Positions 1 to 64,000 of a stretch of 64,000 nucleotides of DNA are shown here, piece by piece. The position numbers were made by a program, and so were the translations under genes. The stretch is from NCBI RefSeq assembly GCF_030053135.1, contig NZ_CP125652.1, positions 310,001 to 374,000 on the forward strand, written 5' to 3'. Numbering within the stretch: the stretch's first letter is position 1; every line of letters starts with the position of its first letter. Origin of the DNA: Rhizobium sp. BT04 (GTDB lineage Bacteria; Pseudomonadota; Alphaproteobacteria; Rhizobiales; Rhizobiaceae). The notes under the pieces are model-generated. The model saw only the letters and a program-made list of their open reading frames with translations, ran no database searches and had not been told where the DNA came from.

Positions 1-582
1 TCGGCAGCAGTTTCCAGCTCTCCAGCCTTTCCGATTTCGGAAGCGGCGATGCCAGCCGCAGTTTCGCCGGCGCCTCCAGCGGCGGCTCCGGTTCGCGGCG
101 CCCTCCAGCGCGTGCCAGAAAGGCGTATAGACACGGTAGGGGGTGCCGCTGTCGGTCATCAGCCGGGAAGGTTCGTGCAGCAGCTGGCCCCCGAAGCTTC
201 TCGCCTCGATCGCCTGCTTGTCCAATTCGTGCTCGATGCGGATGTCGACGGCGGTGCCGGATGGATCGTAGCGCCGGTTCCAGAAGACGGCTTCGGCGCC
301 GCTCTCTCTGATGATAGCACGAAGAACCTCGAGCGCCTCGCCGCAGGCAAGCACCAGCCGTCCCTGGCGCCTGCGCAGCGCTCTGTCGAGCGCTGCCAGC
401 GAATGATGCAGCCACCAGGCCTGCGCGGCCCCGAGCGGACCGGTATGGGCCGCGGGCTCGCTGATATAGAGGAGGATGACCGGCCGCCCGGAGAGATGGG
501 CTGCATTGAGAGCCTGGTTGTCGTCAAGGCGCAAATCCTTGCGAAACCACAGAATGACCGGTTTTGCCGTGTCCTTTGCCAA
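1..582 (-). pseudogene. phrB: Deoxyribodipyrimidine photolyase, N-terminal part, frameshifted and cut by window edge
   Basis: Read on the minus strand from a TTG at 582, after an in-frame upstream stop and a GGGACGG-like ribosome site. The product opens with KPVILWFRKDLRLDDN, the typical photolyase/cryptochrome start, and continues with RLMTDSGTPYRVYTPFWHAL. The family repairs UV cyclobutane dimers using FAD and an antenna cofactor. At about 94-104 the reading frame breaks: the open frame turns into an Arg-rich nonsense tail, while the expected continuation (EPEPPLEAPAKLRL, then SERLESWKLLP) sits in another frame, as if one base were missing in the run GGGCGCCGCG. The gene is either inactivated or carries a sequencing error here. 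The C-terminal FAD domain lies outside the window. Confidence 0.75.
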
Positions 583-686
583 TGAGTCCGTCCCTGCTCG
601 TGTTCTTTCAACCTGCTACGGAGGTACGGAACGGCCGGATTAAAAGTTTCATCCGGAAGAAGAAGCGTTCGTCGCTGCCGGGACAT

Positions 687-714
687 GAAAAGGCCGGCGT
701 GAACCGGCCTTTTC
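687..714 (-). terminator. Intrinsic terminator downstream of the 758-1084 gene
   Basis: Perfect 11-bp inverted repeat (GAAAAGGCCGG at 687-697 and its complement at 704-714) around a 6-base loop. On the minus strand it ends in TTTTC. It lies just after the stop of the small secreted protein gene and before the photolyase. Confidence 0.75.
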
Positions 715-757
715 CAAGCGTGGCGCACCGCGCGACATGCTTGAAGCGTAGAAATGC

Positions 758-1084
758 TTAGTTGTCGTATTCGCGGCAGGCTTCGCTGATCGAGGCGCCG
801 CTCTGGCCGCCACGCGTGTCGACGCCGGACATCTGCTGTGGCATGCCGGGGCATTCCATCGTTTGCGGCTGTCCGATGCTCTGTGTCGTCATCGGATCGA
901 CCGGCGCCGTGCGCACCGGATACATGCCATTGTCGTCATTGGTGTAATCGGACGAGTAGTTGCCCGAACTCGGATCGGTCGAGCCGCCATTGGTCGGCCC
1001 GATCGGATCGGGGTTCGACTGGGCAAAGGCCGACGATGCCAGGCCGAGTGCAAGCAGAGAAGCGGCGACAAGGGATTTGGTCAT
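758..1084 (-). CDS. Small secreted protein of unknown function
   Basis: 108 residues. The first 21 form a clear Sec signal peptide (MTKSLVAASLLALGLASSAFA, cleavage expected before QSNP). The mature part is short, rich in Ser, Asn, Gly, Pro and Asp, low in complexity, with two Cys (in MECPG and EACRE) that could form one disulfide. No known domain recognised. The start is well supported: AAAGGAGG stands 8 bases before the ATG. A GGAAC-N17-GTT element upstream suggests control by the general-stress sigma factor, and a strong terminator follows. Probably a rhizobial periplasmic protein; function unknown. Confidence 0.8.
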   Translation of the reverse strand: MTKSLVAASLLALGLASSAFAQSNPDPIGPTNGGSTDPSSGNYSSDYTNDDNGMYPVRTAPVDPMTTQSIGQPQTMECPGMPQQMSGVDTRGGQSGASISEACREYDN

Positions 1085-1127
1085 GAGGATATCCTCCTTT
1101 GATTTTCATCTTGGATGACCCTGGTGT

Positions 1128-1152
1128 AACTGCTGGGTGGAATCATGGTTCC
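1128..1152 (-). promoter_or_regulatory. Candidate EcfG-type (general stress) promoter
   Basis: On the minus strand GGAAC (1152-1148) is followed after exactly 17 bases by GTT (1130-1128), matching the alphaproteobacterial EcfG pattern. It lies 44 bases upstream of the start of the secreted protein gene ending at 758, a normal promoter distance. Confidence 0.5.
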
Positions 1153-1283
1153 GAAATTCGCGAAAACTTGCACGCGGCCTTGCATGGTTACGCATAAACC
1201 TTAACGGCCGAAGCCGCTGGATCGCCGCCGCCGCCTGCCTTAGTGACCTGATGAAACGCTAAATTCAGCAGCATGAGGCCGCT

Positions 1284-1598
1284 ATGTTCGTTTCCCCTCG
1301 CGAGGCCGCAGATCTCGGTCTGCAGATTGCGCTTGCGCTCGCCTTGACGGCAAGCGGCATGGCAATCGCGTCCTCTGCCATGGGCGGCGAGAAGGCCGGT
1401 GTTTCCCCGATTGACCTCAGCCGCCCCTCGTTATGGAGCACAGTCCCGATGCGCGTCGACCCGACGACGCAGGCCCCTCTGCGCGCCGATGCTCCCACCG
1501 GGCTAAAACTCGCCGGCGGCCGCGATGATCAGTGTTATGACCGGATCGGCCTGCGTCTCTCCTGCGACTTGATCGCCACCGCCAGCACAGCCTTTTAG
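1284..1598 (+). CDS. Hypothetical protein with hydrophobic N-terminal segment
   Basis: 104 residues. An early hydrophobic stretch (LGLQIALALALTASGMAIA, about residues 11-29) could be an uncleaved signal anchor or signal peptide. The rest is soluble, with two Cys near the C-terminus (DDQCYDRIGLRLSCDLI) that could form a disulfide. No family recognised. The ribosome site is weak (GAGG before the ATG). It stands alone between the secreted protein and the Lrp gene, and the opposite-strand reading is less protein-like. Moderate confidence that it is real. Confidence 0.5.
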   Translation: MFVSPREAADLGLQIALALALTASGMAIASSAMGGEKAGVSPIDLSRPSLWSTVPMRVDPTTQAPLRADAPTGLKLAGGRDDQCYDRIGLRLSCDLIATASTAF

Positions 1599-1638
1599 GC
1601 CGCCTCTTCGGAGCCGCCTGGGAAGCAAGGGCTGCGCT

Positions 1639-2124
1639 TCAGCGCGAACGGCCGGTGGCCGCTAGCTGCACGGGCAGAATTGTCGATGCCTTGATGTCCT
1701 TCAGCACGAACATCGTATGCATCTCCTTGATGCCGGGCAGTCGGCGGATCACCGTCATGGCGAATTCGGCATAGTTGTCGAGATCGGTGGCAACCACTTG
1801 CAGCAGGAAGTCAGCCTCGCCGGCGACGGAATAGCAGGCGATGACCGCCTCCAGCTCGCCGACCTCGCGCTCGAAACGTTCGGCCTCGTCATGGGAATGC
1901 GTATCGATCTGCACACGCACGAAGGCGAGGACACCGAGGCCGACGGCGCGGCGATCGACGAGGGCTTGATAGCCGCGGATGACACCGGACTCTTCAAGCC
2001 GCTTTACTCTGCGCCAGCAGGGCGAGGTCGACATCCCCACGCGTTCCGCCAGCTCCTGGTTGGTCAGCCGTCCTTCGCTTTGAAGCGCCTTCAATATCCG
2101 GATATCTCCCGGCTCGAATTCCAT
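1639..2124 (-). CDS. Lrp/AsnC family transcriptional regulator
   Basis: 161 residues from the ATG at 2124 (AAAGGACT nine bases upstream); an ATG at 2145 is possible. N-terminal AsnC-type helix-turn-helix (LQSEGRLTNQELAERVGMS, then PCWRRVKRLEESGVI), followed by the RAM ligand-binding/oligomerisation domain (FVRVQIDTHSHDEAERFER, later GEADFLLQVVATDLDNY). Length and domain order are normal for the family, which usually responds to amino acids. It is divergent from the DUF2000 gene at 2263 across 138 bp, the arrangement typical of an Lrp regulator and its target. The target is an inference. Confidence 0.92.
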   Translation of the reverse strand: MEFEPGDIRILKALQSEGRLTNQELAERVGMSTSPCWRRVKRLEESGVIRGYQALVDRRAVGLGVLAFVRVQIDTHSHDEAERFEREVGELEAVIACYSVAGEADFLLQVVATDLDNYAEFAMTVIRRLPGIKEMHTMFVLKDIKASTILPVQLAATGRSR

Positions 2125-2262
2125 AACAGGTGAGTCCTTTCTCATTTTGTTGATGTACGGGAAGATCCTACCAAAATCGCAGGCGAGACGACAGGAATAG
2201 GCAGGATATTTCCATGGCTTTCGATAGGTTGGGGAGGTCGAACGAGGAAGGGAGACTGAGGG

Positions 2263-2682
2263 ATGACGGGTGAGGACTGGCGTGTCGCGGTGATTGTCGA
2301 GCCGGGGCTGCTGGCCGGCGAACTCGCCAATACTGTCGCCGTGCTGTCGATCGGCCTCGGCGCTGCAGCCCCCGCGCTTGCCGGTGCGCGGCTGACCGAT
2401 CAGGCCGGCCGGATATTTCATGTCAGCGCCAACAAGCCGGTGCCGGTGCTGCAGGCGGCGGCCGCGGATCTGAGATCGCTGCTGCTGAAGGCTTTGCCGG
2501 CGCCTGACGGCGCCCTGGTCGTGCCGTTCCCACGTTTTGCCCGCACCCTGCACGTCTATGCCGAATACGAGGCTTCGATACCGGAACGCGACCTCTCCCG
2601 CGAAACCATCGACGGTGTCGGGCTCGCCGGTCCGACGAAGTGGATCCGTTCGCTGACGGGTTCACTGAAGCTGCTGCGTTGA
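2263..2682 (+). CDS. DUF2000 family protein
   Basis: 139 residues. The pattern RVAVIVEPGLLAGELANT, then AVLSIGLG, then KPVPVLQAAAADLRSLL fits DUF2000, a small alpha/beta family of unknown activity often found beside Lrp-type regulators. GGGAG precedes the ATG by 7 bases. No signal peptide or membrane segment, so cytoplasmic. It is divergently transcribed from the Lrp gene and is probably its target. Substrate and reaction unknown. Confidence 0.8.
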   Translation: MTGEDWRVAVIVEPGLLAGELANTVAVLSIGLGAAAPALAGARLTDQAGRIFHVSANKPVPVLQAAAADLRSLLLKALPAPDGALVVPFPRFARTLHVYAEYEASIPERDLSRETIDGVGLAGPTKWIRSLTGSLKLLR

Positions 2683-2813
2683 CGCATGTGGGTAAGGCTT
2701 GCCGCGGCGTATAGACCGGCCCGTCCCTGCCAAAGCTTGCAAAAGGCGACGATTTGCCGTTTCATCGGGCGATAGCGACAACCATCCGATGCTCTTCCTT
2801 AAAGGATCCGCCT

Positions 2814-3491
2814 TTGTCCCTGCCGATGCCCCGCGGCTTCGAGAAGCCTTATGCCGCCTTCCTGTTCGATATGGACGGTACCATCCTCAATTCGATCCGT
2901 GCCGCCGAGCGTGTATGGAGCGATTGGGCGAGACGCCACGGGCTCGATGTCGCCGCTTTCCTACCGAAGATGCATGGATCGCGCGGGGTCGACACGATCG
3001 CCCGGCTGAACCTGCCGGGCGTTGATCCCGAACATGAATCCGGGCTGGTGACCGAGGCTGAAATCGCCGATGTCGGCGATGTCGTTGCCATCCCTGGCGC
3101 CGCGGCATTCCTGAGCGCGTTGCCGCCCGATCGCTGGGCGATCGTCACCTCCTCGCCCTTGCGCCTTGCCCATCGGCGGCTGGAGGCGGCAGGCCTGCCG
3201 CTGCCGAAATTCATGGTGACGGCGGAGGACGTCAAGGTCGGAAAACCCGACCCGCAATGTTACATCTTAGGCGCCGAACGCCTCGGCGTCGGCACGCAGG
3301 ACTGCCTGGTGTTCGAGGATGTCAAAGCCGGCATCACCGCCGGCGAGGCGGCGGGCGCCGATGTCATGGTCGTGACCGCAACCCATCACCAGAAGATGGA
3401 AACGTCGCATCCGACCCTCTCATCCTATAATGAGATTTCCGTCCGCATCTCCGCCGATCGCAGAATGCTGATCGTTCCCAATGCGGCCTGA
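2814..3491 (+). CDS. HAD-superfamily phosphatase (sugar-phosphatase/phosphoglycolate-phosphatase-like)
   Basis: About 225 residues. All HAD motifs are visible: FLFDMDGTILNS (nucleophile Asp and acid/base Asp), IVTSSP (motif II), the Lys in VKVGKPDP (motif III) and VFEDVKAGITAG (motif IV). The helical cap between motifs I and II marks subclass I, close to YfbT/GPP-type sugar phosphatases. Two starts are possible: TTG at 2814 with AAAGGA 7 bases upstream, or ATG at 2826 four codons later. The TTG has the better ribosome site. Substrate cannot be named from sequence. Convergent with nasA. Confidence 0.9.
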   Translation: MSLPMPRGFEKPYAAFLFDMDGTILNSIRAAERVWSDWARRHGLDVAAFLPKMHGSRGVDTIARLNLPGVDPEHESGLVTEAEIADVGDVVAIPGAAAFLSALPPDRWAIVTSSPLRLAHRRLEAAGLPLPKFMVTAEDVKVGKPDPQCYILGAERLGVGTQDCLVFEDVKAGITAGEAAGADVMVVTATHHQKMETSHPTLSSYNEISVRISADRRMLIVPNAA

Positions 3492-3527
3492 CATCAGTCC
3501 GGCCGCGCTATAGCGTCCTTTGCGCTT

Positions 3528-6185
3528 TCACTCCGCGGCGGCAGTCAGACAGCGATCGATGATCCTGCCGATTTCGCTGCGGCAGGAGCCGCAATTGGTT
3601 CCGGCGCTGGTTTCCTTGCCGACCGCCTCGACGCTGTGGCATCCGCCGCGCACGGCGGCAGCGATCTGGTTGACCCCGACACAGAAGCAGGAGCAGACGG
3701 TGGCGCCTGGATCCGGCCTGCCGGCGCCGGGGCGGCCTGCAACGAGCGCAAAGCGTTTCCGGAGATCGCCATGCGAGGCTGAAAGCTGCGAGATCGCCCA
3801 GTTGCGTGCGACGGCGACGGGCTCGCGTGCCAGAAACAGCGCGGCAAGCAGGACCTCGGCATCGAAGAAGGCGAGCCTAAGGTCGCCGGATTGCCGGTCG
3901 GCATAACCAAGCGGTTCGATCTCTGCCGGAATGGCGAAAACCGCCCGGCACCAGGCCGTCCAGTCTTCGACGGCCTCAGTGAAGGCAAGCTCCAGCCGCC
4001 AGCCGCCATCGGCTTTCGCCAGCGCCCAATAGGCGGCATCTGGTGTTTCCGGTTTTGTCGCCGAGACGGCGAAGCCGTAATGCGTGGCGCGGAAGGGCCG
4101 GACGGCGACGGCGACGTTCTTCGACGCCGGCTGGCCGGAAACGGGATCGGTGATCGGCGCGACCACGGCGTCGATCCGTGCTTTGGCCGCGAACTGGTCG
4201 TTCCAGTGCATCGGCGCAAAGATGCCGCCGCGGGCCTGGCGATCGGTCACCAGCGCCCGGACGATTGCCTTGCCATACGGACTGTCGATCTCGACGAGAC
4301 CGGCGCTCGATATGCCGGTCTCGATCGCGTCGCGTGGATGGATCTCCGCGAAAGGTTCGGCGATATGGGCGGAAAGCCGTGCGCTCTTTCCGGTGCGGGT
4401 CATCGTGTGCCACTGGTCGCGAATGCGCCCGGTATTCAGCGTGAAGGGGAAGTCGGCATTGGTGCGGTTCGTTTCGGGTGGCTTGACCGCGACAAAACGC
4501 GCCTTGCCATCGGCATGGTAGAAACCGCCCTCGGCGAAGAAGCGGGTGACGCCGGCTTCGGTCCCTGCCGCCTGTGGCCACTGGAAAGGCGACAGCGCGT
4601 CATAGACGTCCCCGCTCATGCCGGCGCGCGCGCCGATATCGAAATCGCGGCTGCCGTTATTTTCGAAGGCGGAAAGGGCGGCATGTTCGGAGAAGATCTC
4701 CACCGGCGCGTCGAAATCGAAAGCGGCGGCAAAGCCCATCCGGCGTCCGACCTCGGCAAGCTGCCACCAGTCGGCTTTCGCATCGCCGGGGAGCCCGAGA
4801 AACGGCCGCTGCCGTGAAATGCGCCGTTCGGAATTGGTGACGGTGCCGTCCTTCTCGCCCCAGCCGAGCGAAGGCAGAAGCACATCTGCATGCCGGGCCG
4901 TATCCGTCTCTCTCCGGATGTCCGAGACGACGACGAAGGGACAGGCGGCGATCGCCCTTTCGACGCTGTCGGCATCCGGCATCGAGACGACCGGATTGGT
5001 GGCCATGATCCAGAGCGCCTTGATGCGCCCGTCGGCCACCGCACGGAACATGTCGACCGCCTTCAGGCCGGGTTTTGCGGCGATGACCGGCGAATTCCAG
5101 AAGCGCTGCACCCGGTCGCGATCGTCAGCATTTTCGATTGCCATATGAGCTGCCAGCATGTTGGCAAGGCCGCCGACCTCGCGCCCGCCCATGGCGTTCG
5201 GTTGGCCGGTCAGCGAGAACGGCCCCATGCCCGGGCGGCCGATGCGGCCGGTCGCCAGATGGCAGTTAAGGATGGCATTGACCTTGTCGGTGCCGGAGGA
5301 GGACTGGTTGACGCCCTGGCTGTAGCAGGTCACGACTTTCGGCGTCGTCTCGAACAGGCGGAAGAACTCCCGGATCTGCATGGCCGGCAGCCCGGTGCGT
5401 TCCAGGAGATCGTTGATATCAAGTGCTGCGGCCGCCGCAAAAGCGTCGCCGAAACCTTCGGTATGAGCGGCGATATAATTCTGGTCGATGGCCGGGCTTG
5501 TCGCGAGATGGGCAAGCAGTCCCATGAACAGCGCGACGTCGCCATCGGGTCGGATCGCCAGGTGCAGGTCGGCGATATCGCATGTCATCGTCCGGCGCGG
5601 ATCGATGACGACGATCCGCAAGTTGGGCCGCGCTGTCTTCGCGGCGGCAAGCCGCTGGTAGATGACGGGATGACACCAGGCAAGATTGGAGCCGATCAGG
5701 ATCACCAGATCCGCAAGTTCGATATCCTCATAGGTCCCGGGCACGGTATCGGCGCCGAAGGCGCGGCGATGCCCCGCCACCGAGGAGGACATGCAGAGCC
5801 TTGAATTGGTGTCGATATTGGCCGAGCCGATGAAGCCCTTCATCAGCTTGTTGGCGAGGTAATAATCCTCGGTCAGCAGCTGGCCAGAGACATAGAAGGC
5901 AACGGAATCTGGCCCGTGTTCAGCGATCGTTTCGGAGAAACGCCGGGCGACTAAGTCAAGCGCTTCGTCCCAGCCGCTGCGCTCGCCTGCAATTTCGGGA
6001 TGGAGAAGCCGGCCGTCGAGATCGATGGTTTCGGCAAGCGCCGACCCCTTCGAGCAGAGCCGGCCGAAATTCGACGGATGCTCGGGATCGCCCTTGACGC
6101 TGACGGTTCCGGCCTCGTCGACCGTGGCGATAACGCCGCAGCCGACACCGCAATAGGGACAGGTGGTCTTGACCTCAGCCGCCAT
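3528..6185 (-). CDS. nasA: Assimilatory nitrate reductase, catalytic subunit
   Basis: 885 residues, cytoplasmic (no Tat signal). Reduces nitrate to nitrite using Mo-bis-MGD. A 4Fe-4S cluster is bound by Cys9, Cys12, Cys16 and Cys44 (CPYCGVGC, then RLCSKGS). Cys131 in NSRLCMSS is the likely molybdenum ligand. Molybdopterin oxidoreductase and dinucleotide-binding domains follow. The last ~56 residues are a BFD-like [2Fe-2S] domain (VCSCFCVGVNQI, then TNCGSC) that probably takes electrons, as in Klebsiella-type NasA. Last gene of narK-nirB-nirD-nasA; its ATG follows the nirD stop directly, indicating translational coupling. Confidence 0.96.
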   Translation of the reverse strand: MAAEVKTTCPYCGVGCGVIATVDEAGTVSVKGDPEHPSNFGRLCSKGSALAETIDLDGRLLHPEIAGERSGWDEALDLVARRFSETIAEHGPDSVAFYVSGQLLTEDYYLANKLMKGFIGSANIDTNSRLCMSSSVAGHRRAFGADTVPGTYEDIELADLVILIGSNLAWCHPVIYQRLAAAKTARPNLRIVVIDPRRTMTCDIADLHLAIRPDGDVALFMGLLAHLATSPAIDQNYIAAHTEGFGDAFAAAAALDINDLLERTGLPAMQIREFFRLFETTPKVVTCYSQGVNQSSSGTDKVNAILNCHLATGRIGRPGMGPFSLTGQPNAMGGREVGGLANMLAAHMAIENADDRDRVQRFWNSPVIAAKPGLKAVDMFRAVADGRIKALWIMATNPVVSMPDADSVERAIAACPFVVVSDIRRETDTARHADVLLPSLGWGEKDGTVTNSERRISRQRPFLGLPGDAKADWWQLAEVGRRMGFAAAFDFDAPVEIFSEHAALSAFENNGSRDFDIGARAGMSGDVYDALSPFQWPQAAGTEAGVTRFFAEGGFYHADGKARFVAVKPPETNRTNADFPFTLNTGRIRDQWHTMTRTGKSARLSAHIAEPFAEIHPRDAIETGISSAGLVEIDSPYGKAIVRALVTDRQARGGIFAPMHWNDQFAAKARIDAVVAPITDPVSGQPASKNVAVAVRPFRATHYGFAVSATKPETPDAAYWALAKADGGWRLELAFTEAVEDWTAWCRAVFAIPAEIEPLGYADRQSGDLRLAFFDAEVLLAALFLAREPVAVARNWAISQLSASHGDLRKRFALVAGRPGAGRPDPGATVCSCFCVGVNQIAAAVRGGCHSVEAVGKETSAGTNCGSCRSEIGRIIDRCLTAAAE

Positions 6186-6530
6186 CTATTCCGCCGCCAT
6201 CATCAGGCTTTCAAGCGCGATGAAGAGGGCGCCGTCCTCGTTGCGGACCGGTATGGTCCGCACCTCGCCCTGGTCGGCGCCGAGCGCCTTGCCGGTTTCG
6301 AGAGAAATCACCCAATTGTGCAGCGGGCAGGTGACGGCCTTGGCATGCACAATGCCCTGGGAGAGCGGACCGCCCTTATGCGGGCAGTGATCCTCGATGG
6401 CGAAGACCTCGTTTTCGGCCGTGCGGAAGACGGCGATCTTGCCCTGCGGCGTCTTCACGCAACGCGCGCCGCGCAGCGGAATATCGGAGATGTCACCGAT
6501 CGGATGCCAGTTTTCATTGGGCCAGTTCAT
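6186..6530 (-). CDS. nirD: Nitrite reductase (NADH) small subunit, Rieske-type
   Basis: 114 residues from the ATG at 6530, chosen because AAGGAG lies 6 bases upstream; an ATG two codons earlier sits right on the ribosome site. A Rieske [2Fe-2S] motif is intact (HCPHKGGPLSQG with Cys-x-His, then CPLHNW with Cys-x-x-His), unlike E. coli NirD where the ligands are lost. It is the partner of NirB in six-electron reduction of nitrite to ammonium. The start lies 10 bases beyond the nirB stop, in the same operon. Confidence 0.95.
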   Translation of the reverse strand: MNWPNENWHPIGDISDIPLRGARCVKTPQGKIAVFRTAENEVFAIEDHCPHKGGPLSQGIVHAKAVTCPLHNWVISLETGKALGADQGEVRTIPVRNEDGALFIALESLMMAAE

Positions 6531-6540
6531 GTCCATCTCC

Positions 6541-8991
6541 TTACTCGGCTGCCTGCGGATAGCCGATCGTCGCCATCGGCTTGAACTCGTGCTTGTCCTT
6601 GCCGGAAACACGCTCCGACCAGGGATCGACCTGGGCAAATTTCTGGCTGAAGACGAAGCGGTCGTAATAGGCCTTGCGCTTTTCGGCATCACCCATGATC
6701 TGGCGGCGGATTTCCTCCAGGCCGATGCGCTTGGCCCACTTGTAGATGCGCTCGAGATAGCGGGCCTGCTCGCGGTACATCTGCGTCAGTGCCACGATAT
6801 GCTCCAGCGCCTCGTCTTCGGTCTTCACGAGGCCGAGCACTTCCGTGCCCTTGATGTCGAGACCGGCCGCACCGGCGAAATGGATCTCGAAACCGGAATC
6901 CACGCAGATCACGCCGATATCCTTGCAGGTTGCTTCCGCGCAGTTGCGCGGGCAGCCGGAGACGGCCATCTTCAGCTTGGCCGGCGTCCAGGAGCCCCAC
7001 ATGAACCTCTCGATGCGAATGCCGAGACCGGTGGAATCCTGTGTGCCGAAGCGACACCAGTCAGAGCCGACGCAGGTCTTCACCGTGCGCAGACCCTTGG
7101 CATAAGCCTGGCCGGAGACGAAACCGGCCTTGCCGAGATCGGCCCAGACGGCGGGCAGGTCTTCCTTCTCGATGCCGAGCAGGTCGATGCGCTGGCCGCC
7201 CGTGACCTTCACCATCGGAATCTCGAACTTGTCGACGACATCGGCGATGGCGCGCAGCTCGTTCGCATTGGTGACGCCGCCCCACATGCGCGGAACGACG
7301 GAGTAGGTGCCGTCCTTCTGGATGTTGGCGTGGACGCGCTCATTGATGAACCGCGACTGGTAGTCGTCGGCATATTCATCCGGCCAGTCGCAGACGAGGT
7401 AATAGTTGAGCGCCGGCCGACATTTGGCGCAGCCGCAGGAAGTCTTCCATTCGAGCTCCTGCATGACGGCAGGGATGCTCTTCAGACCCTTGGCCTTGAT
7501 CAGCCGGCGAACGTCGTCATGGCCGAGTTCGGTGCAGGTGCACATCGGCTGTACGGCAGTCGGATTGTAGCTGTCGCCGAGCGTCAGCGCCATGAGTTGT
7601 TCGACGAGGCCGGTGCAGGAGCCGCACGAGGCGGATGCCTTCGTGTGCGCACGCACGTCGTCGAGCGACGTCAGCCCTTTGCCTGAAATCGTCGAGATGA
7701 TTTTACCCTTGCATACGCCGTTGCAGCCACAGATCTCCGCGTCATCCGGCAAGGCTGCAACGGCCGCCATAGGGTCCAGCGGCGACCCTCCCTGATAGGC
7801 CTGTCCGAAGATCAGCGTCTCGCGCATCTCCGAAATATCGGTTGCCTTCTTTTTCAGGTCGTTGAACCAGGCGCCGTCGGCGGTTTCGCCGTAAAGCACG
7901 GTGCCGATGATCTTATTGTCCTTGAGCACCAGGCGCTTGTAGACGCCGGCGCTGGCATCGCGCAGCACGATCTCCTCGCGGTCGTCGCCGTCGGCGAAAT
8001 CGCCGAGCGAATAAAGCTCGATGCCGGTGACCTTGAGCTTGGTTGGCGTATCCGCGTGAACGAAGGCGGGCGAGCGATCGCCGGAGAGATGCGCGGCGGC
8101 GATACGGGCCATTTCATAGAGCGGCGCAACGAGGCCATAGACCATGCCGCCGACCTCGGCACATTCGCCGAGCGCGAGAATATCGCCATCCGAGGTCTGC
8201 ATGCCGGCATCGACGACGATGCCGCGATTGACCGCAATGCCGGCGTCCTTCGCCAGGCCGACACTCGGACGAATGCCGACGGCCATGACGACCAGTGTTG
8301 CCGGGATGATGCGGCCGTCGTCAAGCTCGATGCCCTCGACCCGGCCGTCGCCGATAATCGCCTTGGTATTGGCCTTGCAGATGACCTTGATGCCGCGTTC
8401 CTCGACCGCCTTCTGCAGCAGATAGCCGGCGGCAGGATCGAGCTGGCGCTCCATCAGCGTCGGCATGACGTGCAGGACGGTGACGTCCATGCCGCGCTGG
8501 GCAAGACCGGCCGCCGCTTCCAGGCCAAGCAGGCCGCCACCGATGACAACAGCCTTTTCGCGCGACTGAGCGGCGAGCAGCATGGCCTGCACGTCGTCGA
8601 GATCGCGATAGGTGATGACGCCGGGCAGATCCTTCCCGGGAACCGGGATGATGAAGGGCACGGAACCGGTTGCGATCACCAGCTTGTCGTAGCTTTCGGT
8701 GACGCCGTGGTCGGAGGTGACGGTCTTGGCTTCACGATCGATATTGACGATCTTGTGGCCCTTGTAGAGCATGATGCCATGCTTGATATACCAGCCGTCG
8801 CCGTGAATGATGATCTGCTCGTAGTCCTTTTCTCCCGAGAGAACCGGCGACAGCATGATGCGGTCGTAATTGACGCGCGGCTCGGCATTGAAGATCGTAA
8901 CTTCATAGCGACCCGGCGCCTGCTCGAAGAGGTGCTCCAGCATGCGCCCGGGCGCCATGCCATTGCCGATGATGACAAGTTTTTCGGTCAT
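6541..8991 (-). CDS. nirB: Nitrite reductase (NADH) large subunit
   Basis: 816 residues, cytoplasmic. Domains in order: FAD-binding pyridine-nucleotide oxidoreductase start (LVIIGNGMAPGR), NADH-binding GGGLLGLEAA near residue 155, a BFD-like [2Fe-2S] domain (CGCNGVCKGKI), and the siroheme/4Fe-4S sulfite-nitrite reductase domain with ligand Cys640, Cys646 (CVGSDWC), Cys680 and Cys684 (CPRNC). Catalyses NADH-dependent reduction of nitrite to ammonium with NirD. It follows narK by 17 bases and precedes nirD, giving import, nitrite reduction and nitrate reduction in one transcript. Confidence 0.97.
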   Translation of the reverse strand: MTEKLVIIGNGMAPGRMLEHLFEQAPGRYEVTIFNAEPRVNYDRIMLSPVLSGEKDYEQIIIHGDGWYIKHGIMLYKGHKIVNIDREAKTVTSDHGVTESYDKLVIATGSVPFIIPVPGKDLPGVITYRDLDDVQAMLLAAQSREKAVVIGGGLLGLEAAAGLAQRGMDVTVLHVMPTLMERQLDPAAGYLLQKAVEERGIKVICKANTKAIIGDGRVEGIELDDGRIIPATLVVMAVGIRPSVGLAKDAGIAVNRGIVVDAGMQTSDGDILALGECAEVGGMVYGLVAPLYEMARIAAAHLSGDRSPAFVHADTPTKLKVTGIELYSLGDFADGDDREEIVLRDASAGVYKRLVLKDNKIIGTVLYGETADGAWFNDLKKKATDISEMRETLIFGQAYQGGSPLDPMAAVAALPDDAEICGCNGVCKGKIISTISGKGLTSLDDVRAHTKASASCGSCTGLVEQLMALTLGDSYNPTAVQPMCTCTELGHDDVRRLIKAKGLKSIPAVMQELEWKTSCGCAKCRPALNYYLVCDWPDEYADDYQSRFINERVHANIQKDGTYSVVPRMWGGVTNANELRAIADVVDKFEIPMVKVTGGQRIDLLGIEKEDLPAVWADLGKAGFVSGQAYAKGLRTVKTCVGSDWCRFGTQDSTGLGIRIERFMWGSWTPAKLKMAVSGCPRNCAEATCKDIGVICVDSGFEIHFAGAAGLDIKGTEVLGLVKTEDEALEHIVALTQMYREQARYLERIYKWAKRIGLEEIRRQIMGDAEKRKAYYDRFVFSQKFAQVDPWSERVSGKDKHEFKPMATIGYPQAAE

Positions 8992-9008
8992 ATTTCCAGG
9001 TCCTTAGA

Positions 9009-10277
9009 TCAGGTTGCAGCCAGGGGCGCCGCGTGCCCTTGGCGCGACAGTTGCTTGACGGACAGGTGCATCCAGATGAGAGAGATCACGACGATCGCAA
9101 AGAGCAGCAGGAAACAGCTGGACCATAAGCCGGTCATGTCTTTGAGGAGGCCAAAGGCGATCGGAAGGATGAAGCCGCCAAGGCCGCCCATCATCCCGAC
9201 GATACCGCCGACGGCGCCGACGTTTTCGGGGTAGTAGGCCGGAATGTGCTTGTAGACGGCAGCCTTGCCGAGGCTCATGAAGAACCCGAGCACGAAGATG
9301 ACGACGATGAAGATGACGGGGGTGATACCGAAGGCCGGACCCGTCCCGTCCCCAGAAGCAGCCGGCAGCGAAAGGATGAGGGTGGCCACGGCCGATACGG
9401 CAAGCATCGTATACATCACGCTGCGCGCGCCCTTCTTGTCCGACAGCACGCCGCCGAAGGCGCGGAAGATACTGCCCGGGATGGAGTAGGCGGCCGCGAT
9501 CATGCCGGCGGTTTCCAGATGGAAGCCGTAGACGCCGACCAGATAGCGCGGCAGCCACAGCGACAGGGCGACGAAGCCGCCGAAGGCGAAGAAATAGTAG
9601 AGCGAGAAGCGCCAGACCTGGACGTTCTGCAGCGGCGCGAATTCCTCGGCAAAACTCCTGGAGGCGACGCGGCGTTCGCGGCGGAGACGGTAGGCCGGAT
9701 CATCGGTCGTGGTGAACCAGAAGACGATTGCCATCAGCGCCAGACAGACGGCCCAGATCTCCGCGACCGCCTGCCAGCCCCATGCGAGCAGTACAAAAGG
9801 GGCGGCGAATTTGGTTACGGCCGCGCCGACATTGCCGGCACCGAAGATGCCGAGTGCGGTTCCCTGTTTCTCCGCCGGGAAGAAAGGCGAGACATAGGCG
9901 ACACCGACCGCAAAGGAACCGCCGGCCAGGCCGACGCCGAGGCCGGCGATCAACATCTGCGTATAGGTCTGGGCGTAGGAGAGCAGGAAAGTCGCCAATG
10001 CGGCGGCCAGCATGGTGAGCGTGTAGACGAGACGGCCGCCGTAGCGCCCCGTCCAGATGCCAAGAACGATGCGCACCAGCGAGCCGGTAAGGACGGGGGT
10101 GCCGACCAGCAATCCGAACTCGGCCTCGTTCAGCCCGAGATCCTGCTTGATGCGAATGCCGATGATCGCGAAGATCGTCCACACGGCAAAACAGAGGGTG
10201 AAGGCTACAGTGGAGATCCACAATGCTTTGGCTGGTTCGCCGGCCGACATGGGCAGTGCTTTCTCGATGACAGACAT
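9009..10277 (-). CDS. narK: NarK-type MFS nitrate/nitrite transporter
   Basis: 422 residues with about 12 hydrophobic segments. Nitrate-transporter signature region AGLGVGLAGGSFAVGVAYV followed by FFPAEKQGTALGIFGAGN; a second Gly-rich signature GAVGGIVGMMGGLGGF lies near the end. The ATG at 10277 is preferred (GGAG five bases upstream) over an in-frame TTG at 10298. First gene of the nitrate assimilation operon; it imports nitrate across the inner membrane. The sigma-54 promoter, NasT-type hairpins and terminator at 10326-10600 lie directly upstream, so expression should need both nitrogen limitation and nitrate or nitrite. Confidence 0.95.
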   Translation of the reverse strand: MSVIEKALPMSAGEPAKALWISTVAFTLCFAVWTIFAIIGIRIKQDLGLNEAEFGLLVGTPVLTGSLVRIVLGIWTGRYGGRLVYTLTMLAAALATFLLSYAQTYTQMLIAGLGVGLAGGSFAVGVAYVSPFFPAEKQGTALGIFGAGNVGAAVTKFAAPFVLLAWGWQAVAEIWAVCLALMAIVFWFTTTDDPAYRLRRERRVASRSFAEEFAPLQNVQVWRFSLYYFFAFGGFVALSLWLPRYLVGVYGFHLETAGMIAAAYSIPGSIFRAFGGVLSDKKGARSVMYTMLAVSAVATLILSLPAASGDGTGPAFGITPVIFIVVIFVLGFFMSLGKAAVYKHIPAYYPENVGAVGGIVGMMGGLGGFILPIAFGLLKDMTGLWSSCFLLLFAIVVISLIWMHLSVKQLSRQGHAAPLAAT

Positions 10278-10325
10278 AACTTCTCCGAGGCTCGACAAGG
10301 TCGTGCCGATCCATCGCTGAGGGTT

Positions 10326-10392
10326 AAAACAAAAAGCCGCTGGTCAGGACGCGCATACACGAGGTGCGCGAAATATCCTGATCAGCGGCTTT
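10326..10392 (-). terminator. Leader attenuator (intrinsic terminator) of the nitrate operon
   Basis: Two 17-base arms (10376-10392 and 10333-10349, one mismatch) enclose an inner stem (CGCGCA at 10350-10355 with TGCGCG at 10365-10370). On the minus strand the hairpin ends in TTTTTGTTTT. It sits about 50 bases before the narK start, inside the transcript, so it acts as an attenuator and not as an end-of-gene terminator. NasT is expected to prevent it. Confidence 0.8.
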
Positions 10393-10398
10393 GCTGGT

Positions 10399-10418
10399 GG
10401 CGCCCGCCGTTGGACGCC
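10399..10418 (-). promoter_or_regulatory. ANTAR/NasT-type RNA hairpin next to the attenuator
   Basis: On the minus strand a 7-bp stem (GGCGUCC with GGGCGCC, one G-U pair) closes the hexaloop AACGGC. A at loop position 1 and G at position 4 are the bases known to be read by ANTAR-domain antiterminators. The hairpin ends 6 bases before the attenuator stem, the position expected for the second hairpin of the two-hairpin ANTAR motif. Confidence 0.6.
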
Positions 10419-10546
10419 GAATATGTGGCCTTCTGGCCCATTTGCCTGGATGCAATCCTTAGGCCAGATTGCTCAGGCTAAAACCTATCTCTTCAATCTG
10501 AAGAGTAATCTTTGTGTCTTCTATGAACGCCTATCACACGCTCATT

Positions 10547-10574
10547 CTGCGCTGATCGCCATTGATCGGCGCAA
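10547..10574 (-). promoter_or_regulatory. Second A-x-x-G hexaloop hairpin at the 5' end of the nitrate operon leader
   Basis: On the minus strand an 11-bp stem (one C-A mismatch, one terminal wobble) closes the hexaloop AAUGGC, nearly the same as the AACGGC loop near the attenuator. The predicted sigma-54 start (about 10573) places it at the very 5' end of the RNA. It is over 120 bases from the attenuator-side hairpin, longer than the usual short linker, so its role as first hairpin of the pair is tentative. Confidence 0.45.
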
Positions 10575-10583
10575 TATACCTCC

Positions 10584-10600
10584 TGCAAACTGCGTGCCAG
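10584..10600 (-). promoter_or_regulatory. Sigma-54 (RpoN) promoter of narK-nirB-nirD-nasA
   Basis: On the minus strand CTGGCACGCAGTTTGCA is a full match to the -24/-12 consensus TGGCAC-N5-TTGCA with correct GG-to-GC spacing. Predicted start near 10573, giving a leader of about 296 bases before narK. Sigma-54 dependence implies an NtrC-type activator; I found no convincing NtrC dyad upstream. Confidence 0.85.
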
Positions 10601-10756
10601 TTTGTTGTCGTTTGTGTAAGTCGTTGACTGTAAATAATATTTTCCGAAATATAACGGATGCTTGTTTTTCGGGCCGTCATCAGTCGTGCAAATCTTTTGT
10701 GCGCTTGTTGTGAGGCAGGCAGATCCTTGCTGGCGTTTTGTGCAGGCCGGCGTCAA

Positions 10757-12031
10757 TCAGACCTCGTCGTCGGATATAAAGGGCAGGGCGCTTTTGACGG
10801 CAAAGCCTGCGACATAGTCCGGCAGCTTCGCCGGGTCGAAGACGTGGCCGTCCATGAAACGGTCGCCCTCGTCGACACCCTCGATGCGGATATCGGCATC
10901 ATCAGGTGTGTTCCTGTCGCCGAGAGCCGTCCGGTAGAGATCCGGACGGTAGGCGGAGGCGGCCGCCCTTGCCATGTTGAGGCTGACCTCGGCCTGTCCC
11001 CAGCGGATCATCTGGCTGTAGATCCACAGCGCCTGGCTCGGCCGGGGATAATTGGCGAAGCCGGAATGGAACATGAAATAATCGGCGATGATGCGGCGGT
11101 TACCCTTTGCATCGAGGCTGAATTCGCCGGCGAGTACACGGCGAATGATCTCGACGGGGGCAGCGATATAGCGGGGGTCGGCAAGAGCTGCCGCCAGCGC
11201 GTTGTGATTTTCCGCCTGGTCGCACCAACGGGCTGCCGCGTCGAGCGCCACGATCAGCCTGGAAACGGTTTCCGGATGGCTATCCGCCCAATCCGGCCGC
11301 ATGCCGATCACCTTTTCCGGTGCCGACGGCCAGATATCCTGCTTGGCAGCGACGATGCGGCCGACGCCGCGCTCCGAAGCGACCATGTTCCACGGCGCAC
11401 CGACGCAGAAACCGTCAATCGCACCGGCTGCCAGCGCATCCGAAGTCATGGGCGGCGGCACGACGACGAGCTTGACGTCCTTGTCGGGATCGATGCCGCC
11501 GGCCGCCAGCCAGTAGCGGAATTCGTAGTTGTGCGAGGAGAAGGGATAGGTGACGCCGAAGGTCGGCAGCGGCTCGCCGCGCGCTTTCATTGCCGCCAAT
11601 GTTTTTGCCAGGGCGCGGGCATTGTCGAGCGCGCTTGCCGTTTCCGGCAATCCTGCTTCATCCCGCATCCTGTCGAAGAGCCGCGTCGACAGCGTGATCG
11701 CGTTGCCGCCGCGCCCCAGCGAAAATGGCGTGATCGTCGGTGAGGGATTGGAGCCGAGGCCGAGCATGGAGGCGACGGGCATCGGCGACAGCATGTGGGC
11801 AATGTCGAACTGTCGGAATGCCAGGCGGTCACGCACATTCGCCCAGGAGACGTCCTTGACGAGATCGAGCGTCAGGCCTTCCTTCCGCGCGAAGCCGAAT
11901 TCTGCGGCCGCAATCAGCACCGATGCATCGACGAGCGGAATGAAACCGGCCCGCAGTACTTTCGGTCCTTCGTTGTTCACCCGCACGGGCGAGGGCATGT
12001 CGCCGCCGGAGTTGGAGGTCGTTGTCATCAT
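10757..12031 (-). CDS. nasS: NasS, cytoplasmic nitrate/nitrite sensor of the NasST system
   Basis: 424 residues from the ATG at 12031 (GGAG five bases upstream). It is built like the periplasmic nitrate-binding proteins NrtA/CmpA (LRAGFIPLVDASVLIAAAEF, then DIAHMLSPMP) but begins without a signal peptide or lipobox, so it stays in the cytoplasm. In known systems NasS holds NasT inactive and releases it when nitrate or nitrite binds. It lies 34 bases after nasT on the same strand. A long gap with the sigma-54 promoter follows, so the structural genes have their own promoter. Confidence 0.9.
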   Translation of the reverse strand: MMTTTSNSGGDMPSPVRVNNEGPKVLRAGFIPLVDASVLIAAAEFGFARKEGLTLDLVKDVSWANVRDRLAFRQFDIAHMLSPMPVASMLGLGSNPSPTITPFSLGRGGNAITLSTRLFDRMRDEAGLPETASALDNARALAKTLAAMKARGEPLPTFGVTYPFSSHNYEFRYWLAAGGIDPDKDVKLVVVPPPMTSDALAAGAIDGFCVGAPWNMVASERGVGRIVAAKQDIWPSAPEKVIGMRPDWADSHPETVSRLIVALDAAARWCDQAENHNALAAALADPRYIAAPVEIIRRVLAGEFSLDAKGNRRIIADYFMFHSGFANYPRPSQALWIYSQMIRWGQAEVSLNMARAAASAYRPDLYRTALGDRNTPDDADIRIEGVDEGDRFMDGHVFDPAKLPDYVAGFAVKSALPFISDDEV

Positions 12032-12071
12032 ATCCACTCCGGTTTCCTCCGGAAATTCATCAGGTCGGCCA

Positions 12072-12659
12072 TTACATCAACAGCCCCGCGGCAGTGACGA
12101 CGCTCTGGGCGATTTCCGACATCTTCTTCTTTTCGTTCATCGCTGTCTGGCGCAGCAGGGCGAAAGCCTCTTCCTCCGACAGGCCGCGCATCTTCATCAA
12201 TATGCCCTTGGCGCGCTCGACCAGCTTGCGTTCCTCCAGCGCGGAGCGGGCATCGGCAAGCTCCCGCCGTAGCCGGTTGAAGGCATTGAAGCGACTGACG
12301 GCCATGTCGAGGATCGGTTTGACCCGTTCCTTCTTCAATCCGTCGACGATATAAGCCGAGACGCCGGCATCGACGGCAGCCTCGATCGAGGCCGTGTCGG
12401 AGCGATCGACGAACATGGCAATCGGGCGGCTGACCGTGCGCGTCAGCTGGAACAGATGCTCCATCATGTCGCGGTTGGGATTCTCGATATCGATGATGAT
12501 CACGTCGGGCATCAGCGTTTCGATGATTCGCGCGATGCCGTTGACCTCGTGGACCACGGTGACGCGCACATGCCCTGCCTCGCGCAGTCCTTCTTCGATG
12601 ATGGAGGCGCGTATGGCATTTTCGTCGATCACCAGAATTGTCAGATCGAGATGCGTCAT
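12072..12659 (-). CDS. nasT: NasT, ANTAR-domain response regulator/antiterminator
   Basis: 195 residues. An N-terminal pseudo-receiver domain (LTILVIDENAIRASIIEEGL, PDVIIIDIENPN, VDAGVSAYIVDGL) is joined by a coiled-coil helix (LRRELADARSALEERKLVERA) to a C-terminal ANTAR RNA-binding domain (AKGILMKMRGLSEEEAFALLR). ANTAR proteins bind paired hairpins with A-x-x-G hexaloops and block terminators. Such hairpins and a terminator lie before narK. nasT and nasS are co-transcribed. Confidence 0.95.
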   Translation of the reverse strand: MTHLDLTILVIDENAIRASIIEEGLREAGHVRVTVVHEVNGIARIIETLMPDVIIIDIENPNRDMMEHLFQLTRTVSRPIAMFVDRSDTASIEAAVDAGVSAYIVDGLKKERVKPILDMAVSRFNAFNRLRRELADARSALEERKLVERAKGILMKMRGLSEEEAFALLRQTAMNEKKKMSEIAQSVVTAAGLLM

Positions 12660-12830
12660 TGTCTATTCATGACGCACTGCAGCAATTTTGGCAAGGCGTT
12701 CGCCTGAAAAGTGTGCACAAATACGTGTGCGCAAAAAATAATCAAACTGCCGCACTTTCGGGCGGAATCAATACGCCGCGTAGCTTAGCCAGCAAAAATC
12801 GGCGAAGAATTGCTGACGGGCAAGGTCTCT

Positions 12831-13460
12831 TCAGGGCAGCGGTATGTCGGATGTGAAATGAGGAACGGCGTAACCGCGCTTGACCTGTGGTCGGGCGGCA
12901 AGCCTGAGATACCATTGCTTGACATTGGGAAAGGCGTTCAGGTCGATCTTGTGACGCTGGAAGCGGGAGACCCATGGCCAGACCGCCATGTCGGCGATGG
13001 AATAGGCGTCGACGAGGTAGTCGCGGCCTTCGAGCCGCGCGTTCAGCGTCTTGTACAGGCGGCGGGTGTCCCTATGAAAGAGATCCTCCGCGAATGGCGC
13101 TTCGCCGCTATTGTAGGTCAAAAAATAGTGGGCGTGACCGAGCGTCGGCCCGAAACCGCCCATCTGCCACATTAGCCATTCGATCGTGTGATGCCGGGCG
13201 GCACCCTGCCGGGGCAGGAAGCGGCCGGTCTTTTCGGCGAGGTAGAGCAGGATGGCGCCGGATTCAGCAAGCGTAACACCGGTCTCGTGATCGATGATAG
13301 CCGGAATCTTGCCGCCCGGATTGATGGCGAGATAGTCTTGCTGGAATTGGTCCCCCTTGGTGATGTCGATCGTGTGGGGGCGGTAGGGGAGGCCGAACTC
13401 CTCGAGCGCGATGGATACTTTGAGCCCGTTCGGCGTGATCCAGGTATAGAGGTCGATCAT
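12831..13460 (-). CDS. Glutathione S-transferase family protein (YfcG/Nu-like)
   Basis: 209 residues. Thioredoxin-fold N-terminal domain (MIDLYTWITPNGLKVSIALE, then NPGGKIPAI and ESGAILLYLAEKTG) and an all-helical C-terminal domain (SIADMAVWPWVSRF). The N-terminal Thr-Pro-Asn is the Nu-class active-site pattern, as in E. coli YfcG disulfide reductase, so disulfide or organic-peroxide chemistry with glutathione is more likely than classical conjugation. It starts 7 bases after the ArsR stop and probably shares its mRNA. A second paralogue is at 20844-21566. Confidence 0.88.
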   Translation of the reverse strand: MIDLYTWITPNGLKVSIALEEFGLPYRPHTIDITKGDQFQQDYLAINPGGKIPAIIDHETGVTLAESGAILLYLAEKTGRFLPRQGAARHHTIEWLMWQMGGFGPTLGHAHYFLTYNSGEAPFAEDLFHRDTRRLYKTLNARLEGRDYLVDAYSIADMAVWPWVSRFQRHKIDLNAFPNVKQWYLRLAARPQVKRGYAVPHFTSDIPLP

Positions 13461-13467
13461 CCCAGGT

Positions 13468-13833
13468 TCAATCGAACATCATTTCGTCGACCGGCAGCTT
13501 CGTCATTCCGAAGCGCCCGGTGACATCGTCGAGGCCAGAGAACATGTCTCGCAGAGTTTGCACAATCGTCTCGACGCGCGGATCAATGACGCGATAGACG
13601 ATCGCCTTGCCGTCGCGGCGCCCTTCGATCACCCCGGCCTCGCGAAGCTCGCTTAACTGCTGGGAAAGCGTCGGCTGGCGGATACCGAGTTCGTCCTCCA
13701 TCGCCGAGACCGAGGCTTCCGTCTCTATCAGATAGCAGACGATCGCCAGGCGGTTGGCGTTGGCGATCAGCTTCAGCAATTCGCTTGCTGCGCCGACATC
13801 GCGGCAGACTCTTGAGGAAACGGGCTTCGTCAA
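13468..13833 (-). CDS. ArsR-family transcriptional regulator
   Basis: 121 residues. Winged helix-turn-helix (LLKLIANANRLAIVCYLIE, SAMEDELGIRQPTLSQQLSELREAGVIEGRRDGKAIVYRV), closest in feel to the BigR/SqrR thiol-sensing branch. Two Cys are seen (Cys10, and Cys28 in RLAIVCYL); the second sensing Cys of BigR near the C-terminus is not evident, so reactive-sulfur sensing is uncertain. First gene of the ArsR-GST pair, divergent from the organosulfur-like operon at 14053 across 219 AT-rich bp with a repeated 19-mer. It may control both directions. Confidence 0.88.
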   Translation of the reverse strand: MTKPVSSRVCRDVGAASELLKLIANANRLAIVCYLIETEASVSAMEDELGIRQPTLSQQLSELREAGVIEGRRDGKAIVYRVIDPRVETIVQTLRDMFSGLDDVTGRFGMTKLPVDEMMFD

Positions 13834-13854
13834 TGGTGTCGTCCTTGAAGGTTC

Positions 13855-14022
13855 TATAAAAAAGTAAAGTGACGGCGCTGAATTTTCAACTCCGGCTCGC
13901 TCACTTCGCTCGATCTGGTAAAAGATTTCATTGCCTATCGATTTTATAGGATTTCAAAGACGATTTTCTCCTGCTGACGATAATCGCTTCCTCGCAATCA
14001 ATTTATAAAAAAGTAAATTGAC
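13855..14022. repeat. Two near-identical 19-bp AT-rich direct repeats in the ArsR/operon divergent region
   Basis: TATAAAAAAGTAAAGTGAC at 13855-13873 and TATAAAAAAGTAAATTGAC at 14004-14022 differ at one base. One copy lies just upstream of each divergent gene start. Between them CCTAT-N7-ATAGG (13934-13950) forms a short palindrome. Their placement suggests operator sites; ArsR is the obvious candidate binder (inference). Confidence 0.55.
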
Positions 14023-14052
14023 TGCTAGGAGCCACGTTATCGGTCGCATAGA

Positions 14053-14916
14053 ATGAAAATTGGTGTTCATCCCAACAATCTGCATCTTCGCCTCGCGCGG
14101 CTCTGGCCCGGCGCCTTCGTCGATCTGCAGCCAATATTCGTCTCCTATGCCGAAGGCCGCGATACCGCGGTGCTGCTGGAAAGTGGCGACATCGATCTCG
14201 GCGGCACCGGCTCGACGCCGCCGCTTGAGGCGGACATGCGCGGCCTCGGCGTCGAATATATCGCCGCCTCCGCACCGCGTCCGGCCAATGGCGCCATCTT
14301 CGTCAGAAGCGACAGCCCGATCGGCTCCGTCGCGGAGCTGAAGGGCCGCCGGATCTCCTTGATCGATGGTTCGTTTCACACCTATCTCCTGGCCCGCAGC
14401 CTGGAAGGCGAGGGACTGAGCCTGCCCGATGTCGAGCGGATCGAAAGCGGCGCGCGCGATTCGCTCGCCGACCTGCTCGAAGGGCGCGTCGATGCCTGGG
14501 TCGCCATGTCGCCGCGTCTCGAAAAGGCGCTGGAGCGCGATGACGTCAGGTTGATCGTCCGTTGCGGCGCGGCCATTCCCAACCGTTCTTTGTTCTGGAC
14601 ATTGGAGCGGAACGGCCTTTCGGCGGCGGAAATTGGGGCGGTCGTCTCCGAACTCAGCCGGATCGGTAACGAGATCGCTGCCGATCCACGCACCGCTGCC
14701 AGACTTCTTGCATCGGGCGACCGCGGCGGATCTGGCGACCGCGGCGGAACGGATATCGATGCCTGGGAAAAGGTGGTGCGCTCGCGCGACTTCACGGTGT
14801 TTCCGATCGACGACGAGATCATTGCCGAACAACAGGAAGAGGCCGACACGCTGCTGCGCCACGGCCATTTCGACAAGCCCATCGTGCTGAAACGTCCGCT
14901 CGAAACCGTGAAATAA
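14053..14916 (+). CDS. SsuA/NrtA-like ABC substrate-binding protein without signal peptide
   Basis: 287 residues. It matches the aliphatic sulfonate/nitrate binding-protein fold: MKIGVHPNNLHLRLA, VLLESGDIDLGGTGSTPPLEA, then GSVAELKGRRISLIDGS. The protein starts directly with the first beta strand. An in-frame TAG at 14026 rules out a hidden signal peptide, and no ABC permease or ATPase gene is nearby. It is therefore probably cytoplasmic, like NasS. An 18-bp duplication gives SGDRGGSGDRGGT near residue 223. First gene of an operon with an SsuD-like monooxygenase and a TRAP transporter. Role unknown: ligand sensor, or an orphan binding protein. Confidence 0.82.
   Translation: MKIGVHPNNLHLRLARLWPGAFVDLQPIFVSYAEGRDTAVLLESGDIDLGGTGSTPPLEADMRGLGVEYIAASAPRPANGAIFVRSDSPIGSVAELKGRRISLIDGSFHTYLLARSLEGEGLSLPDVERIESGARDSLADLLEGRVDAWVAMSPRLEKALERDDVRLIVRCGAAIPNRSLFWTLERNGLSAAEIGAVVSELSRIGNEIAADPRTAARLLASGDRGGSGDRGGTDIDAWEKVVRSRDFTVFPIDDEIIAEQQEEADTLLRHGHFDKPIVLKRPLETVK
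14716..14748 (+). repeat. Short tandem duplication inside the binding-protein gene
   Basis: GGCGACCGCGGCGGA occurs at 14716-14730 and again at 14734-14748 (period 18 bp), duplicating the peptide SGDRGG in frame. It looks like a recent slippage event in a surface loop. Confidence 0.7.
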
Positions 14917-14930
14917 CGAGGAATCAGGAG

Positions 14931-16061
14931 ATGAACGTTTTCTGGTACATGTGCGCGCCCGACGGCGCCTATCCCTGGCAGCCGGAAGGCTCACGTCAGG
15001 TTGACTACGGCTACTACAAGCAGCTTGCCCAGGCCTACGATCATCTTGGCTACACCGGCGCCCTGTTTGCGACCGGCGCCCACGACGTCTGGGTGCTGGC
15101 GAGCGCGCTGCTGGCCCACACCGAGCGGCTGCGTTTTCTCGTCGCCATCCATCCCGGCCTCGTCGCGCCGACATTGCTTGCCAAGATGGCCGCGACCTTC
15201 CAGGAGTTCGCCCGCGGCCGGCTGCTGATCAACGTCGTCTCCGGCGACGCCAAGATGCTCGGCGCCTATGGCATGATGCTGCCGCATGACGAGCGTTATG
15301 ACATGGCGGACGAATATCTGCAGCTCTGGCACCGGCTCTTTGCCGGCGAGAGCGTCACCTATCAGGGCAAGTATTTCTCGACCGACGGCGCCAAGCTCGC
15401 CTTGCCGGTCGGCGAGAGCATCGCACCGCCGCCACTCTGGTTCGGCGGCTCGTCGGACAAGGCATTGGATGTCGCGGCAAGACATGTGGACACCTATCTC
15501 TCCTGGGGCGAGACGCCCGCCCAGATCGGCGAGAAGGTCGAAGCGGTGAAGGCGCGTGCCGCCCAATACGGGCGTGAGCTGGAATATGGCATCCGCCTCT
15601 ATGTCATCGTTCGCGACACAGACGAAAAGGCCTGGGAGGCGGCGGCCGATCTCTATGGTCGCATGGATGATGCGGCGATCACCGCCAACCAGCGTTTCGT
15701 CGCAAGAAGCGATTCCGTCGGCCAGCAGCGCATGACCGCACTGCATGGCGGCCTCAAGCCAGAAAACCTGCGCGATCTCGAAGTCGCGCCGAACCTCTGG
15801 GCCGGCATTGGCTTGGTGAGGCCCGGCCCCGGCACGGCGATCGTCGGTTCGCCGGATACGGTTCTGCGCACGCTCGAAGCCTACCAGAAGGCGGGTGTCG
15901 ATACTTTTATTCTTTCTGGCATGCCGCTGCTTGAGGAAGCCTATCGTTTCGGCGAAAAGGTGCTGCCGCGGCTCGATGTCAGCAGGGAGGTCTCGAAGGC
16001 GCGGAACTACACCTGGTCGACGCTCTTCGATCGCGATCTTTCGACCGTCAAGAATGCCTGA
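14931..16061 (+). CDS. SsuD-like FMNH2-dependent alkanesulfonate monooxygenase
   Basis: 376 residues of the bacterial luciferase-like (LLM) TIM barrel, SsuD branch: MNVFWYMCAPDGAYPW start, LLINVVSGDAKMLGAYG, PPPLWFGGSSDKALDVAARHVDTYL, and the C-terminal STLFDRDL. SsuD enzymes use FMNH2 and O2 to cut C-S bonds of sulfonates, releasing sulfite; an NAD(P)H:FMN reductase must be supplied from elsewhere. AGGAG sits right before the ATG, 14 bases after the preceding stop. Its operon partners suggest organosulfur use. The exact substrate cannot be read from sequence. Confidence 0.88.
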   Translation: MNVFWYMCAPDGAYPWQPEGSRQVDYGYYKQLAQAYDHLGYTGALFATGAHDVWVLASALLAHTERLRFLVAIHPGLVAPTLLAKMAATFQEFARGRLLINVVSGDAKMLGAYGMMLPHDERYDMADEYLQLWHRLFAGESVTYQGKYFSTDGAKLALPVGESIAPPPLWFGGSSDKALDVAARHVDTYLSWGETPAQIGEKVEAVKARAAQYGRELEYGIRLYVIVRDTDEKAWEAAADLYGRMDDAAITANQRFVARSDSVGQQRMTALHGGLKPENLRDLEVAPNLWAGIGLVRPGPGTAIVGSPDTVLRTLEAYQKAGVDTFILSGMPLLEEAYRFGEKVLPRLDVSREVSKARNYTWSTLFDRDLSTVKNA

Positions 16062-16085
16062 TCCTCTCGCCTGAAGGTAAGTTTT

Positions 16086-17915
16086 GTGGCCACCAGTGAA
16101 TTTCATCCGATCGAACAGGCCGCTCCAGACAGCAGGGTGGCAGCGCGCCTGCTGCGGGCGATCGAGGCGGTTCTCGGCATTGCCGCGGCGCTTGTTCTCG
16201 CCGTGCTGCTCGTGATGGTGCTGGTGACGGTCTGCCTGCGCTATTTCTTCAGTGCCGGCTTCATTGGTGCCGAGGATCTCGGCATCTGGCTGCATGTGGG
16301 CCTGATTGCGCTCGGCGCGCCGCTCAGCCTCAACAGCGCGCTTGCCATGCGCCTCGACGTCTTCGTTAAGATGCTGCCGGAAAGCCTCCAGCCGGTCACG
16401 CGGATCGGCGCCGATGTTTTCACCGTGCTTTCGGCGCTGATTCTGAGCTTCGGCGGCAGCGAGATCATGACGATGCTCGGCGGCGTCTCGCCGACACTCG
16501 GCGTGCCGGAATGGATCCGCTTCGGTTTCCTCGGCGCCGGCGGCGCGCTGATCCTCGTCGTGCTGCTTCTGCAACGCATCGCCGAAGGCAAGGTCCTGCC
16601 GGTTGTGATTTCGCTTGCGGTCGGCGTCGGGCTCTATGCCGGTATCCCGCATGTCGCGCTCGATCTCGATTGGCCGCCGAGCATCTTCCTCGGACTGATC
16701 GCCGCGGTCGGTCTCGTGCTCGCCGCGCCGCTGCCTCACGCCTTTCTTGCCGCAGCCTATGTCGTCATTGCCTTCGGCAGCAGCCTGCCGGAGCCGGCGA
16801 TCGTCTCGGCAACCGTCACCGGCATCTCGAAATTCCTGCTGCTCGCCATTCCCTTCTTCCTACTCGTCGGCGGTCTCCTCACTGCCTCCGGCGTTGCCAA
16901 CCAGCTTGTGCGCTTCGCTGCCGCCATGGTCGGCCATCGCAGGGCCGGACTGGCGCAGACGACGCTGCTCACCAGCGTTCTCTTTTCCGGCGCCTCCGGC
17001 TCGTCGGTCGCAAATGCCGCTTTCGGCGCATCGACCTTCCAGCCCGAGCTGGTCAAACACGGCTATCGGCCGGCGCAGGCGGCGGCGATCATCGCCTCGA
17101 CATCGGTTCTCGATAATGTCATCCCGCCGTCGATCGCCTTCCTCATCCTTGCGACCGCGACCAATCTTTCCGTCGGCTCGCTGCTCGTCGGCGGCTTCTT
17201 CGCCGGCGGGCTGATGGCCATATGCCTGGCGGTCGCCATCCATCTGACCGTGCGTGAGCAGGTGCCCTTGCCGCGCGCCAATGCGAAACAGCGCTGGCAG
17301 TCGGCGGTCCAGGCGATCCCGGCCTTCGGGCTCGGCGTCATCGTCGTCGTCGGCATCCGCATCGGCATCGTCACCACCACGGAAGCTGCCGCCCTTGCCG
17401 CCTTCTACACGCTGCTGCTCGGTATCGGCGCGCGCCTCGGCATCCTCTCGCTCTATAGCGCCTTCCGCCAGGCGGCTGTCGAGGCGGCGGCGATCGGTCT
17501 TCTCATCGGTACGGCTGGCCCCTTCGCCTTTCTGCTGGCAGTCGACGATGTGTCCGGGCTGATTTCGCATCTGACGACTGTGCTCGGCGGCAGCGCGCTT
17601 GCGGTGATCCTGCTGTCGAACGTCATCCTGCTGGTCGTCGGCCTCGTTCTCGACATCGGCGCGGCGATCCTGCTCTTCGGCCCGATCCTGCTGCCGGCAG
17701 CGGTCGCCGCCGGCATCGATCCCATTCAGTTCGGGGTGATCATCGTCGTCAACCTGATGATCCACGGACTGACGCCGCCGCTTGGCATGCTGATCTTCGT
17801 CGTCAGCGGCGTCACGCGCATTCCCGCTTCGGCACTCTTCCGGGCGGTCGTTCCCTATCTCTCCGCCCTTCTGGTCTCGCTCGCAATCCTTTGCGCCTGG
17901 GCCATCATCTTCTAA
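16086..17915 (+). CDS. TRAP transporter, fused small and large permease (DctQM)
   Basis: 609 residues from a GTG at 16086 (GAAGGT nine bases upstream). The first ~175 residues carry the DctQ-type four-helix membrane subunit (VTVCLRYFFSAGFIGAEDLG). After a linker with extra helices, the DctM large subunit follows (FLLVGGLLTASGVANQLVRF, FSGASGSSVANAAFG, IIASTSVLDNVIPPSIAFL, MIHGLTPPLGMLIFV). QM fusions are a known TRAP form. It drives Na+/H+-coupled import of a carboxylate- or sulfonate-like anion brought by the DctP protein 16 bases downstream. Confidence 0.93.
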   Translation: MATSEFHPIEQAAPDSRVAARLLRAIEAVLGIAAALVLAVLLVMVLVTVCLRYFFSAGFIGAEDLGIWLHVGLIALGAPLSLNSALAMRLDVFVKMLPESLQPVTRIGADVFTVLSALILSFGGSEIMTMLGGVSPTLGVPEWIRFGFLGAGGALILVVLLLQRIAEGKVLPVVISLAVGVGLYAGIPHVALDLDWPPSIFLGLIAAVGLVLAAPLPHAFLAAAYVVIAFGSSLPEPAIVSATVTGISKFLLLAIPFFLLVGGLLTASGVANQLVRFAAAMVGHRRAGLAQTTLLTSVLFSGASGSSVANAAFGASTFQPELVKHGYRPAQAAAIIASTSVLDNVIPPSIAFLILATATNLSVGSLLVGGFFAGGLMAICLAVAIHLTVREQVPLPRANAKQRWQSAVQAIPAFGLGVIVVVGIRIGIVTTTEAAALAAFYTLLLGIGARLGILSLYSAFRQAAVEAAAIGLLIGTAGPFAFLLAVDDVSGLISHLTTVLGGSALAVILLSNVILLVVGLVLDIGAAILLFGPILLPAAVAAGIDPIQFGVIIVVNLMIHGLTPPLGMLIFVVSGVTRIPASALFRAVVPYLSALLVSLAILCAWAIIF

Positions 17916-17931
17916 CCAACAGGACAACCCC

Positions 17932-18930
17932 ATGGACGATCTCAACCGACGCAATTTCTTAAAGACCGCAGCCCTCACTGGTGCGGCGCTTGCAGCGCCC
18001 GCCTTCGTCCGCACGGCGGCTGCCCGCACGACGACGATCACGATCGCCTCGCTGCTCGGCGACGACAAGCCGGAGACGAAGATCTGGGTGAAGATCGGCG
18101 AATTGGTCGAGGCGAAGCTTCCCGGCCAGTTCAAGTTCAATATCGTCAGGAACGGTGCGCTCGGCGGCGAGAAGGAAGTGGCCGAAGGCGTGCGTCTCGG
18201 TTCCATCCAGGCCAGCCTCTCGACGGTCTCGTCGCTCTCCGGCTGGGCGCCGGAACTGCAGATCCTCGATCTGCCCTTCCTCTTCCGCGATGCCGACCAT
18301 GTGCGCCGGACCGTCAGCGGAGATGTCGGCGCCGATCTCAAGCAGAAGCTGCAGGCGCAGAATTTCGTCGTCGGCGATTTCATCAATTACGGCGCCCGTC
18401 ATCTCCTCACCAAGGAGCCGGTGACACGGCCGGAGCAGCTCAAGGGCAAGCGCATCCGCGTCATCCAGAGCCCGCTGCACACCAAGCTGTGGAGCGCATT
18501 CGGCACGACGCCGATCGGCATTCCGATCACCGAGACCTACAATGCCCTTGCAACCGGCGTCGCCGACGCGATGGACCTGACCAAATCGGCCTATGCCGGC
18601 TTCAAGCTCTATGAGGTCGTGCCCGATATGACCGAGACCGGCCACATCTGGGCATCCGGCATCGTCTATTATTCCTCGACCTTCTGGGCCGGCCTCAACG
18701 ACGAGCAGAAGGCGGTGTTCCAGCAGGCCTCCAGCGAAGGGGCCGCCTATTTCAACCAGCTGATCGTCGACGACGAAGCCAAATCCGTCGAGACGGCGCT
18801 TGGCCATGGCGGAAAGCTCTTGAAGCCGGAAGCCTTCGACGAATGGCAGAAGGGCGCCCAGGGCGTCTGGGACGATTTCGCGGCTGTCGTCGGCGGCCTC
18901 GACAGGATCAAATCGGTCCAGGCCGCCTGA
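17932..18930 (+). CDS. TRAP transporter substrate-binding protein (DctP family), Tat-exported
   Basis: 332 residues. A Tat signal is present at the N-terminus (RRNFLKTAALTGAALAAPAF), so it is exported folded to the periplasm. The mature part is a DctP/SBP type (FKFNIVRNGALGGEKEVAEG, LPFLFRDADHVRRTVSGDVG). The conserved ligand-anchoring Arg is expected in GKRIRVIQSP. Later ALATGVADAMDLTKSAYAGFKLYEVV matches the hinge region. Last gene of the operon; a GACCGATGG hairpin follows. Ligand not determinable, but the SsuD-like neighbour points to a sulfonate. Confidence 0.93.
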   Translation: MDDLNRRNFLKTAALTGAALAAPAFVRTAAARTTTITIASLLGDDKPETKIWVKIGELVEAKLPGQFKFNIVRNGALGGEKEVAEGVRLGSIQASLSTVSSLSGWAPELQILDLPFLFRDADHVRRTVSGDVGADLKQKLQAQNFVVGDFINYGARHLLTKEPVTRPEQLKGKRIRVIQSPLHTKLWSAFGTTPIGIPITETYNALATGVADAMDLTKSAYAGFKLYEVVPDMTETGHIWASGIVYYSSTFWAGLNDEQKAVFQQASSEGAAYFNQLIVDDEAKSVETALGHGGKLLKPEAFDEWQKGAQGVWDDFAAVVGGLDRIKSVQAA

Positions 18931-18969
18931 GCAAGGGGCAGGGCGGTTTGTGCCTGCCGCTTTTGACGG

Positions 18970-18991
18970 GACCGATGGAAAACCATCGGTC
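18970..18991 (+). terminator. Hairpin after the TRAP operon
   Basis: GACCGATGG (18970-18978), loop AAAA, CCATCGGTC (18983-18991), followed only by TCTTCG. A perfect 9-bp stem but a weak T-run; a likely but not strong terminator. The remaining ~230 bases to the peroxiredoxin gene show no ORF that I would support. Confidence 0.5.
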
Positions 18992-19224
18992 TCTTCGTCG
19001 CGCGCACTTGCCGGAAAAATAATGCCGCAGCAGGCCGGAAATCGAAAGAGCATGCCTTCGGTTATCGTGGTATATGACTTACTTAAAATCCTGGACTGGG
19101 AAGTCTTTACCTTCGGCCGGTGCGATCCTGTTGACCGCAATCTCGCGACCGCTTCCGGCGGACGGATCCCATGGCCTCGATTTGAGCTGAACAACTTTGA
19201 ACACAAGGCTTTGGAGGGCCGACC

Positions 19225-19884
19225 ATGAGCTTACGCATCAACGATATTGCCCCCGATTTTACCGCCGACACCACCCAGGGACCGGTCAGTTTCCATGATT
19301 GGATCGGCAATGGCTGGGCCGTCCTGTTCTCGCATCCGAAGAATTTCACGCCTGTCTGCACCACCGAGCTCGGTGCCATGGCAGGCCTCGCGGGAGAATT
19401 TTCCAAGCGCGGCGCCAAGATCATCGGCATCTCCGTCGATCCGGTGGAAAGCCATGCCAAGTGGAAGAACGACATCAAGACCGCCACCGGTTTCGACGTC
19501 GAATATCCCCTGATCGGTGACAAGGACCTCAAGGTCGCCAAGCTCTACGATATGCTGCCGGCCGGCGCCGGCGAGAGCTCGGAAGGCCGCACGCCAGCCG
19601 ACAATGCGACGGTGCGTTCGGTTTTCATCATCGGTCCGGATAAGAAGATCAAGCTGATCCTGACCTATCCGATGACGACGGGCCGGAATTTCAACGAGAT
19701 CCTGCGCGCCATCGACTCTATCCAGCTGACGGCGAAGCACCAGGTGGCGACACCGGCGAACTGGAACCAGGGCGAGGACGTCATCATCACCGCCGCGGTT
19801 TCCAACGAAGACGCGATCACGCGTTTCGGTTCCTTCGATACGGTGCTGCCTTATCTCCGCAAGACCAAGCAGCCGACTGCCTGA
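19225..19884 (+). CDS. 1-Cys peroxiredoxin (Prx6 subfamily)
   Basis: 219 residues. The peroxidatic Cys45 lies in FSHPKNFTPVCTTELG with the helper Thr42, and Arg follows in the ATVRSVFIIGPDKKIKL region. The long C-terminal domain (HQVATPANWNQGEDVIITAAV) and absence of a typical resolving Cys mark the Prx6/1-Cys group, which reduces H2O2 and organic hydroperoxides. GGAGGG lies 6 bases before the ATG. Monocistronic, with a strong terminator downstream. Confidence 0.95.
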   Translation: MSLRINDIAPDFTADTTQGPVSFHDWIGNGWAVLFSHPKNFTPVCTTELGAMAGLAGEFSKRGAKIIGISVDPVESHAKWKNDIKTATGFDVEYPLIGDKDLKVAKLYDMLPAGAGESSEGRTPADNATVRSVFIIGPDKKIKLILTYPMTTGRNFNEILRAIDSIQLTAKHQVATPANWNQGEDVIITAAVSNEDAITRFGSFDTVLPYLRKTKQPTA

Positions 19885-19905
19885 TCGCTGTTCTTAAGAT
19901 TCTCC

Positions 19906-19937
19906 AAGCCGCCGCGAGCACGTCGCGGCGGCTTTTT
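19906..19937. terminator. Bidirectional intrinsic terminator
   Basis: AAGCCGCCGCGA (19906-19917) pairs with TCGCGGCGGCTT (19923-19934) around a 5-base loop, with T-runs on both sides. It separates the convergent peroxiredoxin and PuuD-like genes. Confidence 0.9.
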
Positions 19938-19946
19938 ACTGATCAG

Positions 19947-20717
19947 CTAAGCGGTGGCTTTTCGTGCCCGCACCGCATCGCCGAATGCCTGAAACAGCGC
20001 ACGGTTCACAGGGTTGGTCTGCGGATCGTATTCGGCATGCCATTGAACGCCGAGCGCAAATCCCGGCGCGTCCTTGAACCGTATCGCCTCGATCGTCCCG
20101 TCCTCGGCAATACCTTCGGCAACGACCTTCTCGCCAAGCTCGAGAATGCCCTGTCCATGCAGGGAATTCACCCGGATCGTCTCCCGCCCGAGGATGCGCG
20201 CAAACATCCCGTCCTCTATAAGTCGAACATCGTGACGATCGCCGAAAACGATGGCGAGGTCGGGATGGATCTCGCCGGTTTCCAGGCGCGGCATTCGGTG
20301 GTTCATGCGTCCGGGCAATTCCCGGATTTCGGGATGCAGCGAGCCGCCGGCCGCGACGTTCATTTCCTGAAAACCGCGGCATATGCCGAAAATGGGAACG
20401 CCGCGCGCAACACAGGCTTCGATCAACGGCAACGCCAGCCCGTCACGATCCTCGTCATAAGGTTCATGCTTGGGATCCGGCACAGTGTTGAAACGGCTGG
20501 GATGGACATTGGCTCTGGCGCCCGTCAGTAGGATGCCGTCGACGACAGCCAGCAGATCTGCGATATCGGCCAGTTTGGGATTGCCGGCAAACATCAGCGG
20601 CAAGGCATCGGCGACATCGGCCACGGCCCGCAGATTGTTTTCTCCGACAAGCTGAGCCGGAAATCGGCTTTCGACAACGCGGGCATTCCCGATGATGCCG
20701 ATTACGGGTCTTGTCAT
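19947..20717 (-). CDS. Gamma-glutamyl-gamma-aminobutyrate hydrolase family protein (PuuD-like, class I glutamine amidotransferase fold)
   Basis: 256 residues. Peptidase C26 features: nucleophile Cys113 in PIFGICRGFQEMN, then the His227/Glu229 pair in GVQWHAEYDPQ. GGSLHPEI follows the nucleophile helix as in PuuD. PuuD cleaves gamma-Glu-GABA to glutamate and GABA in putrescine breakdown, but no other puu gene is nearby, so the substrate is only suggested. Cytoplasmic. Convergent with the peroxiredoxin gene and sharing its terminator. Confidence 0.9.
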   Translation of the reverse strand: MTRPVIGIIGNARVVESRFPAQLVGENNLRAVADVADALPLMFAGNPKLADIADLLAVVDGILLTGARANVHPSRFNTVPDPKHEPYDEDRDGLALPLIEACVARGVPIFGICRGFQEMNVAAGGSLHPEIRELPGRMNHRMPRLETGEIHPDLAIVFGDRHDVRLIEDGMFARILGRETIRVNSLHGQGILELGEKVVAEGIAEDGTIEAIRFKDAPGFALGVQWHAEYDPQTNPVNRALFQAFGDAVRARKATA

Positions 20718-20843
20718 TGCTGGTCACACCCCAAGTCGCAACGCCGGATAATGCCAGAGCCCCCGGGCAGATGATTAAACACCGTGTAGCCGGATCGGCC
20801 TCTGGCCGGCCGCCACCATGATTATCCTTAGCTGGGCCGAAGC

Positions 20844-21566
20844 TCAATCCGGAACGGGAAGGGCGCGCTGGTTGTAGAGGATCTTGCGGATGCGCGCCTG
20901 TTCTTCTTCGGAAGGTTTGCTGTTGTCGGTGCCGAGATCGGCGCCCACCGCAAGGCCGCGCTGGACGCCGGGCCGTGCGCCGACCTCCTCGAACCATCGC
21001 TTGAAATGCTTGAATTCGTCGATGTCCTGACCCTGCGCCTGCCAGTTGACGGTCCAGGGATAGCTGATGATGTCGGCGATGGTGAATTCGTCGCCGGCGA
21101 GATAACGCCGGTCGCGAAGCCGCATGTTGAGAACGCCGTAGAGGCGGTTGGCTTCGTCGGTGAAGCGCCGCACGGCATAGGACTGATCGCCTTCGCGATC
21201 GCCGAGGCGGCGGAAGTGCCCGGCTTCACCGAGCTTCGGCCCTTGGTTGGCCATCTGCCAGATCACCCATTGCGTCACCTCGTATTTGCCGCGCAGATCC
21301 TGCGGCCAGAATTTGCCGGTCTTTTCGGCGAGGTAGAAGAGGATCGCGCCGGATTCGAAGACGCTGAGCGGCCCGCCGCCGTCGGCAGGCGCGTGGTCGA
21401 CGATAGCAGGCATGCGGTGATTGGGATTGAGTTGGAGATAATCGGGTTTGAACTGGTCGCCGCGGCTGATATTGACCGGCACCAGCCGGTAGGGCGTGCC
21501 GGTTTCCTCCAGGAAGATCGAAACCTTCTTGCCGTTCGGCGTCGGCCAGTAATGGAGATCAATCAT
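20844..21566 (-). CDS. Glutathione S-transferase family protein (YghU/YfcG-like)
   Basis: 240 residues. N-terminal thioredoxin fold (MIDLHYWPTPNGKKVSIFLE, NPNHRMPAIVDH, ESGAILFYLAEKTGKFWP) and helical C-terminal domain (DEFTIADIISYPWTVNW). The Thr-Pro-Asn motif is the same as in the paralogue at 12831-13460, pointing to the disulfide-reductase type; this copy has a longer C-terminal tail ending KILYNQRALPVPD. Single gene, divergent from the lytic transglycosylase at 21791. Confidence 0.9.
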   Translation of the reverse strand: MIDLHYWPTPNGKKVSIFLEETGTPYRLVPVNISRGDQFKPDYLQLNPNHRMPAIVDHAPADGGGPLSVFESGAILFYLAEKTGKFWPQDLRGKYEVTQWVIWQMANQGPKLGEAGHFRRLGDREGDQSYAVRRFTDEANRLYGVLNMRLRDRRYLAGDEFTIADIISYPWTVNWQAQGQDIDEFKHFKRWFEEVGARPGVQRGLAVGADLGTDNSKPSEEEQARIRKILYNQRALPVPD

Positions 21567-21790
21567 CTACGCGTCCTCGTTCGCTGATGTATTCTGGCGA
21601 TCAGGATGACGCTGCGACCGTGGCAGGTCGAATATATCTGTTCCAAAATTGAGGACGAAATTAGAAACCTGGTGCAGAGGTGGAAATGGGGGAAGCTTCC
21701 TACCCGTATCGATGGTATTGAGAATCCAGCGTCGCGATGGAAGTTCGAACCCGCCGAGATCCGATGATAGGCCGGAAACGTCAGTCCGAC

Positions 21791-22720
21791 ATGGGAAGGA
21801 GATCGGCGAAGGCCATGCTTTCGCTCTGCCTTCTGTTTTCTCATGTCGACGCGGTCATGGCTCAGCCGGAAGGAAGCGCGGCGCCGCCGGCCTGTCTCTA
21901 TTCAGGTCCTTCGGCGTCTGGATTGGGTGAAACGCTCTGCATCCGTAAGGACAGTTTCAACCGTGACCTCTGCGTCGCGATCGAGCATTTCGCCAGCGCC
22001 AATCAATTGCCGCCGGATTATTTCGCTCGTCTCATCTGGCGGGAAAGCACCTTTCGCCCGGATGCCGTCAGCTTCAAAGGAGCCCAGGGGATTGCGCAGT
22101 TCATGCCCGGAACGGCGAAACTCCGCGGCCTCGAAGACAGCTACCAGGTGTTGGAAGCCTTAAGGAAATCGGCGCAGTATCTCGACGAATTGCGCAATCG
22201 CTTCGGCAATCTCGGCCTTGCCGCCGCTGCCTATAACGCCGGCGAAAATGGCCTTGCCTCTTACCTTACGTCAGGAAGATTGCCTTACGAGACGCGCGGC
22301 TACGTGATGGCGATCACCGCGCATACGATCGAGGAATGGAAGGATAACCCGCCGGAAAATGCGGCCGCCCCGCTCGACAAGGACAAACCGTTTCTCGATG
22401 GCTGCGTGGCGCTTGCGGAGAGACGGACGTTGAAGGACACGCCCTGGCGTCAGGAGGGCGAATGGGCACCCTGGGGCGTCCAGCTTGCGGCGAACGCCAA
22501 TGTCGCGATAGCCCGGCGCATGTTTCTCGATGCCGTGCAGGATCTGCCTGCGCCATTGAACGCCGAGCAACCGCTGATCCTGCGCCAGCGCGACCGCAGC
22601 TTCGGTTTTCGCCCGCGTTATGCCGCCCGCATCGGCCGGCAGACACGCTTGGAAGCCAATGACCTCTGTAACCAGATCCGCAAACACGGCGGCACCTGCC
22701 TTGTCTTCAAGAATCGATAG
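21791..22720 (+). CDS. Lytic murein transglycosylase (SLT domain)
   Basis: 309 residues from ATG 21791; ATGs at 21764 and 21815 are also possible. A signal peptide is visible (AMLSLCLLFSHVDAVMA). The Slt domain spans about residues 70-170: catalytic Glu in LIWRESTFRPDAVS, then GAQGIAQFMPGTA and AAAYNAGENGL. It cleaves the glycan strands of peptidoglycan in the periplasm. The C-terminal part (about 170-309) is unlike common Slt domains; it ends LCNQIRKHGGTCLVFKNR with a Cys pair and could be a wall- or partner-binding region. Confidence 0.88.
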   Translation: MGRRSAKAMLSLCLLFSHVDAVMAQPEGSAAPPACLYSGPSASGLGETLCIRKDSFNRDLCVAIEHFASANQLPPDYFARLIWRESTFRPDAVSFKGAQGIAQFMPGTAKLRGLEDSYQVLEALRKSAQYLDELRNRFGNLGLAAAAYNAGENGLASYLTSGRLPYETRGYVMAITAHTIEEWKDNPPENAAAPLDKDKPFLDGCVALAERRTLKDTPWRQEGEWAPWGVQLAANANVAIARRMFLDAVQDLPAPLNAEQPLILRQRDRSFGFRPRYAARIGRQTRLEANDLCNQIRKHGGTCLVFKNR

Positions 22721-22813
22721 CGAGCCCGATCGAGCCGCCTGGGTCACGAAAAGTCTGCTTGCAGGATCGCCTGAGCACAGCATATTCGACACGGAAATAC
22801 CAAGGGAGGAACG

Positions 22814-23770
22814 ATGATGCGGGTTTTGGTAATCGGGGCAACGGGCCATGTCGGAACCTATCTCGTTCCCCGTCTGGTGGAGGCAGGTCACGACGTCGTT
22901 ACGATCAGCCGCGGCAGGGCAAAGCCTTACATGGCAAACTACGCATGGGCTTCGGTCGATCAGCGTCAGATGGACCGGGCAGCGATGCAGCGCACGGGTG
23001 AGTTCGGCCCGGCCGTGCGCGCAGTGAAAGCCGATATCGTCATCGACATGATCTGCTTCACGCTGGAAAGCGCCGAGCAACTGGTGACGGCGCTGTCCGG
23101 GCATGTCGGCCATTTCCTGCATACCGGCACGATCTGGACGCATGGCTACCCCAGCGCCGTGCCGACGCTGGAAGAGGCGCCGAAGTCTCCTTTCGGCGAC
23201 TACGGCACACAGAAGGCTGCGATCGAAACCTATCTGCTGCAGCAGGCAAGGCTTCGCGGATTTCCGGCAACCATCATCCATCCCGGCCACATTGTCGGCC
23301 CCGGCTGGGCGCCGCTCAATCCGGCCGGCAATTTCAACCTGCAGGTCTTTTCGACCCTTGCCCGCGGGGAGGCCCTGGCGCTGCCCAATTTCGGCTTGGA
23401 GACCGTTCATCACGTCCATGCCGATGACGTGGCGGCGATGTTCACGAATGCGATTGCCAACTGGAATGCCTCGATCGGCGAAAGTTTCCACGCGGTTTCG
23501 GAGCAGGCTTTGACGCTTCGCGGCTATGCCGAAGCCATGTCGCGCTGGTTTGGTCACGAGCCGAAGCTCACCTTCGCCCCATTCGACGCCTGGGCCGAAA
23601 GCCAGACGGCCGAGGATGCGGAGGCGACCTGGGAACATATCGCCCGCAGCCCGAATTGCTCGATTGCCAAGGCCAAACGCCTGCTCGGTTACACCCCGAG
23701 ATACACCTCCCTGCAGGCGGTGGAGGAATCTGTCGGCTGGCTGGTCGGGCAGGGGCGGATCGAGACCTGA
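22814..23770 (+). CDS. NAD-dependent epimerase/dehydratase family protein
   Basis: 318 residues. Rossmann start with the nucleotide-binding loop (RVLVIGATGHVGTYLVPRLV). An extended-SDR layout follows, with TGTIWTHG and a YGTQKAAIE motif (Tyr-x-x-x-Lys catalytic pair), then a substrate-domain signature (PATIIHPGHIVGPGW). Family members epimerise or dehydrate nucleotide sugars or reduce related substrates; no specific substrate can be named. GGGAGGAAC precedes the ATG pair. No sugar-metabolism neighbours help assign it. Convergent with the glycerate kinase gene, 7 bases apart. Confidence 0.85.
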   Translation: MMRVLVIGATGHVGTYLVPRLVEAGHDVVTISRGRAKPYMANYAWASVDQRQMDRAAMQRTGEFGPAVRAVKADIVIDMICFTLESAEQLVTALSGHVGHFLHTGTIWTHGYPSAVPTLEEAPKSPFGDYGTQKAAIETYLLQQARLRGFPATIIHPGHIVGPGWAPLNPAGNFNLQVFSTLARGEALALPNFGLETVHHVHADDVAAMFTNAIANWNASIGESFHAVSEQALTLRGYAEAMSRWFGHEPKLTFAPFDAWAESQTAEDAEATWEHIARSPNCSIAKAKRLLGYTPRYTSLQAVEESVGWLVGQGRIET

Positions 23771-23777
23771 CCCCGGT

Positions 23778-25043
23778 CTAGCGGATCAAGATGGCCCTGA
23801 AATCATTGACATTGGTGCCGGTCGGGCCGGTTTCGAAGAGATCACCGGTGGCCGCGAAGCCAGAATAGCTGTCATTGCTGTCGAGCAGCCGGCGCGGATC
23901 GAGGCCGGCGGCGCGCAGGCGCCTTGCCGTGCCGCCATCGGCAAAGGCGCCGGCATTATCCTCCGAGCCGTCGATCCCGTCCGTGTCGGCGGCCAGGACA
24001 TGAATGCCCTCCTGTCCGTCGATCGCCAGCGCCATGGCGAGCGCGAATTCGCCATTGCGTCCGCCCTTGCCGCCCTTGGCTCTCAGCGTCACCGTCGTCT
24101 CGCCGCCGGAGAGGATGGCGACCGGCTTCGAAAACGGCCTGTTGCGGCCCGACACTTCGCGGGCGATCGCCGCATGCACCAGCGCCACGTCGCGCGATTC
24201 CCCCTCGATTGCATCCGAGAGAATCGCCGGCTCGATCCCCTGCGACTTCGCGAGCGCCGCCGCTGCCTCCAGCGAGACGCCGGCGGAAGCGATGATGTGG
24301 TGCTCATGCCGTAAGAAGACCGGATCGTCCGGCCGTGGCGCATCGGCTTTCGGCGAGTTCAAATGGTCGAGTGCTGCCTGCTGCAGCTGCAATCCGTATT
24401 GCCTGACGATCTCGAGCGCATCGTGCCGCGTCGAGCCATCCGGCACCGTCGGCCCGGAGGCGACATGGGCCGGGTTGTCGCCGGGAATATCGGAGACGAT
24501 CAGACTGACGACCTTCGCTTTGGTCGCTGCTGCAAGTCTTCCGCCCTTGATGGTGGAGAGATGCTTGCGCACGACATTCATCGCCGAGATCGGCGCGCCC
24601 GAGGCAAGCAGCATTTGGTTGAGTGCGATCTCGTCTTCAAGGCTCAGCCCCGGGGGCGGGGCGGGCAGCAGCGCCGAGCCGCCGCCGCAGATCAGCGCGA
24701 TCACCAGATCGTCCTCGCTCAGCCCGTTCACCGTCTCCATCAGCCGCTTTGCGCCGGCAAGCCCCGCGGCATCCGGCACCGGATGGGCGGCCTCGATGAT
24801 CTCGATATCGCGCGTCTCGCAGCCATAGCCGTAGCGGGTGATCACCAGGCCTTCGAGCGCTCCGTCCCACACGCTTTCGAGCGCCCGCGCCATCTGCGCC
24901 GCGCCCTTGCCGGCGCCGATCACCACGGTCTGTCCCTTCGGCCTGTCAGGCAGATGCGCCTTGATGCCGGTCAGCGGATCGGCGGCGCGAACCGCCGCGT
25001 CGAACAGGCTTTTCAGGAAATCGCGGGGAGCTGATATCGTCAT
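23778..25043 (-). CDS. Glycerate 2-kinase, GckA/TtuD (MOFRL) family
   Basis: 421 residues from the ATG at 25043. The N-terminal DUF4147-type domain has [17 protein letters not shown], a Gly-rich [21 protein letters not shown] motif and [16 protein letters not shown]. The C-terminal MOFRL domain follows ([53 protein letters not shown]). The family phosphorylates glycerate in tartrate, glyoxylate and serine-cycle routes and was formerly annotated hydroxypyruvate reductase. It stands alone; no glyoxylate or tartronate genes adjoin it. Cytoplasmic. Confidence 0.9.
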
Positions 25044-25243
25044 CGGTGGTCCCAGTTGCCTCGAGTGTCGGTCATGATGCGGACTGTCGACGCATCGGCG
25101 TGCCGGCGTCAAGGTCGAAGACGAGGCGGCGTGACAGCCGTGGACTGCAAATTCTGCCTCCTCCAAAGGAGCGGATACGAACGATAGAAAGCATTAACCA
25201 TAGTCCCGTAGACAACGAACAGGATCAAAGGAACCTGTGTTCG

Positions 25244-25543
25244 ATGGCTACTGAAATGACCTGCCGCCCCGCCGCCTCTCGTGAAGGCAGGGTTATTGCT
25301 TTTCCCTCTGGGACCGGAACGGCCAATATCGAGCGCTGCGCCCGCGAACTCGGCCGGCGGCATGGCGCGGAGGCGATCGAATTCTGGAGAGCCGAATGCC
25401 GCAGGATAGCCGATCAGCTTCTGGCAGCCGGCATGCCGGAGAGTGAGGTCGGTCAGCGGGTGCTGCAGTTTCAGCAAGATGTCCAGATCGAACTCGTCCT
25501 CAACCATCAAAACGGGCCGCTGCCCAAGTCTCAAAACCGATAG
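25244..25543 (+). CDS. Small conserved rhizobial protein (possible DUF6074 family)
   Basis: 99 residues from ATG 25244, with AAAGGAA about 11 bases upstream. Soluble and charged, helical in the second half (EAIEFWRAECRRIADQLLAAG, then ESEVGQRVLQFQQDVQ). The opening ASREGRVIAFP, followed by a helix with W-R-x-x-C, resembles the rhizobial DUF6074 type. No catalytic motif seen. The opposite strand also has an open frame, but the plus-strand reading has the better start and codon pattern. Function unknown. Confidence 0.6.
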   Translation: MATEMTCRPAASREGRVIAFPSGTGTANIERCARELGRRHGAEAIEFWRAECRRIADQLLAAGMPESEVGQRVLQFQQDVQIELVLNHQNGPLPKSQNR

Positions 25544-25611
25544 CGGCAATCTCGCTGGATCATGCCGTCGAGTAGCCGCTGCTTGGCATGCAGGCCAGTT
25601 TGTCGCGAATA

Positions 25612-26703
25612 TTACCGCAGCAGCCCGGCGGAGCGGAGGGCGTCTTCGATGACCTTCTGAATGCCGCCGCGGTCGCCGCCCGCGGCGAATGAAGCTGTGG
25701 CGTTTTCCTGTTGCGCAGCAGAGGGTCTTGGGGCGCGCCGCTTTTCAAACGAGGGAACCAGACCCCAGGATCTGGCGGTTTCGACGGTCGAGGAAATGCC
25801 GACGTCCAGCATGAAGGGGCCGCTTGCCTCGTAGCCGGTGCCGACATCGAGCGGCGTGCCGTGACCCATCCCGGCAATCGTATAGAGCTCGATCGCCTCG
25901 ACACCCTGCGCATCGGTCCAGACCTTTCGCTGATGTCCTCCGATATTTTCGACGCGCGCCGGCAATGCGTCGACGCCGTGGATATGTCTCCATTGCTCGA
26001 CCATCGCATTCGCATTGGATGGCGCGACGGTTCTGTCTGCGGTTCCCTGCCAGAGCGACAATGTCGGCCACGGGCCTTCATGCGCCGAAGCGTTTCTCAC
26101 CCGCAGTTCCAGTTCTTGGCCAGTCGGACCGCCGTGGCCGCGCATTCTGTCGAATGCCTCGGGAATGGTTGCCGCACTTGCATATGGCAGGCCTGCAATG
26201 ATCGCGCCACCGGCAAAAACCTCGGGATAGGCGGCAAGCATGGCGGCGGCCATGGCGCCGCCGGCCGAAAGCCCGGTCACGAACACGCGCCTGCCGTCGA
26301 TGCCGTGTTCCGCGGTGACCTTTGCGATCATCTGGCGAATGGAAAAGACCTCGCCGTGATCCCGGCGGATATCCTCCGGGTTGAACCAGTTGAAGCAGAG
26401 GTTTGGATTGTTTGCCCTGTGTTGCTCGGCAAACAGCAGCGCAAAACCATAGTCCTCGGCCAATCCAGACCACCCCGACCCGATATCATAGCCGGCGGCA
26501 GTCTGCGTGCAGCCGTGCAGGACGACGACCAGGGCCATGTTTTTCCCGCGCTTTGACGGCAGGTAGGTATAACCCGCCAAGTTCCCCGGATTTGAGCCGA
26601 ACGCGGCCAAGGCGACGAGATCGGGGTTGTCCTGCCCGGGTTGGGGGCGAAGCGTTCCTCGCAGCGCAGCGAGGCGCGCGATGGTGTCTGACATAGATCT
26701 CAT
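25612..26703 (-). CDS. PHB-depolymerase-family esterase (feruloyl-esterase/PhaZ-like)
   Basis: 363 residues from the ATG at 26703 (GGAG six bases upstream). Alpha/beta hydrolase of the LpqC/PHB depolymerase family: oxyanion region MALVVVLHGCTQTAAGYD, nucleophile Ser146 in VFVTGLSAGGAM, and a late His in the GMGHGTPLDVG region. No signal peptide, so probably cytoplasmic, which favours short polyesters or small esters over secreted polymer attack. The C-terminal ~50 residues are Ala/Arg-rich, ending GGIQKVIEDALRSAGLL, a short helix found in rhizobial relatives. Confidence 0.88.
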   Translation of the reverse strand: MRSMSDTIARLAALRGTLRPQPGQDNPDLVALAAFGSNPGNLAGYTYLPSKRGKNMALVVVLHGCTQTAAGYDIGSGWSGLAEDYGFALLFAEQHRANNPNLCFNWFNPEDIRRDHGEVFSIRQMIAKVTAEHGIDGRRVFVTGLSAGGAMAAAMLAAYPEVFAGGAIIAGLPYASAATIPEAFDRMRGHGGPTGQELELRVRNASAHEGPWPTLSLWQGTADRTVAPSNANAMVEQWRHIHGVDALPARVENIGGHQRKVWTDAQGVEAIELYTIAGMGHGTPLDVGTGYEASGPFMLDVGISSTVETARSWGLVPSFEKRRAPRPSAAQQENATASFAAGGDRGGIQKVIEDALRSAGLLR

Positions 26704-26888
26704 GAAAGTCTCCGCCAATCAGCAGCCGGGATGGCGGTGATGCTTAACTAAACGTATCAGTTAGCGAATGGTTGCTGCGCTGCACAATATTTTTCCGGAG
26801 TGACCACATTTCCGGATCCGGGGGCGCTCTTGATCAGGAGTCCACCAGCTAAGTTATTCAGATATCTTATTTTCTTTTGCAGGCGAGG

Positions 26889-26913
26889 GGAACATACCCG
26901 CCGGCACCGGGTT
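26889..26913 (+). promoter_or_regulatory. Candidate EcfG-type (general stress) promoter
   Basis: GGAAC at 26889-26893, 17 bases, then GTT at 26911-26913. It lies 45 bases before the ATG of the PepSY-like gene and would also drive the general-stress protein gene behind it. Confidence 0.55.
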
Positions 26914-26957
26914 ATCAGCGGCAATCTTCCGACGAAGATATGAACGCGAGGAAACCA

Positions 26958-27272
26958 ATGAAAAAGATTCTATTAACAACGGCTGCCTTCCTGATCGCCG
27001 CCTCCGTTTCGCTCGCCCAGAGCCAGACACCGACGACAACCCAGGAAACGCCAGCTGTGGCGACGCCTGATACCCAAAATCCGGGCGCGCCTGTCCAAGG
27101 CAAGAACAGTTTCACGGAAGACCAGGCCAAGTCGCGGCTTGCGGATGCCGGCTATAGCGCCGTCACCGGCCTCAAGCTTGACGATAAGGGCGTGTGGCGT
27201 GCGTCTGCAACGAAGGATGCCAAGCAGGTGCAGGTGGCACTCGATTACCAGGGCAACATCGTCGTCAAGTGA
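26958..27272 (+). CDS. Small exported PepSY-like domain protein
   Basis: 104 residues from ATG 26958; GAGGAAACC lies just upstream, favouring it over the ATG at 26940. A strong signal peptide (MKKILLTTAAFLIAASVSLA) is followed by a Thr/Pro/Gln-rich linker. A C-terminal PepSY-like module spans about residues 55-104 (TEDQAKSRLADAGYSAVTGL, then DDKGVWRASATKDAKQVQV). Periplasmic; PepSY modules often act as inhibitors or binding domains. Behind an EcfG-type promoter and 37 bases before the general-stress protein gene, so likely one stress transcript. Confidence 0.85.
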   Translation: MKKILLTTAAFLIAASVSLAQSQTPTTTQETPAVATPDTQNPGAPVQGKNSFTEDQAKSRLADAGYSAVTGLKLDDKGVWRASATKDAKQVQVALDYQGNIVVK

Positions 27273-27309
27273 GGGGCCGAGCCTTTCCTCAACATCGAAG
27301 GATAACATT

Positions 27310-27921
27310 ATGAAGACTGTAACAGGACTGTTCGACACTTATGAAGATGCGAAATCGGCCGTTGGTCAGCTCGAAGCTGCCGGCATTGCATCGAAGGAAA
27401 TCAGCATCGTTTCGAATACCGGCGATGGCCGCGCCGTCGAGGAGCAGGGTAGCAATACCGCTGAAGGCGCCGGCACCGGCGCCGGGATTGGCGCTCTCGC
27501 AGGCGGTGCCGGCGGTCTGCTGACGGGTCTTGGCATGATCGCCATTCCGGGTGTCGGCCCCGTTGTTGCCGCCGGATGGCTGGTCGCAACGTTGGCCGGA
27601 GCAACTGCCGGCGCAGTCGTCGGAGGGGCCGCAGGCGGCGTGGTTGGGGCACTCGTCAAATCGGGTGTGCCCGAAGAAGACGCCCACGTCTACGCCGAAG
27701 GCGTCCGCCGAGGCGGCTCGCTGGTCACAGCGCGTGTCGAGGATGATAAGGCCATGGTAGCCAAGGCGATTCTTGACCGTTCCCAAAGTGTCGACGTTGC
27801 CGAGCGGCGTGCATCCTATGCCAAAAATGGCTGGGAACGCTTCGACGATACGCTCGATCCCTATACGCCGGCCGAAGTCGATGCCGAACGCGGGCGTTAT
27901 TCGACCGGCACGCGTATCTGA
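27310..27921 (+). CDS. General stress protein (YflT/GsiB-like, glycine-zipper core)
   Basis: 203 residues. The N-terminal ~50 residues match the heat-induced YflT-type module (VTGLFDTYEDAKSAVGQLEA, then GIASKEISIVSN). A long Gly/Ala-rich hydrophobic glycine-zipper region follows (about 50-120: AGTGAGIGALAGGAGGLLTG and repeats), which may insert in or bind membranes. Then comes a second charged part (GVPEEDAHVYAEGVRRGGSL) and a C-terminal tail with PYTPAEVDAERG. AAGGA lies 8 bases before the ATG. Probably co-transcribed with the PepSY-like gene under general-stress control. Molecular role unknown. Confidence 0.85.
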   Translation: MKTVTGLFDTYEDAKSAVGQLEAAGIASKEISIVSNTGDGRAVEEQGSNTAEGAGTGAGIGALAGGAGGLLTGLGMIAIPGVGPVVAAGWLVATLAGATAGAVVGGAAGGVVGALVKSGVPEEDAHVYAEGVRRGGSLVTARVEDDKAMVAKAILDRSQSVDVAERRASYAKNGWERFDDTLDPYTPAEVDAERGRYSTGTRI

Positions 27922-27941
27922 TGTTCTCCGAATAGCTTTGG

Positions 27942-27969
27942 AAGCCGGCCTCATCAGGGCCGGCTTTTT
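27942..27969 (+). terminator. Intrinsic terminator after the general stress gene
   Basis: AAGCCGGCC (27942-27950) pairs with GGCCGGCTT (27958-27966), followed by TTT. Confidence 0.9.
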
Positions 27970-28067
27970 CATGACGGGGGCTCAACTTTTGAATGCTGCC
28001 AATTCGATGGCAGCTTGCGGGCACAGCAAGACCGCGCCGTTCAATTTGATCGACCTCGGCGGCGCGA

Positions 28068-28092
28068 GGAACTTCGGCCTGGATATGGAGTT
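28068..28092 (+). promoter_or_regulatory. Candidate EcfG-type (general stress) promoter
   Basis: GGAAC at 28068-28072, 17 bases, then GTT at 28090-28092, 51 bases before the start of the membrane protein gene at 28143. Confidence 0.5.
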
Positions 28093-28142
28093 GATGCTGT
28101 CGATTGACAGCACTGATGCTGCGATCGAACGAGGCTTTTCAG

Positions 28143-28550
28143 ATGTCGAACAAACCCAACTTCTTCTCGCACTTTGCAACTACCGTCGCTGACCTCTCGG
28201 GAAAGCCGTTCACCTTTGTCGCGGCTCTTGCGCTCGTGCTTGTCTGGGCGGTGTCCGGCCCCTTTTTCGGCTATTCTGAAACCTGGCAGCTTGTCATCAA
28301 TACCACCACGACCATCATCACCTTCCTGATGGTGTTTGTGTTGCAGAACAGCCAGAACCGTGACGGTAAGGCTCTGCAGGCCAAGCTTGACGAACTCATC
28401 CTGACGAGCCAGGCCGCCAACAAATTTGTCGGTATCGAAAAGCTGGATGAGGACGAACTCAGGGAAATGAGCAAGACCCTTGCCGAAAAGGCCGAATGCG
28501 TCGAGGAAAAAGCGGATGAGAAATCCGCGGCGGAAGCAACGTCCACCTAA
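28143..28550 (+). CDS. Low-affinity iron permease family (Fet4-like) small membrane protein
   Basis: 135 residues from ATG 28143 (GAGG eight bases upstream). Two hydrophobic segments (FVAALALVLVWAVSGPFFGY and TTIITFLMVFVLQNSQNRD) are followed by a charged helical tail (LQAKLDELILTSQAANKFVG). The pattern TFLMVFVLQNSQNRDGKALQ is the signature of the low-affinity iron permease family (PF04120). Bacterial members are short, and their transport role is not proven. The C-terminal Glu/Lys/Ala tail is unique to this copy. It ends against a convergent paralogue, the stop codons overlapping. Confidence 0.85.
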   Translation: MSNKPNFFSHFATTVADLSGKPFTFVAALALVLVWAVSGPFFGYSETWQLVINTTTTIITFLMVFVLQNSQNRDGKALQAKLDELILTSQAANKFVGIEKLDEDELREMSKTLAEKAECVEEKADEKSAAEATST

Positions 28551-28906
28551 CTCACGGTCTCTGAGGTTTGGCCGTGGTGTTGCTGGCGCATTCCCTCGAT
28601 GGCGTCGGCGTCCTTCTTCTCAGCCGCAATCCAATGGCTTCCTGCCTTGCTTGAGCGGATCAGCTCATCGAGCTTGGCATGGAGTGCCATCATGTCCCGA
28701 TTTTGGGAGTGCTGCACCAGCAGCAAGATAAAAAATACAATGAGTGTCCCGAGCATATTGGTCAGCAGAAACCACTGCCGTGGGAAGGAAAAGCTGAGAC
28801 CCACGGCCACCCATAGAGCTATGAACGCGATCAGCGTGACAGGGACCACGCGATGCCCTGCCCATGAGACGGCCAAGTCAGAGATCTGTCGAAAGCGCCA
28901 GTGCAT
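28547..28906 (-). CDS. Low-affinity iron permease family small membrane protein (paralogue)
   Basis: 119 residues from ATG 28906 (GGAG six bases upstream); a GTG at 28918 is in frame. Same layout as the convergent neighbour: two hydrophobic segments (VTLIAFIALWVAVGLSFSF and TLIVFFILLLVQHSQNRD), then ALHAKLDELIRSSKAGSHWI. The shared core VQxSQNRDxxALxAKLDELI shows the two genes are paralogues. Its stop codon overlaps the neighbour's by 3 bases on the other strand. Function unproven. Confidence 0.85.
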   Translation of the reverse strand: MHWRFRQISDLAVSWAGHRVVPVTLIAFIALWVAVGLSFSFPRQWFLLTNMLGTLIVFFILLLVQHSQNRDMMALHAKLDELIRSSKAGSHWIAAEKKDADAIEGMRQQHHGQTSETVS

Positions 28907-28994
28907 ACGGCTCTCCACAGCGCGCCAAAGAGAAGATAGAGCAGATTGGAGTTACTTCCATCGCCTGGGCTCAACAAATAACGCCGTAAACGTA

Positions 28995-29023
28995 CATAAA
29001 ACCCGCGTTTCCGCGGGTTTATG
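28995..29023. terminator. Intrinsic terminator downstream of the catalase gene
   Basis: CATAAAACCCGCG (28995-29007) pairs with CGCGGGTTTATG (29012-29023) with one bulged A. On the minus strand the 3' side reads CGCGGGTTTTATG. It lies about 40 bases after the catalase stop. Confidence 0.75.
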
Positions 29024-29063
29024 CTGACGACAAGTCGTTCCCTTACGGATGACGACGAGACGG

Positions 29064-31181
29064 TCAATTCAGCTTGACCGATGGCTCCCGACCCCAGACC
29101 CGGAGTTTGCCAAGCGCCTTGATGAAGGCGCTGACATCCTTCGCCGCGCCGAGCGCAATCACGCCCTCATCCAGGGAATCGGCAATGCCGGCCTTTTGCA
29201 TGAGCGGCAGCGCTGTTTCCACATAACCGATGAACTTACAGTGGGCGAAGGCATCCGACACGAAATCGCGGGCCGTCGCCTCCTTCAGCAGATCGCCGGT
29301 TCCCTCGGCCGAGGGGAGGAGGGCGACGGCGTCGTAAAGCACCGAAGGCCCGCCGTCGATCATCTGATGGGCCTCGATCCAATTGCCGTCCGAGAGCGTC
29401 ACGCCGCCGATCTTTGGTGCGATCACTTCGAACGTCGCCTTCTGCTCGGTGATCTCGGCAAGCAGCGCCTTGAAGACTGCGGCATCGGTGCCGTCGCTGA
29501 CAAGAATACCGAGCTTGCGTCCTTCGAACCGTTTCGGACCGCGCTCGATGATGCTGAGCGCCGGCGACGGCTCGAGATCCTGCCGCGTCGGCATGGCGGC
29601 ATCGGCAGGCTTCGGCATTGACTTGAAGCCGAGTGCGTGGCCGACCTTGCTGGCCAGCGTCTCGTCGATGTTCATCAGATGCGAAACCATCCGCTCGCGA
29701 ATGACCGGTGTCTCGACCTTGCTCAGTTCGAAGGTCAGCGCTGCGGCGATATGGCGTTGCTCCGGCGGAGTCTGGCTGATGTAGAATTGCCGCGCCTGGC
29801 TGTAATGATCGGCAAAGCTTTCCGGCCGCAGCCGCACCTTGGGACCCTGTTCCTCGGCGGCGAAGTGACGATAGCCTTGAACCGGCGATTCCCGTGGTCC
29901 CTGATTCCACGAGTTCGGTTGGTAGTTGACGCGCCCGACGGGATTGCGCATCGCCATATGCCCATCCTGCTGGAAATTGTGGAAGGGACACTTCGGGGCG
30001 TTGATCGGCAGATGTGTGAAATTCGGACCGCCCAGACGTTTCAGTTGCGTGTCGAGATAGGAGAAGTTCCGTCCCTGCAGAAGCGGATCGTTGCTGAAGT
30101 CGATGCCGGGGGGAACGTTCTGCGTCATGAAGGCGACCTGTTCGGTCTCTGCGAAAAAGTTCTCGGGCATACGGTCGAGCACGAGACGGCCGATCGGTTT
30201 AACCGGAAGAATCTCCTCCGGAATGATCTTCGTCGGATCGAGAATGTCGAAATCGAACGTGTCGGCAAAGTCCTGATCGAAAAGCTGCACGCAAAGTTCC
30301 CATTCCGGGAAGTTTCCAGCCTGGATCGACTGCCAGAGGTCGCGGCGATGGAAATCCGGATCCGCACCATTGATTTTGACTGCTTCGTTCCAGGCGACCG
30401 ACTGCAGGCCGAGTTTCGGTTTCCAGTGGAATTTGACGAAGGTCGATTCATCCGCTGCATTGACGAAGCGGAAGGTGTGAACGCCGAAACCCTCCATGAA
30501 GCGGAACGAGCGCGGAATCGCCCGGTCCGACATCACCCACATGATCATGTGCATGCTTTCCGGCGTGAGGGTGATGAAGTCCCAGAAATTGTCATGCGCC
30601 GACTGCGCCTGCGGAAATTCCTTGTCAGGCTCCGGCTTTACCGAATGGATGACATCGGGAAATTTGATCGCATCCTGAATGAAGAAAACGGGGATATTAT
30701 TGCCGACCAGATCCCAATTTCCCTGCTGGGTGTAGAGCTTCACCGCGAAGCCGCGCACGTCGCGCGCCAGATCGAAGGAACCCTTGCTGCCGGCGACGGT
30801 CGAAAACCGGACGAAAGCCGGTGTTTTTTCGCCGGGCCGCTGGAAAAGATCGGCCCGGGTATAGGCGGCCAGGGATTCGTAGGTTTCGAAGTAGCCGTGA
30901 GCGCCGTACCCGCGGGCATGGACGACCCGCTCGGGGATGCGCTCGTGGTCGAAATGAAAGATCTTCTCGCGGAAATGGAAGTCGTCGATGAGGGCGGGGC
31001 CGCGGGCGCCGAGACGAAGTGTATTCTGATCGTCTGAGACCGGGCCGCCTTGCGCTGTGGTCAGCACCGGCATGCCGTCTTCGGCGAACTGATGAAGCTC
31101 ACCACCTGCACCCCGCTGCAGTTTTTGATCATGGATCGTTGCGGTGTCCGAGGGCGAGGTCTTGGACGTCTTCTTGGCCAT
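29064..31181 (-). CDS. katE: Large-subunit heme catalase with C-terminal DJ-1/PfpI domain
   Basis: 705 residues, the size of clade-2 HPII-type catalases. The distal heme pocket is in [16 protein letters not shown] (catalytic His) with [12 protein letters not shown], and Asn in [14 protein letters not shown]. The proximal heme Tyr is expected in [16 protein letters not shown]. After about residue 560 a flavodoxin-like DJ-1/PfpI domain follows ([20 protein letters not shown]). It breaks down H2O2 in the cytoplasm. Single gene with its own terminator. A GGAAC lies upstream, but its GTT spacing does not fit EcfG. Confidence 0.95.
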
Positions 31182-31317
31182 CTATTTTCTCCGGAAAGGG
31201 TTTGACTTAACCGAAGCTCAAAACCGGCCACATGTTCCGTTCAATGCGAAATAAACCGCCACCGACAGTCCCGCGCGTCTTATCCAATGCGCAAAGGACG
31301 CTGGGCTCATATAAAGG

Positions 31318-31342
31318 GGCGCGGGACTTTCGACCCCGCGCC
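31318..31342 (-). terminator. Terminator downstream of the 31361-32281 membrane gene
   Basis: GGCGCGGG and CCCGCGCC form a GC-rich stem around a ~9-base loop. On the minus strand it is followed by CCTTTATAT, a moderate T-run. Confidence 0.6.
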
Positions 31343-31360
31343 TCCGGTTTCCCTAGTTTC

Positions 31361-32281
31361 TCAGACCCGGGGCCGAACGAGGAGGTCTTCCTCTTCGTCG
31401 CGTTGCGATCCGCCAAGCGCTGCAGCGGCAGAGGCGATGAAAGCCCCGATCAGCAGCGACAACGAGCCGAGCAAGGCCGTGGTGGATGCCGCTTTGCGGG
31501 CCTCGTCGGCCGCTTTCTGGGCGGCGACCTTGGCGTCATCGATACGCTTCAGCACCGTATCGACGCGGGTGCGCGCATCGGCTTCGGAAAGGCCGGTCCG
31601 AGCAGAGACGATGCTGGCGAGATAGGCCTTGTCGTCATCCGGGATTTGGCCCTCGGCGGCGCCCTTGAGAAGGATGCGCGATACCTCGGATGTTGCCGCG
31701 GCATCATTGGATGTCGCCGCCTCACGCACCTGGCCAGGGCGCAGCAATGCGTCGGTAAAATAGGAAGTGGAGAGGTCCACCGGGGCAGTTGCCGGCGATG
31801 CTGCTGCCGCACCGGCGACAGTGGCCGTCGATCCCACCGCCTGTGCGGCCGAACCCACGGCTTGTGCACCCGCGCCGGCCAGCGACGTCAGCGACGAGGC
31901 AAGAAATCCGGCGACGAAGACCGTCGCCAGAGCCCAGCTTATGAAACCATGCGCGGTGTCGCGGAAGAAAACTTCATCGGTGTGGACGGCCGCCCATTTC
32001 GTGCGCAGCCGGCCGGTAATATAGCCTCCGAGCGCCGAAGAGAGCCATTGCACCAGCACCAGCCAGATCGCCGCCGCCACGCCGAGCGTCCCGAGCGAAC
32101 TGCTTTGGCCCGACCAGGGCGACACCATTGTCAGCCCGAGCCCGGATCCGAGAAGCAAAAGGATGAGGGTCACGCCGATGGCGGCGGCGGCACCCCCGAA
32201 GATAGGCCCCCATGTCATTGCCGATTTGGAGGATTCGACCGGAGTGGCAATCTCTCCGGAACCTGTCATTGAAACCGACAT
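31361..32281 (-). CDS. Integral membrane protein of unknown function
   Basis: 306 residues. Hydrophobic segments at about 24-52 (WGPIFGGAAAAIGVTLILLL), 65-85 (LGVAAAIWLVLVQWLSSAL), 110-132 (GFISWALATVFVAGFLASSL) and near the C-terminus (TTALLGSLSLLIGAFIASAA). Between them lies a long Ala/Asp-rich soluble part (about 165-265). The tail is acidic then basic (RDEEEDLLVRPRV). Comparable proteins are annotated only as hypothetical transmembrane proteins in rhizobia. AGGAAC precedes the ATG. It starts 9 bases after a 25-codon membrane gene and shares its EcfG-type promoter, so a stress-induced envelope role is likely. Confidence 0.82.
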   Translation of the reverse strand: MSVSMTGSGEIATPVESSKSAMTWGPIFGGAAAAIGVTLILLLLGSGLGLTMVSPWSGQSSSLGTLGVAAAIWLVLVQWLSSALGGYITGRLRTKWAAVHTDEVFFRDTAHGFISWALATVFVAGFLASSLTSLAGAGAQAVGSAAQAVGSTATVAGAAAASPATAPVDLSTSYFTDALLRPGQVREAATSNDAAATSEVSRILLKGAAEGQIPDDDKAYLASIVSARTGLSEADARTRVDTVLKRIDDAKVAAQKAADEARKAASTTALLGSLSLLIGAFIASAAAALGGSQRDEEEDLLVRPRV

Positions 32282-32290
32282 GATCTGTTC

Positions 32291-32368
32291 CTATCGCATA
32301 AACAGAGCAAGAAGAATGATGATCGGCAGTGGAACACCGAGCAGCCAAAGTAGAATACCGCGACCCAT
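32291..32368 (-). CDS. 25-residue single-span membrane protein
   Basis: MGRGILLWLLGVPLPIIILL followed by ALFMR: one hydrophobic helix with a Pro-containing turn and a basic C-terminus. A strong AGGAGG lies 6 bases upstream of the ATG at 32368. Its stop is followed after 9 bases by the next ATG, so it is co-translated with the 306-residue membrane protein. Small proteins of this MGRGILLWLLG type recur in proteobacteria (from memory). It is short enough to be missed by gene callers. Function unknown. Confidence 0.7.
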   Translation of the reverse strand: MGRGILLWLLGVPLPIIILLALFMR

Positions 32369-32415
32369 GAGAGACCTCCTGTCAGAAACTGACGTTACGT
32401 TGTTGATGCCACTCA

Positions 32416-32440
32416 ACTTTTAACCACGGTCTTTGTTCCC
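32416..32440 (-). promoter_or_regulatory. Candidate EcfG-type (general stress) promoter
   Basis: On the minus strand GGAAC (32440-32436) is followed after 17 bases by GTT (32418-32416), 48 bases before the start of the 25-residue protein gene. Confidence 0.55.
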
Positions 32441-32611
32441 GGCCGGCTTACTCATCGACGATCTTCATGCGGATCTCATGGAGATCGACGAAAATCTTGC
32501 GCGCCCGGAGTTAACGCCAGCGGGGAGCGCGCCTATATCCTTGGTTGAAGAGTGATCCGGAGGAGAGAGCAGAGGCTCTCATCACTCCCGCCGTAAACTG
32601 GAGAGCATTTG

Positions 32612-32791
32612 ATGAGCAGATTTCGGGCATTTCTAGCAGCCGGAGCAATCAGCCTTGCCGCCTTGACCTCGGCCTGCTCGACACCGCCGAATTCATATGG
32701 CTCCGCATCCGGATATCAGCCGGGAGATTCGATGAACCCGGCCTGTGCGGACGGCTTCCGCCCCCGCGAGGGTCGTTCGTGCAGCTATTAG
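32612..32791 (+). CDS. Small lipoprotein of unknown function
   Basis: 59 residues. A signal peptide with lipobox (FLAAGAISLAALTSAC) places the lipidated Cys near residue 22. The mature part is short: STPPNSYGSASGYQPG, then PACADGFRPREGRSCSY with three further Cys. GGAG lies nine bases before the ATG. A GAGCGGCGC-TTGT-GCGGCGCTC hairpin (32816-32837) follows but lacks a T-run. The next ~300 bases hold no supported ORF. Confidence 0.75.
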   Translation: MSRFRAFLAAGAISLAALTSACSTPPNSYGSASGYQPGDSMNPACADGFRPREGRSCSY

Positions 32792-33029
32792 AGGCGGTCG
32801 GCTCCTGTCCGCAAAGAGCGGCGCTTGTGCGGCGCTCATTCCGATTGCCATACCGAGAGCCATGGCCGTGACCCTATACGGCTGCCGTGGCGATAGAATG
32901 CGTTCCGCGGCAGGAGCCGGGAGTTCGGTCTTTCAAATTTCTCCAATGGTGAAGAGAGAACGGCCACGTGATCTCGTGGCGGCGACGTGACGTCAATCTG
33001 CCGCCCGACCCCATTCTAAAGTTAATGGC

Positions 33030-33178
33030 AGTCGCGTCCTGCCGCAGTCGTATATCATCTGATCGTCAACGCAAAGCTGGTCGGCTGCGTAGGGCTTTGC
33101 ATGCTGGTGCTCGGAGTACGGCCTTTCCCAACGCAAAGAAGACAAAAGGTCGACGCGAGAGTTCGCGCCGACCTTTTT
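33030..33178 (+). ncRNA. Possible small RNA ending at a strong terminator
   Basis: The stretch 32838-33143 has no convincing ORF on either strand, yet a strong plus-strand terminator sits at 33144-33178, about 350 bases beyond the nearest plus-strand gene. Just upstream GCAAAGC (33071-33077) pairs with GCTTTGC (33094-33100), and a TATATC-like -10 box lies near 33051. Together these suggest an independent small transcript. It could instead be the long 3' UTR of the lipoprotein gene. No known sRNA family recognised. Confidence 0.3.
33144..33178 (+). terminator. Strong intrinsic terminator in an ORF-free stretch
   Basis: AAAAGGTCGACGCGA (33144-33158) pairs with TCGCGCCGACCTTTT (33163-33177) with one wobble and a 4-base loop; the run is TTTTT. 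Confidence 0.8.
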
Positions 33179-33345
33179 CAATCATCATCAGCAAAGCGCC
33201 AGTTCATCCGTGGTCGCCAGCAATCTGATTTCATGCAGTAAGTGTAGGCGGCTTGTGAATTATGGCAAGGATTACGGGGCTACCGATTTCTGGCTAGAAC
33301 CAGCCAACGGCAGAAATCGATTTCAACAGCGGGAGAAAGGAAGGA

Positions 33346-33384
33346 AGAAAACGCCTGCTTTCGGACTCATCAACGAAACAGGCG
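33346..33384 (-). terminator. Terminator of tRNA-Asn
   Basis: On the minus strand CGCCTGTTTCG pairs with CGAAAGCAGGCG (one bulged G), followed by TTTTCTTCC. It starts 14 bases after the tRNA 3' end. Confidence 0.7.
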
Positions 33385-33397
33385 CTTGCTTGAAAAA

Positions 33398-33472
33398 TGG
33401 CTCCCCGGGCCGGATTCGAACCGGCGACCTGTCGATTAACAGTCGAATGCTCTACCGCTGAGCTACCAGGGA
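33398..33472 (-). tRNA. tRNA-Asn (anticodon GUU)
   Basis: 75 bases with CCA encoded. Acceptor TCCCTGG pairs with CCGGGGA. The anticodon loop reads CTGTTAA with GTT at the centre; the T-arm GGTTCGAATCC is standard. The D-arm GCTCAGCGGTAGAGC is also intact. Confidence 0.97.
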
Positions 33473-33589
33473 TCACTGCTTGGCGCGGTGTGAGTGGGCT
33501 AATACAAACGCTTTCCCGATTTGCCAAGCAGTTTTTTCAAAAAAATGAAATGAACTTGTATTTGGGGTGTCGGTGCCCATCTCTGGGGA

Positions 33590-33907
33590 ATGACGAACGG
33601 GAATGATCGCGAAGAGATGAGAAGCGGCGAAAAGCCCAAGAAGCGGGCACGGCGCTTCGGTATCGATCACGCCAGCGGCAGGCTTATGCTCGGCTCCTTC
33701 AGCATCGGCATGCCGCGCTCGCGCATCGCGCGGATGGCGATCGGCGTGGCCCTCATTCTCTGTGGGCTCCTGGGCTTCCTGCCGATCTTGGGCTTCTGGA
33801 TGCTGCCGCTCGGCTTCCTCGTGCTTTCCCACGATCTGCCTGTTGCACGCCGGCTTCGGCGGCGGCTGGCGGTCTGGTGGCATAGGCGTCGGAACCCGGC
33901 TGGCTGA
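33590..33907 (+). CDS. Small membrane protein of unknown function
   Basis: 105 residues from ATG 33590; an ATG at 33617 is equally possible. After a basic N-terminus there are two close hydrophobic segments (IARMAIGVALILCGLLGFLP and ILGFWMLPLGFLVLSHDL). A very basic tail follows (ARRLRRRLAVWWHRRRNPAG) that should face the cytoplasm. The GFLP-ILGFWMLPLGFLVLS core resembles small PGPGW-type membrane proteins. No role can be assigned. Confidence 0.7.
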   Translation: MTNGNDREEMRSGEKPKKRARRFGIDHASGRLMLGSFSIGMPRSRIARMAIGVALILCGLLGFLPILGFWMLPLGFLVLSHDLPVARRLRRRLAVWWHRRRNPAG

Positions 33908-34007
33908 CGCCACCTCTGAGATGTTCATGGAACGGTGAGCGCTTTTCGTATTCGTGGTTTATGGAATGTAAAACGCGAAAAATGCGTCACAATGGTCGAG
34001 GTGAGGA

Positions 34008-34307
34008 ATGAAGGCATTGTTTGTAATCGCGCTGTCGGCGGCGACGATTCTCTCCGGCGTTCCCGCCGCGGCCCAAGCCATCGACAGCCGCGGTTTTGAC
34101 GCTCGCGGCATTTGCCGCCGTCCCGAAGGCTGCGTGGTCGACCACGGCCAAGGCGGCAGCTATAACGGGCCTCGCAACTATCGCAATTTCAACGGTCGGA
34201 ACGAGCGTGATGGCGGCAACGACCGCAACCGGGACGACCGCCGCTACCGCAGTCAGAACAGAAGCGACATTTTCGACGCTGCATCCAGCCGCATTGCCGC
34301 TCTGTGA
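34008..34307 (+). CDS. Small secreted Asn/Arg/Asp-rich protein
   Basis: 99 residues. Signal peptide MKALFVIALSAATILSGVPA with cleavage near AAAQA. The mature part holds one Cys pair (GICRRPEGCVVDHG) and then a very hydrophilic low-complexity stretch dominated by Asn, Arg, Asp and Gly (RNFNGRNERDGGNDRNRDD). GAGGTGAGGA precedes the ATG. No domain recognised; probably periplasmic. Confidence 0.75.
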   Translation: MKALFVIALSAATILSGVPAAAQAIDSRGFDARGICRRPEGCVVDHGQGGSYNGPRNYRNFNGRNERDGGNDRNRDDRRYRSQNRSDIFDAASSRIAAL

Positions 34308-34322
34308 TTGAGCCGGTCCAGC

Positions 34323-34452
34323 CTAAAGCGCGTCGCAATCTTTCAGATTCGCTCCTTGCGCTTTAGCTGTTTATTTTCTCGCATGTCTCGGCAAAAGCGT
34401 TTCACGCTTTGCCTGGCAAAACCGCGGCACACTTTTGCGCGACATGCTTTAG
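34323..34452. repeat. RIME-like rhizobial intergenic palindromic element
   Basis: The element starts CTAAAGCGC and ends with the inverse GCTTTAG. It contains two palindromic parts: CTAAAGCGC...GCGCTTTAG (34323-34368) and GCATGTC...GACATGC (34381-34447), with an inner GGCAAAAGCG/CGCTTTGCC stem. The first part matches the repeated intergenic sequence seen across Rhizobium genomes (RIME type). Its right end overlaps the stop codon of the KTSC gene. Confidence 0.65.
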
Positions 34453-34784
34453 TTCGATCTGAGTTCGCTTTCCTCGAAAATGCCGCCATGGTCCGGATCA
34501 AGGCTGGTTGCCATGAACAGGCTGCAGCCGGCAAGGATGAGGACGAGCTTCATCGCGTAGGACACGGAAACCGCATGTCCGCGGCCCGGTGATACGCGGG
34601 AAGGCGCAATATAATATTTGTAATAGAAGTCCGGATCGCTGGTTTCCAGCAGGTTCTGGTAGACGTGCGGCGGAATGTCCGCATGTTTCACCGGTGGAGA
34701 ACCCGGAAACTTTACATGGAGATCCCGGCTCTCGGCATTGTATGCCGCACGCACGTGCTTCGATTTGAGGGTAGCCCAATTCAT
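34449..34784 (-). CDS. KTSC-domain protein with C-terminal membrane anchor
   Basis: 111 residues from ATG 34784 (GGAG nine bases upstream). Residues ~1-65 form a KTSC domain, a small module of unknown function (AAYNAESRDLHVKFPGS, then IPPHVYQNLLETSDPDFYY). A hydrophobic segment near residues 80-97 (KLVLILAGCSLFMATSL) could anchor it. The stop codon TAA is supplied by the edge of the RIME-like repeat, so the C-terminus may have been altered by insertion of the element. Confidence 0.75.
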   Translation of the reverse strand: MNWATLKSKHVRAAYNAESRDLHVKFPGSPPVKHADIPPHVYQNLLETSDPDFYYKYYIAPSRVSPGRGHAVSVSYAMKLVLILAGCSLFMATSLDPDHGGIFEESELRSN

Positions 34785-35044
34785 TGCAGCTCCTATCACC
34801 CTCCCGGTGGCAATATGAAGCCTGGCGGACGATCGTCAAGCTGACAATTTGTTTCGAAGGCAATCATCGGCAGGGAATAGAGCATCGTCCCGGTCATGGA
34901 ATTTCCAGCCTGCGCCCGTTCCGTTGCGGGACGGGAAAATGGCATTTTCGGCAGCGGCGGAATGGCGTTTTTCCGAAATGCCCCCTTGCGATTTCCTTAC
35001 GATCATTCTAAACGCTCGCCACGGCTCAGATAATGAGCGTGTGA

Positions 35045-35118
35045 GGCCTCGTGGCGGAGTGGTGACGCAGAGGACTGCAAATCCTTGTACCCCGGTTCAA
35101 TTCCGGGCGAGGCCTCCA
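35045..35118 (+). tRNA. tRNA-Cys (anticodon GCA)
   Basis: 74 bases with CCA encoded. Acceptor GGCCTCG pairs with CGAGGCC, discriminator T as usual for tRNA-Cys. Anticodon loop CTGCAAA with GCA; T-arm GGTTCAATTCC. Confidence 0.97.
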
Positions 35119-35301
35119 AAAAATTCCACGCGACATAGATGGTCTGATTGCGGCTGGTTCGGCGATGCGGCGTCGCGCATGGGGCGCGGCCGGCAATCGC
35201 ATTGATCTTCCAAAGGAACCGAGCGGATATCCTGCGTCCACCGGCGTGATATTGCCGCAGACGCCATGCAGGGGCTATCTTCGAGCGCGGTTCGTGCCCT
35301 G

Positions 35302-35409
35302 TCACTTCAGGGTCGTTTCGCCGTCCAGCAGCCCGCAGCAGAATATGCCGATGAGCGCTGCGACGATGAAGAAATCGAACAGCGTGAAATATTCGAAAAT
35401 CGCAGACAC
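35302..35409 (-). CDS. 35-residue membrane protein (candidate small gene)
   Basis: From a GTG at 35409 with GGAGG eight bases upstream: MSAIFEYFTLFDFFIVAALI, then GIFCCGLLDGETTLK. One hydrophobic span with a Cys-Cys pair and a short polar tail. Divergent from the Pcm-like gene at 35617. The good ribosome site and coherent hydrophobic pattern support it; the GTG start and small size leave doubt. Confidence 0.45.
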   Translation of the reverse strand: MSAIFEYFTLFDFFIVAALIGIFCCGLLDGETTLK

Positions 35410-35616
35410 GGCCTGCTCCTCCTATTTCCTCCGCTGCAAATCATAACATGAAGGGGCAGGGGATGCCACGCTTGAGCTGCAGCGCCGCGTGTCCGCTGTG
35501 GCGTGGAAGAGGCGCCTGCCGGATTCTTTTCGCCGACGGCTGCCAAGCCTTGAAAGCATCCGTGGCGGGGATTAAGAGACGAGGGACAGGAACCGCTTTT
35601 CAACGAGCGAGAGGAC

Positions 35617-36282
35617 ATGATGGATTTCGAAGCAGCGCGCGCAAAGATGGTCGACACCCAGGTTCGCACGACGGACGTTACCTCGCATTCCGTGCTGACG
35701 GCGCTTCTCACGGTGCCGCGTGAGGCATTCGTGCCGGAGAAGGCAAAGCTGTTGGCTTACATCGACAATGATGTCGAGATATCGGCCGCCGCACCCGGGA
35801 AGCCGGCCCGATTCTTGATGGAGGCATCGCCGCTTGCCAAGCTGCTGCAACTGGCTGAGATCACCAAGGATGATTTTGTCCTCGAAGTCGGCTGCGGCAC
35901 CGGTTACACATCGGCGCTGCTGTCGATCATTGCCGGCTCCGTCATCGCACTCGAATGTGACGAGGCGCTTGCCGCCGAAGCGAAGGCGAAGCTTGCCGAC
36001 TATGCCAAGGTCGAGGTCGTCACCGGCCCGCTCGAAAAGGGTTACGCTGCCGGCGCTCCCTATGATTTGATCTTCGTCAACGGCGCAGTCGAGGAGGTTC
36101 CGGCAGCTCTTCTCGGTCAATTGCGCGATGGCGGCCGTCTGATCACAGTCGAAGGTTACGGCAATGCCGCCCGCGCCAAGGTGTTCGTCGCCGAGCGCGG
36201 CGCCGTTTCGGAAAACGTCTTTTTCAACGCTTCGGTCAAGCCGCTGCCGGGTTTTGCCAAGGCGCGCGAATTCGTTTTCTAA
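35617..36282 (+). CDS. Protein-L-isoaspartate O-methyltransferase-like SAM-dependent methyltransferase
   Basis: 221 residues (second ATG at 35620; GAGAGGA just upstream). Rossmann methyltransferase with motif I FVLEVGCGTGYTSALLS, acidic motif ALECDEALAAEA and motif post-I YDLIFVNGAVEEVPAALLGQ. It aligns with the Pcm family, but the catalytic stretch before motif I, usually GQTISQP, reads FLMEASPLAKLLQLAE. Isoaspartyl repair is therefore uncertain. A second Pcm-like gene is at 58218. Upstream of popZ, with its own terminator. Confidence 0.82.
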   Translation: MMDFEAARAKMVDTQVRTTDVTSHSVLTALLTVPREAFVPEKAKLLAYIDNDVEISAAAPGKPARFLMEASPLAKLLQLAEITKDDFVLEVGCGTGYTSALLSIIAGSVIALECDEALAAEAKAKLADYAKVEVVTGPLEKGYAAGAPYDLIFVNGAVEEVPAALLGQLRDGGRLITVEGYGNAARAKVFVAERGAVSENVFFNASVKPLPGFAKAREFVF

Positions 36283-36308
36283 GGCCGATTTTATCGATGC
36301 ATTCAGCG

Positions 36309-36334
36309 ACGGGCGCCATCGGCGCCCGTTTTTT
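36309..36334 (+). terminator. Terminator after the Pcm-like gene
   Basis: ACGGGCGCC (36309-36317), loop ATC, GGCGCCCGT (36321-36329), then TTTTT. The ~200 bases to popZ hold no ORF. Confidence 0.9.
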
Positions 36335-36535
36335 GTCCGGGCCACACGAGAGCCTTCACAAACATGATTTATCCTGACGCCGCCACGGCGCAGCCATCAG
36401 GTAACAAAACTGTGCATGGCCGCATTCATTTGATTCGCGATGATTTTTTTCATGGCTGGGGTATTCTAAGGTCGTGGTGATTCGGGTGAACGCTCCACAT
36501 CATCCGGTCGTTGTTTTTGGATAACGGGGATAGAA

Positions 36536-37408
36536 ATGGCTCAGCCAAGCGTAGCGCGTGAACCGTCCATGGAAGAAATTCTGGCGTCCATCCGCCAGAT
36601 CATCGAAAGCAATGAGCCCGGCGCCGGCAAGGCGATTTCCGCATCCCTGCCGCCGGTCTACGGCGCCGACGAGGATGAGAACGGCTCCGAGATCCATCTG
36701 ACGGTGGATGACACCTATGCCGGCGTGGAGTTCCCCGAACCGGCCATGCGCTCCTCCGATCCCCGTTTCGTCGCCGCCAATTCGGCCGGCACCGCGCCCG
36801 AAGCAGAAGTGCCGGCCCGCGCCCTGTCGCTTGCCGATGTCGCCGCCCGCGTGCGCGCCGCTTCCGAGCGCAGCGCCGTGCAGGCCGGCCAGGCGCTGCG
36901 TGAAATTCCGAGCGGTTTCCGCCAGCCCGAACCGCAGCCGGCCGCAATACCGGAGCCGCCGCGCGCCGCGGCGTCACAACCTCAAACCCAACCGGCACAG
37001 CCTGTTTTCCCGGCCGCTGCAGCGCCTGTTCAGCACGCTCCGGAGCAGCCGGCCGCGCCGGTGCTGATGGAAGCGCCTGAGGTGGTCGTCGCCGAGCCGG
37101 CGCCTGCTATCGAAACGCCGCCGCCGGCTTTTGAACCCGCTCAGTCGTCGGCCGAGCGTTTCCTGCCAAGCGTTATGGACGAGGTCCAGCCGGCGCTGCT
37201 TTCGGCGGATGCCGGCCTGCAGATCAGCCGCTCCTTCGAGGAGCTCGCCGCCGCGATCGACGGGGCCGAGCGCCGCTCGCTGGATGAGATCGCCGAGGAT
37301 ATGCTGCGCCCGATGCTGCGCGAATGGTTGGATGATAATCTGCCGACTCTGGTTGAACGGCTGGTGCGCGAGGAAATCGAGCGCGTGGCGCGCGGCCCGC
37401 GCCGCTGA
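36536..37408 (+). CDS. popZ: PopZ-family (DUF2497) polar organising protein
   Basis: 290 residues. N-terminal conserved helix EPSMEEILASIRQIIES; a long Pro/Ala/Glu-rich disordered middle (about 75-225); C-terminal conserved helices (ISRSFEELAAAIDGAERRSL, then LRPMLREWLDDNLPTLVERL). This three-part build is that of alphaproteobacterial PopZ, which self-assembles at a cell pole and recruits chromosome and polarity factors; in Agrobacterium-type relatives it marks the growing pole. Lying directly before valS matches other Rhizobiales (from memory). The ATG has GGGGATAG upstream. Confidence 0.9.
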   Translation: MAQPSVAREPSMEEILASIRQIIESNEPGAGKAISASLPPVYGADEDENGSEIHLTVDDTYAGVEFPEPAMRSSDPRFVAANSAGTAPEAEVPARALSLADVAARVRAASERSAVQAGQALREIPSGFRQPEPQPAAIPEPPRAAASQPQTQPAQPVFPAAAAPVQHAPEQPAAPVLMEAPEVVVAEPAPAIETPPPAFEPAQSSAERFLPSVMDEVQPALLSADAGLQISRSFEELAAAIDGAERRSLDEIAEDMLRPMLREWLDDNLPTLVERLVREEIERVARGPRR

Positions 37409-37430
37409 TCGGATTGCTTTTTCGTGGAAG

Positions 37431-37460
37431 AGCCGCTCCGGTCTCCGGGGCGGCTTTTTT
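37431..37460 (+). terminator. Terminator between popZ and valS
   Basis: AGCCGCTCCGG pairs with CCGGGGCGGCT, followed by TTTTTT. Confidence 0.9.
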
Positions 37461-37524
37461 ATTGACTTGGCCGTGGCCATCCTATTTACAAACGCCACCC
37501 TCGAACCTCGAAATTGGTCAGAAA

Positions 37525-40368
37525 ATGCTCGACAAGACCTATGATTCTGCTGCCGTCGAACCGAAAATCGCCGCCAAATGGGATGATGCGGACGCCTTCC
37601 GCGCCGGCGCGAACGCCAAGCCCGGGGCCGAGACCTTCACCATCGTGATCCCGCCGCCGAACGTCACCGGCTCGCTGCACATGGGTCACGCGCTGAACAA
37701 CACGCTGCAGGATATCCTGGTGCGATTCGAGCGCATGCGCGGCAAGGACGTGCTCTGGCAGCCGGGCATGGACCATGCCGGCATCGCCACGCAGATGGTC
37801 GTCGAGCGCAAGCTGATGGAGCAGCAGCTGCCGGGCCGCCGCGAGATGGGCCGCGACGCCTTCATCGACAAGATTTGGGAGTGGAAGGCCGAATCGGGCG
37901 GCCTGATCTTCAACCAGCTGAAGCGCCTTGGCGCATCATGCGACTGGTCGCGTGAGCGCTTCACCATGGACGAAGGCCTGTCGAAGGCCGTTCTCGAAGT
38001 CTTCGTCACGCTCTACAAGGAAGGCCTGATTTACAAGGACAAGCGCCTCGTCAATTGGGACCCCAAACTCTTGACTGCTATCTCCGATATGGAGGTCGAA
38101 CAACAGGAGGTGAAGGGGCATCTCTGGCATCTGCGCTATCCGCTCGAGCCTGGTGTTACCTATCAATATCCGATTGCCTTCGACGAGGAGGGCAAGCCGA
38201 CCGAATTCGAGACGCGTGACTATATCGTCGTCGCGACGACGCGGCCGGAAACGATGCTGGGCGATACCGGCATTGCCGTGAACCCCGAGGATGAGCGTTA
38301 TAAGCCGATCGTCGGCAAGCATGTCATCCTACCGATCGTCGGTCGCAAAATTCCGATTGTCGCCGATTCCTATGCGGACCCGACGGCTGGCACCGGCGCG
38401 GTGAAGGTCACGCCTGCGCATGACTTCAACGACTTCGAGGTCGGCAAGCGGGCAAAGCTGCGTGCCATCAACATCATGAATATCGACGGCACGATCGCCA
38501 TCAAGGACAATGAGGACTTCCTCGAGGGTCTCGACAATCCGGCGGCACTCCATGGCGCCTGGGATCGCCTGGAAGGGCAGGACCGTTTCTATGCACGCAA
38601 GGTCATCGTCGAGATTTTCGAGGAGGCCGGCCTCCTCGATAAGATCGAGCCGCACAAGCACATGGTCCCGCACGGCGATCGCGGTGGCGTGCCGATCGAA
38701 CCGCGGTTGACGGAACAATGGTTTGTCGACAACAAGACCTTGGGACAACCCGCGCTGGAATCCGTTCGCGAGGGAAGAGCAAGGTTTATCCCCAGGAACT
38801 GGGAAAACACCTATTTCAACTGGCTGGAGAACATCGAGCCGTGGTGCATTTCCCGCCAGCTCTGGTGGGGGCATCAGATTCCCGCTTGGTATGGCCCGGA
38901 TGGCCAAGTCTTCGTCGAAAAGACCGAGGAAGAGGCGCTCCAGGCGGCGATCCAGCATTACCTCTCACATGAGGGGCCGATGAAGGCCTATGTCGAGGAC
39001 CTGCTGGAAAACTTCAAGCCGGGCGAGATCCTGACGCGTGACGAGGACGTGCTCGACACATGGTTCTCCTCGGCACTCTGGCCCTTCTCGACACTCGGCT
39101 GGCCGGATGAGACGCCGGAACTTGCACGTTATTACCCGACCAACGTTCTCGTCACCGGTTTCGATATCATCCCCTTCTGGGTCGTTCGCATGATGCAGAT
39201 GGGCCTGCATTTCATGAAGGATGAGAATGGCGATCCCGTCGAGCCCTTCCATACGATCTACATTCACGCGCTGGTGCGCGACAAGAATGGGCAGAAGATG
39301 TCGAAGTCGAAGGGCAACGTCATCGATCCCCTGGAACTGATCGACGAATACGGCGCCGACGCGCTGCGTTTCACCTTGGCGATCATGGCTGCGCAGGGCC
39401 GCGACGTGAAGCTCGATCCGGCCCGCATCGCCGGCTACCGCAATTTCGGCACCAAGCTCTGGAACGCCACGCGCTTCGCCGAGATGAACGGCGCCAAAAG
39501 CGACCCGCATTTCGTTCCTGAAGCCGCCGAACTCACCATCAATCGCTGGATCCTGACGGAGCTTGCCCGTACGGAACGTGACGTTACGGAAGCGCTCGAA
39601 GCCTTCCGCTTCAACGATGCCGCCGGCGCGCTCTATCGCTTCGTCTGGAACGAGGTCTGCGACTGGTATCTCGAGCTCCTGAAGCCTGTCTTCAACGGCG
39701 AGGATGAAGGCGCCAAGGCCGAGGCCCAGGCCTGCAGCGCCTATATTCTCGAAGAGATTTACAAGCTGCTGCATCCCTTCATGCCCTTCATGACCGAAGA
39801 GCTCTGGGCGCATACGGCCGGCGAGGGCAAGGAGCGCGACACACTGGTCTGCCATGCCGAATGGCCGTCGCCGTCTTATGCCGATGACGCGGCCGCCGAC
39901 GAGATCAACTGGCTAATCGACCTCGTCTCCGGCATCCGCTCGGTGCGCGCCGAAATGAACGTGCCGCCATCGGCGACAGCCCCGCTCGTCGTCGTCAAGG
40001 CCAACAACCTGACGCGCGAAAGGCTGTTCCGCCACGACGCCGCCATCAAGCGGCTTGCGCGTGTGGAGGCGATATCGCTGGCCGACAATGCGCCGAAGGG
40101 CGCCGCTCAGATCGTCGTCGCCGAGGCCACGATCTGCCTGCCGCTCGGCAATCTAATCGACCTCTCCGCCGAAAAGGCTCGGCTTGAAAAAGCGATTGCC
40201 AAGATGGAAGCAGAGATCGCCCGCATCAACGGCAAGCTCTCCAACGAGAAGTTCGTCGCCAACGCCAATCCCGAAGTGGTGGAGGCCGAGCGCGAGCGCC
40301 TCGAAGAACTGAAGGGCCAGATCAGCAGCCTGAAGACCGCCCTTTCCAGGGTGAGCGAAGCCGGATAA
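37525..40368 (+). CDS. valS: Valyl-tRNA synthetase
   Basis: 947 residues, normal size. Class I signature PPPNVTGSLHMGHALNN (HMGH at 52-55), large editing domain (TTRPETMLGDTGIAVNP), KMSKS at 591-595 (QKMSKSKGNVIDP), then anticodon-binding domain. A C-terminal coiled coil is typical of ValRS (AEKARLEKAIAKMEAEIARI). The start at 37525 is set by homology to MLDKTYDSAAVEPKIAAKW; the open frame extends upstream without a family match. Single gene between terminators. Confidence 0.98.
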   Translation: MLDKTYDSAAVEPKIAAKWDDADAFRAGANAKPGAETFTIVIPPPNVTGSLHMGHALNNTLQDILVRFERMRGKDVLWQPGMDHAGIATQMVVERKLMEQQLPGRREMGRDAFIDKIWEWKAESGGLIFNQLKRLGASCDWSRERFTMDEGLSKAVLEVFVTLYKEGLIYKDKRLVNWDPKLLTAISDMEVEQQEVKGHLWHLRYPLEPGVTYQYPIAFDEEGKPTEFETRDYIVVATTRPETMLGDTGIAVNPEDERYKPIVGKHVILPIVGRKIPIVADSYADPTAGTGAVKVTPAHDFNDFEVGKRAKLRAINIMNIDGTIAIKDNEDFLEGLDNPAALHGAWDRLEGQDRFYARKVIVEIFEEAGLLDKIEPHKHMVPHGDRGGVPIEPRLTEQWFVDNKTLGQPALESVREGRARFIPRNWENTYFNWLENIEPWCISRQLWWGHQIPAWYGPDGQVFVEKTEEEALQAAIQHYLSHEGPMKAYVEDLLENFKPGEILTRDEDVLDTWFSSALWPFSTLGWPDETPELARYYPTNVLVTGFDIIPFWVVRMMQMGLHFMKDENGDPVEPFHTIYIHALVRDKNGQKMSKSKGNVIDPLELIDEYGADALRFTLAIMAAQGRDVKLDPARIAGYRNFGTKLWNATRFAEMNGAKSDPHFVPEAAELTINRWILTELARTERDVTEALEAFRFNDAAGALYRFVWNEVCDWYLELLKPVFNGEDEGAKAEAQACSAYILEEIYKLLHPFMPFMTEELWAHTAGEGKERDTLVCHAEWPSPSYADDAAADEINWLIDLVSGIRSVRAEMNVPPSATAPLVVVKANNLTRERLFRHDAAIKRLARVEAISLADNAPKGAAQIVVAEATICLPLGNLIDLSAEKARLEKAIAKMEAEIARINGKLSNEKFVANANPEVVEAERERLEELKGQISSLKTALSRVSEAG

Positions 40369-40400
40369 GTTTCACCGTCCATTTTGGTAAGTTATTTCAA

Positions 40401-40430
40401 AGACGCGCCCCGCTGCGGGCGCGTCTTTTT
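40401..40430 (+). terminator. Terminator after valS
   Basis: AGACGCGCCC pairs with GGGCGCGTCT, followed by TTTT. Confidence 0.9.
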
Positions 40431-40633
40431 GTCGTTTTGGGCGTGCATGATTCGGTCTGGAAAGCGGCCGGCTTCAGGCGCTGAGCCTGTGGATTGTGGC
40501 TTTACGGCAATCCGACCGGCGAAAACTGTCACTGTTGTCGGATTGATACAGCTTCCGCAATGTTTGGAATGAAAACCCAAAAGCCCATCTGAAAATCCAA
40601 AACTCTGGAATAAAATTTTATTAACCAGATTTT

Positions 40634-40649
40634 TTGACGTGTCCGTCAA
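40634..40649. promoter_or_regulatory. Palindrome upstream of the FadL-type porin gene
   Basis: The 338-base stretch 40431-40768 has no gene that I can support. It contains TTGACG-TGTC-CGTCAA, a perfect 6-bp dyad, 120 bases before the porin ATG. It could be an operator, or its TTGAC a -35 box. The binder is unknown. Confidence 0.3.
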
Positions 40650-40768
40650 TTTCTTTACGTAAGTTGGCCGCTGCAATGCCTGGGAGCGCCGCCGTGGGGC
40701 GCGTTGCCATGGCGAGGAAACACTTACTAGAGTGGCGTGACATCAATTGCTGGAGTGGGGGAGACACA

Positions 40769-42034
40769 ATGGCATCGCGTAGGTTTTCCAAGGGCGTAAC
40801 GTCGCTGGTTCTTTTTTCGTCGCTTGCATCGCCGTCCTTCGCCGGCGGTCTGGAGCGCGGCGGATACAATATCGATCAGCTGTTCGATACGTCGCCTTTC
40901 TCATTTCAGTCGGGCGTGACCTACGTCACGCCGCAGCGCAGGCTGAAGGACGTCCGTGACACGAATACCTCCGTCTTCACCGGGGGTGGCAATCTGAACA
41001 CCCGTCCAAACAGCGCCGATGAGACGGCGAATTACACCATTCCCTATATCGGCTTCAAAGCCGGCTTCGCCGATACGATCGACTGCCTCATCGACTATTC
41101 CGAGCCCTTTGGCGGGCATTCCAATCCCGGTATGAACTGGGCGGGCGCCAACAACAATATCGAAACCGAGATCAAAACCCGCAACTATGGCGGCACTTGC
41201 TCCTATCGCTTCGACGTCGGCCCGGGACAGCTTCGCTTCATTGGCGGCGCCTTCTATCAGGAAGTCGAGGGCTTCAAGGAGCGGTTAGTTTCCACGCTTC
41301 CGCTTCTGCTCGGCACCGGCAACGGCATCGGCCGCCTCGATCTCGAAGATAGCGGCTGGGGCTGGCGCGCCGGTCTGGCTTACGAGATCCCGGAATATGC
41401 GATGCGCGCGAGTCTCGTTTATAACAGCCGCGTCAAGTACGATAACCTGACCGGCACCGTTGATCTCCGTCAGGTTCCAGTTGTGCCGACATTTGGAGGT
41501 CAAGTCACGGACGTCTTCGGCTCTGCCGAAGCGCCGGATTCGCTGGAGCTGAAGTTGCAAAGCGGTATCGCTCCGGATTGGCTCGCCTTCGGATCGGTCA
41601 AGTGGACGAACTGGAGTGTCCTCCAATCTGTGCCTTTCTGCCCGAAGTCGACGAAAGGCCTCGCTGCCTGTACTTCCGGCGGTGCGACGGAGTTGACCTC
41701 GCTCGACCTTCTTTATCGCGACGGCTGGACGATCAGCGGTGGTGTCGGCCACAAGTTCAACGATCAGTGGGCAGGCGCCGTCAGCCTGACATGGGACCGC
41801 GGCACCAGCCAGGGCTATGGCACGCAGACCGACAGCTGGACGGTGGGCCTCGGTGCCGCCTACACGCCGACCGAACATATCGAATGGCGCTTTGCCGGTG
41901 CCGTGGGCGTGTTGACGAGCGGTTCGTCCGGCGTTGTGACCCAGAATGGCGTCACGTTTGGAGATGATGTCTCCTATTCCTTTGGCAACGATCTAGTTGC
42001 TGCACTGTCGACGAGCCTAAAGGTCAAGTTCTAA
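40769..42034 (+). CDS. FadL/OmpP1/TodX-family outer membrane transporter
   Basis: 421 residues from ATG 40769 (GGGGGAG upstream). Signal peptide ends ASPSFAGG. The mature protein is a FadL-type beta barrel with alternating hydrophobic strands (AGLAYEIPEYAMRASLVYNS, APDWLAFGSVKWTNWSVLQ, VGHKFNDQWAGAVSLTWDRG) and a terminal aromatic residue (SLKVKF) for BAM recognition. The family passes long-chain fatty acids or other hydrophobic compounds. The N-terminal hatch resembles SFQSGVTYVTPQRRLKD. Single gene followed by a terminator, next to exoR. Confidence 0.88.
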   Translation: MASRRFSKGVTSLVLFSSLASPSFAGGLERGGYNIDQLFDTSPFSFQSGVTYVTPQRRLKDVRDTNTSVFTGGGNLNTRPNSADETANYTIPYIGFKAGFADTIDCLIDYSEPFGGHSNPGMNWAGANNNIETEIKTRNYGGTCSYRFDVGPGQLRFIGGAFYQEVEGFKERLVSTLPLLLGTGNGIGRLDLEDSGWGWRAGLAYEIPEYAMRASLVYNSRVKYDNLTGTVDLRQVPVVPTFGGQVTDVFGSAEAPDSLELKLQSGIAPDWLAFGSVKWTNWSVLQSVPFCPKSTKGLAACTSGGATELTSLDLLYRDGWTISGGVGHKFNDQWAGAVSLTWDRGTSQGYGTQTDSWTVGLGAAYTPTEHIEWRFAGAVGVLTSGSSGVVTQNGVTFGDDVSYSFGNDLVAALSTSLKVKF

Positions 42035-42056
42035 TTCCACGATTTGAAGAATTGAG

Positions 42057-42085
42057 GAGCCCGGCACTGCCGGGCTCTTCTTTAT
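42057..42085 (+). terminator. Terminator after the FadL-type gene
   Basis: GAGCCCGGC (42057-42065) pairs with GCCGGGCTC (42069-42077), then TTCTTTATT. Confidence 0.85.
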
Positions 42086-42754
42086 TCGCGCCCGTTAATC
42101 ATGCCATTTCCCGGTCCCGTTTTGTGACGATTCAGCAACACTTTTTTACGACGGTTTGCGTATGATAGCCGTGAGGCGAATTTGTCCATTTCCCGCCACA
42201 AAGAGGGAGCACCGCTATTTGCAGGCGAGGAGATGGCAGGCTTACGGTGCGTGTAGTTAGTAGCATGGGTCGATTTTTTTCCGGTAACAGCAGATCGCGC
42301 GATACGATTGGCAACAATCGTTTGTTTGTGGTCGTTTTGCTTTCCGCACAAGGCTGTTCCAGCCGCCAATCCGGCTCCGCGGCGACGCCGACGAGCCGTT
42401 CATTGTTGCGGTTTTCGCCCCGCTCGGATGAGCAGCCCGGCATTGCCGGAGATGTCGATACCGGTTTCGTCACATTTGCTGGTTACGAATGCGATAAAGG
42501 CGGGAAGGCGGATACCGCACCTGCTGAAAGAGTGCCACGGAGATTGCAGTCGGGCCATGCCGGGAGCCGGGTGGTTCTGAACGATGCGCTGAAAATACGG
42601 CCTTTGAGAAAGGGCCAGTGGGCTGGATGCGACGCGGGCAAAGGAGCCATGGAGCTCGCCGCGGGATCGCTCGCCTCGAAGACATACATCCGCGGAATGC
42701 ACGGCGCCAGCGCCGCTGCCTCCTGCCTGTGATGAGCGAAAGAAATCGGTTGAA
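42086..42754 (+). other. Long upstream region of exoR without a supported gene
   Basis: About 670 bases. An open frame at 42247-42732 would give 161 residues with a faint lipobox (VVVLLSAQGC). Its codons do not show the GC-rich third positions of neighbouring genes, and no start has a good ribosome site. A GGCCTTT-GAG-AAAGG(G)CC hairpin lies near 42600. I read it as exoR promoter/leader DNA; a lineage-specific small lipoprotein is the alternative. Confidence 0.4.
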
Positions 42755-43558
42755 ATGGTGACGTCCGAGTTCAAACTGTTCAAATTCATGCTGTTGGGCA
42801 TGTCTATGGCCGTAGCGCTGGCGCTGTCCGGTCCGGTCCTCGCATTCGACATCAAGGCGGGCGTCAGCAAGGAATCCGGACCCTTCGATCTCTTCAAGTT
42901 CGGCTTCAAAGCCTATAAGAACGGACAGAAGGAAGAGGCCGTCGAAGCCTATAAATACGCCGCCGAAAAGGGGCACACCGGCTCGCGCTGGGCGCTCGCC
43001 AATATGTATGCCGACGGCGATGGCGTCACGCAGGATGATTTCGAAGCCTTCAAGATCTACAGCGAGATCGCCCAGCAGGGCGTCGAACCCGGCTCGGAAG
43101 ATACCGGCTTCTTCGTCAACGCGCTGCTCTCGCTCGCCAATTATTACAAGCACGGCATTTCAGGCAGTCCGGTCCGGATCGACCTCAGCCAGGCACGCCA
43201 GCTTTATTTTCAGGTCGCCTCCACCTTTGGCGTTCCCGAGGCGCAGTTCCAGCTGGCGCAGATGATGCTGGCCGGCGAGGGCGGCAATGCCAGCCCGCAG
43301 CAGGCGAAGAAATGGCTGAACCAGGCCCGCAAGAGCGGTCATCCCGGCGCCATGGCGGTCTTCGGCAATATTCTTTTCGACGAAGGCCAGACAGCCCGTG
43401 GCCTGGCGCTGATGACGGCGGCACTCGACCGCTGCAAGCCGAAGGATTGCAGCTGGATGGAAGCGCTGCAGGAACAGGCCTTCTCAGTTGCCAACGAGGC
43501 CGACCGCCGCACGGCGGTATCCCTCTCGCACAACATCGCGACCGGCTCCGACGATTGA
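42755..43558 (+). CDS. exoR: ExoR, periplasmic Sel1-repeat regulator of exopolysaccharide and motility
   Basis: 267 residues; the S. meliloti protein is 268. Signal peptide to about residue 30 (ALALSGPVLA, then FDIK). Sel1-type repeats follow (KYAAEKGHTGSRWALANMY, SLANYYKHGISGSPVRIDLS, FQLAQMMLAGEGGN, KKWLNQARKSGHPGAMAVFG). The motif KSGVSK-like start and FGFKAYKNGQKEEAVEAYKY match remembered ExoR sequences closely. ExoR binds the sensor kinase ExoS and keeps ExoS-ChvI off; its proteolysis turns on succinoglycan-type EPS genes and lowers motility. Convergent with xthA. Confidence 0.92.
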   Translation: MVTSEFKLFKFMLLGMSMAVALALSGPVLAFDIKAGVSKESGPFDLFKFGFKAYKNGQKEEAVEAYKYAAEKGHTGSRWALANMYADGDGVTQDDFEAFKIYSEIAQQGVEPGSEDTGFFVNALLSLANYYKHGISGSPVRIDLSQARQLYFQVASTFGVPEAQFQLAQMMLAGEGGNASPQQAKKWLNQARKSGHPGAMAVFGNILFDEGQTARGLALMTAALDRCKPKDCSWMEALQEQAFSVANEADRRTAVSLSHNIATGSDD

Positions 43559-43564
43559 GGTTGA

Positions 43565-43583
43565 GCCTCAGGCGACCTGAGGC
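43565..43583. terminator. Hairpin between convergent exoR and xthA
   Basis: GCCTCAGG-CGA-CCTGAGGC is a perfect dyad in the 32-base gap between the two stop codons, with no T-run on either side. It may help separate the transcripts. Confidence 0.35.
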
Positions 43584-43590
43584 GGGAGCC

Positions 43591-44382
43591 TCAAGCGGCG
43601 AAATCGAAATAGGCGATAACAGGCACGTGGTCGGACGGCTTTTCCCAGGCCCGCACGTGTTTTTCGATCGCAGCCGACGTCATCCGGTCGGCAGCTTCCG
43701 GCGACAGCAGCAGATGGTCGATGCGGATGCCGTTGTTCTTCGGCCAGGCGCCGGCCTGATAATCCCAGAAGGAATAGAACTGCGTCGCATCCGTCGTCGC
43801 GCGCACCGCATCCGTCAGCCCGAGATTTTCGAGCTTGCGGAACGCCTCCCGCGTCTGCGGCAGAAACAGCGCGTCGTTTTCCCAGACCTTGGGGTCGAAG
43901 CAGTCGTGCGGTTCCGGAATGACATTGTAATCGCCGGCAAGGACCAGCATCTCTTCATAGGCCAGCCGCTCGGCGGCAAACGTCCGCAGGCGCTCCATCC
44001 AGGCGAGCTTGTAGGGATACTTCTCCGTGTCGACGGGATTGCCGTTCGGCAGGTAGAGGCAGCAGACGCGCAGGATCCGCGTGTCGGGCAGTGTGAACAC
44101 CGCTTCGAGGAAGCGCGACTGTTCGTCGAGCGGATCGCCGGGCAAGCCGCGGTTCACTTCGAAAGGTGAACTCTTGGAGAGGATCGCCACGCCATTGAAG
44201 CCCTTCTGGCCGTGCGTCTCGACGTGATAGCCGAGCGCCTCGATCTCCAGCCGGGGAAAGCCTTCGTCGACCGTCTTGATCTCCTGCAGGCAGACGATAT
44301 CCGGATCGGAATCCTTGAGCCATTGCGTGAGATTGTCGATGCGCGCCTTGACGCCGTTGATGTTCCAGGTCGCGATCTTCAT
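43591..44382 (-). CDS. xthA: Exodeoxyribonuclease III
   Basis: 263 residues of the EEP nuclease fold. Metal-binding Asn and Glu in MKIATWNINGVKAR and DIVCLQEIKT; catalytic Tyr region LYLPNGNPVD; Asp-Asn pair in VLAGDYNVIPEPHDCFDP; terminal catalytic His in KPSDHVPVIAYF, with IRIDHLLLS before it. It acts as AP endonuclease and 3'-5' exonuclease in base excision repair. Standalone gene convergent with exoR. Confidence 0.96.
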   Translation of the reverse strand: MKIATWNINGVKARIDNLTQWLKDSDPDIVCLQEIKTVDEGFPRLEIEALGYHVETHGQKGFNGVAILSKSSPFEVNRGLPGDPLDEQSRFLEAVFTLPDTRILRVCCLYLPNGNPVDTEKYPYKLAWMERLRTFAAERLAYEEMLVLAGDYNVIPEPHDCFDPKVWENDALFLPQTREAFRKLENLGLTDAVRATTDATQFYSFWDYQAGAWPKNNGIRIDHLLLSPEAADRMTSAAIEKHVRAWEKPSDHVPVIAYFDFAA

Positions 44383-44497
44383 GGCTCTCCCGTTCCCGTC
44401 ATTGCATGTCGCCCCATTGTTGCATGTCGTCCGGCGTGTGTTTCGAAGCGCGACGCGCTTCTTTTATCGCGGTCTTTTACAACAGGACAAGACGATA

Positions 44498-44527
44498 AAC
44501 CGGCCGAGAACAATTCTTCGGCCGGTT
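44498..44527 (-). terminator. Terminator after erpA
   Basis: AACCGGCCGA pairs with TCGGCCGGTT; the minus-strand 3' side continues TTTATCG. It lies about 30 bases after the erpA stop. Confidence 0.65.
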
Positions 44528-44556
44528 CGATGGGGGAATGCGATGCGCCTGGATGT

Positions 44557-44889
44557 TCAGATCGAGAAGCTGGTGCCGCAACCGCAGCTCGCCACCGCAT
44601 TCGGGTTCTTGATCTGGAAGGATTGACCCAGCAGATTGTCGACGAAGTCGATCTCCGAGCCGGCCATGTAGACGAGCGACAGGCTGTCGATCAGCACTTT
44701 GGCATTGTTCTTTTCGACGACGACGTCGTCGTCACCAGCGCCGTCGGCAAGATCGAACTTGTAGGAAAAGCCCGAACAGCCGCCGCCTTCGACGGAAACG
44801 CGCAGGGCGCTCTTGCCGGCTTCGGCGCCGACGATCGCAGCGATACGCTTTGCTGCGGCATCTGAAAGGGTTACACTCGTATCCGTCAT
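44557..44889 (-). CDS. erpA: Iron-sulfur cluster insertion protein, A-type carrier (ErpA/IscA)
   Basis: 110 residues from ATG 44889 (GGAGG upstream). HesB-like fold with the three cluster Cys: VEGGGCSGFSYKF, and ASCGCGTSFSI at the C-terminus. A-type carriers pass Fe-S clusters to apo-proteins in the cytoplasm. ErpA versus IscA cannot be fully settled from sequence alone; with no isc/suf genes nearby, ErpA is the usual call. Divergent from dgt. Confidence 0.92.
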   Translation of the reverse strand: MTDTSVTLSDAAAKRIAAIVGAEAGKSALRVSVEGGGCSGFSYKFDLADGAGDDDVVVEKNNAKVLIDSLSLVYMAGSEIDFVDNLLGQSFQIKNPNAVASCGCGTSFSI

Positions 44890-45110
44890 GTTTCCTCCTG
44901 CCGGGGTCAAGATCCGGAGAGAATGGGTTTTGGCACTCAAATGTTCAAATGCCTGATATCAAACAAACTTATCATGATCTTCGAAAAAAGGCCATGATGC
45001 GCCGAAGCGGTAAAAAAGCGCCTCTTTGCCGTTTGGTCGGGCTATAGGTATGAAGAGCGCAAAGCGGCGTCAATGGGCAGATGCGCCAACATGCAGGATG
45101 ACGGTGAAGA

Positions 45111-46328
45111 ATGACGATCGATACGCGTGCTTTAGGTTTCGGCAGCAGTGAAAGAGCGGTCTATGCGGCCGACCCCTGGACGACGCGCGGACGGCTTTAT
45201 CCGGAGGACGGAAGCCCGACGCGCTCCGATTTCCAGCGCGACCGCGACCGCATCGTCCACACCACCGCCTTTCGCCGGCTGAAGCATAAGACCCAGGTCT
45301 TCATCGCCCAGGACGGCGATCACTACCGCACCCGGCTGACGCACACGATCGAGGTGGCGCAGATTGCCCGCGCGCTCGCCCGCGCCCTGAAGCTCGACGA
45401 GGATCTGGCCGAGGGCGTGGCGCTGGTCCACGATTTCGGCCACACGCCGTTCGGCCATACCGGCGAGGACGCGCTGCACGAGGTGCTACTGCCCTATGGC
45501 GGCTTCGACCACAATGCACAATCGCTGCGCATCGTGACCAAGCTGGAGCGGCGTTATGCCGAATTCGACGGCATCAACCTGACCTGGGAAAGCCTCGAAG
45601 GTCTCGTCAAGCATAATGGGCCGCTGCTGACACCCGATGGCGTGGGTACACGCGGCCCGGTTCCGCAGCCGATCCTCGATTATTGCGAACTGCACGATCT
45701 TGAGCTTGCGACCTATGCCAGCCTGGAGGCCCAGGTCGCCGCAATCGCCGACGACATCGCCTATAACACCCACGATATCGACGACGGCCTGCGCTCCGGC
45801 TACCTGACTTTCGATATGCTCGAGGAAATCCCGTTCCTTGCCGGGCTGATGGCCGAGGTGAGGGCACGATACCCGCATCTGGAGCCGAGCCGTTTCACCC
45901 ATGAAATCATGCGCCGGCAGATCACCCGCATGGTCGAAGACGTGATCGGCGTGGCGCAGCAGCGCCTTTCCCTGCTGCGCCCCGGGAGCGCAACCGACAT
46001 CCGCGGCGCCGACCGGGTTGTTGCCACCTTCTCCGAGGGGATGGCCGAAACCGACCGGCAGATCAAGGCGATGCTCTTCAAGCGCATCTATCGCAATCCC
46101 GATATCATGCGCATCCGCGCCGGTGCGGCCCAGATCGTCACCGATCTCTTTGCCGCCTACATGGCCAATCCCAAGGAGATGCAGAGCCATTACTGGGTCG
46201 ATCATATTGCCGGCCTCTCCGATGCGCCGAAGGCCCGCCACGTCGGCGATTATCTCGCCGGTATGACCGACACCTACGCGATCAGCGCCCACAGGCGATT
46301 GTTTGACCACACTCCGGATTTGCGATAG
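45111..46328 (+). CDS. dgt: Deoxyguanosinetriphosphate triphosphohydrolase-like protein (HD domain)
   Basis: 405 residues. HD metal site: His78 in [15 protein letters not shown], His107-Asp108 in [16 protein letters not shown], and Asp in [16 protein letters not shown]. The N-terminal [21 protein letters not shown] is typical of bacterial dGTPases. It splits dNTPs to deoxynucleoside and triphosphate. First of the conserved run dgt - argS - SPOR protein, 64 bases before argS. Confidence 0.95.
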
Positions 46329-46392
46329 GCAGCGGTCGCCCAGCCAAGGGCCGATTTGAGCTTTTGGCACAGCCTATGCATGGAAGAGTGCG

Positions 46393-48150
46393 ATGAACCT
46401 TTTTACCGACTTCGAAGCCAGGATCAAAACCGCCCTTGAACAGATCGATCTGGTCAGGGAAAAGCGATCCGAGCTCGATTTCGGCCGCATCGCCGTCGAG
46501 CCGCCGCGTGACGCGAGCCACGGAGATGTCGCCACCAATGCCGCAATGGTGCTGGCAAAACCGCTCGGAACCAACCCGCGCGCGCTGGCCGACGTCATCA
46601 TCGCCAAGCTGAAGGAGGATGCCGACGTCGCCGATGTTTCGGTCGCGGGTCCCGGTTTCATCAACATTCGGCTCGCCGTCGGTTACTGGCAGCGGCTGCT
46701 CGCCGCTATGATCGGCGCCAGCACCGATTACGGCCGCTCGACGCTCGGCGCGGGCAGGAAGGTCAACGTCGAATATGTCTCGGCCAATCCGACCGGCCCG
46801 ATGCATGTCGGCCATTGCCGCGGCGCCGTCGTCGGCGATGCGCTGGCCAACCTGCTCGCCTTTGCCGGCTACGGCGTCGAGAAGGAATATTACATCAACG
46901 ATGCCGGCTCGCAGATCGACGTGCTCGCCCGTTCCGTCTTCCTGCGCTATCGCGAAGCGCTCGGCGAAAAGATCGGCGAAATCCCCTCGGGTCTTTATCC
47001 GGGTGACTATCTGGTGCCCGTCGGCCAGTCGCTTGCCGCCGATTATGGCGTGCGGTTGCACAACATGCCGGAAGACCAATGGATGCCGATCGTCAAGGAC
47101 CGCACAATCGATGCGATGCTGGTGATGATCCGCGAAGATCTGGCGGCGCTGAACGTCCATCACGACGTCTTCTTCTCCGAGCGTACGCTGCATGCCAATG
47201 GCGCGGCCGCGATCCGCACGGCAATCAACGACCTGACCTTCAAGGGCTATGTCTACAAGGGCACGCTGCCGCCGCCGAAGGGCCAGCTTGCCGAGGACTG
47301 GGAGGATCGCGAGCAGACGCTGTTCCGCTCGACCGAAGTGGGCGACGACATGGACCGGCCGCTGATCAAGTCGGACGGCTCCTACACCTATTTCGCCGCC
47401 GACGTCGCCTACTTCAAGAACAAGTTCGATCGTGGTTTCGACGAAATGATCTATGTGCTCGGCGCCGACCATGGCGGCTACGTCAAGCGCCTGGAAGCGG
47501 TTGCACGCGGCGTGTCGGATGGTAAGGCGAAACTGACGGTGCTGCTCTGCCAGCTCGTCAAGCTCTATCGCAACGGCGAGCCGGTGAAGATGTCGAAACG
47601 TTCGGGCGATTTCGTCACGCTTCGGGATGTCGTCGAGGAAGTCGGCCGTGATTCGGTCCGTTTCATGATGCTTTACCGCAAGAATTCCGAACCGCTCGAC
47701 TTCGATTTCGCCAAAGTGACGGAACAGTCGAAAGATAATCCGGTTTTTTACGTGCAGTATGCGCATGCCCGCTGCATGTCGGTCTTTCGGCAGGCGAGGG
47801 AGGCTTTTCCCGACCTCGAAGTTTCACCCGAGCAACTCGCGAAAACCGTTGCAGGCATTGGCGATCCGGCCGAATTGCAGCTCGTCGCCAAGCTTGCTGA
47901 ATTCCCGCGGATCATCGAAGCGGCGGCCCAGTCGCAGGAGCCCCATCGCGTCGCTTTTTACCTCTACGACCTCGCCAGTTCGTTCCACGCGCACTGGAAC
48001 AAAGGTAAAGATCAGCCGGAATTACGATTTGTTAATGATAAAAACCGAGAATCAAGTATTGCCAGACTTGGGCTGGTGTACGCCGTCGCGTCGGTTTTGA
48101 AGTCGGGACTTGCCATTACAGGCACTGCCGCACCGGACGAAATGCGATAA
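46393..48150 (+). CDS. argS: Arginyl-tRNA synthetase
   Basis: 585 residues. N-terminal Add1 domain ([20 protein letters not shown]), class I signature [15 protein letters not shown] (HVGH at 138-141), and a KMSKR-type loop ([14 protein letters not shown]). The C-terminal DALR anticodon-binding domain holds [16 protein letters not shown]. Complete and of normal length. The SPOR-protein gene follows 61 bases later. Confidence 0.98.
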
Positions 48151-48211
48151 CGTCACCATTTCCCCACATTGCGCTGGCATTTGAGCGTTGGCGTTTGCGA
48201 GTGGGATAGGC

Positions 48212-51200
48212 ATGGCTGAGAAACAACTTGCGTATGATGCGCGCGGAAAAGGCGATCTGTTTGCCGACGACGATCCGTTGGCTGAACTTGCCCGGATCGT
48301 CGGCTTCGAGCCGCGTGTTGCAGCAAATACGACGACCGAAGCGCGGCGCGAGCCTGCCCTCGATCTCGAGGATGAGCTTGGCCGCGAGTTCGATCGTTAC
48401 GATTCGCCACGTCCGCTCGCAGAGCTTGACCGGCCCGCCGAGCCGATCTCTGATGACGTCGCTCCTGACGATTACATCGAGCCCGCGCTCGATGTTTCTC
48501 CCGCTGCCGAGAGAGCGGAGGTTGCCGAGCCGGCTTCCGTCACCTCCGTTGAAGCTGAGGAAGCAGTTGAGCCCGCCGCAAGCAACTGGGACGCGGTCGA
48601 CGACGACCGGGCGGTCCGGTCGCAGCAGCTTGCCGTCGAGCCTGCCGGGGCATCGGTGCAATCGGCCTTCGGCGGTGCACGTGACCTGATCGAGGAGCTT
48701 GAGCTGTCGATCGGCACTGCTCCGGTCTCTTCGCTGCCGCAGCCCGCCAAGGCGCCGCAATGGTCGGCCGCCAGCATCAGGCTGCCGCTTGCCAATTTCC
48801 ACGCCGCAAAACGCGAGGAAACGGTTGTTCCGCCGGTGTCTGCGGCCGAAGCTATCGCAGCAGCGCCGGTGGCTGAAGCGCCGTACGTCGATCTTCCCGC
48901 TGCAGAGCCGCAGCTAGTGATCGAGCCGACCGCCCCCGTCGTCGAGCAGTTGGCCCCCGTCGTCGCTGTCGAGCCGTCTGAGGAATTCGAATCCGCGTCT
49001 CCATCGCTTGGCTTCCCCGCCGAACTCGATCGCCATGACGAGGTGATCGCGTCGGAAGAGCCTGCCGAGGCCGAAGACTTCGTCGAAATCGAAGACGAGT
49101 TGGAAGATTTCGGGTCAGACGCCGGTTTTGATCTCATCGCCGCCGCTGTCGAAGGCGAGATCCAGGCCGATGCTGCGCTGACCGAGGTCGTGCCCGAGGT
49201 TCCGCACACCGCCGGCACTTTCGATCTTGACGACCTGCTCGCCGACGTCTCGCGTTATCCGGTGCCGCAACGCCCCAATCCGCCGCCTGTTTCGCCTCAG
49301 GACACATCGATCGAGGCAGTCCCCTTCGCTGCCGCTCCCGTTGCCGCCGCATTTGCCCAGCCGCAAGTGACCGCGCCCGCACCGGTCGCTGCTGCAACCG
49401 TCCGGCCGGCTACGATCGAGCCGGTTCCCGCCAATGCAGCTGGAGCCGCAAGGCCGGTCGCGCCGCAGCTTGCCGAGGTCATTGCGCCCCAGCCTGCCGC
49501 AACGGCACATTCGCAGGCGCCACAGCCTGTAACTGAAGCCGACGACCCCTTCGCCGGCCACGATTTCGAGCTGGATCTTGCCGGCATCGAACTTGAACTC
49601 GCCGATCTCGATTTCTCCGAGCAGATCGAAGCTGCGCCCCAGCCGATAACCCCTGCGCCGCAGCAGGTCGCCGCCGTCGCTCCGCGGCCCGCTCCCGTTT
49701 TTGCGCCTGAGCCGCTAACTCCGGCTTTTCAGCCGTCCGCCGCCTCTGCACGGCCGGCTCCGGCCGTCGTTCCTGAGCCGCAGGCGCCGGCTCCTGCTCC
49801 GGTTTTTAACTGGGCGGCGCCTGCCGCCGACTCCACCGAAGATCTGCCATTCGATCCGGCGATGATCTCCGATCCGGAGGAGCGTCCTGAGACGGTCGAG
49901 GACATGCACGTGCCGGCGCTGCCGCCGGTCGAGCAGCCCGCGCCGGTCGCGAAAACGCAGGATTTGGATTTCGATCTCGACGCGGAGATCGCGAGCTTCT
50001 TCGAGCCGGCCAAGCCGCGGGAGAACCCGGCGCCGGCCAGGGATACGGCCGCCGCCACGGCAAAGCAGGTCAAGCCCACCATCGCCGATGGCCTTGACGA
50101 TTTCGAGCGGGCGCTGGAGGAGGATTTCCGCCGCAGCGTGCGCGAGCCGGTCGAGCGCCGCGAGACCTCCGAGGTCCGGATTGAATCGGCAAGCCAGGCG
50201 GCTGATTTCAGCCGTGCCCGGTCGATGCGCCGGCTGCTTGCCGGAGCCGTCGCGCTCGTCGTCTTCGCCGGTGTCGGTTATGGTGTCTATTCCTCCGTCT
50301 GGAACGGCGAGGGGCTCGGCATTGTCGCAACCGGCGAGCCGCGCGTGATCGTTGCCGACAAGGAGCCGGTCAAGGTCGTTCCGGAAAATCCCGGCGGCAA
50401 GACCGTGCCGAACCAGGACAAGGCCGTCTACGACCGCGTTGCCGGTTCTGCTGAGGAGCCGAAGCAGAAGGCGCTCGTGTCTTCCGACGAGGCGCCCGTC
50501 GATGTCGTCCAGCGCACGCTGACACCGGAATCCTTGCCTGAGGACGACGAGAACGCCAACGCCGGCGATCAGGTCACGCCGACCGCGGTCGGTGAGACGG
50601 AGGATCCGCGTCTGCTGCCGAACCAGGACGGCGCCGGCAACGCCGCGGCAAGCGATACCGACAAGACGCCGTCCGTTTCGCCGCGCAAGGTCCGCACGAT
50701 GATCGTCAAGCCTGACGGCACCCTGGTCGCCCGTGAGGAGCCGGAGCCCGTCGACCAGCCGACTCCGTCTGCCCAGGCGACGCAGTCTGCCCAGGCGACA
50801 CAGTCTGCCAAGGCGACCCCGTCTGCCCAGCCGACGCCCGCGGCTCTACCGCCGCTGACGGCCCAGACGACCCCATCGACCCCGCCGGTCGCTGGAACGG
50901 CCGCAAGCTTCCCGGCGAGCGCCGAGGTTGCTTCCGCCGATGCGCGTTCCGCAGCGCCCGCCGAAGCCGCGCCGCCGCTTGCCAATGCCGACGCGCAGGC
51001 CGCAAATCCCGCCCCGGTCGAGCCGCCGGTGCGTCCGGTCAAGACCGCGGCGATTGGTGATACGGCGCCGATCCCGACCGCCCGCCCGGTCGATCAGCCC
51101 GTCAACGTCGTCGGCACCGTGACCGAGAAGGGCAATGTCCGCCCGCCGGCACAGCAGCCCAAGGCCGCACAGCAGACGACGACTGAGGTCGCGGCCGCGG

Positions 51201-51481
51201 CACCGGTTGCCGCAAAGCCGCAGCCGGCCGCGTCGGCCGGCGGCTACGGCATCCAGATCGCCTCGCTGCCGTCGGAAGACGAGGCGAACAAATCCTATGC
51301 CAATCTGTCGAAGAAATTCGCCGGCGTGCTGGGTGGCCGCGCTCACGAGATTCGCAGGGCCGATATCGCCGGCAAGGGCACCTTCTACCGCGTCCGTATT
51401 CCGGCCGGCTCCAAGGACGAGGCCGCGGCGCTCTGCGAACAGTATCGTGCGGCGGGCGGAAGCTGCCTGATCTCCAAATAG
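48212..51481 (+). CDS. Very long SPOR-domain membrane protein
   Basis: 1089 residues from ATG 48212. Residues 1-~670 are a cytoplasmic, mostly disordered Ala/Pro/Glu-rich region with DLFADDDPLAELARIVGFEP at the start and repeated acidic FD-LDDLLAD / DLDFDLDAEI patches. One membrane span lies near 675-697 (LLAGAVALVVFAGVGYGVYS). A periplasmic Pro/Thr/Ala linker with a short tandem repeat follows. The C-terminal SPOR domain (~1010-1089: GYGIQIASLPSEDEANKSYA) should bind denuded septal peptidoglycan. Rhizobial SPOR proteins next to argS and nagZ are common (from memory); the N-terminal part is unusually long. Confidence 0.9.
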   Translation: MAEKQLAYDARGKGDLFADDDPLAELARIVGFEPRVAANTTTEARREPALDLEDELGREFDRYDSPRPLAELDRPAEPISDDVAPDDYIEPALDVSPAAERAEVAEPASVTSVEAEEAVEPAASNWDAVDDDRAVRSQQLAVEPAGASVQSAFGGARDLIEELELSIGTAPVSSLPQPAKAPQWSAASIRLPLANFHAAKREETVVPPVSAAEAIAAAPVAEAPYVDLPAAEPQLVIEPTAPVVEQLAPVVAVEPSEEFESASPSLGFPAELDRHDEVIASEEPAEAEDFVEIEDELEDFGSDAGFDLIAAAVEGEIQADAALTEVVPEVPHTAGTFDLDDLLADVSRYPVPQRPNPPPVSPQDTSIEAVPFAAAPVAAAFAQPQVTAPAPVAAATVRPATIEPVPANAAGAARPVAPQLAEVIAPQPAATAHSQAPQPVTEADDPFAGHDFELDLAGIELELADLDFSEQIEAAPQPITPAPQQVAAVAPRPAPVFAPEPLTPAFQPSAASARPAPAVVPEPQAPAPAPVFNWAAPAADSTEDLPFDPAMISDPEERPETVEDMHVPALPPVEQPAPVAKTQDLDFDLDAEIASFFEPAKPRENPAPARDTAAATAKQVKPTIADGLDDFERALEEDFRRSVREPVERRETSEVRIESASQAADFSRARSMRRLLAGAVALVVFAGVGYGVYSSVWNGEGLGIVATGEPRVIVADKEPVKVVPENPGGKTVPNQDKAVYDRVAGSAEEPKQKALVSSDEAPVDVVQRTLTPESLPEDDENANAGDQVTPTAVGETEDPRLLPNQDGAGNAAASDTDKTPSVSPRKVRTMIVKPDGTLVAREEPEPVDQPTPSAQATQSAQATQSAKATPSAQPTPAALPPLTAQTTPSTPPVAGTAASFPASAEVASADARSAAPAEAAPPLANADAQAANPAPVEPPVRPVKTAAIGDTAPIPTARPVDQPVNVVGTVTEKGNVRPPAQQPKAAQQTTTEVAAAAPVAAKPQPAASAGGYGIQIASLPSEDEANKSYANLSKKFAGVLGGRAHEIRRADIAGKGTFYRVRIPAGSKDEAAALCEQYRAAGGSCLISK
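50762..50833 (+). repeat. 18-bp tandem repeat inside the SPOR-protein gene
   Basis: Four 18-bp units encode TPSAQA, TQSAQA, TQSAKA and TPSAQP in the periplasmic linker. In-frame length variation between strains would be expected. Confidence 0.8.
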
Positions 51482-51503
51482 GATCGGTTCTGAATACAGC
51501 ATC

Positions 51504-51540
51504 AAGAGCGGCGGGCCGGATCGGTCCGCCGCTCTTTTTT
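51504..51540 (+). terminator. Terminator after the SPOR-protein gene
   Basis: AAGAGCGGCGGGCC pairs with GGTCCGCCGCTCTT (one wobble, 5-base loop), followed by TTTT. Confidence 0.9.
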
Positions 51541-51595
51541 GTGCATCGCGCTGGACCTTGCTCGCATTTGGCGGGGCGCCGTCTATGATTCTGAC

Positions 51596-52609
51596 ATGAC
51601 CGAATCAAAAGCGATGATCCTTGGCTGCAGCGGCCTTGCCCTCACATCCGAAGAGAAGGCCTTTTACCGGGGCGAGCGGCCCTGGGGCTTCATCCTCTTC
51701 GGGCGCAACATCTCCGAAGCCGAGCAGATCACCGATCTCGTCGCCGAACTGCGCGACAGCGTCGGCTGGCATGCACCGGTGTTGATCGACCAGGAGGGCG
51801 GTCGCGTCCAGCGCATCCGGCCGCCGGTTTTCTCCCGCTATCCCTCAGGCCAGGCGCTCGGCGATCTCTATCGCCGCGATCCGGCGCTCGGCCTGCGTGC
51901 CGCCTGGCTGATGTCGCGGCTGCATGCCTTCGACCTTTCCAGCCTCGGCATCGATGTCGACTGCCTGCCGGTGCTCGACGTGCCGGTCGAGGGCAGCAGC
52001 AACGTCATCGGCGACCGTGCCTATGGCGGCGATCCCGAGACCGTTATCGCCATGGGCCGGGCGGCTGCCGAAGGGCTGAAGGCCGGCGGCCTGTTGCCTG
52101 TCATGAAGCATATGCCCGGCCACGGCCGCGGCTTTGCGGATTCACATCTGGAGCTGCCTGTCGTCACCGTCTCGCGCGATGAGCTGGAGGCCCATGATTT
52201 CCCGCCCTTTATTGCGATGAAGGACGAACTGATGGCGATGACCTGCCACCTCGTCTTCACCGCTATCGACCCGGACAATCCGGCGACGACCTCGCGCAAG
52301 GTGATCGACGGCATCATCCGTCAGCATATCGGCTTTACCGGTCTGCTGCTTTCCGACGACAGTTCGATGAATGCGCTTTCCGGCACGATCGGAGAACGCG
52401 CGGCGAATATCATTGCAGGCGGATGCGATATCGTGCTGCATTGCAATGGCCATATGGACGAGATGCTGGATGTCGTGGCAAATGTTCCGCCGCTCGCCGG
52501 TCTATCGCTTGCCCGTGCAAAAGCGGTAGAAGCAGGCTTCGCGGCGCCGGATAGCGCCGATGAAGCGGAATTGAGGGCGGAATTCGAGGCGATGTTTGCG
52601 ATCGTGTGA
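51596..52609 (+). CDS. nagZ: Beta-N-acetylglucosaminidase (NagZ, GH3)
   Basis: 337 residues from ATG 51596. GH3 features: GFILFGRNISEAEQI, VLIDQEGGRVQRI, and the catalytic-loop signature KHMPGHG at 171-177 (general acid/base His), then a nucleophile Asp in GLLLSDDSSMNAL. No signal peptide; it works in the cytoplasm in cell-wall recycling, removing GlcNAc from anhydro-muropeptides. The ribosome site is weak. Position before scpA is conserved in alphaproteobacteria (from memory). Confidence 0.96.
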   Translation: MTESKAMILGCSGLALTSEEKAFYRGERPWGFILFGRNISEAEQITDLVAELRDSVGWHAPVLIDQEGGRVQRIRPPVFSRYPSGQALGDLYRRDPALGLRAAWLMSRLHAFDLSSLGIDVDCLPVLDVPVEGSSNVIGDRAYGGDPETVIAMGRAAAEGLKAGGLLPVMKHMPGHGRGFADSHLELPVVTVSRDELEAHDFPPFIAMKDELMAMTCHLVFTAIDPDNPATTSRKVIDGIIRQHIGFTGLLLSDDSSMNALSGTIGERAANIIAGGCDIVLHCNGHMDEMLDVVANVPPLAGLSLARAKAVEAGFAAPDSADEAELRAEFEAMFAIV

Positions 52610-52624
52610 TCGCAGAGGGGCAGG

Positions 52625-53485
52625 GTGGTGAACACGGTGAAGGGCACGGAACGTCCGCAGGCGGCAACGCCGATGGACAAGTTGTGGCAGGATAATGGTG
52701 CCGAACGCGCCAGCCACGAGCCGGCGCTGGTGATCGACGTCGCCGGCTTCGAAGGCCCGCTCGACCTGTTGCTCTATCTCGCCCGCAACCAGAAGGTCGA
52801 CCTGTCGCGTATCTCGGTGTTGGCGCTCGCCGAGCAATATCTGCAGTTCGTCGAAAGCGCCCGGCGTATCCGCATCGAGCTTGCCGCCGATTATCTCGTC
52901 ATGGCGGCTTGGCTTGCCTATCTCAAGTCACGGCTGCTCATTCCTCAGCAGGTCAAGGACGACGGTCCTTCCGGCGAGGAACTGGCGGCAACGCTCGCCT
53001 TCCGGCTGAAGCGCCTCGAAGCCATGCGCCGGGCGGCGGAGGGCCTCGTTAACCGCAACCGCCTCGGCCGCGATATCTTCGTGCGCGGCGCGCCCGAGCA
53101 TATTCCCGACCGGCAGCAGTCCGCTTATGCGGCAAGCCTCTACGATCTCTTGACCGCCTATGCAGCGCTGCGGCAGCGCAATGCCGTCACCCAGGTGACG
53201 ATCGAGCGGCGCAGCGTCTGGTCGCTGACCGATGCCCGCGAGCTGTTGACCCAGATGATCGGCGAGGTGGGTGACTGGACGGCGATGGAGCATTATCTGC
53301 TGCGTTATCTCGCAGCGCCCGAGGAACGCGTCACGGCAATCGCCAGTGCCTTTGCCGCCTCGCTGGAACTGGTGCGCGAGGGCAAGCTCGAAATCCGCCA
53401 GGATGGTGCCTTTCAGCCGATCTATATGCGCCGCGGTCCCAAACACGCCACGCTGCAGGTGGTGGAGCAGGAGCAGCCGGTTTGA
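52625..53485 (+). CDS. scpA: Segregation and condensation protein A
   Basis: 286 residues from a GTG at 52625 with AGGGGCAGG upstream. Kleisin signature FEGPLDLLLYLARNQKVDL, then LAADYLVMAAWLAYLKSRLL and a C-terminal winged-helix part. ScpA bridges the SMC heads; with ScpB it forms condensin for chromosome segregation. Its TGA overlaps the TTG start of scpB (TTGA), showing translational coupling. Confidence 0.96.
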   Translation: MVNTVKGTERPQAATPMDKLWQDNGAERASHEPALVIDVAGFEGPLDLLLYLARNQKVDLSRISVLALAEQYLQFVESARRIRIELAADYLVMAAWLAYLKSRLLIPQQVKDDGPSGEELAATLAFRLKRLEAMRRAAEGLVNRNRLGRDIFVRGAPEHIPDRQQSAYAASLYDLLTAYAALRQRNAVTQVTIERRSVWSLTDARELLTQMIGEVGDWTAMEHYLLRYLAAPEERVTAIASAFAASLELVREGKLEIRQDGAFQPIYMRRGPKHATLQVVEQEQPV

Positions 53486-54198
53486 TTGATCCGAAGGGCG
53501 AAGAGGATTTCGAAGGCGATTTCGAAGACAGGAGCCGCGACCTGCAGGCCGAGATCGAGGCCGAGCGCATCGCCGAGGCTCTGGTCTTCGCCTCGTCGCA
53601 GCCGGTCTCCGAAGGCTTCCTCGCCGAGCGCCTGCCTGAGAAGACCGACGTGCGTGCCATCATGCTGCGGCTGAAGGAGCACTACGCGCCGCGCGGCGTC
53701 AATCTCGTGCAGGTCGAGGGCGCCTGGGCCTTCCGCACCGCCGCCGATCTCTCCTTCGTCATCCGCCGTGATGACAATGAGGTGAAGAAGCTTTCGCGCG
53801 CCGCTCTCGAAGTGCTGGCGATCATTGCCTATCACCAGCCGGTGACGCGCGCCGAGATCGAGGATATCCGCGGCGTCCAGACCTCGCGCGGCACGCTCGA
53901 CGTGCTGATGGAAGCCGGCTGGGTGCGTTTCCGCGGCCGCCGACGCACGCCGGGCCGGCCGGTGACATTGGGCACGACGCGCGATTTCCTCGACCATTTC
54001 GGTCTCGAAGAGCTGCGTGATCTGCCCGGTCTCGAAGAGTTGAAGGGAGCGGGCTTGCTGTCGGGCCGCATTCCGGCGAACTTCAATATTCCCTCGCCGT
54101 TGATGAACGACGAACTGACCGAGGACGAAGACCCGATCACCCAGATGGACCTCGAGGAATTGGGGTTGTTGGCGCCGCGCGGCACCTCTGAAGATTGA
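53482..54198 (+). CDS. scpB: Segregation and condensation protein B
   Basis: 238 residues from a TTG at 53482 that overlaps the scpA stop by 4 bases. Tandem winged-helix fold: AERIAEALVFASSQPVSEGF, RAALEVLAIIAYHQPVTRAE, IEDIRGVQTSRGTLDVLMEA, then GRPVTLGTTRDFLDHFGL. The acidic C-terminal tail (NDELTEDEDPITQMDLEELG) is extra relative to the core. Partner of ScpA. Confidence 0.96.
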   Translation: MIDPKGEEDFEGDFEDRSRDLQAEIEAERIAEALVFASSQPVSEGFLAERLPEKTDVRAIMLRLKEHYAPRGVNLVQVEGAWAFRTAADLSFVIRRDDNEVKKLSRAALEVLAIIAYHQPVTRAEIEDIRGVQTSRGTLDVLMEAGWVRFRGRRRTPGRPVTLGTTRDFLDHFGLEELRDLPGLEELKGAGLLSGRIPANFNIPSPLMNDELTEDEDPITQMDLEELGLLAPRGTSED

Positions 54199-54380
54199 GG
54201 GGTTTGCGTCTTGCTTTTGCCATGCATGGCGAAAACAATGGAGCCAGCACTTTTCGGCGGGTCAATGGCTTGTCACAAAGGGCGATACCGTGACATTAAG
54301 CGCAGTTCGAAGGGCTTGATGTTGGAAACGGTGTCGGAAATCCTTACATCGTGGGAACATAGAAACAGGGAGTTAGCGTA

Positions 54381-54572
54381 ATGGGTTCTTTTAGCATGTG
54401 GCACTGGCTGATCGTTCTGGTCATCGTGCTGTTGTTGTTCGGTCGCGGCAAGATTCCGGAACTGATGGGCGACGTTGCCAAGGGCATCAAGAGCTTCAAG
54501 AAGGGCATGACGGACGAGGACGCGCCGGATACGGCAAAGACCGTCGATCACAAGGCCGACGAAACGAAGTAA
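54381..54572 (+). CDS. tatA: Twin-arginine translocase subunit TatA
   Basis: 63 residues. N-terminal membrane helix [20 protein letters not shown], then the [12 protein letters not shown] hinge and an amphipathic helix ([14 protein letters not shown]). TatA oligomers form the export passage for folded proteins such as the RR-signal DctP at 17932. AGGGAG lies upstream. 51 bases before tatB. Confidence 0.97.
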
Positions 54573-54623
54573 ACAAGTCCGGGAAAAAGCGCAGCCCCCG
54601 CGCTTCCCGTCCAGGAGCCTTGC

Positions 54624-55235
54624 ATGTTCGATATTGGCTGGACCGAGCTTTTGGTCATCGCGGTCGTCCTGATCGTGGTTGTCGGTCCCAAGGATTTGCC
54701 GCCGATGCTGCGCGCTTTCGGCAAGATGACGCAGCGTGCCCGCAAGGTGGCGGGTGAATTCCGGGCGCAGTTCGACGAGGCGTTGCGTGAAGCCGAGCTT
54801 GACGATGTCCGCCAGACGATCAGCGACGCCCAGAAGCTCAACCCGGTCAACAGCCTGCGCGAGGCGATGAACCCGCTTCGCCAGATGGGCAACGAGATCA
54901 AGGCCGACCTGCAGAAGGCGACCGTGGTCACGGAAAACAAGACCGAGGTGCCGGCTGCTGCCGTTTCGGCCCCGACGCCGTCGATGAGCTTGCCGGAAAC
55001 GCCGCCGCTGGTGTCGGCGCCTGCGCAGCCTGAACCTGTCGCAGCAGCGGCTGTCCAGGCCGATACGCTTGCCGCCAAGCCGAAACCCGTGCGCAAGCCG
55101 CGCGTGAAGGCTGCCGACAAGGTCGATGCTGCGGCGACCGTTGCCGTGCCTGTGGAAAAACCGAAGCGCACGACGGCAGTCAAAAAGACTGCAACGCCGA
55201 AGAAGCCGGCGCAGACGAAGAAGGACGAGGCATGA
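54624..55235 (+). CDS. tatB: Twin-arginine translocase subunit TatB
   Basis: 203 residues. Conserved start MFDIGWTELLVIAVVLIVVV, then GPKDLPPMLRAFGKM and an amphipathic helix. A long Ala/Pro/Lys-rich tail (about 110-203, ending TPKKPAQTKKDEA) is typical of alphaproteobacterial TatB. TatB with TatC recognises RR signal peptides. Its stop overlaps the tatC start by 4 bases. Confidence 0.97.
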   Translation: MFDIGWTELLVIAVVLIVVVGPKDLPPMLRAFGKMTQRARKVAGEFRAQFDEALREAELDDVRQTISDAQKLNPVNSLREAMNPLRQMGNEIKADLQKATVVTENKTEVPAAAVSAPTPSMSLPETPPLVSAPAQPEPVAAAAVQADTLAAKPKPVRKPRVKAADKVDAAATVAVPVEKPKRTTAVKKTATPKKPAQTKKDEA

Positions 55236-56059
55236 GCGGTGATATCGAAGACAAGCCGCAGCCGCTGATCGAGCACCTGATGGAGCTGCGCACACGGCTG
55301 ATCTGGTCGATCGGCGCGTTTTTCGTCGCCTTCATCGCATGCTTCTTTTTTGCCAAGCATCTCTTCAACTATCTGGTCATTCCCTACAAGACAGCCGTAA
55401 TTTGGGCGCATCTCGACGTCGAGAAGGCTCAGCTCATCTATACCGCGCCGCAGGAATTCTTCTTCACCCAGGTCAAGGTGGCGATGTTCGGCGGCCTGGT
55501 GGTCGCTTTCCCGATCATTGCCGCCCAGGTCTACAAGTTCGTTGCCCCCGGCCTTTACAAGAATGAGCGCCAGGCCTTCCTGCCGTTCCTGATCGCCTCG
55601 CCGGTCCTGTTCCTGATGGGCGGCGCGCTCGTCTATTTCTTCTTCACGCCGATGGTCATGTGGTTCTTCCTGTCGATGCAGCAGGCGCCGGGTCACGACG
55701 AGGTGGCGATTTCCCTGATGCCGAAGGTCTCGGAATATCTGAGCCTGATCATGACGCTGGTCTTCTCCTTCGGCCTCGTCTTCCAGCTGCCTGTGGTCAC
55801 CACGCTGCTTGCCCGTGTCGGTCTTCTGACGTCGCAATGGCTCGCCGAAAAGCGCAAGTTCGCCATCGTGCTGGCCTTCGTCGTCGCCGCCGTGTTGACG
55901 CCGCCGGATCCGATGTCCCAGATCGGCCTTGCGATACCGACGATCCTTCTCTACGAGATTTCCATCCATGCGGCGCGACTCGTGGAGCGCCAGCGTGCCC
56001 GGCAGGCGGTCGAAAAGGACACCGGATCCGCGGACGTTGCCAAGACGGACAGTGTCTGA
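55232..56059 (+). CDS. tatC: Twin-arginine translocase subunit TatC
   Basis: 275 residues, six predicted membrane spans. Signature regions PLIEHLMELRTRLIWSIGAF, YTAPQEFFFTQVKVAMFGGL (containing the key Glu) and GLVFQLPVVTTLLARVGLL; TPPDPMSQIGLAIPTILLYE marks the end. The short C-terminal tail is charged. ATG overlaps the tatB stop (ATGA). Confidence 0.98.
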   Translation: MSGDIEDKPQPLIEHLMELRTRLIWSIGAFFVAFIACFFFAKHLFNYLVIPYKTAVIWAHLDVEKAQLIYTAPQEFFFTQVKVAMFGGLVVAFPIIAAQVYKFVAPGLYKNERQAFLPFLIASPVLFLMGGALVYFFFTPMVMWFFLSMQQAPGHDEVAISLMPKVSEYLSLIMTLVFSFGLVFQLPVVTTLLARVGLLTSQWLAEKRKFAIVLAFVVAAVLTPPDPMSQIGLAIPTILLYEISIHAARLVERQRARQAVEKDTGSADVAKTDSV

Positions 56060-56159
56060 GCGGCGATCCCAATCCCCTTTGTGAACGCCGCTTAACATCC
56101 GGTCGAGGCCTGATCAGGCTTTGGCCGGGTCATTTCTGTTGCAACGACCTGGAACGACG

Positions 56160-57443
56160 ATGCTCGATATCAAATGGATCCGTGAGAATCCCGAAGCGCT
56201 CGATGCCGCCCTTGCCAAGCGCGGTGCCGAGCCTCTGGCCCAAAGCCTCGTCACCCTCGATGAAAAGCGCCGCTCCGCCGTGCAGAAGGCGCAGGACTTG
56301 CTGTCCCGCCGCAACCTCGCCTCCAAGGAGATTGGCGCGGCGATGGCCCAGAAGAACGGCGAGCTTGCCGAGAAGCTGAAGGCCGAGGTCGCCGAACTGA
56401 AGACGCTGCTGCCGGTGATCGAGGAAGAAGACCGGCAACTGACGGCCGAACTCAACGATGCCCTTTCGCGCATCCCGAATATCCCCTTTGATGACGTTCC
56501 GGTCGGCAAGGACGAGCACCACAATGTTGTCACCCGTGTCGTTGGCGAAAAGCCGCGCTGGAACCACACGCCTAGGGAACACTTCGAAATCGGCGAGGCG
56601 CTCGGCTACATGGATTTCGAGCGCGCCGCCAAGCTCTCCGGCTCGCGCTTCACGGTTCTGACGGGGCCGCTGGCGAAGCTCGAGCGGGCGCTCGGCCAGT
56701 TCATGATCGATCTCCACACCCGCGAGCACGGCTATACCGAAGTCAGCTCGCCGCTGATGGTGCGCGCCGAGGCGGTGTTCGGCACCGGCAGCCTGCCGAA
56801 GTTCGAAGAAGACCTCTTCAAGACCACGGATGGCCGCTATCTCATTCCGACGGCGGAGGTGACGCTGACCAATCTGGTGCGCGAGGAAATCCTCGATCAG
56901 GAAAAGCTGCCGCTGCGCTTCACCGCGCTGACGCCGTCCTTCCGTTCGGAAGCAGGCTCTGCCGGCCGCGACACGCGCGGCATGCTGCGCCAGCACCAGT
57001 TCTGGAAATGCGAACTCGTCTCGATCACCGATGCCGAAAGCGCCGTTGCCGAGCATGAGCGGATGACCGCCTGCGCCGAGGAGGTGCTGAAGCGCCTCGG
57101 CCTGCATTTCCGCACCATGACGCTCTGCACCGGCGATATGGGCTTCGGCTCGCGCAAGACCTACGATCTCGAAGTCTGGCTGCCGGGGCAGAATGCCTTC
57201 CGTGAAATCTCTTCCTGCTCGGTCTGCGGCGATTTCCAGGCTCGGCGGATGAATGCGCGCTACCGCGGCAAAGACGACAAGAGCAACAGGTTCGTCCATA
57301 CGCTGAACGGTTCCGGCACTGCCGTCGGCCGCTGCCTGATCGCGGTCCTCGAAAATTATCTGAACGAGGATGGTTCCGTCACGATTCCGGACGTTTTGCT
57401 CCCCTATATGGGCGGATTGACCAAAATCGAACGGGCGGCCTGA
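56160..57443 (+). CDS. serS: Seryl-tRNA synthetase
   Basis: 427 residues from ATG 56160. N-terminal long-armed coiled coil (about 27-110: [20 protein letters not shown], then [20 protein letters not shown]) that grips the tRNA variable arm. Class II core motifs follow: motif 2 [20 protein letters not shown] and motif 3 [18 protein letters not shown]. Complete. surE follows 4 bases after its stop. Confidence 0.98.
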
Positions 57444-57447
57444 GGCG

Positions 57448-58221
57448 ATGCGCATCCTGCTTACGAATGACGACGGCATTCACGCCGAAGGGCTCGCCGC
57501 CCTGGAGCGGATCGCGCGCACACTGTCGGACGACGTCTGGATCGTGGCGCCGGAGACCGACCAGAGCGGCCTTGCCCATTCGCTGAGCCTGTCCGAACCG
57601 TTGCGGCTGCGCAAGATTTCCGACAAGCATTTCGCGCTGCGCGGCACGCCGACCGATTGCGTCATCATGGGCATCCGGCAGGTGATGGACATCAAGCCCG
57701 ATCTCGTGCTGTCAGGCGTCAATTCAGGCTCGAACGTCGCCGACGACGTCACCTATTCCGGCACGATCGCCGGCGCCATCGAGGGCACCATGCAGGGTGT
57801 GCGCTCCTTCGCGCTGAGCCAGGCCTATCTCTACGAGGACGGTGCGCGCATCGTGCCCTGGGAAGTCTGCGAGACGCATGCGCCGGCTCTTCTGGAAAAG
57901 CTGATGGTGCTCGACCTGCCGGAGGGCACGTTCCTCAATCTGAACTTTCCGAATTGCCGTCCCGATGAGGTCGATGGCGCCGAGGTGACCATGCAAGGCA
58001 AGCTCGCCTTCAACCTGCAGGTCGATGCTCGTTCCGATGGCCGCGGTTTTCCCTATTACTGGCTGAAATTCGGCGAACGCGCCGGCGCCTTCATCGAAGG
58101 CACCGATATTCACGCTTTGAAGCATAACAAGATTTCGGTAACGCCTTTGAAACTGGATCTGACCGATTATTCCGTAACGGACCGCGTGGCGCGGGCCTTG
58201 GGATACGGAGCACAGGTTTGA
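57448..58221 (+). CDS. surE: 5'/3'-nucleotidase SurE
   Basis: 257 residues. Metal site [15 protein letters not shown] (Asp-Asp), with Ser and Asn ligands in [32 protein letters not shown] follows. It removes phosphate from nucleoside monophosphates, linked to stationary-phase survival. Start right after serS; its stop overlaps the pcm TTG start by 4 bases. Confidence 0.97.
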
Positions 58222-58871
58222 CGGCAAGACTGGCCGAGAAGGAGGGCTTTGCGGCGCTCGTCCTCAGATTGCGTGCCGAAGGCATCTCCGACCTCGATCT
58301 GCTGACGGCGGTCGAGCAGACGCAGCGCTCGCTCTTCGTGCCGCCGCAATTTGCCGATGACGCCTATTCGAGCCGGACGATTCCGATCGAATGCGGCTCC
58401 TTCCTTGAAGGCATCGATTTTGTCGTCCGCATCCTGCATCACCTCAAGGTCAAACCGGGACAGCGCGTCCTGGAAATCGGTACCGGCAGCGGCTTTACCG
58501 CCGCCGTCATAGGCCGCATGGCCGAGCGTGTTCTGTCCATCGACCGCTACAAGACACTGACATCGGCTGCGCAGCGGCGCATGGAATCGCTTTCTCTGCG
58601 CAACGTCATCATCCGCCACGCCGACGGCAGCGCCGGCATGCAGGGTGAGGGCACCTTCGACCGCATCCTGGTGACGGCGGCCTTCAACGCGATGCCGCGC
58701 TTTTATACCGACCAGCTGGTTTCCGGCGGCTCGATGATTGCGCCGCTGATGATTTCCGAGAACGAATGTCGCATGGTGCGGCTGACCAAAACCGGCAGCC
58801 GCTTCGAACGCGAGGAACTGTTCGAAGCACCATACCTGCCGATCGTTCCGCGCCTTGCCTCGCTGCTATAG
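58218..58871 (+). CDS. pcm: Protein-L-isoaspartate O-methyltransferase family protein
   Basis: 217 residues from a TTG at 58218 overlapping the surE stop. Rossmann methyltransferase with motif [20 protein letters not shown], then [10 protein letters not shown] and [14 protein letters not shown]. The surE-pcm pairing is the classical protein-repair arrangement. The catalytic stretch usually read PIGxGQTISQP is [18 protein letters not shown] here, so the Thr-Ile-Ser site is missing and isoaspartyl repair activity is not certain. Confidence 0.9.
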
Positions 58872-59100
58872 GTGCAGATGATTTCAGCCGGATCGGCCTA
58901 AAATCTGAACATCCATCACGATCAGAGAGGCCGCTCGCCGTTTTCGAGATGATGCTCCGTGCACCTGCGATTTTTCACCCGTAAGCTATGGTTATCAACT
59001 TCTCAAAAATATCGCACTGATTCCAGCATCTTAACCGTGTGGTAATACTAACGCGTTTTAATAGACTCACAAATGGTTGCGTTCTCAGTGGGTCGAGTCA

Positions 59101-60693
59101 ATGCGTTTCAGTCTTTCGCCGAAGTTCGGGAAGTCAGCCGGTAATCTTCTGGTTGTGGGTCTGCTTGCAAGTGCCGCAACAGGCTGCAGTTCCGATGTGA
59201 CACGGTTCGGCGGTTTGTTTTCTTCCTCAGGGCAGGATCAGATCACCACCAGTTCCATTCCGCGCAGGGGCGGTTCTCAGGCTGATCCGGTGCCGCGCGC
59301 CGATCTCGGCGGCTCTGCCGTTGCCAGCCAGTCGGGTTACGGCGGCGGCAATGATGCGCTGAACCAGCCCTATCCCTCGCGTCCGAGCTACGATCCGGTC
59401 CGTACGTCGAGTGCGCGCATGGCTTCCGCGCCGGTTTCGGTGCAGCGTTCCGAGCTTGCTGCGCCGACGGCGGTTGCGCCCTCCCGGCAGCGGGAAAGGG
59501 AAGTCGCGCTCGCTCAGCCTTTCCCGGCCTCACCGCAGGCTGAAAAGCCCCGTTTGGTGGCTCCCGCGCAGCCGAAGGTAACGCCCGATCCCCTGACGAC
59601 GGGCACGACGCCCAAGGTCTCCGGCTGGTCCGCGACCAATGCGCCGTCCGTGACGCTGCGTCCGGGTGAAAGCATCGCCACGCTCGCCAGGCGCTACGGT
59701 GTTCCGGAAAAGGAAATCCTGCGCGTCAACGCCTTGAAGACGGCATCTGCCGCCCAGCCCGGCCAGGCGATCCTGATCCCAACCCTCAACGGCGGCAATG
59801 CCGCCAAGGCGGCGTCGCAGGCGGCCGATCTCTCCAAGCCCGGCCAGATGCCGGAACCGGCCAAGGCGCCGGAGCAGAAGGTTGCCGTCGTTCCCGGCGC
59901 CAATTCCGCCCGCGACAAGACCATGGCGAGCGCCGATCCCGCCGGCAAGATCCCGGCCGGTGCCGGCAAGGATCCGAAAGCGCCCGCCGGCAGCTATGTC
60001 GTCAAACAAGGCGATTCGCTGGCAAAGATCGCCAAGGCGACCGGTTCCAATGTCGACGATCTCAAGGCGGCCAACAATCTTTCGGCCAACTCGCTCCGCG
60101 TCGGCCAAGCCCTGAAGATCCCGAACGGCACTGCCGACAATATCAAGACCGCGTCGATCCCGGCCGAAAAGGTCGATCCGAAGCCGACCCAGCTGGCACC
60201 CGCCCAGCAGACGGCCTCCGCTCAGCCCGCGCCCTACAAGGCGCCGGCTGCCACCCAGACGGTCGATGATGTCGAGAAGAAGTCTGACGTCAGCTCGGCC
60301 GCGCCGGAATCGACCGGCATCGGCAAGTATCGCTGGCCGGTCCGCGGCCAGGTCATTGCTTCATACGGCGCCAACGTCAACGGCAACCGTAATGACGGCA
60401 TCGACATTTCGGTACCGCAGGGCACGCCGATCAAGGCCGCCGAAAACGGCGTCGTCATCTATGCCGGCAACGGCCTGAAGGAACTCGGCAACACGGTTCT
60501 GGTTCGTCACGACGACGGCACCGTCACCGTCTACGGCAATGCCGATACGCTGAGCGTCACCCGCGGCCAGAAGATCCAGCGCGGCCAGACCGTCGCCGTC
60601 TCCGGCATGAGCGGCGACGTCAAGCAGCCGCAAGTCCATTTCGAGGTGCGCAAGGACGCATCTCCGGTCAACCCGATGACTTTCCTGGAATAG
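59101..60693 (+). CDS. NlpD-like lipoprotein with two LysM domains and a degenerate M23 (LytM) domain
   Basis: 530 residues. A signal peptide with lipobox (VVGLLASAATGCSS) makes it a lipoprotein. After a disordered region come LysM 1 (TLRPGESIATLARRYGVPEK) and LysM 2 (YVVKQGDSLAKIAKATGSNV). The C-terminal M23 domain starts GKYRWPVRGQVIASYGANVN. The first zinc His of H-x-G-x-D is Asn (NDGIDIS), and the HxH-type His becomes Asn/Gly (YGNADTL). Only HFEVR is kept, as in E. coli NlpD, so it probably activates an amidase and does not cut peptidoglycan itself. Confidence 0.92.
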   Translation: MRFSLSPKFGKSAGNLLVVGLLASAATGCSSDVTRFGGLFSSSGQDQITTSSIPRRGGSQADPVPRADLGGSAVASQSGYGGGNDALNQPYPSRPSYDPVRTSSARMASAPVSVQRSELAAPTAVAPSRQREREVALAQPFPASPQAEKPRLVAPAQPKVTPDPLTTGTTPKVSGWSATNAPSVTLRPGESIATLARRYGVPEKEILRVNALKTASAAQPGQAILIPTLNGGNAAKAASQAADLSKPGQMPEPAKAPEQKVAVVPGANSARDKTMASADPAGKIPAGAGKDPKAPAGSYVVKQGDSLAKIAKATGSNVDDLKAANNLSANSLRVGQALKIPNGTADNIKTASIPAEKVDPKPTQLAPAQQTASAQPAPYKAPAATQTVDDVEKKSDVSSAAPESTGIGKYRWPVRGQVIASYGANVNGNRNDGIDISVPQGTPIKAAENGVVIYAGNGLKELGNTVLVRHDDGTVTVYGNADTLSVTRGQKIQRGQTVAVSGMSGDVKQPQVHFEVRKDASPVNPMTFLE

Positions 60694-60714
60694 GTACAGC
60701 GTACCAGGAAGCGC

Positions 60715-60745
60715 AAAAGCCCGGCCAACAGCCGGGCTTTTGTTT
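60715..60745 (+). terminator. Terminator after the NlpD-like gene
   Basis: AAAAGCCCGGC (60715-60725) pairs with GCCGGGCTTTT (60731-60741), followed by GTTTTTT. Confidence 0.92.
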
Positions 60746-60797
60746 TTTCACGCATGTCGCACCAAACTGTGCCGGATTGATGAGAAGTGATTTAGGC

Positions 60798-61664
60798 TCA
60801 GTCGATGTGAACGCGCATGCGCCCGGCGAGGTCCTGGATATACTGCCAGGCGACACGGCCCGAGCGGGCTCCGCGCGTCGTTGCCCATTCCAGCGCCTCG
60901 GCATGCATCTTGCCGCGGTCTAGCCCGAGCTTGAAGTGATCGGCATAGCCGTCGATCATGCCGAGATAATCCTCCTGGCTGCATTTGTGGAAGCCGAGCC
61001 AGAGGCCGAAGCGGTCGGAAAGCGAAACCTTCTCTTCGACCGCCTCCGACGGATTGATCGCCGTCGACTGCTCGTTTTCCATCATGTGGCGCGGCAGGAG
61101 ATGGCGCCGGTTGGATGTGGCATAGAAGAGCACATTGTCCGGCCGCCCTTCGACGCCGCCGTCGAGCGCTGCCTTCAGCGACTTGTAGGCGGTGTCGTCG
61201 TGATCGAAGGAGAGATCGTCGCAGAAGACGATCACGCGGTACGGCGTGTCCTTCAGGAGGTCGAGCAGATTGGGGAGGCTGGCAATATCCTCGCGATGGA
61301 CTTCGACCAGCTTCAGCGCGACGCCGCTTTCGCGCCTGACATCCTCGTGCACGGCTTTAACAAGCGAGGATTTGCCCATGCCGCGTGCCCCCCAGAGCAA
61401 CACGTTGTTGGCGGCATAACCCTCGGCGAAACGCACCGTATTTTCATGCAGGATGTCGCGGACATGGTCGACGCCGCGGATGAGCTTCAACGCCACCCGG
61501 TTCGGCTTCTTCACAGGCTGCAAATGCTGCCGCATCGGCGCCCAGACGAAACAGTCCGCCGCACCCCAGTCGTTGACGGCAGGAGGCGGCCCGGCAAGGC
61601 GCTGGACGGCATCGGCGAGCCGTTTCAGTTCGGCAAGCAGGGCGGTGTTGATTTCCTCGGTCAT
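60798..61664 (-). CDS. DUF815 family P-loop ATPase
   Basis: 288 residues from ATG 61664 (AGGAGG upstream). AAA+-like: Walker A LLWGARGMGKSSLVKA, Walker B VIVFCDDLSFD, sensor 1 NVLFYATSNRRHLLP, and a C-terminal lid with LDRGKMHAEALEWATTRGAR. DUF815 ATPases are widespread, often beside yajC-secDF in alphaproteobacteria (from memory); the role is unproven. Divergent from yajC. Confidence 0.92.
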   Translation of the reverse strand: MTEEINTALLAELKRLADAVQRLAGPPPAVNDWGAADCFVWAPMRQHLQPVKKPNRVALKLIRGVDHVRDILHENTVRFAEGYAANNVLLWGARGMGKSSLVKAVHEDVRRESGVALKLVEVHREDIASLPNLLDLLKDTPYRVIVFCDDLSFDHDDTAYKSLKAALDGGVEGRPDNVLFYATSNRRHLLPRHMMENEQSTAINPSEAVEEKVSLSDRFGLWLGFHKCSQEDYLGMIDGYADHFKLGLDRGKMHAEALEWATTRGARSGRVAWQYIQDLAGRMRVHID

Positions 61665-61868
61665 CGCAGGCCTCCTGTTTTTCGCTGCGTCATTCCGCTT
61701 TGATCTTTCGATGCCGCCTACCATGGCGTTTTACCGGCGGAAAGGTTATGAGGCAGCGGAATCGGTACTGTTTCCGGCTGTTTCTGTTGCATTCATCGAA
61801 GCGGCAATTATAGTCCGGCAACCTGAAAAAAGAGGCGGAGTTCCGCCGCCAAGCCTGAGGAGTTTAGC

Positions 61869-62216
61869 ATGTTCATCACCCCGGCATTCGCCCAGAGCGC
61901 GACCGACACCGCAACCGGTTTCGGCGGCTCCGGTTTCGAAATGATCATCCTGTTCGTGCCGCTGATGGTCGTCTGGTACTTCCTGCTGATCCGTCCGCAG
62001 CGCGCGCAGGCAAAAAAGCGTGAGGAGACCCTGAAGGCAATTCGTCGCGGCGACCAGGTCGTCACCGGCGGCGGTCTTGTCGGCAAAGTCACCAAGGTCG
62101 TCGACGACAAGGAAGTCGAAGTCGAGATCGCCGAAGGCGTTCGCGTTCGCATCGTCCGCAGCGGCATTTCGGACGTTCGCGTCAAGGGTGAACCAGTCAA
62201 GGCCGACGCTGCGTAA
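61869..62216 (+). CDS. yajC: Preprotein translocase subunit YajC
   Basis: 115 residues. One membrane span (FEMIILFVPLMVVWYFLLIR) followed by the signature PQRAQAKKREETLKAIRRGD and QVVTGGGLVGKVTKVVDD. It associates with SecDF in the Sec holotranslocon. GAGGAG lies upstream. 44 bases before secDF, one operon. Confidence 0.97.
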   Translation: MFITPAFAQSATDTATGFGGSGFEMIILFVPLMVVWYFLLIRPQRAQAKKREETLKAIRRGDQVVTGGGLVGKVTKVVDDKEVEVEIAEGVRVRIVRSGISDVRVKGEPVKADAA

Positions 62217-62260
62217 CACACGATAATGGCAGGCCGCCGGATCGGAAGATCGTCGAGAGA

Positions 62261-64000
62261 ATGTTGCATTTTTCCCGCTGGAAAACACTTCTGATTTGGC
62301 TGGCCGCGTTTGCCGCCATCATCATCGCTGCGCCCAATCTGCTCACCGAGGCGCAGCGTTCCTCCCTGCCGGGCTGGTTACGGCATGATCGCATGACGCT
62401 CGGTCTCGATCTGCAGGGCGGCTCGCATATCGTTCTGAAGGTCGAGCGCTCCGATATCGTCAAGGACCGCCTGGAAGAGGTGGTCGCCAATGTGCGTAAC
62501 GCGCTGCGCGGCGCCGGAATCCGCTATACCGGGCTGACCGGCAACGGCCAGACCGTCACCGTCCGCATCACCGATCCGGCTGAGACACAGAAGGCGGTCG
62601 ATCTTTTGAAGCCTTTGACGGTGGCCGGCGGGCATTCGGGACCTGAGGTCGCGCTGCAGCAGGGCGAAGAGGGCCAGCTCTCGCTGCAGATTTCCGACGC
62701 CGGCATCACTGCTGACGTCGCCGCCGCGCGGACCCGGTCACTCGATATCGTTGGCAGCCGCATCGCCGGATTCGGCTATGATAATTTCCTCGTTCGCCCC
62801 GATGGCATCGACCGGATCGTCGTGCAGGTGCTGGGATCGGTCGATGCCGAACGGCTGAAGAACTTGCTTAACCAGCCGGCCAAGCTTTCCTTTCATCTGA
62901 TCGACGAAAGCATGACCGGGCAGGAGGCGCTGAACGGCCGCTGGCCGGCCACATCGCAGGTGCTCTATTCGCTGGACGATCCGCCGGTCCCTTATCTCGT
63001 CGACCGCACGGCTTTCGCCAACGGCAGCAACATGGTCGATATCGAGCCTGTCGTCGATCCGCAGACCAAGGATGGTTCGATTGCCTACCGCCTCGATGCC
63101 GCAAGCACGCAGCGGCTGGCTGAGGTGACGGGCCGGAATATCGGCAAGCACCTTGCCATCGTCTTCGACGACCAGGTGATGTCGGCGCCCAGCATCGATG
63201 CGGCGATCACCGGTGGCGAGGGTCGGATTTCGGCGAATTTCTCCGAGGACGGCGTCCGCGACCTGGCGATCATGCTGCGCGCCGGCGCCCTGCCGGCGAC
63301 GCTGACGAGCGTTGAGGAACGCAGCGTCAGCCCGAGATTCGGCGCCGATTCCATCTTCAGCGGCCTTGTTGCCGGCCTCGTCGCGGTCGTGCTGGTCGCA
63401 GCACTGATGATCGCGCTCTACCGCATTCTCGGCGTCATCGCCGTCGTCTCGCTCTTCTTCAATCTGATCCTCATCGTCGCGGCGCTCAGCCTTGCCGGCG
63501 CGACGCTCACCTTGCCGGGCATTGCCGGCATCGTGCTCATCGTCGGCATGGCCGTCGATTCGAACGTGCTGATCTACGAGCGCATCCGGGAAGAGGAGAA
63601 GACCACCCATGCCTTTGCAGAGGCCGTCGGTCGTGGTTTCCAGCGGGCATTCGCAACGATCGTCGACGCCAATGTCACGATCTTCATCGCCGCCATCATC
63701 CTCTTTTTCCTCGGCAGCGAATCCATCCGCGGTTTCGCGGTGACATTGGCGGTCGGCATCCTGACGACCGTGTTCACGGCTTTCACGCTGACACGCTCGA
63801 TTGTCGCGATCTGGCTGAGAGGGCGCCATCCCCGGCATCTGCCGAAGAGCGCCCTGACCCATCTTTTCGAGCATGCCAATATCCGGTTCATGGGGATCCG
63901 CCGTTATGTCTTTACGGCGTCAGCGGTCATCTCACTGATCGCCATGGCTGCCTTTGCCACCGCCGGCCTGCGTCTCGGCATCGATTTCACCGGCGGCTCG
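62261..64000 (+). CDS. secDF: Protein translocase SecDF (fused), 5' part
   Basis: 580 codons visible, open to the window end. N-terminal span (WKTLLIWLAAFAAIIIA), SecD motif TLGLDLQGGSHIVLKV, periplasmic P1 domain, then the SecD membrane block (GLVAGLVAVVLVAALMIALY, IVLIVGMAVDSNVLIYERIR). Without a stop the frame enters a SecF-type start (FEHANIRFMGIRRYVF, then GLRLGIDFTGGS), so SecD and SecF are one polypeptide, as in several Rhizobiales and Gram-positives. It uses the proton gradient to complete Sec export. Confidence 0.95.
   Translation, partial: MLHFSRWKTLLIWLAAFAAIIIAAPNLLTEAQRSSLPGWLRHDRMTLGLDLQGGSHIVLKVERSDIVKDRLEEVVANVRNALRGAGIRYTGLTGNGQTVTVRITDPAETQKAVDLLKPLTVAGGHSGPEVALQQGEEGQLSLQISDAGITADVAAARTRSLDIVGSRIAGFGYDNFLVRPDGIDRIVVQVLGSVDAERLKNLLNQPAKLSFHLIDESMTGQEALNGRWPATSQVLYSLDDPPVPYLVDRTAFANGSNMVDIEPVVDPQTKDGSIAYRLDAASTQRLAEVTGRNIGKHLAIVFDDQVMSAPSIDAAITGGEGRISANFSEDGVRDLAIMLRAGALPATLTSVEERSVSPRFGADSIFSGLVAGLVAVVLVAALMIALYRILGVIAVVSLFFNLILIVAALSLAGATLTLPGIAGIVLIVGMAVDSNVLIYERIREEEKTTHAFAEAVGRGFQRAFATIVDANVTIFIAAIILFFLGSESIRGFAVTLAVGILTTVFTAFTLTRSIVAIWLRGRHPRHLPKSALTHLFEHANIRFMGIRRYVFTASAVISLIAMAAFATAGLRLGIDFTGGS

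What the first reader, a model, noticed from the sequence alone, without database searches (positions are those of the whole stretch)
10278..10600. Nitrate operon leader: sigma-54 promoter, two A-x-x-G hexaloop hairpins and an attenuator
Seen: a full -24/-12 match at 10584-10600, a hairpin with loop AAUGGC at the predicted 5' end, a hairpin with loop AACGGC at 10399-10418, and a 17-bp terminator with a T-run about 50 bases before narK, all on the strand of narK-nirB-nirD-nasA. Known: ANTAR proteins such as NasT bind paired A1/G4 hexaloop hairpins and block terminators; NasS restrains NasT. Inference: two-input control, NtrC/sigma-54 for nitrogen need and NasST for nitrate. Unusual: the hairpins are more than 120 bases apart, with the first at the RNA 5' end.
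Basis: partly seen in the sequence, partly recalled or inferred. Interest (0 to 1): 0.7.

Follow-up and report, generated by a model that had tools for sequence, protein, structure and literature searches.

The report
Chimeric NasT-controlled nitrate operon leader
The control region in front of this Rhizobium nitrate-assimilation operon looks like a known type of nitrate-sensing on/off switch in RNA, but one that seems to have been spliced together in evolution from two different switches along with a swapped-in regulator, so it carries a third likely docking hairpin at the very start of the RNA.

Summary
The minus-strand leader (10600-10331) has an exact sigma-54 -24/-12 box, a 5'-end hexaloop hairpin (P0), a second hexaloop hairpin (P1) and an intrinsic terminator. 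P1's partner is not P0, 129 nt upstream, but an overlooked hexaloop hairpin P2 (CAGC.AAAGCC.GCUG, 10396-10383), 2 nt downstream, whose loop and 3' arm are the terminator's 5' arm: the standard ANTAR/NasT arrangement, found in 63 of 80 narK loci. P0 is a third hexaloop: 57 of 57 distinct long leaders have it at a fixed distance from the promoter, 0 of 58 compact ones do. P0 and its promoter belong to another leader class, mostly upstream of nrtA (also in this genome), resembling Rfam RF03032 below its cut-off. In this R. leguminosarum/etli group nasT and nasS are of that class, narK-nirB and P1-P2 of the resident class: the leader is a recombination junction. The incoming second hairpin has since decayed (intact in 0 of 57); P0 stayed. 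Best reading: NtrC/sigma-54 initiation plus NasS-NasT antitermination at P1-P2, with P0 a retained extra NasT docking site. Architecture and tree conflict are shown; binding and function are inferred.

The parts
12072..12659 (-). nasT: receiver + ANTAR RNA-binding antiterminator
   Evidence: Pfam ANTAR 4.1e-21 and Response_reg 2.9e-9; only ANTAR match in the genome; aligns to EutV 6wsh at 2.7e-20
10757..12037 (-). nasS: nitrate/nitrite sensor (NMT1-like binding protein)
   Evidence: Pfam NMT1_2 2.9e-74; on the class B side of the NasS tree
10728..10744 (-). NtrC-like enhancer site TGCACAAAACGCCAGCA
   Evidence: best 17-mer in the 200 nt upstream of the box; over 115 leaders score >=7.5 in 61% against 1.9% of mononucleotide-shuffled regions; consensus recalled, with a similar one in a PMC5424462 passage
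10585..10599 (-). sigma-54 -24/-12 promoter TGGCACGCAGTTTGC
   Evidence: only exact match in the window; 21 (54 of 57) or 22 (3 of 57) nt before the P0 loop
10548..10573 (-). P0: 5'-end hairpin, hexaloop AAUGGC, starting at the predicted +1 (about 10573)
   Evidence: A1, A2, G4 in 57 of 57 long leaders, position 3 all four bases
10523..10545 (-). H1: hairpin with a 7-nt loop here, not a hexaloop
   Evidence: a hairpin in the same place in class B leaders
10507..10518 (-). decayed remnant of the class B second hexaloop hairpin (P2b); stem and G4 lost here
   Evidence: intact GAC.AxxGxx.GUC in 0 of 57 hybrids against 62 of 62 class B leaders
10452..10466 (-). possible relic of the resident class A sigma-54 promoter (TGGCCTAAGGATTGC, 8 of 10 positions, 55 nt before the P1 loop)
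   Evidence: suggestive only: among offsets, 55 ranks fourth and 19-21 score higher
10427..10438 (-). short GGCC-AGAA-GGCC hairpin like that before P1 in compact class A leaders
10399..10418 (-). P1: hexaloop hairpin GGCGUCC.AACGGC.GGGCGCC (recruitment hairpin)
10383..10396 (-).
   Evidence: loop and 3' arm are the terminator 5' arm; third pair AU in 25, GC in 23, GU in 1 of 49; the fourth, outer pair is open in 26 of 49
10331..10392 (-). intrinsic terminator, mutually exclusive with P2
   Evidence: in folds of growing transcripts starting at P1, P2 is formed from 10383 to 10341 and replaced by the terminator at 10335; terminator stem alone -30.9 kcal/mol
9009..10277 (-). narK, nitrate/nitrite MFS transporter
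   Evidence: Pfam MFS_1; inside class A Rhizobium in the trees
6541..8991 (-). nirB, nitrite reductase large subunit
   Evidence: Pfam NIR_SIR and others
6186..6536 (-). nirD, Rieske-type small subunit
   Evidence: Pfam Rieske_2
3528..6185 (-). nasA/narB, assimilatory nitrate reductase
   Evidence: Pfam Molybdopterin

Best explanation
Under nitrogen need, NtrC-P with sigma-54 starts transcription near 10573 (inferred from motifs). Without nitrate, NasS holds NasT and the transcript ends at the terminator. With nitrate or nitrite, NasS lets NasT go; NasT docks on the P1 hexaloop, passes to P2 as it emerges, and holding P2 closed keeps the terminator's 5' arm busy, so polymerase reads into narK-nirB-nirD-nasA (function inferred from the family; the P1-P2/terminator architecture is shown by sequence and conservation). 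The leader is a chimera (shown by tree conflict): the block nasT-nasS-promoter-P0-H1 is of the class that elsewhere mostly precedes nrtA, and it meets the resident P1-P2-terminator inside the leader. P0 survived the loss of its original partner and most likely still binds NasT, as an early-loading site at the RNA 5' end (inferred; about even odds that it matters for regulation).
For: P1-P2: 92.8% of 538 cells paired in 49 distinct sequences, covariation score above all 500 shuffles, slid versions at most 57%; P2 replaced by the terminator late in growing-transcript folds. One strong P1-P2 hit in the own genome, 61 bits, next 24 bits. P0 in 57 of 57 distinct long leaders at a fixed distance from the promoter, in none of 58 compact ones at that distance. 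The promoter-P0-H1 model hits 77 of 394 family genomes and a second place in this genome, the nrtA leader; of 31 such loci 24 have nrtA and 7 narK downstream, 4 of the 7 being hybrids, one of them the window itself. In class B leaders the P0 stem covaries: 6 of 10 pairs with changes on both sides. Tree conflict: NasS and NasT of hybrids lie on the class B side of branches with 100* and 99* support, while NarK+NirB and NarK alone put them within class A Rhizobium (95* and 96* groups). In 15 named hybrid loci NasS is 85-96% and NasT 92-100% identical to the window's; in nine class A loci L016-L020 and L023-L026, NarK 82-90% and NirB 91-95% but NasS 40-42% and NasT 67-70%. Intact P2b in 0 of 57 hybrids, P0 in 57 of 57.
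Against: No experiment: start site, termination, NasT binding and NtrC binding are all inferred. In hybrids two outer P0 pairs are open in most rows (47 of 53 and 43 of 57), its inner pairs hardly vary, and the number of further pair types is no higher than in shuffles (265 of 500 reach it), so covariation within hybrids is thin. An AU test does not reject a NasS tree that holds hybrids with class A against class B (p 0.305), so nested in class B or sister to it is open. P1-P2 linker is 2 nt, shorter than the 5-12 nt of eut, where a cut to 3 nt hurt (PMC3369931 passage). In B. diazoefficiens a narK with predicted NasT hairpins went up, not down, in a nasT deletion (PMC6759348 passages). In Paracoccus a change in the second of two hairpins had little effect (PMC5424462 passages). 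The class B second hairpin has only 3 invariant pairs: it forms in 44 of 62 short folds and not in the short folds of this genome's nrtA leader.
Confidence: 0.77

Rival explanations
1. One reading: P0 (AAUGGC) and P1 (AACGGC) are the two hexaloops of one ANTAR site, acting across more than 120 nt.
For: Both loops are AxxGxx and both are conserved.
Against: P1 has a closer partner P2 that overlaps the terminator; 58 distinct leaders have P1-P2 without P0; the promoter-to-P1 distance varies from 99 to 199 nt between hybrids; lengthened linkers abolish EutV function (PMC8934654 passages).
Confidence: 0.06
2. P0 is a passenger: a relic of the incoming leader kept because that stretch serves the promoter, the initially transcribed sequence or the 5' end's stability, with no NasT role.
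For: Fixed distance to the promoter; weak outer stem and thin covariation; the hybrids in the trees form one group, so conservation may be partly shared descent.
Against: A1, A2 and G4 fixed in 57 of 57 while loop position 3 takes all four bases; A-U, G.U and G-C alternatives keep the inner stem closed in 57 of 57; the incoming second hairpin decayed.
Confidence: 0.33
3. P0 works negatively: an extra hexaloop that titrates NasT or delays its arrival at P1, setting a threshold.
For: [quoted passage not shown]
Against: A cis site on the same transcript is stoichiometric with its target, so titration would be slight; no direct data.
Confidence: 0.1
4. The hybrid arose in the opposite way: a narK operon with a class B leader gained class A P1-P2.
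For: Class B leaders do sit before narK in L047, L198, L216 and L217.
Against: In the NarK tree hybrids group with four class A loci (96*) and the class B narK loci lie outside.
Confidence: 0.12

Closest known systems
ANTAR dual-hexaloop antitermination leaders (EutV of E. faecalis; PMC3369931, PMC8934654, passages seen)
   Same: Two adjacent hairpins with A1 and G4 hexaloops, the second overlapping an intrinsic terminator; receiver-ANTAR protein
   Different: Linker 2 nt against 5-12; a third hexaloop 129 nt upstream; sensor is NasS
NasS-NasT control of nas operons (Paracoccus, PMC3795266 and PMC5424462; nosR in Bradyrhizobium as cited in PMC6759348; passages seen)
   Same: Same regulator pair, leader attenuator, NtrC input
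   Different: Chimeric leader with P0; in Paracoccus a change in hairpin HI was severe, one in HII mild
Rfam RF03032 narK RNA
   Same: Its consensus reads as sigma-54 box + AACGGC hexaloop hairpin + GACAAAGACGUC, i.e. the class B layout; the nrtA leader of this genome aligns over its full length
   Different: Window leader 17.2 and 14.5 bits, nrtA leader 26.3 bits, all below the gathering score 43.2; Rfam draws one hairpin only; class B in Rhizobiaceae has H1 between the two hexaloops
Klebsiella NasR/nasF leader
   Same: Nitrate-responsive ANTAR antitermination combined with Ntr control (PMC5424462 and PMC3795266 passages)
   Different: NasR senses nitrate itself; no NasS

Membership tests
ANTAR dual-hexaloop antiterminator leader | two hairpins of at least 3 bp with 6-nt loops | tested here: met
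   P1 7 bp, P2 4 bp in the window; in 49 distinct sequences the outer pair is open in 13 (P1) and 26 (P2), the inner ones closed
ANTAR dual-hexaloop antiterminator leader | A at loop position 1 and G at position 4 in both | tested here: met
   window: yes for both. P1 A1 and G4 49 of 49 (found with a pattern that asks for them); P2 G4 49 of 49, A1 48 of 49 (pattern asked for G4 and allowed A or G at 1). The 115 leaders show 115 of 115 but were selected on A1 and G4
ANTAR dual-hexaloop antiterminator leader | second hairpin mutually exclusive with an intrinsic terminator | tested here: met
   shared bases 10392-10383; growing-transcript folds
ANTAR dual-hexaloop antiterminator leader | short linker (5-12 nt in eut) | tested here: inconclusive
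   short, but 2 nt in the window
ANTAR dual-hexaloop antiterminator leader | bound by the cognate ANTAR protein | not testable with these tools
   needs an RNA-binding assay
NasS-NasT system | nasT (receiver-ANTAR) and nasS (NMT1-like) next to the target operon | tested here: met
sigma-54 / NtrC promoter | -24/-12 box | tested here: met
   exact match; the 115 leaders were selected on a box pattern, and many of the 36 dropped sequences failed it
sigma-54 / NtrC promoter | upstream NtrC site | tested here: inconclusive
   NtrC-like 17-mer at 10744-10728, enriched over shuffles; simple consensus only
Rfam RF03032 narK RNA | score at or above the gathering threshold, 43.2 bits | tested here: not met
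   17.2 and 14.5 bits for the window; 26.3 for the nrtA leader; over the cut-off in 0 of 21 genus genomes
P0 as a NasT site | hexaloop with A1/G4 on a closed stem | tested here: met
   57 of 57 long leaders
P0 as a NasT site | NasT binding | not testable with these tools
   needs an assay

The most novel reading that the evidence does not exclude
P0 is a working third NasT site: a loading hairpin at the very 5' end of the RNA that captures NasT at initiation and hands it to P1-P2, here more than 120 nt later, kept in a whole group because the swapped-in NasT (Phe instead of Tyr at the G4-stacking position) is matched to its own cassette's hairpin, while the resident P1 loop drifted toward the incoming loop sequence (AACGGC).
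Probability: 0.3. Interest if true: 0.72.

Novelty: new variant of a known kind. Interest (0 to 1): 0.5.

Why it matters
It is a natural experiment on how ANTAR antitermination is built. A regulator pair, its promoter and its first docking hairpin appear to have moved as one cassette and been grafted onto a different attenuator, and the graft was kept in a group of nitrogen-fixing symbionts. Structural work on EutV holds that one hexaloop is the minimal binding site, with P1 recruiting and P2 antiterminating (PMC8934654 passages), but how far apart these can be and whether extra sites help is open; these leaders offer three hexaloops, two spacings and two NasT lineages that differ at the G4-stacking residue. 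The class B leaders, with a hairpin lodged in a 27-38 nt linker, also sit badly with the strict linker limit found for EutV. The operon serves nitrate assimilation in legume symbionts.

Tried and rejected
P0's 3' arm GAUCAGCG is complementary over 8 nt to the terminator arm CGCUGAUC, which at first looked like an alternative antiterminator; in leaders listed the match is not kept (for example GATCTG, GACCGG, GATCGG against an almost constant CTGATC), so dropped by eye, no count made. Relic class A sigma-54 promoter at 10466-10452: suggestive only. Moderate P1-P2 model hits in L184-L187 lie inside an open frame and look like chance; L182 and L183 look like real class A leaders before other genes. 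Some of the 108 genus genomes with a P1-P2 hit at E 0.01 have only hits at about 24-28 bits, near the level of the own genome's second hit. Co-adaptation of P1 loop position 5 (G in 49 of 57 hybrids, A in 47 of 58 compact leaders): one group, and several Mesorhizobium class A leaders also have G, so only a hint. Rfam at gathering score gave only tRNAs here and in 13 relatives. H1 as a degenerate hexaloop: its loops vary in length, dropped by eye. First P0 scan used too tight a pattern and was replaced, in which 6 of 72 loci (L047, L226, L228, L237, L250, L254) failed the 4-bp rule; all six are printed and show an AxxGxx loop and a GAC.AxxGAC.GUC, but are not in the 62. In one search four hybrid loci (L189, L190, L191, L197) were mislabelled class B; one search repeats the tree with L190, L191 and L197 as hybrids (two of them identical to named rows) and without L189 (the window itself).

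Full report
OBSERVATION. The leader lies on the minus strand between nasS (ends 10757) and narK (ATG 10277). The sigma-54 box TGGCACgcagtTTGC (10599-10585) is the only exact match in the window. The predicted +1 is near 10573, so the hairpin with loop AAUGGC (P0, 10573-10548) starts at the RNA 5' end. The hairpin with loop AACGGC (P1) is at 10418-10399 and the terminator at 10392-10331. The stretch 10573-10330 folds better than 200 of 200 shuffles.

Two bases after P1 lies CAGC.AAAGCC.GCUG (P2, 10396-10383), a third hairpin with A1 and G4 in a six-base loop. Its loop and 3' arm are the terminator's 5' arm. I fetched 80 narK loci by protein similarity. With patterns asking for P1 (A1 and G4 fixed) and then P2 (G4 fixed, A or G at 1), 63 of 80 gave both, 49 of them distinct. 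The other 17 had no P1 by that pattern: five Sinorhizobium/Ensifer loci with related but mismatched hairpins, a truncated contig (L069), L047, and ten others. In the alignment of 49, with the window standing for its identical relative L002, P2 has A1 in 48 and G4 in 49 of 49. Pairs of P1 and P2 are 92.8% filled; covariation score, percentage paired and cells with double changes exceed all 500 shuffles, while 7 and 9 of 500 shuffles reach the other two measures. The third P2 pair is AU in 25, GC in 23 and GU in 1; the outer P2 pair is open in 26 of 49. Relatedness can also push such counts above shuffles. Folds of transcripts growing from P1 on show P2 formed when the end lies at 10383 to 10341 and displaced by the terminator at 10335. 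This is the canonical ANTAR layout (PMC3369931, PMC8934654, passages seen).

P0 IS CONFINED TO LONG LEADERS. With a covariance model of P1-P2, 108 of 148 genomes of the genus gave a hit at E 0.01 or better, some of them only at background level; I took the narK-leader hit of 95 of them, all better than 2e-8, the own genome included. The own genome has one strong hit, 61 bits, the next being 24. I extracted leaders from 176 sequences (window, 80 narK loci, 95 from genus genomes, own included); 36, all from the 80 narK loci, failed the sigma-54 or the P1-P2 pattern and were dropped; 140 remained, 115 distinct. These 115 are therefore selected on the box and on A1 and G4 of P1 and P2. The distance from the box to the P1 loop is bimodal: 58 compact leaders at 38-60 nt, 57 long ones at 99-199 nt. 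All 57 long ones have P0, with its loop 21 (54) or 22 (3) nt after TTGC. P0 loop: A1 57, A2 57, position 3 T28 C18 A7 G4, G4 57, position 5 G44 A13, C6 56 of 57. The search asked for A1, G4 and flanking stem bases, but no long leader failed it. Five compact leaders have an AxxGxx hairpin of 3 bp or more between box and P1, at 5, 6, 6, 18 and 18 nt after TTGC, none at 21-22. The inner four pairs of P0 are closed in 57 of 57, with AU 36, GU 20, GC 1 at the variable one; two outer pairs are open in 43 of 57 and 47 of 53.

WHERE P0 COMES FROM. A model of promoter+P0+H1 hit 77 of 394 family genomes in 21 of 109 genera, and besides this leader one further place in the own genome, 69.7 bits, on another contig: the leader of nrtA, a nitrate ABC transporter binding protein (named from sequence by recall). 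Of 31 loci from these hits, 24 have nrtA downstream (21 of these with a nasS match) and 7 narK, four of them hybrids, one being the window itself. I read 71 of the 83 places listed, and L047. After setting aside 6 that failed a 4-bp rule and 4 hybrids, 62 distinct leaders of this class (class B) share the box, P0, a hairpin H1 and GAC.AxxGxx.GUC (P2b; ten loop sequences; the pattern asked for A1, G4 and a loose stem, none of the 62 failed, and the stem is GAC/GUC in 62 of 62). In full-length folds the GUC arm opens the terminator stem in 62 of 62; in the first 40 nt from GAC on the P2b hairpin forms in 44 of 62, and it does not form in the short folds of this genome's nrtA leader, so P2b rests on loop conservation and place more than on energy. 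The P0 stem of class B covaries: 6 of 10 pairs have changes on both sides; four of five measures for the whole structure exceed all 500 shuffles, the fifth is reached by 44. P0 and P2b are 27-38 nt apart, counted from a 9-nt P0 arm, with H1 between them. This genome's nrtA leader aligns to Rfam RF03032 (narK RNA) over its full length at 26.3 bits, under the cut-off of 43.2; the consensus printed there reads as sigma-54 box, AACGGC hairpin, GACAAAGACGUC. So RF03032 is, I infer, kin of class B; Rfam's own paper is not held and I claim nothing from it.

THE LEADER IS A JUNCTION. In 15 named hybrid loci NasS is 85-96% and NasT 92-100% identical to the window's. In nine class A loci close in NarK (L016-L020, L023-L026: NarK 82-90%, NirB 91-95%) NasS is 40-42% and NasT 67-70%; in L021 and L022 neither was found in the stretch held. 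NasS tree: a branch with 100* support parts all 29 class A rows from class B plus hybrids, and hybrids form one group (92). SH-aLRT places them inside class B (88), but an AU test does not reject a tree that holds hybrids with class A against class B (p 0.305), so nested versus sister is open. NasT tree: class A is parted from the rest at 99* (class B NasT from 16 upstream stretches fetched, and L047). NarK+NirB puts hybrids (one group, 99*) within a Rhizobium set of 13 hybrids and 8 class A rows (95*); NarK alone groups 16 hybrid rows with 4 class A rows (96*) and leaves the class B narK loci outside. So nasT-nasS-promoter-P0-H1 has one history and narK-nirB another, and the boundary falls between H1 and P1. 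P2b is intact in 0 of 57 hybrids (27 keep a loose loop remnant) and a run of five T between P0 and P1 is found in 2 of 57, while P0 is intact in 57 of 57. By group means of column entropy outside the promoter, the P0 inner stem and loop positions 1, 2 and 4 are the least variable.

NAST. NasT residue 166 aligns with the EutV tyrosine that stacks on G4 (numbering of PMC8934654 matched by me to the alignment). It is Tyr in 29 of 29 class A, Phe in 13 of 13 hybrid and in 16 of 17 class B NasT (Tyr in one); residues 176-178 are Q, N, R in class A (28, 29, 29 of 29) and E, K, K in all 30 others. Whether this sets loop preference is untested.

MECHANISM. Shown: the architecture, its conservation, and the tree conflict. 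Inferred from known systems: NasS releases NasT on nitrate or nitrite and NasT binds leader RNA (P. denitrificans, PMC3795266 passages); NtrC input (PMC5424462 passages). An NtrC-like 17-mer lies at 10744-10728; such sites score 7.5 or more in 61% of 115 upstream regions against 1.9% of mononucleotide shuffles. Role of P0: inferred, about even odds. The EutV work allows single hexaloops to bind (PMC8934654 passages), so P0 could bind alone. After checking I lowered the main confidence by 0.01 for the weak P2b folds.

NOVELTY. The P1-P2 switch is an ordinary ANTAR leader. New to my knowledge are the chimera with a third hexaloop at the 5' end, the regulator-plus-leader cassette, and the H1-interrupted class B motif. 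Paper searches whose listings showed no title or abstract describing them: (open-licence PMC only; subscription papers on NasT in rhizobia are not held). PMC6514139 (abstract listing and passages) describes narB with nirD-nirB and a narK-like gene in R. etli; the word NasT does not occur in its main text.

Noticed in passing
L218:1430-1600 (own genome, contig C1): The nrtA leader of the same genome is a class B leader with no nasTS in the 3 kb held, and the genome has one ANTAR protein, so one NasT would have to serve two leader classes, one in trans.
   Followed up: yes
L028, L030, L032, L055, L060 upstream of narK: Sinorhizobium/Ensifer narK leaders keep the sigma-54 box and hexaloop-like hairpins but show no T run after them, and no NasS/NasT match in the stretch held: attenuation may have been lost or changed.
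   Followed up: partly
L182:2501 and L183:2501: Class A P1-P2-terminator leaders before a small conserved protein and what reads like a molybdopterin oxidoreductase, i.e. perhaps a second NasT-type operon in some Rhizobium genomes.
   Followed up: partly
L047, L198, L216, L217: Class B leaders directly before narK, showing that the nasTS-leader cassette sits before different first genes.
   Followed up: partly
window 10685-10703: CGTGCAAATCTTTTGTGCG, an imperfect palindrome with TGCA/TGCG ends between nasS and the promoter, perhaps a second activator site.
   Followed up: no
NasT residues 166 and 176-178 (window 12072-12659): Tyr/QNR in class A against Phe/EKK in most class B and all hybrid NasT, at or near positions that contact RNA in EutV.
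   Followed up: partly
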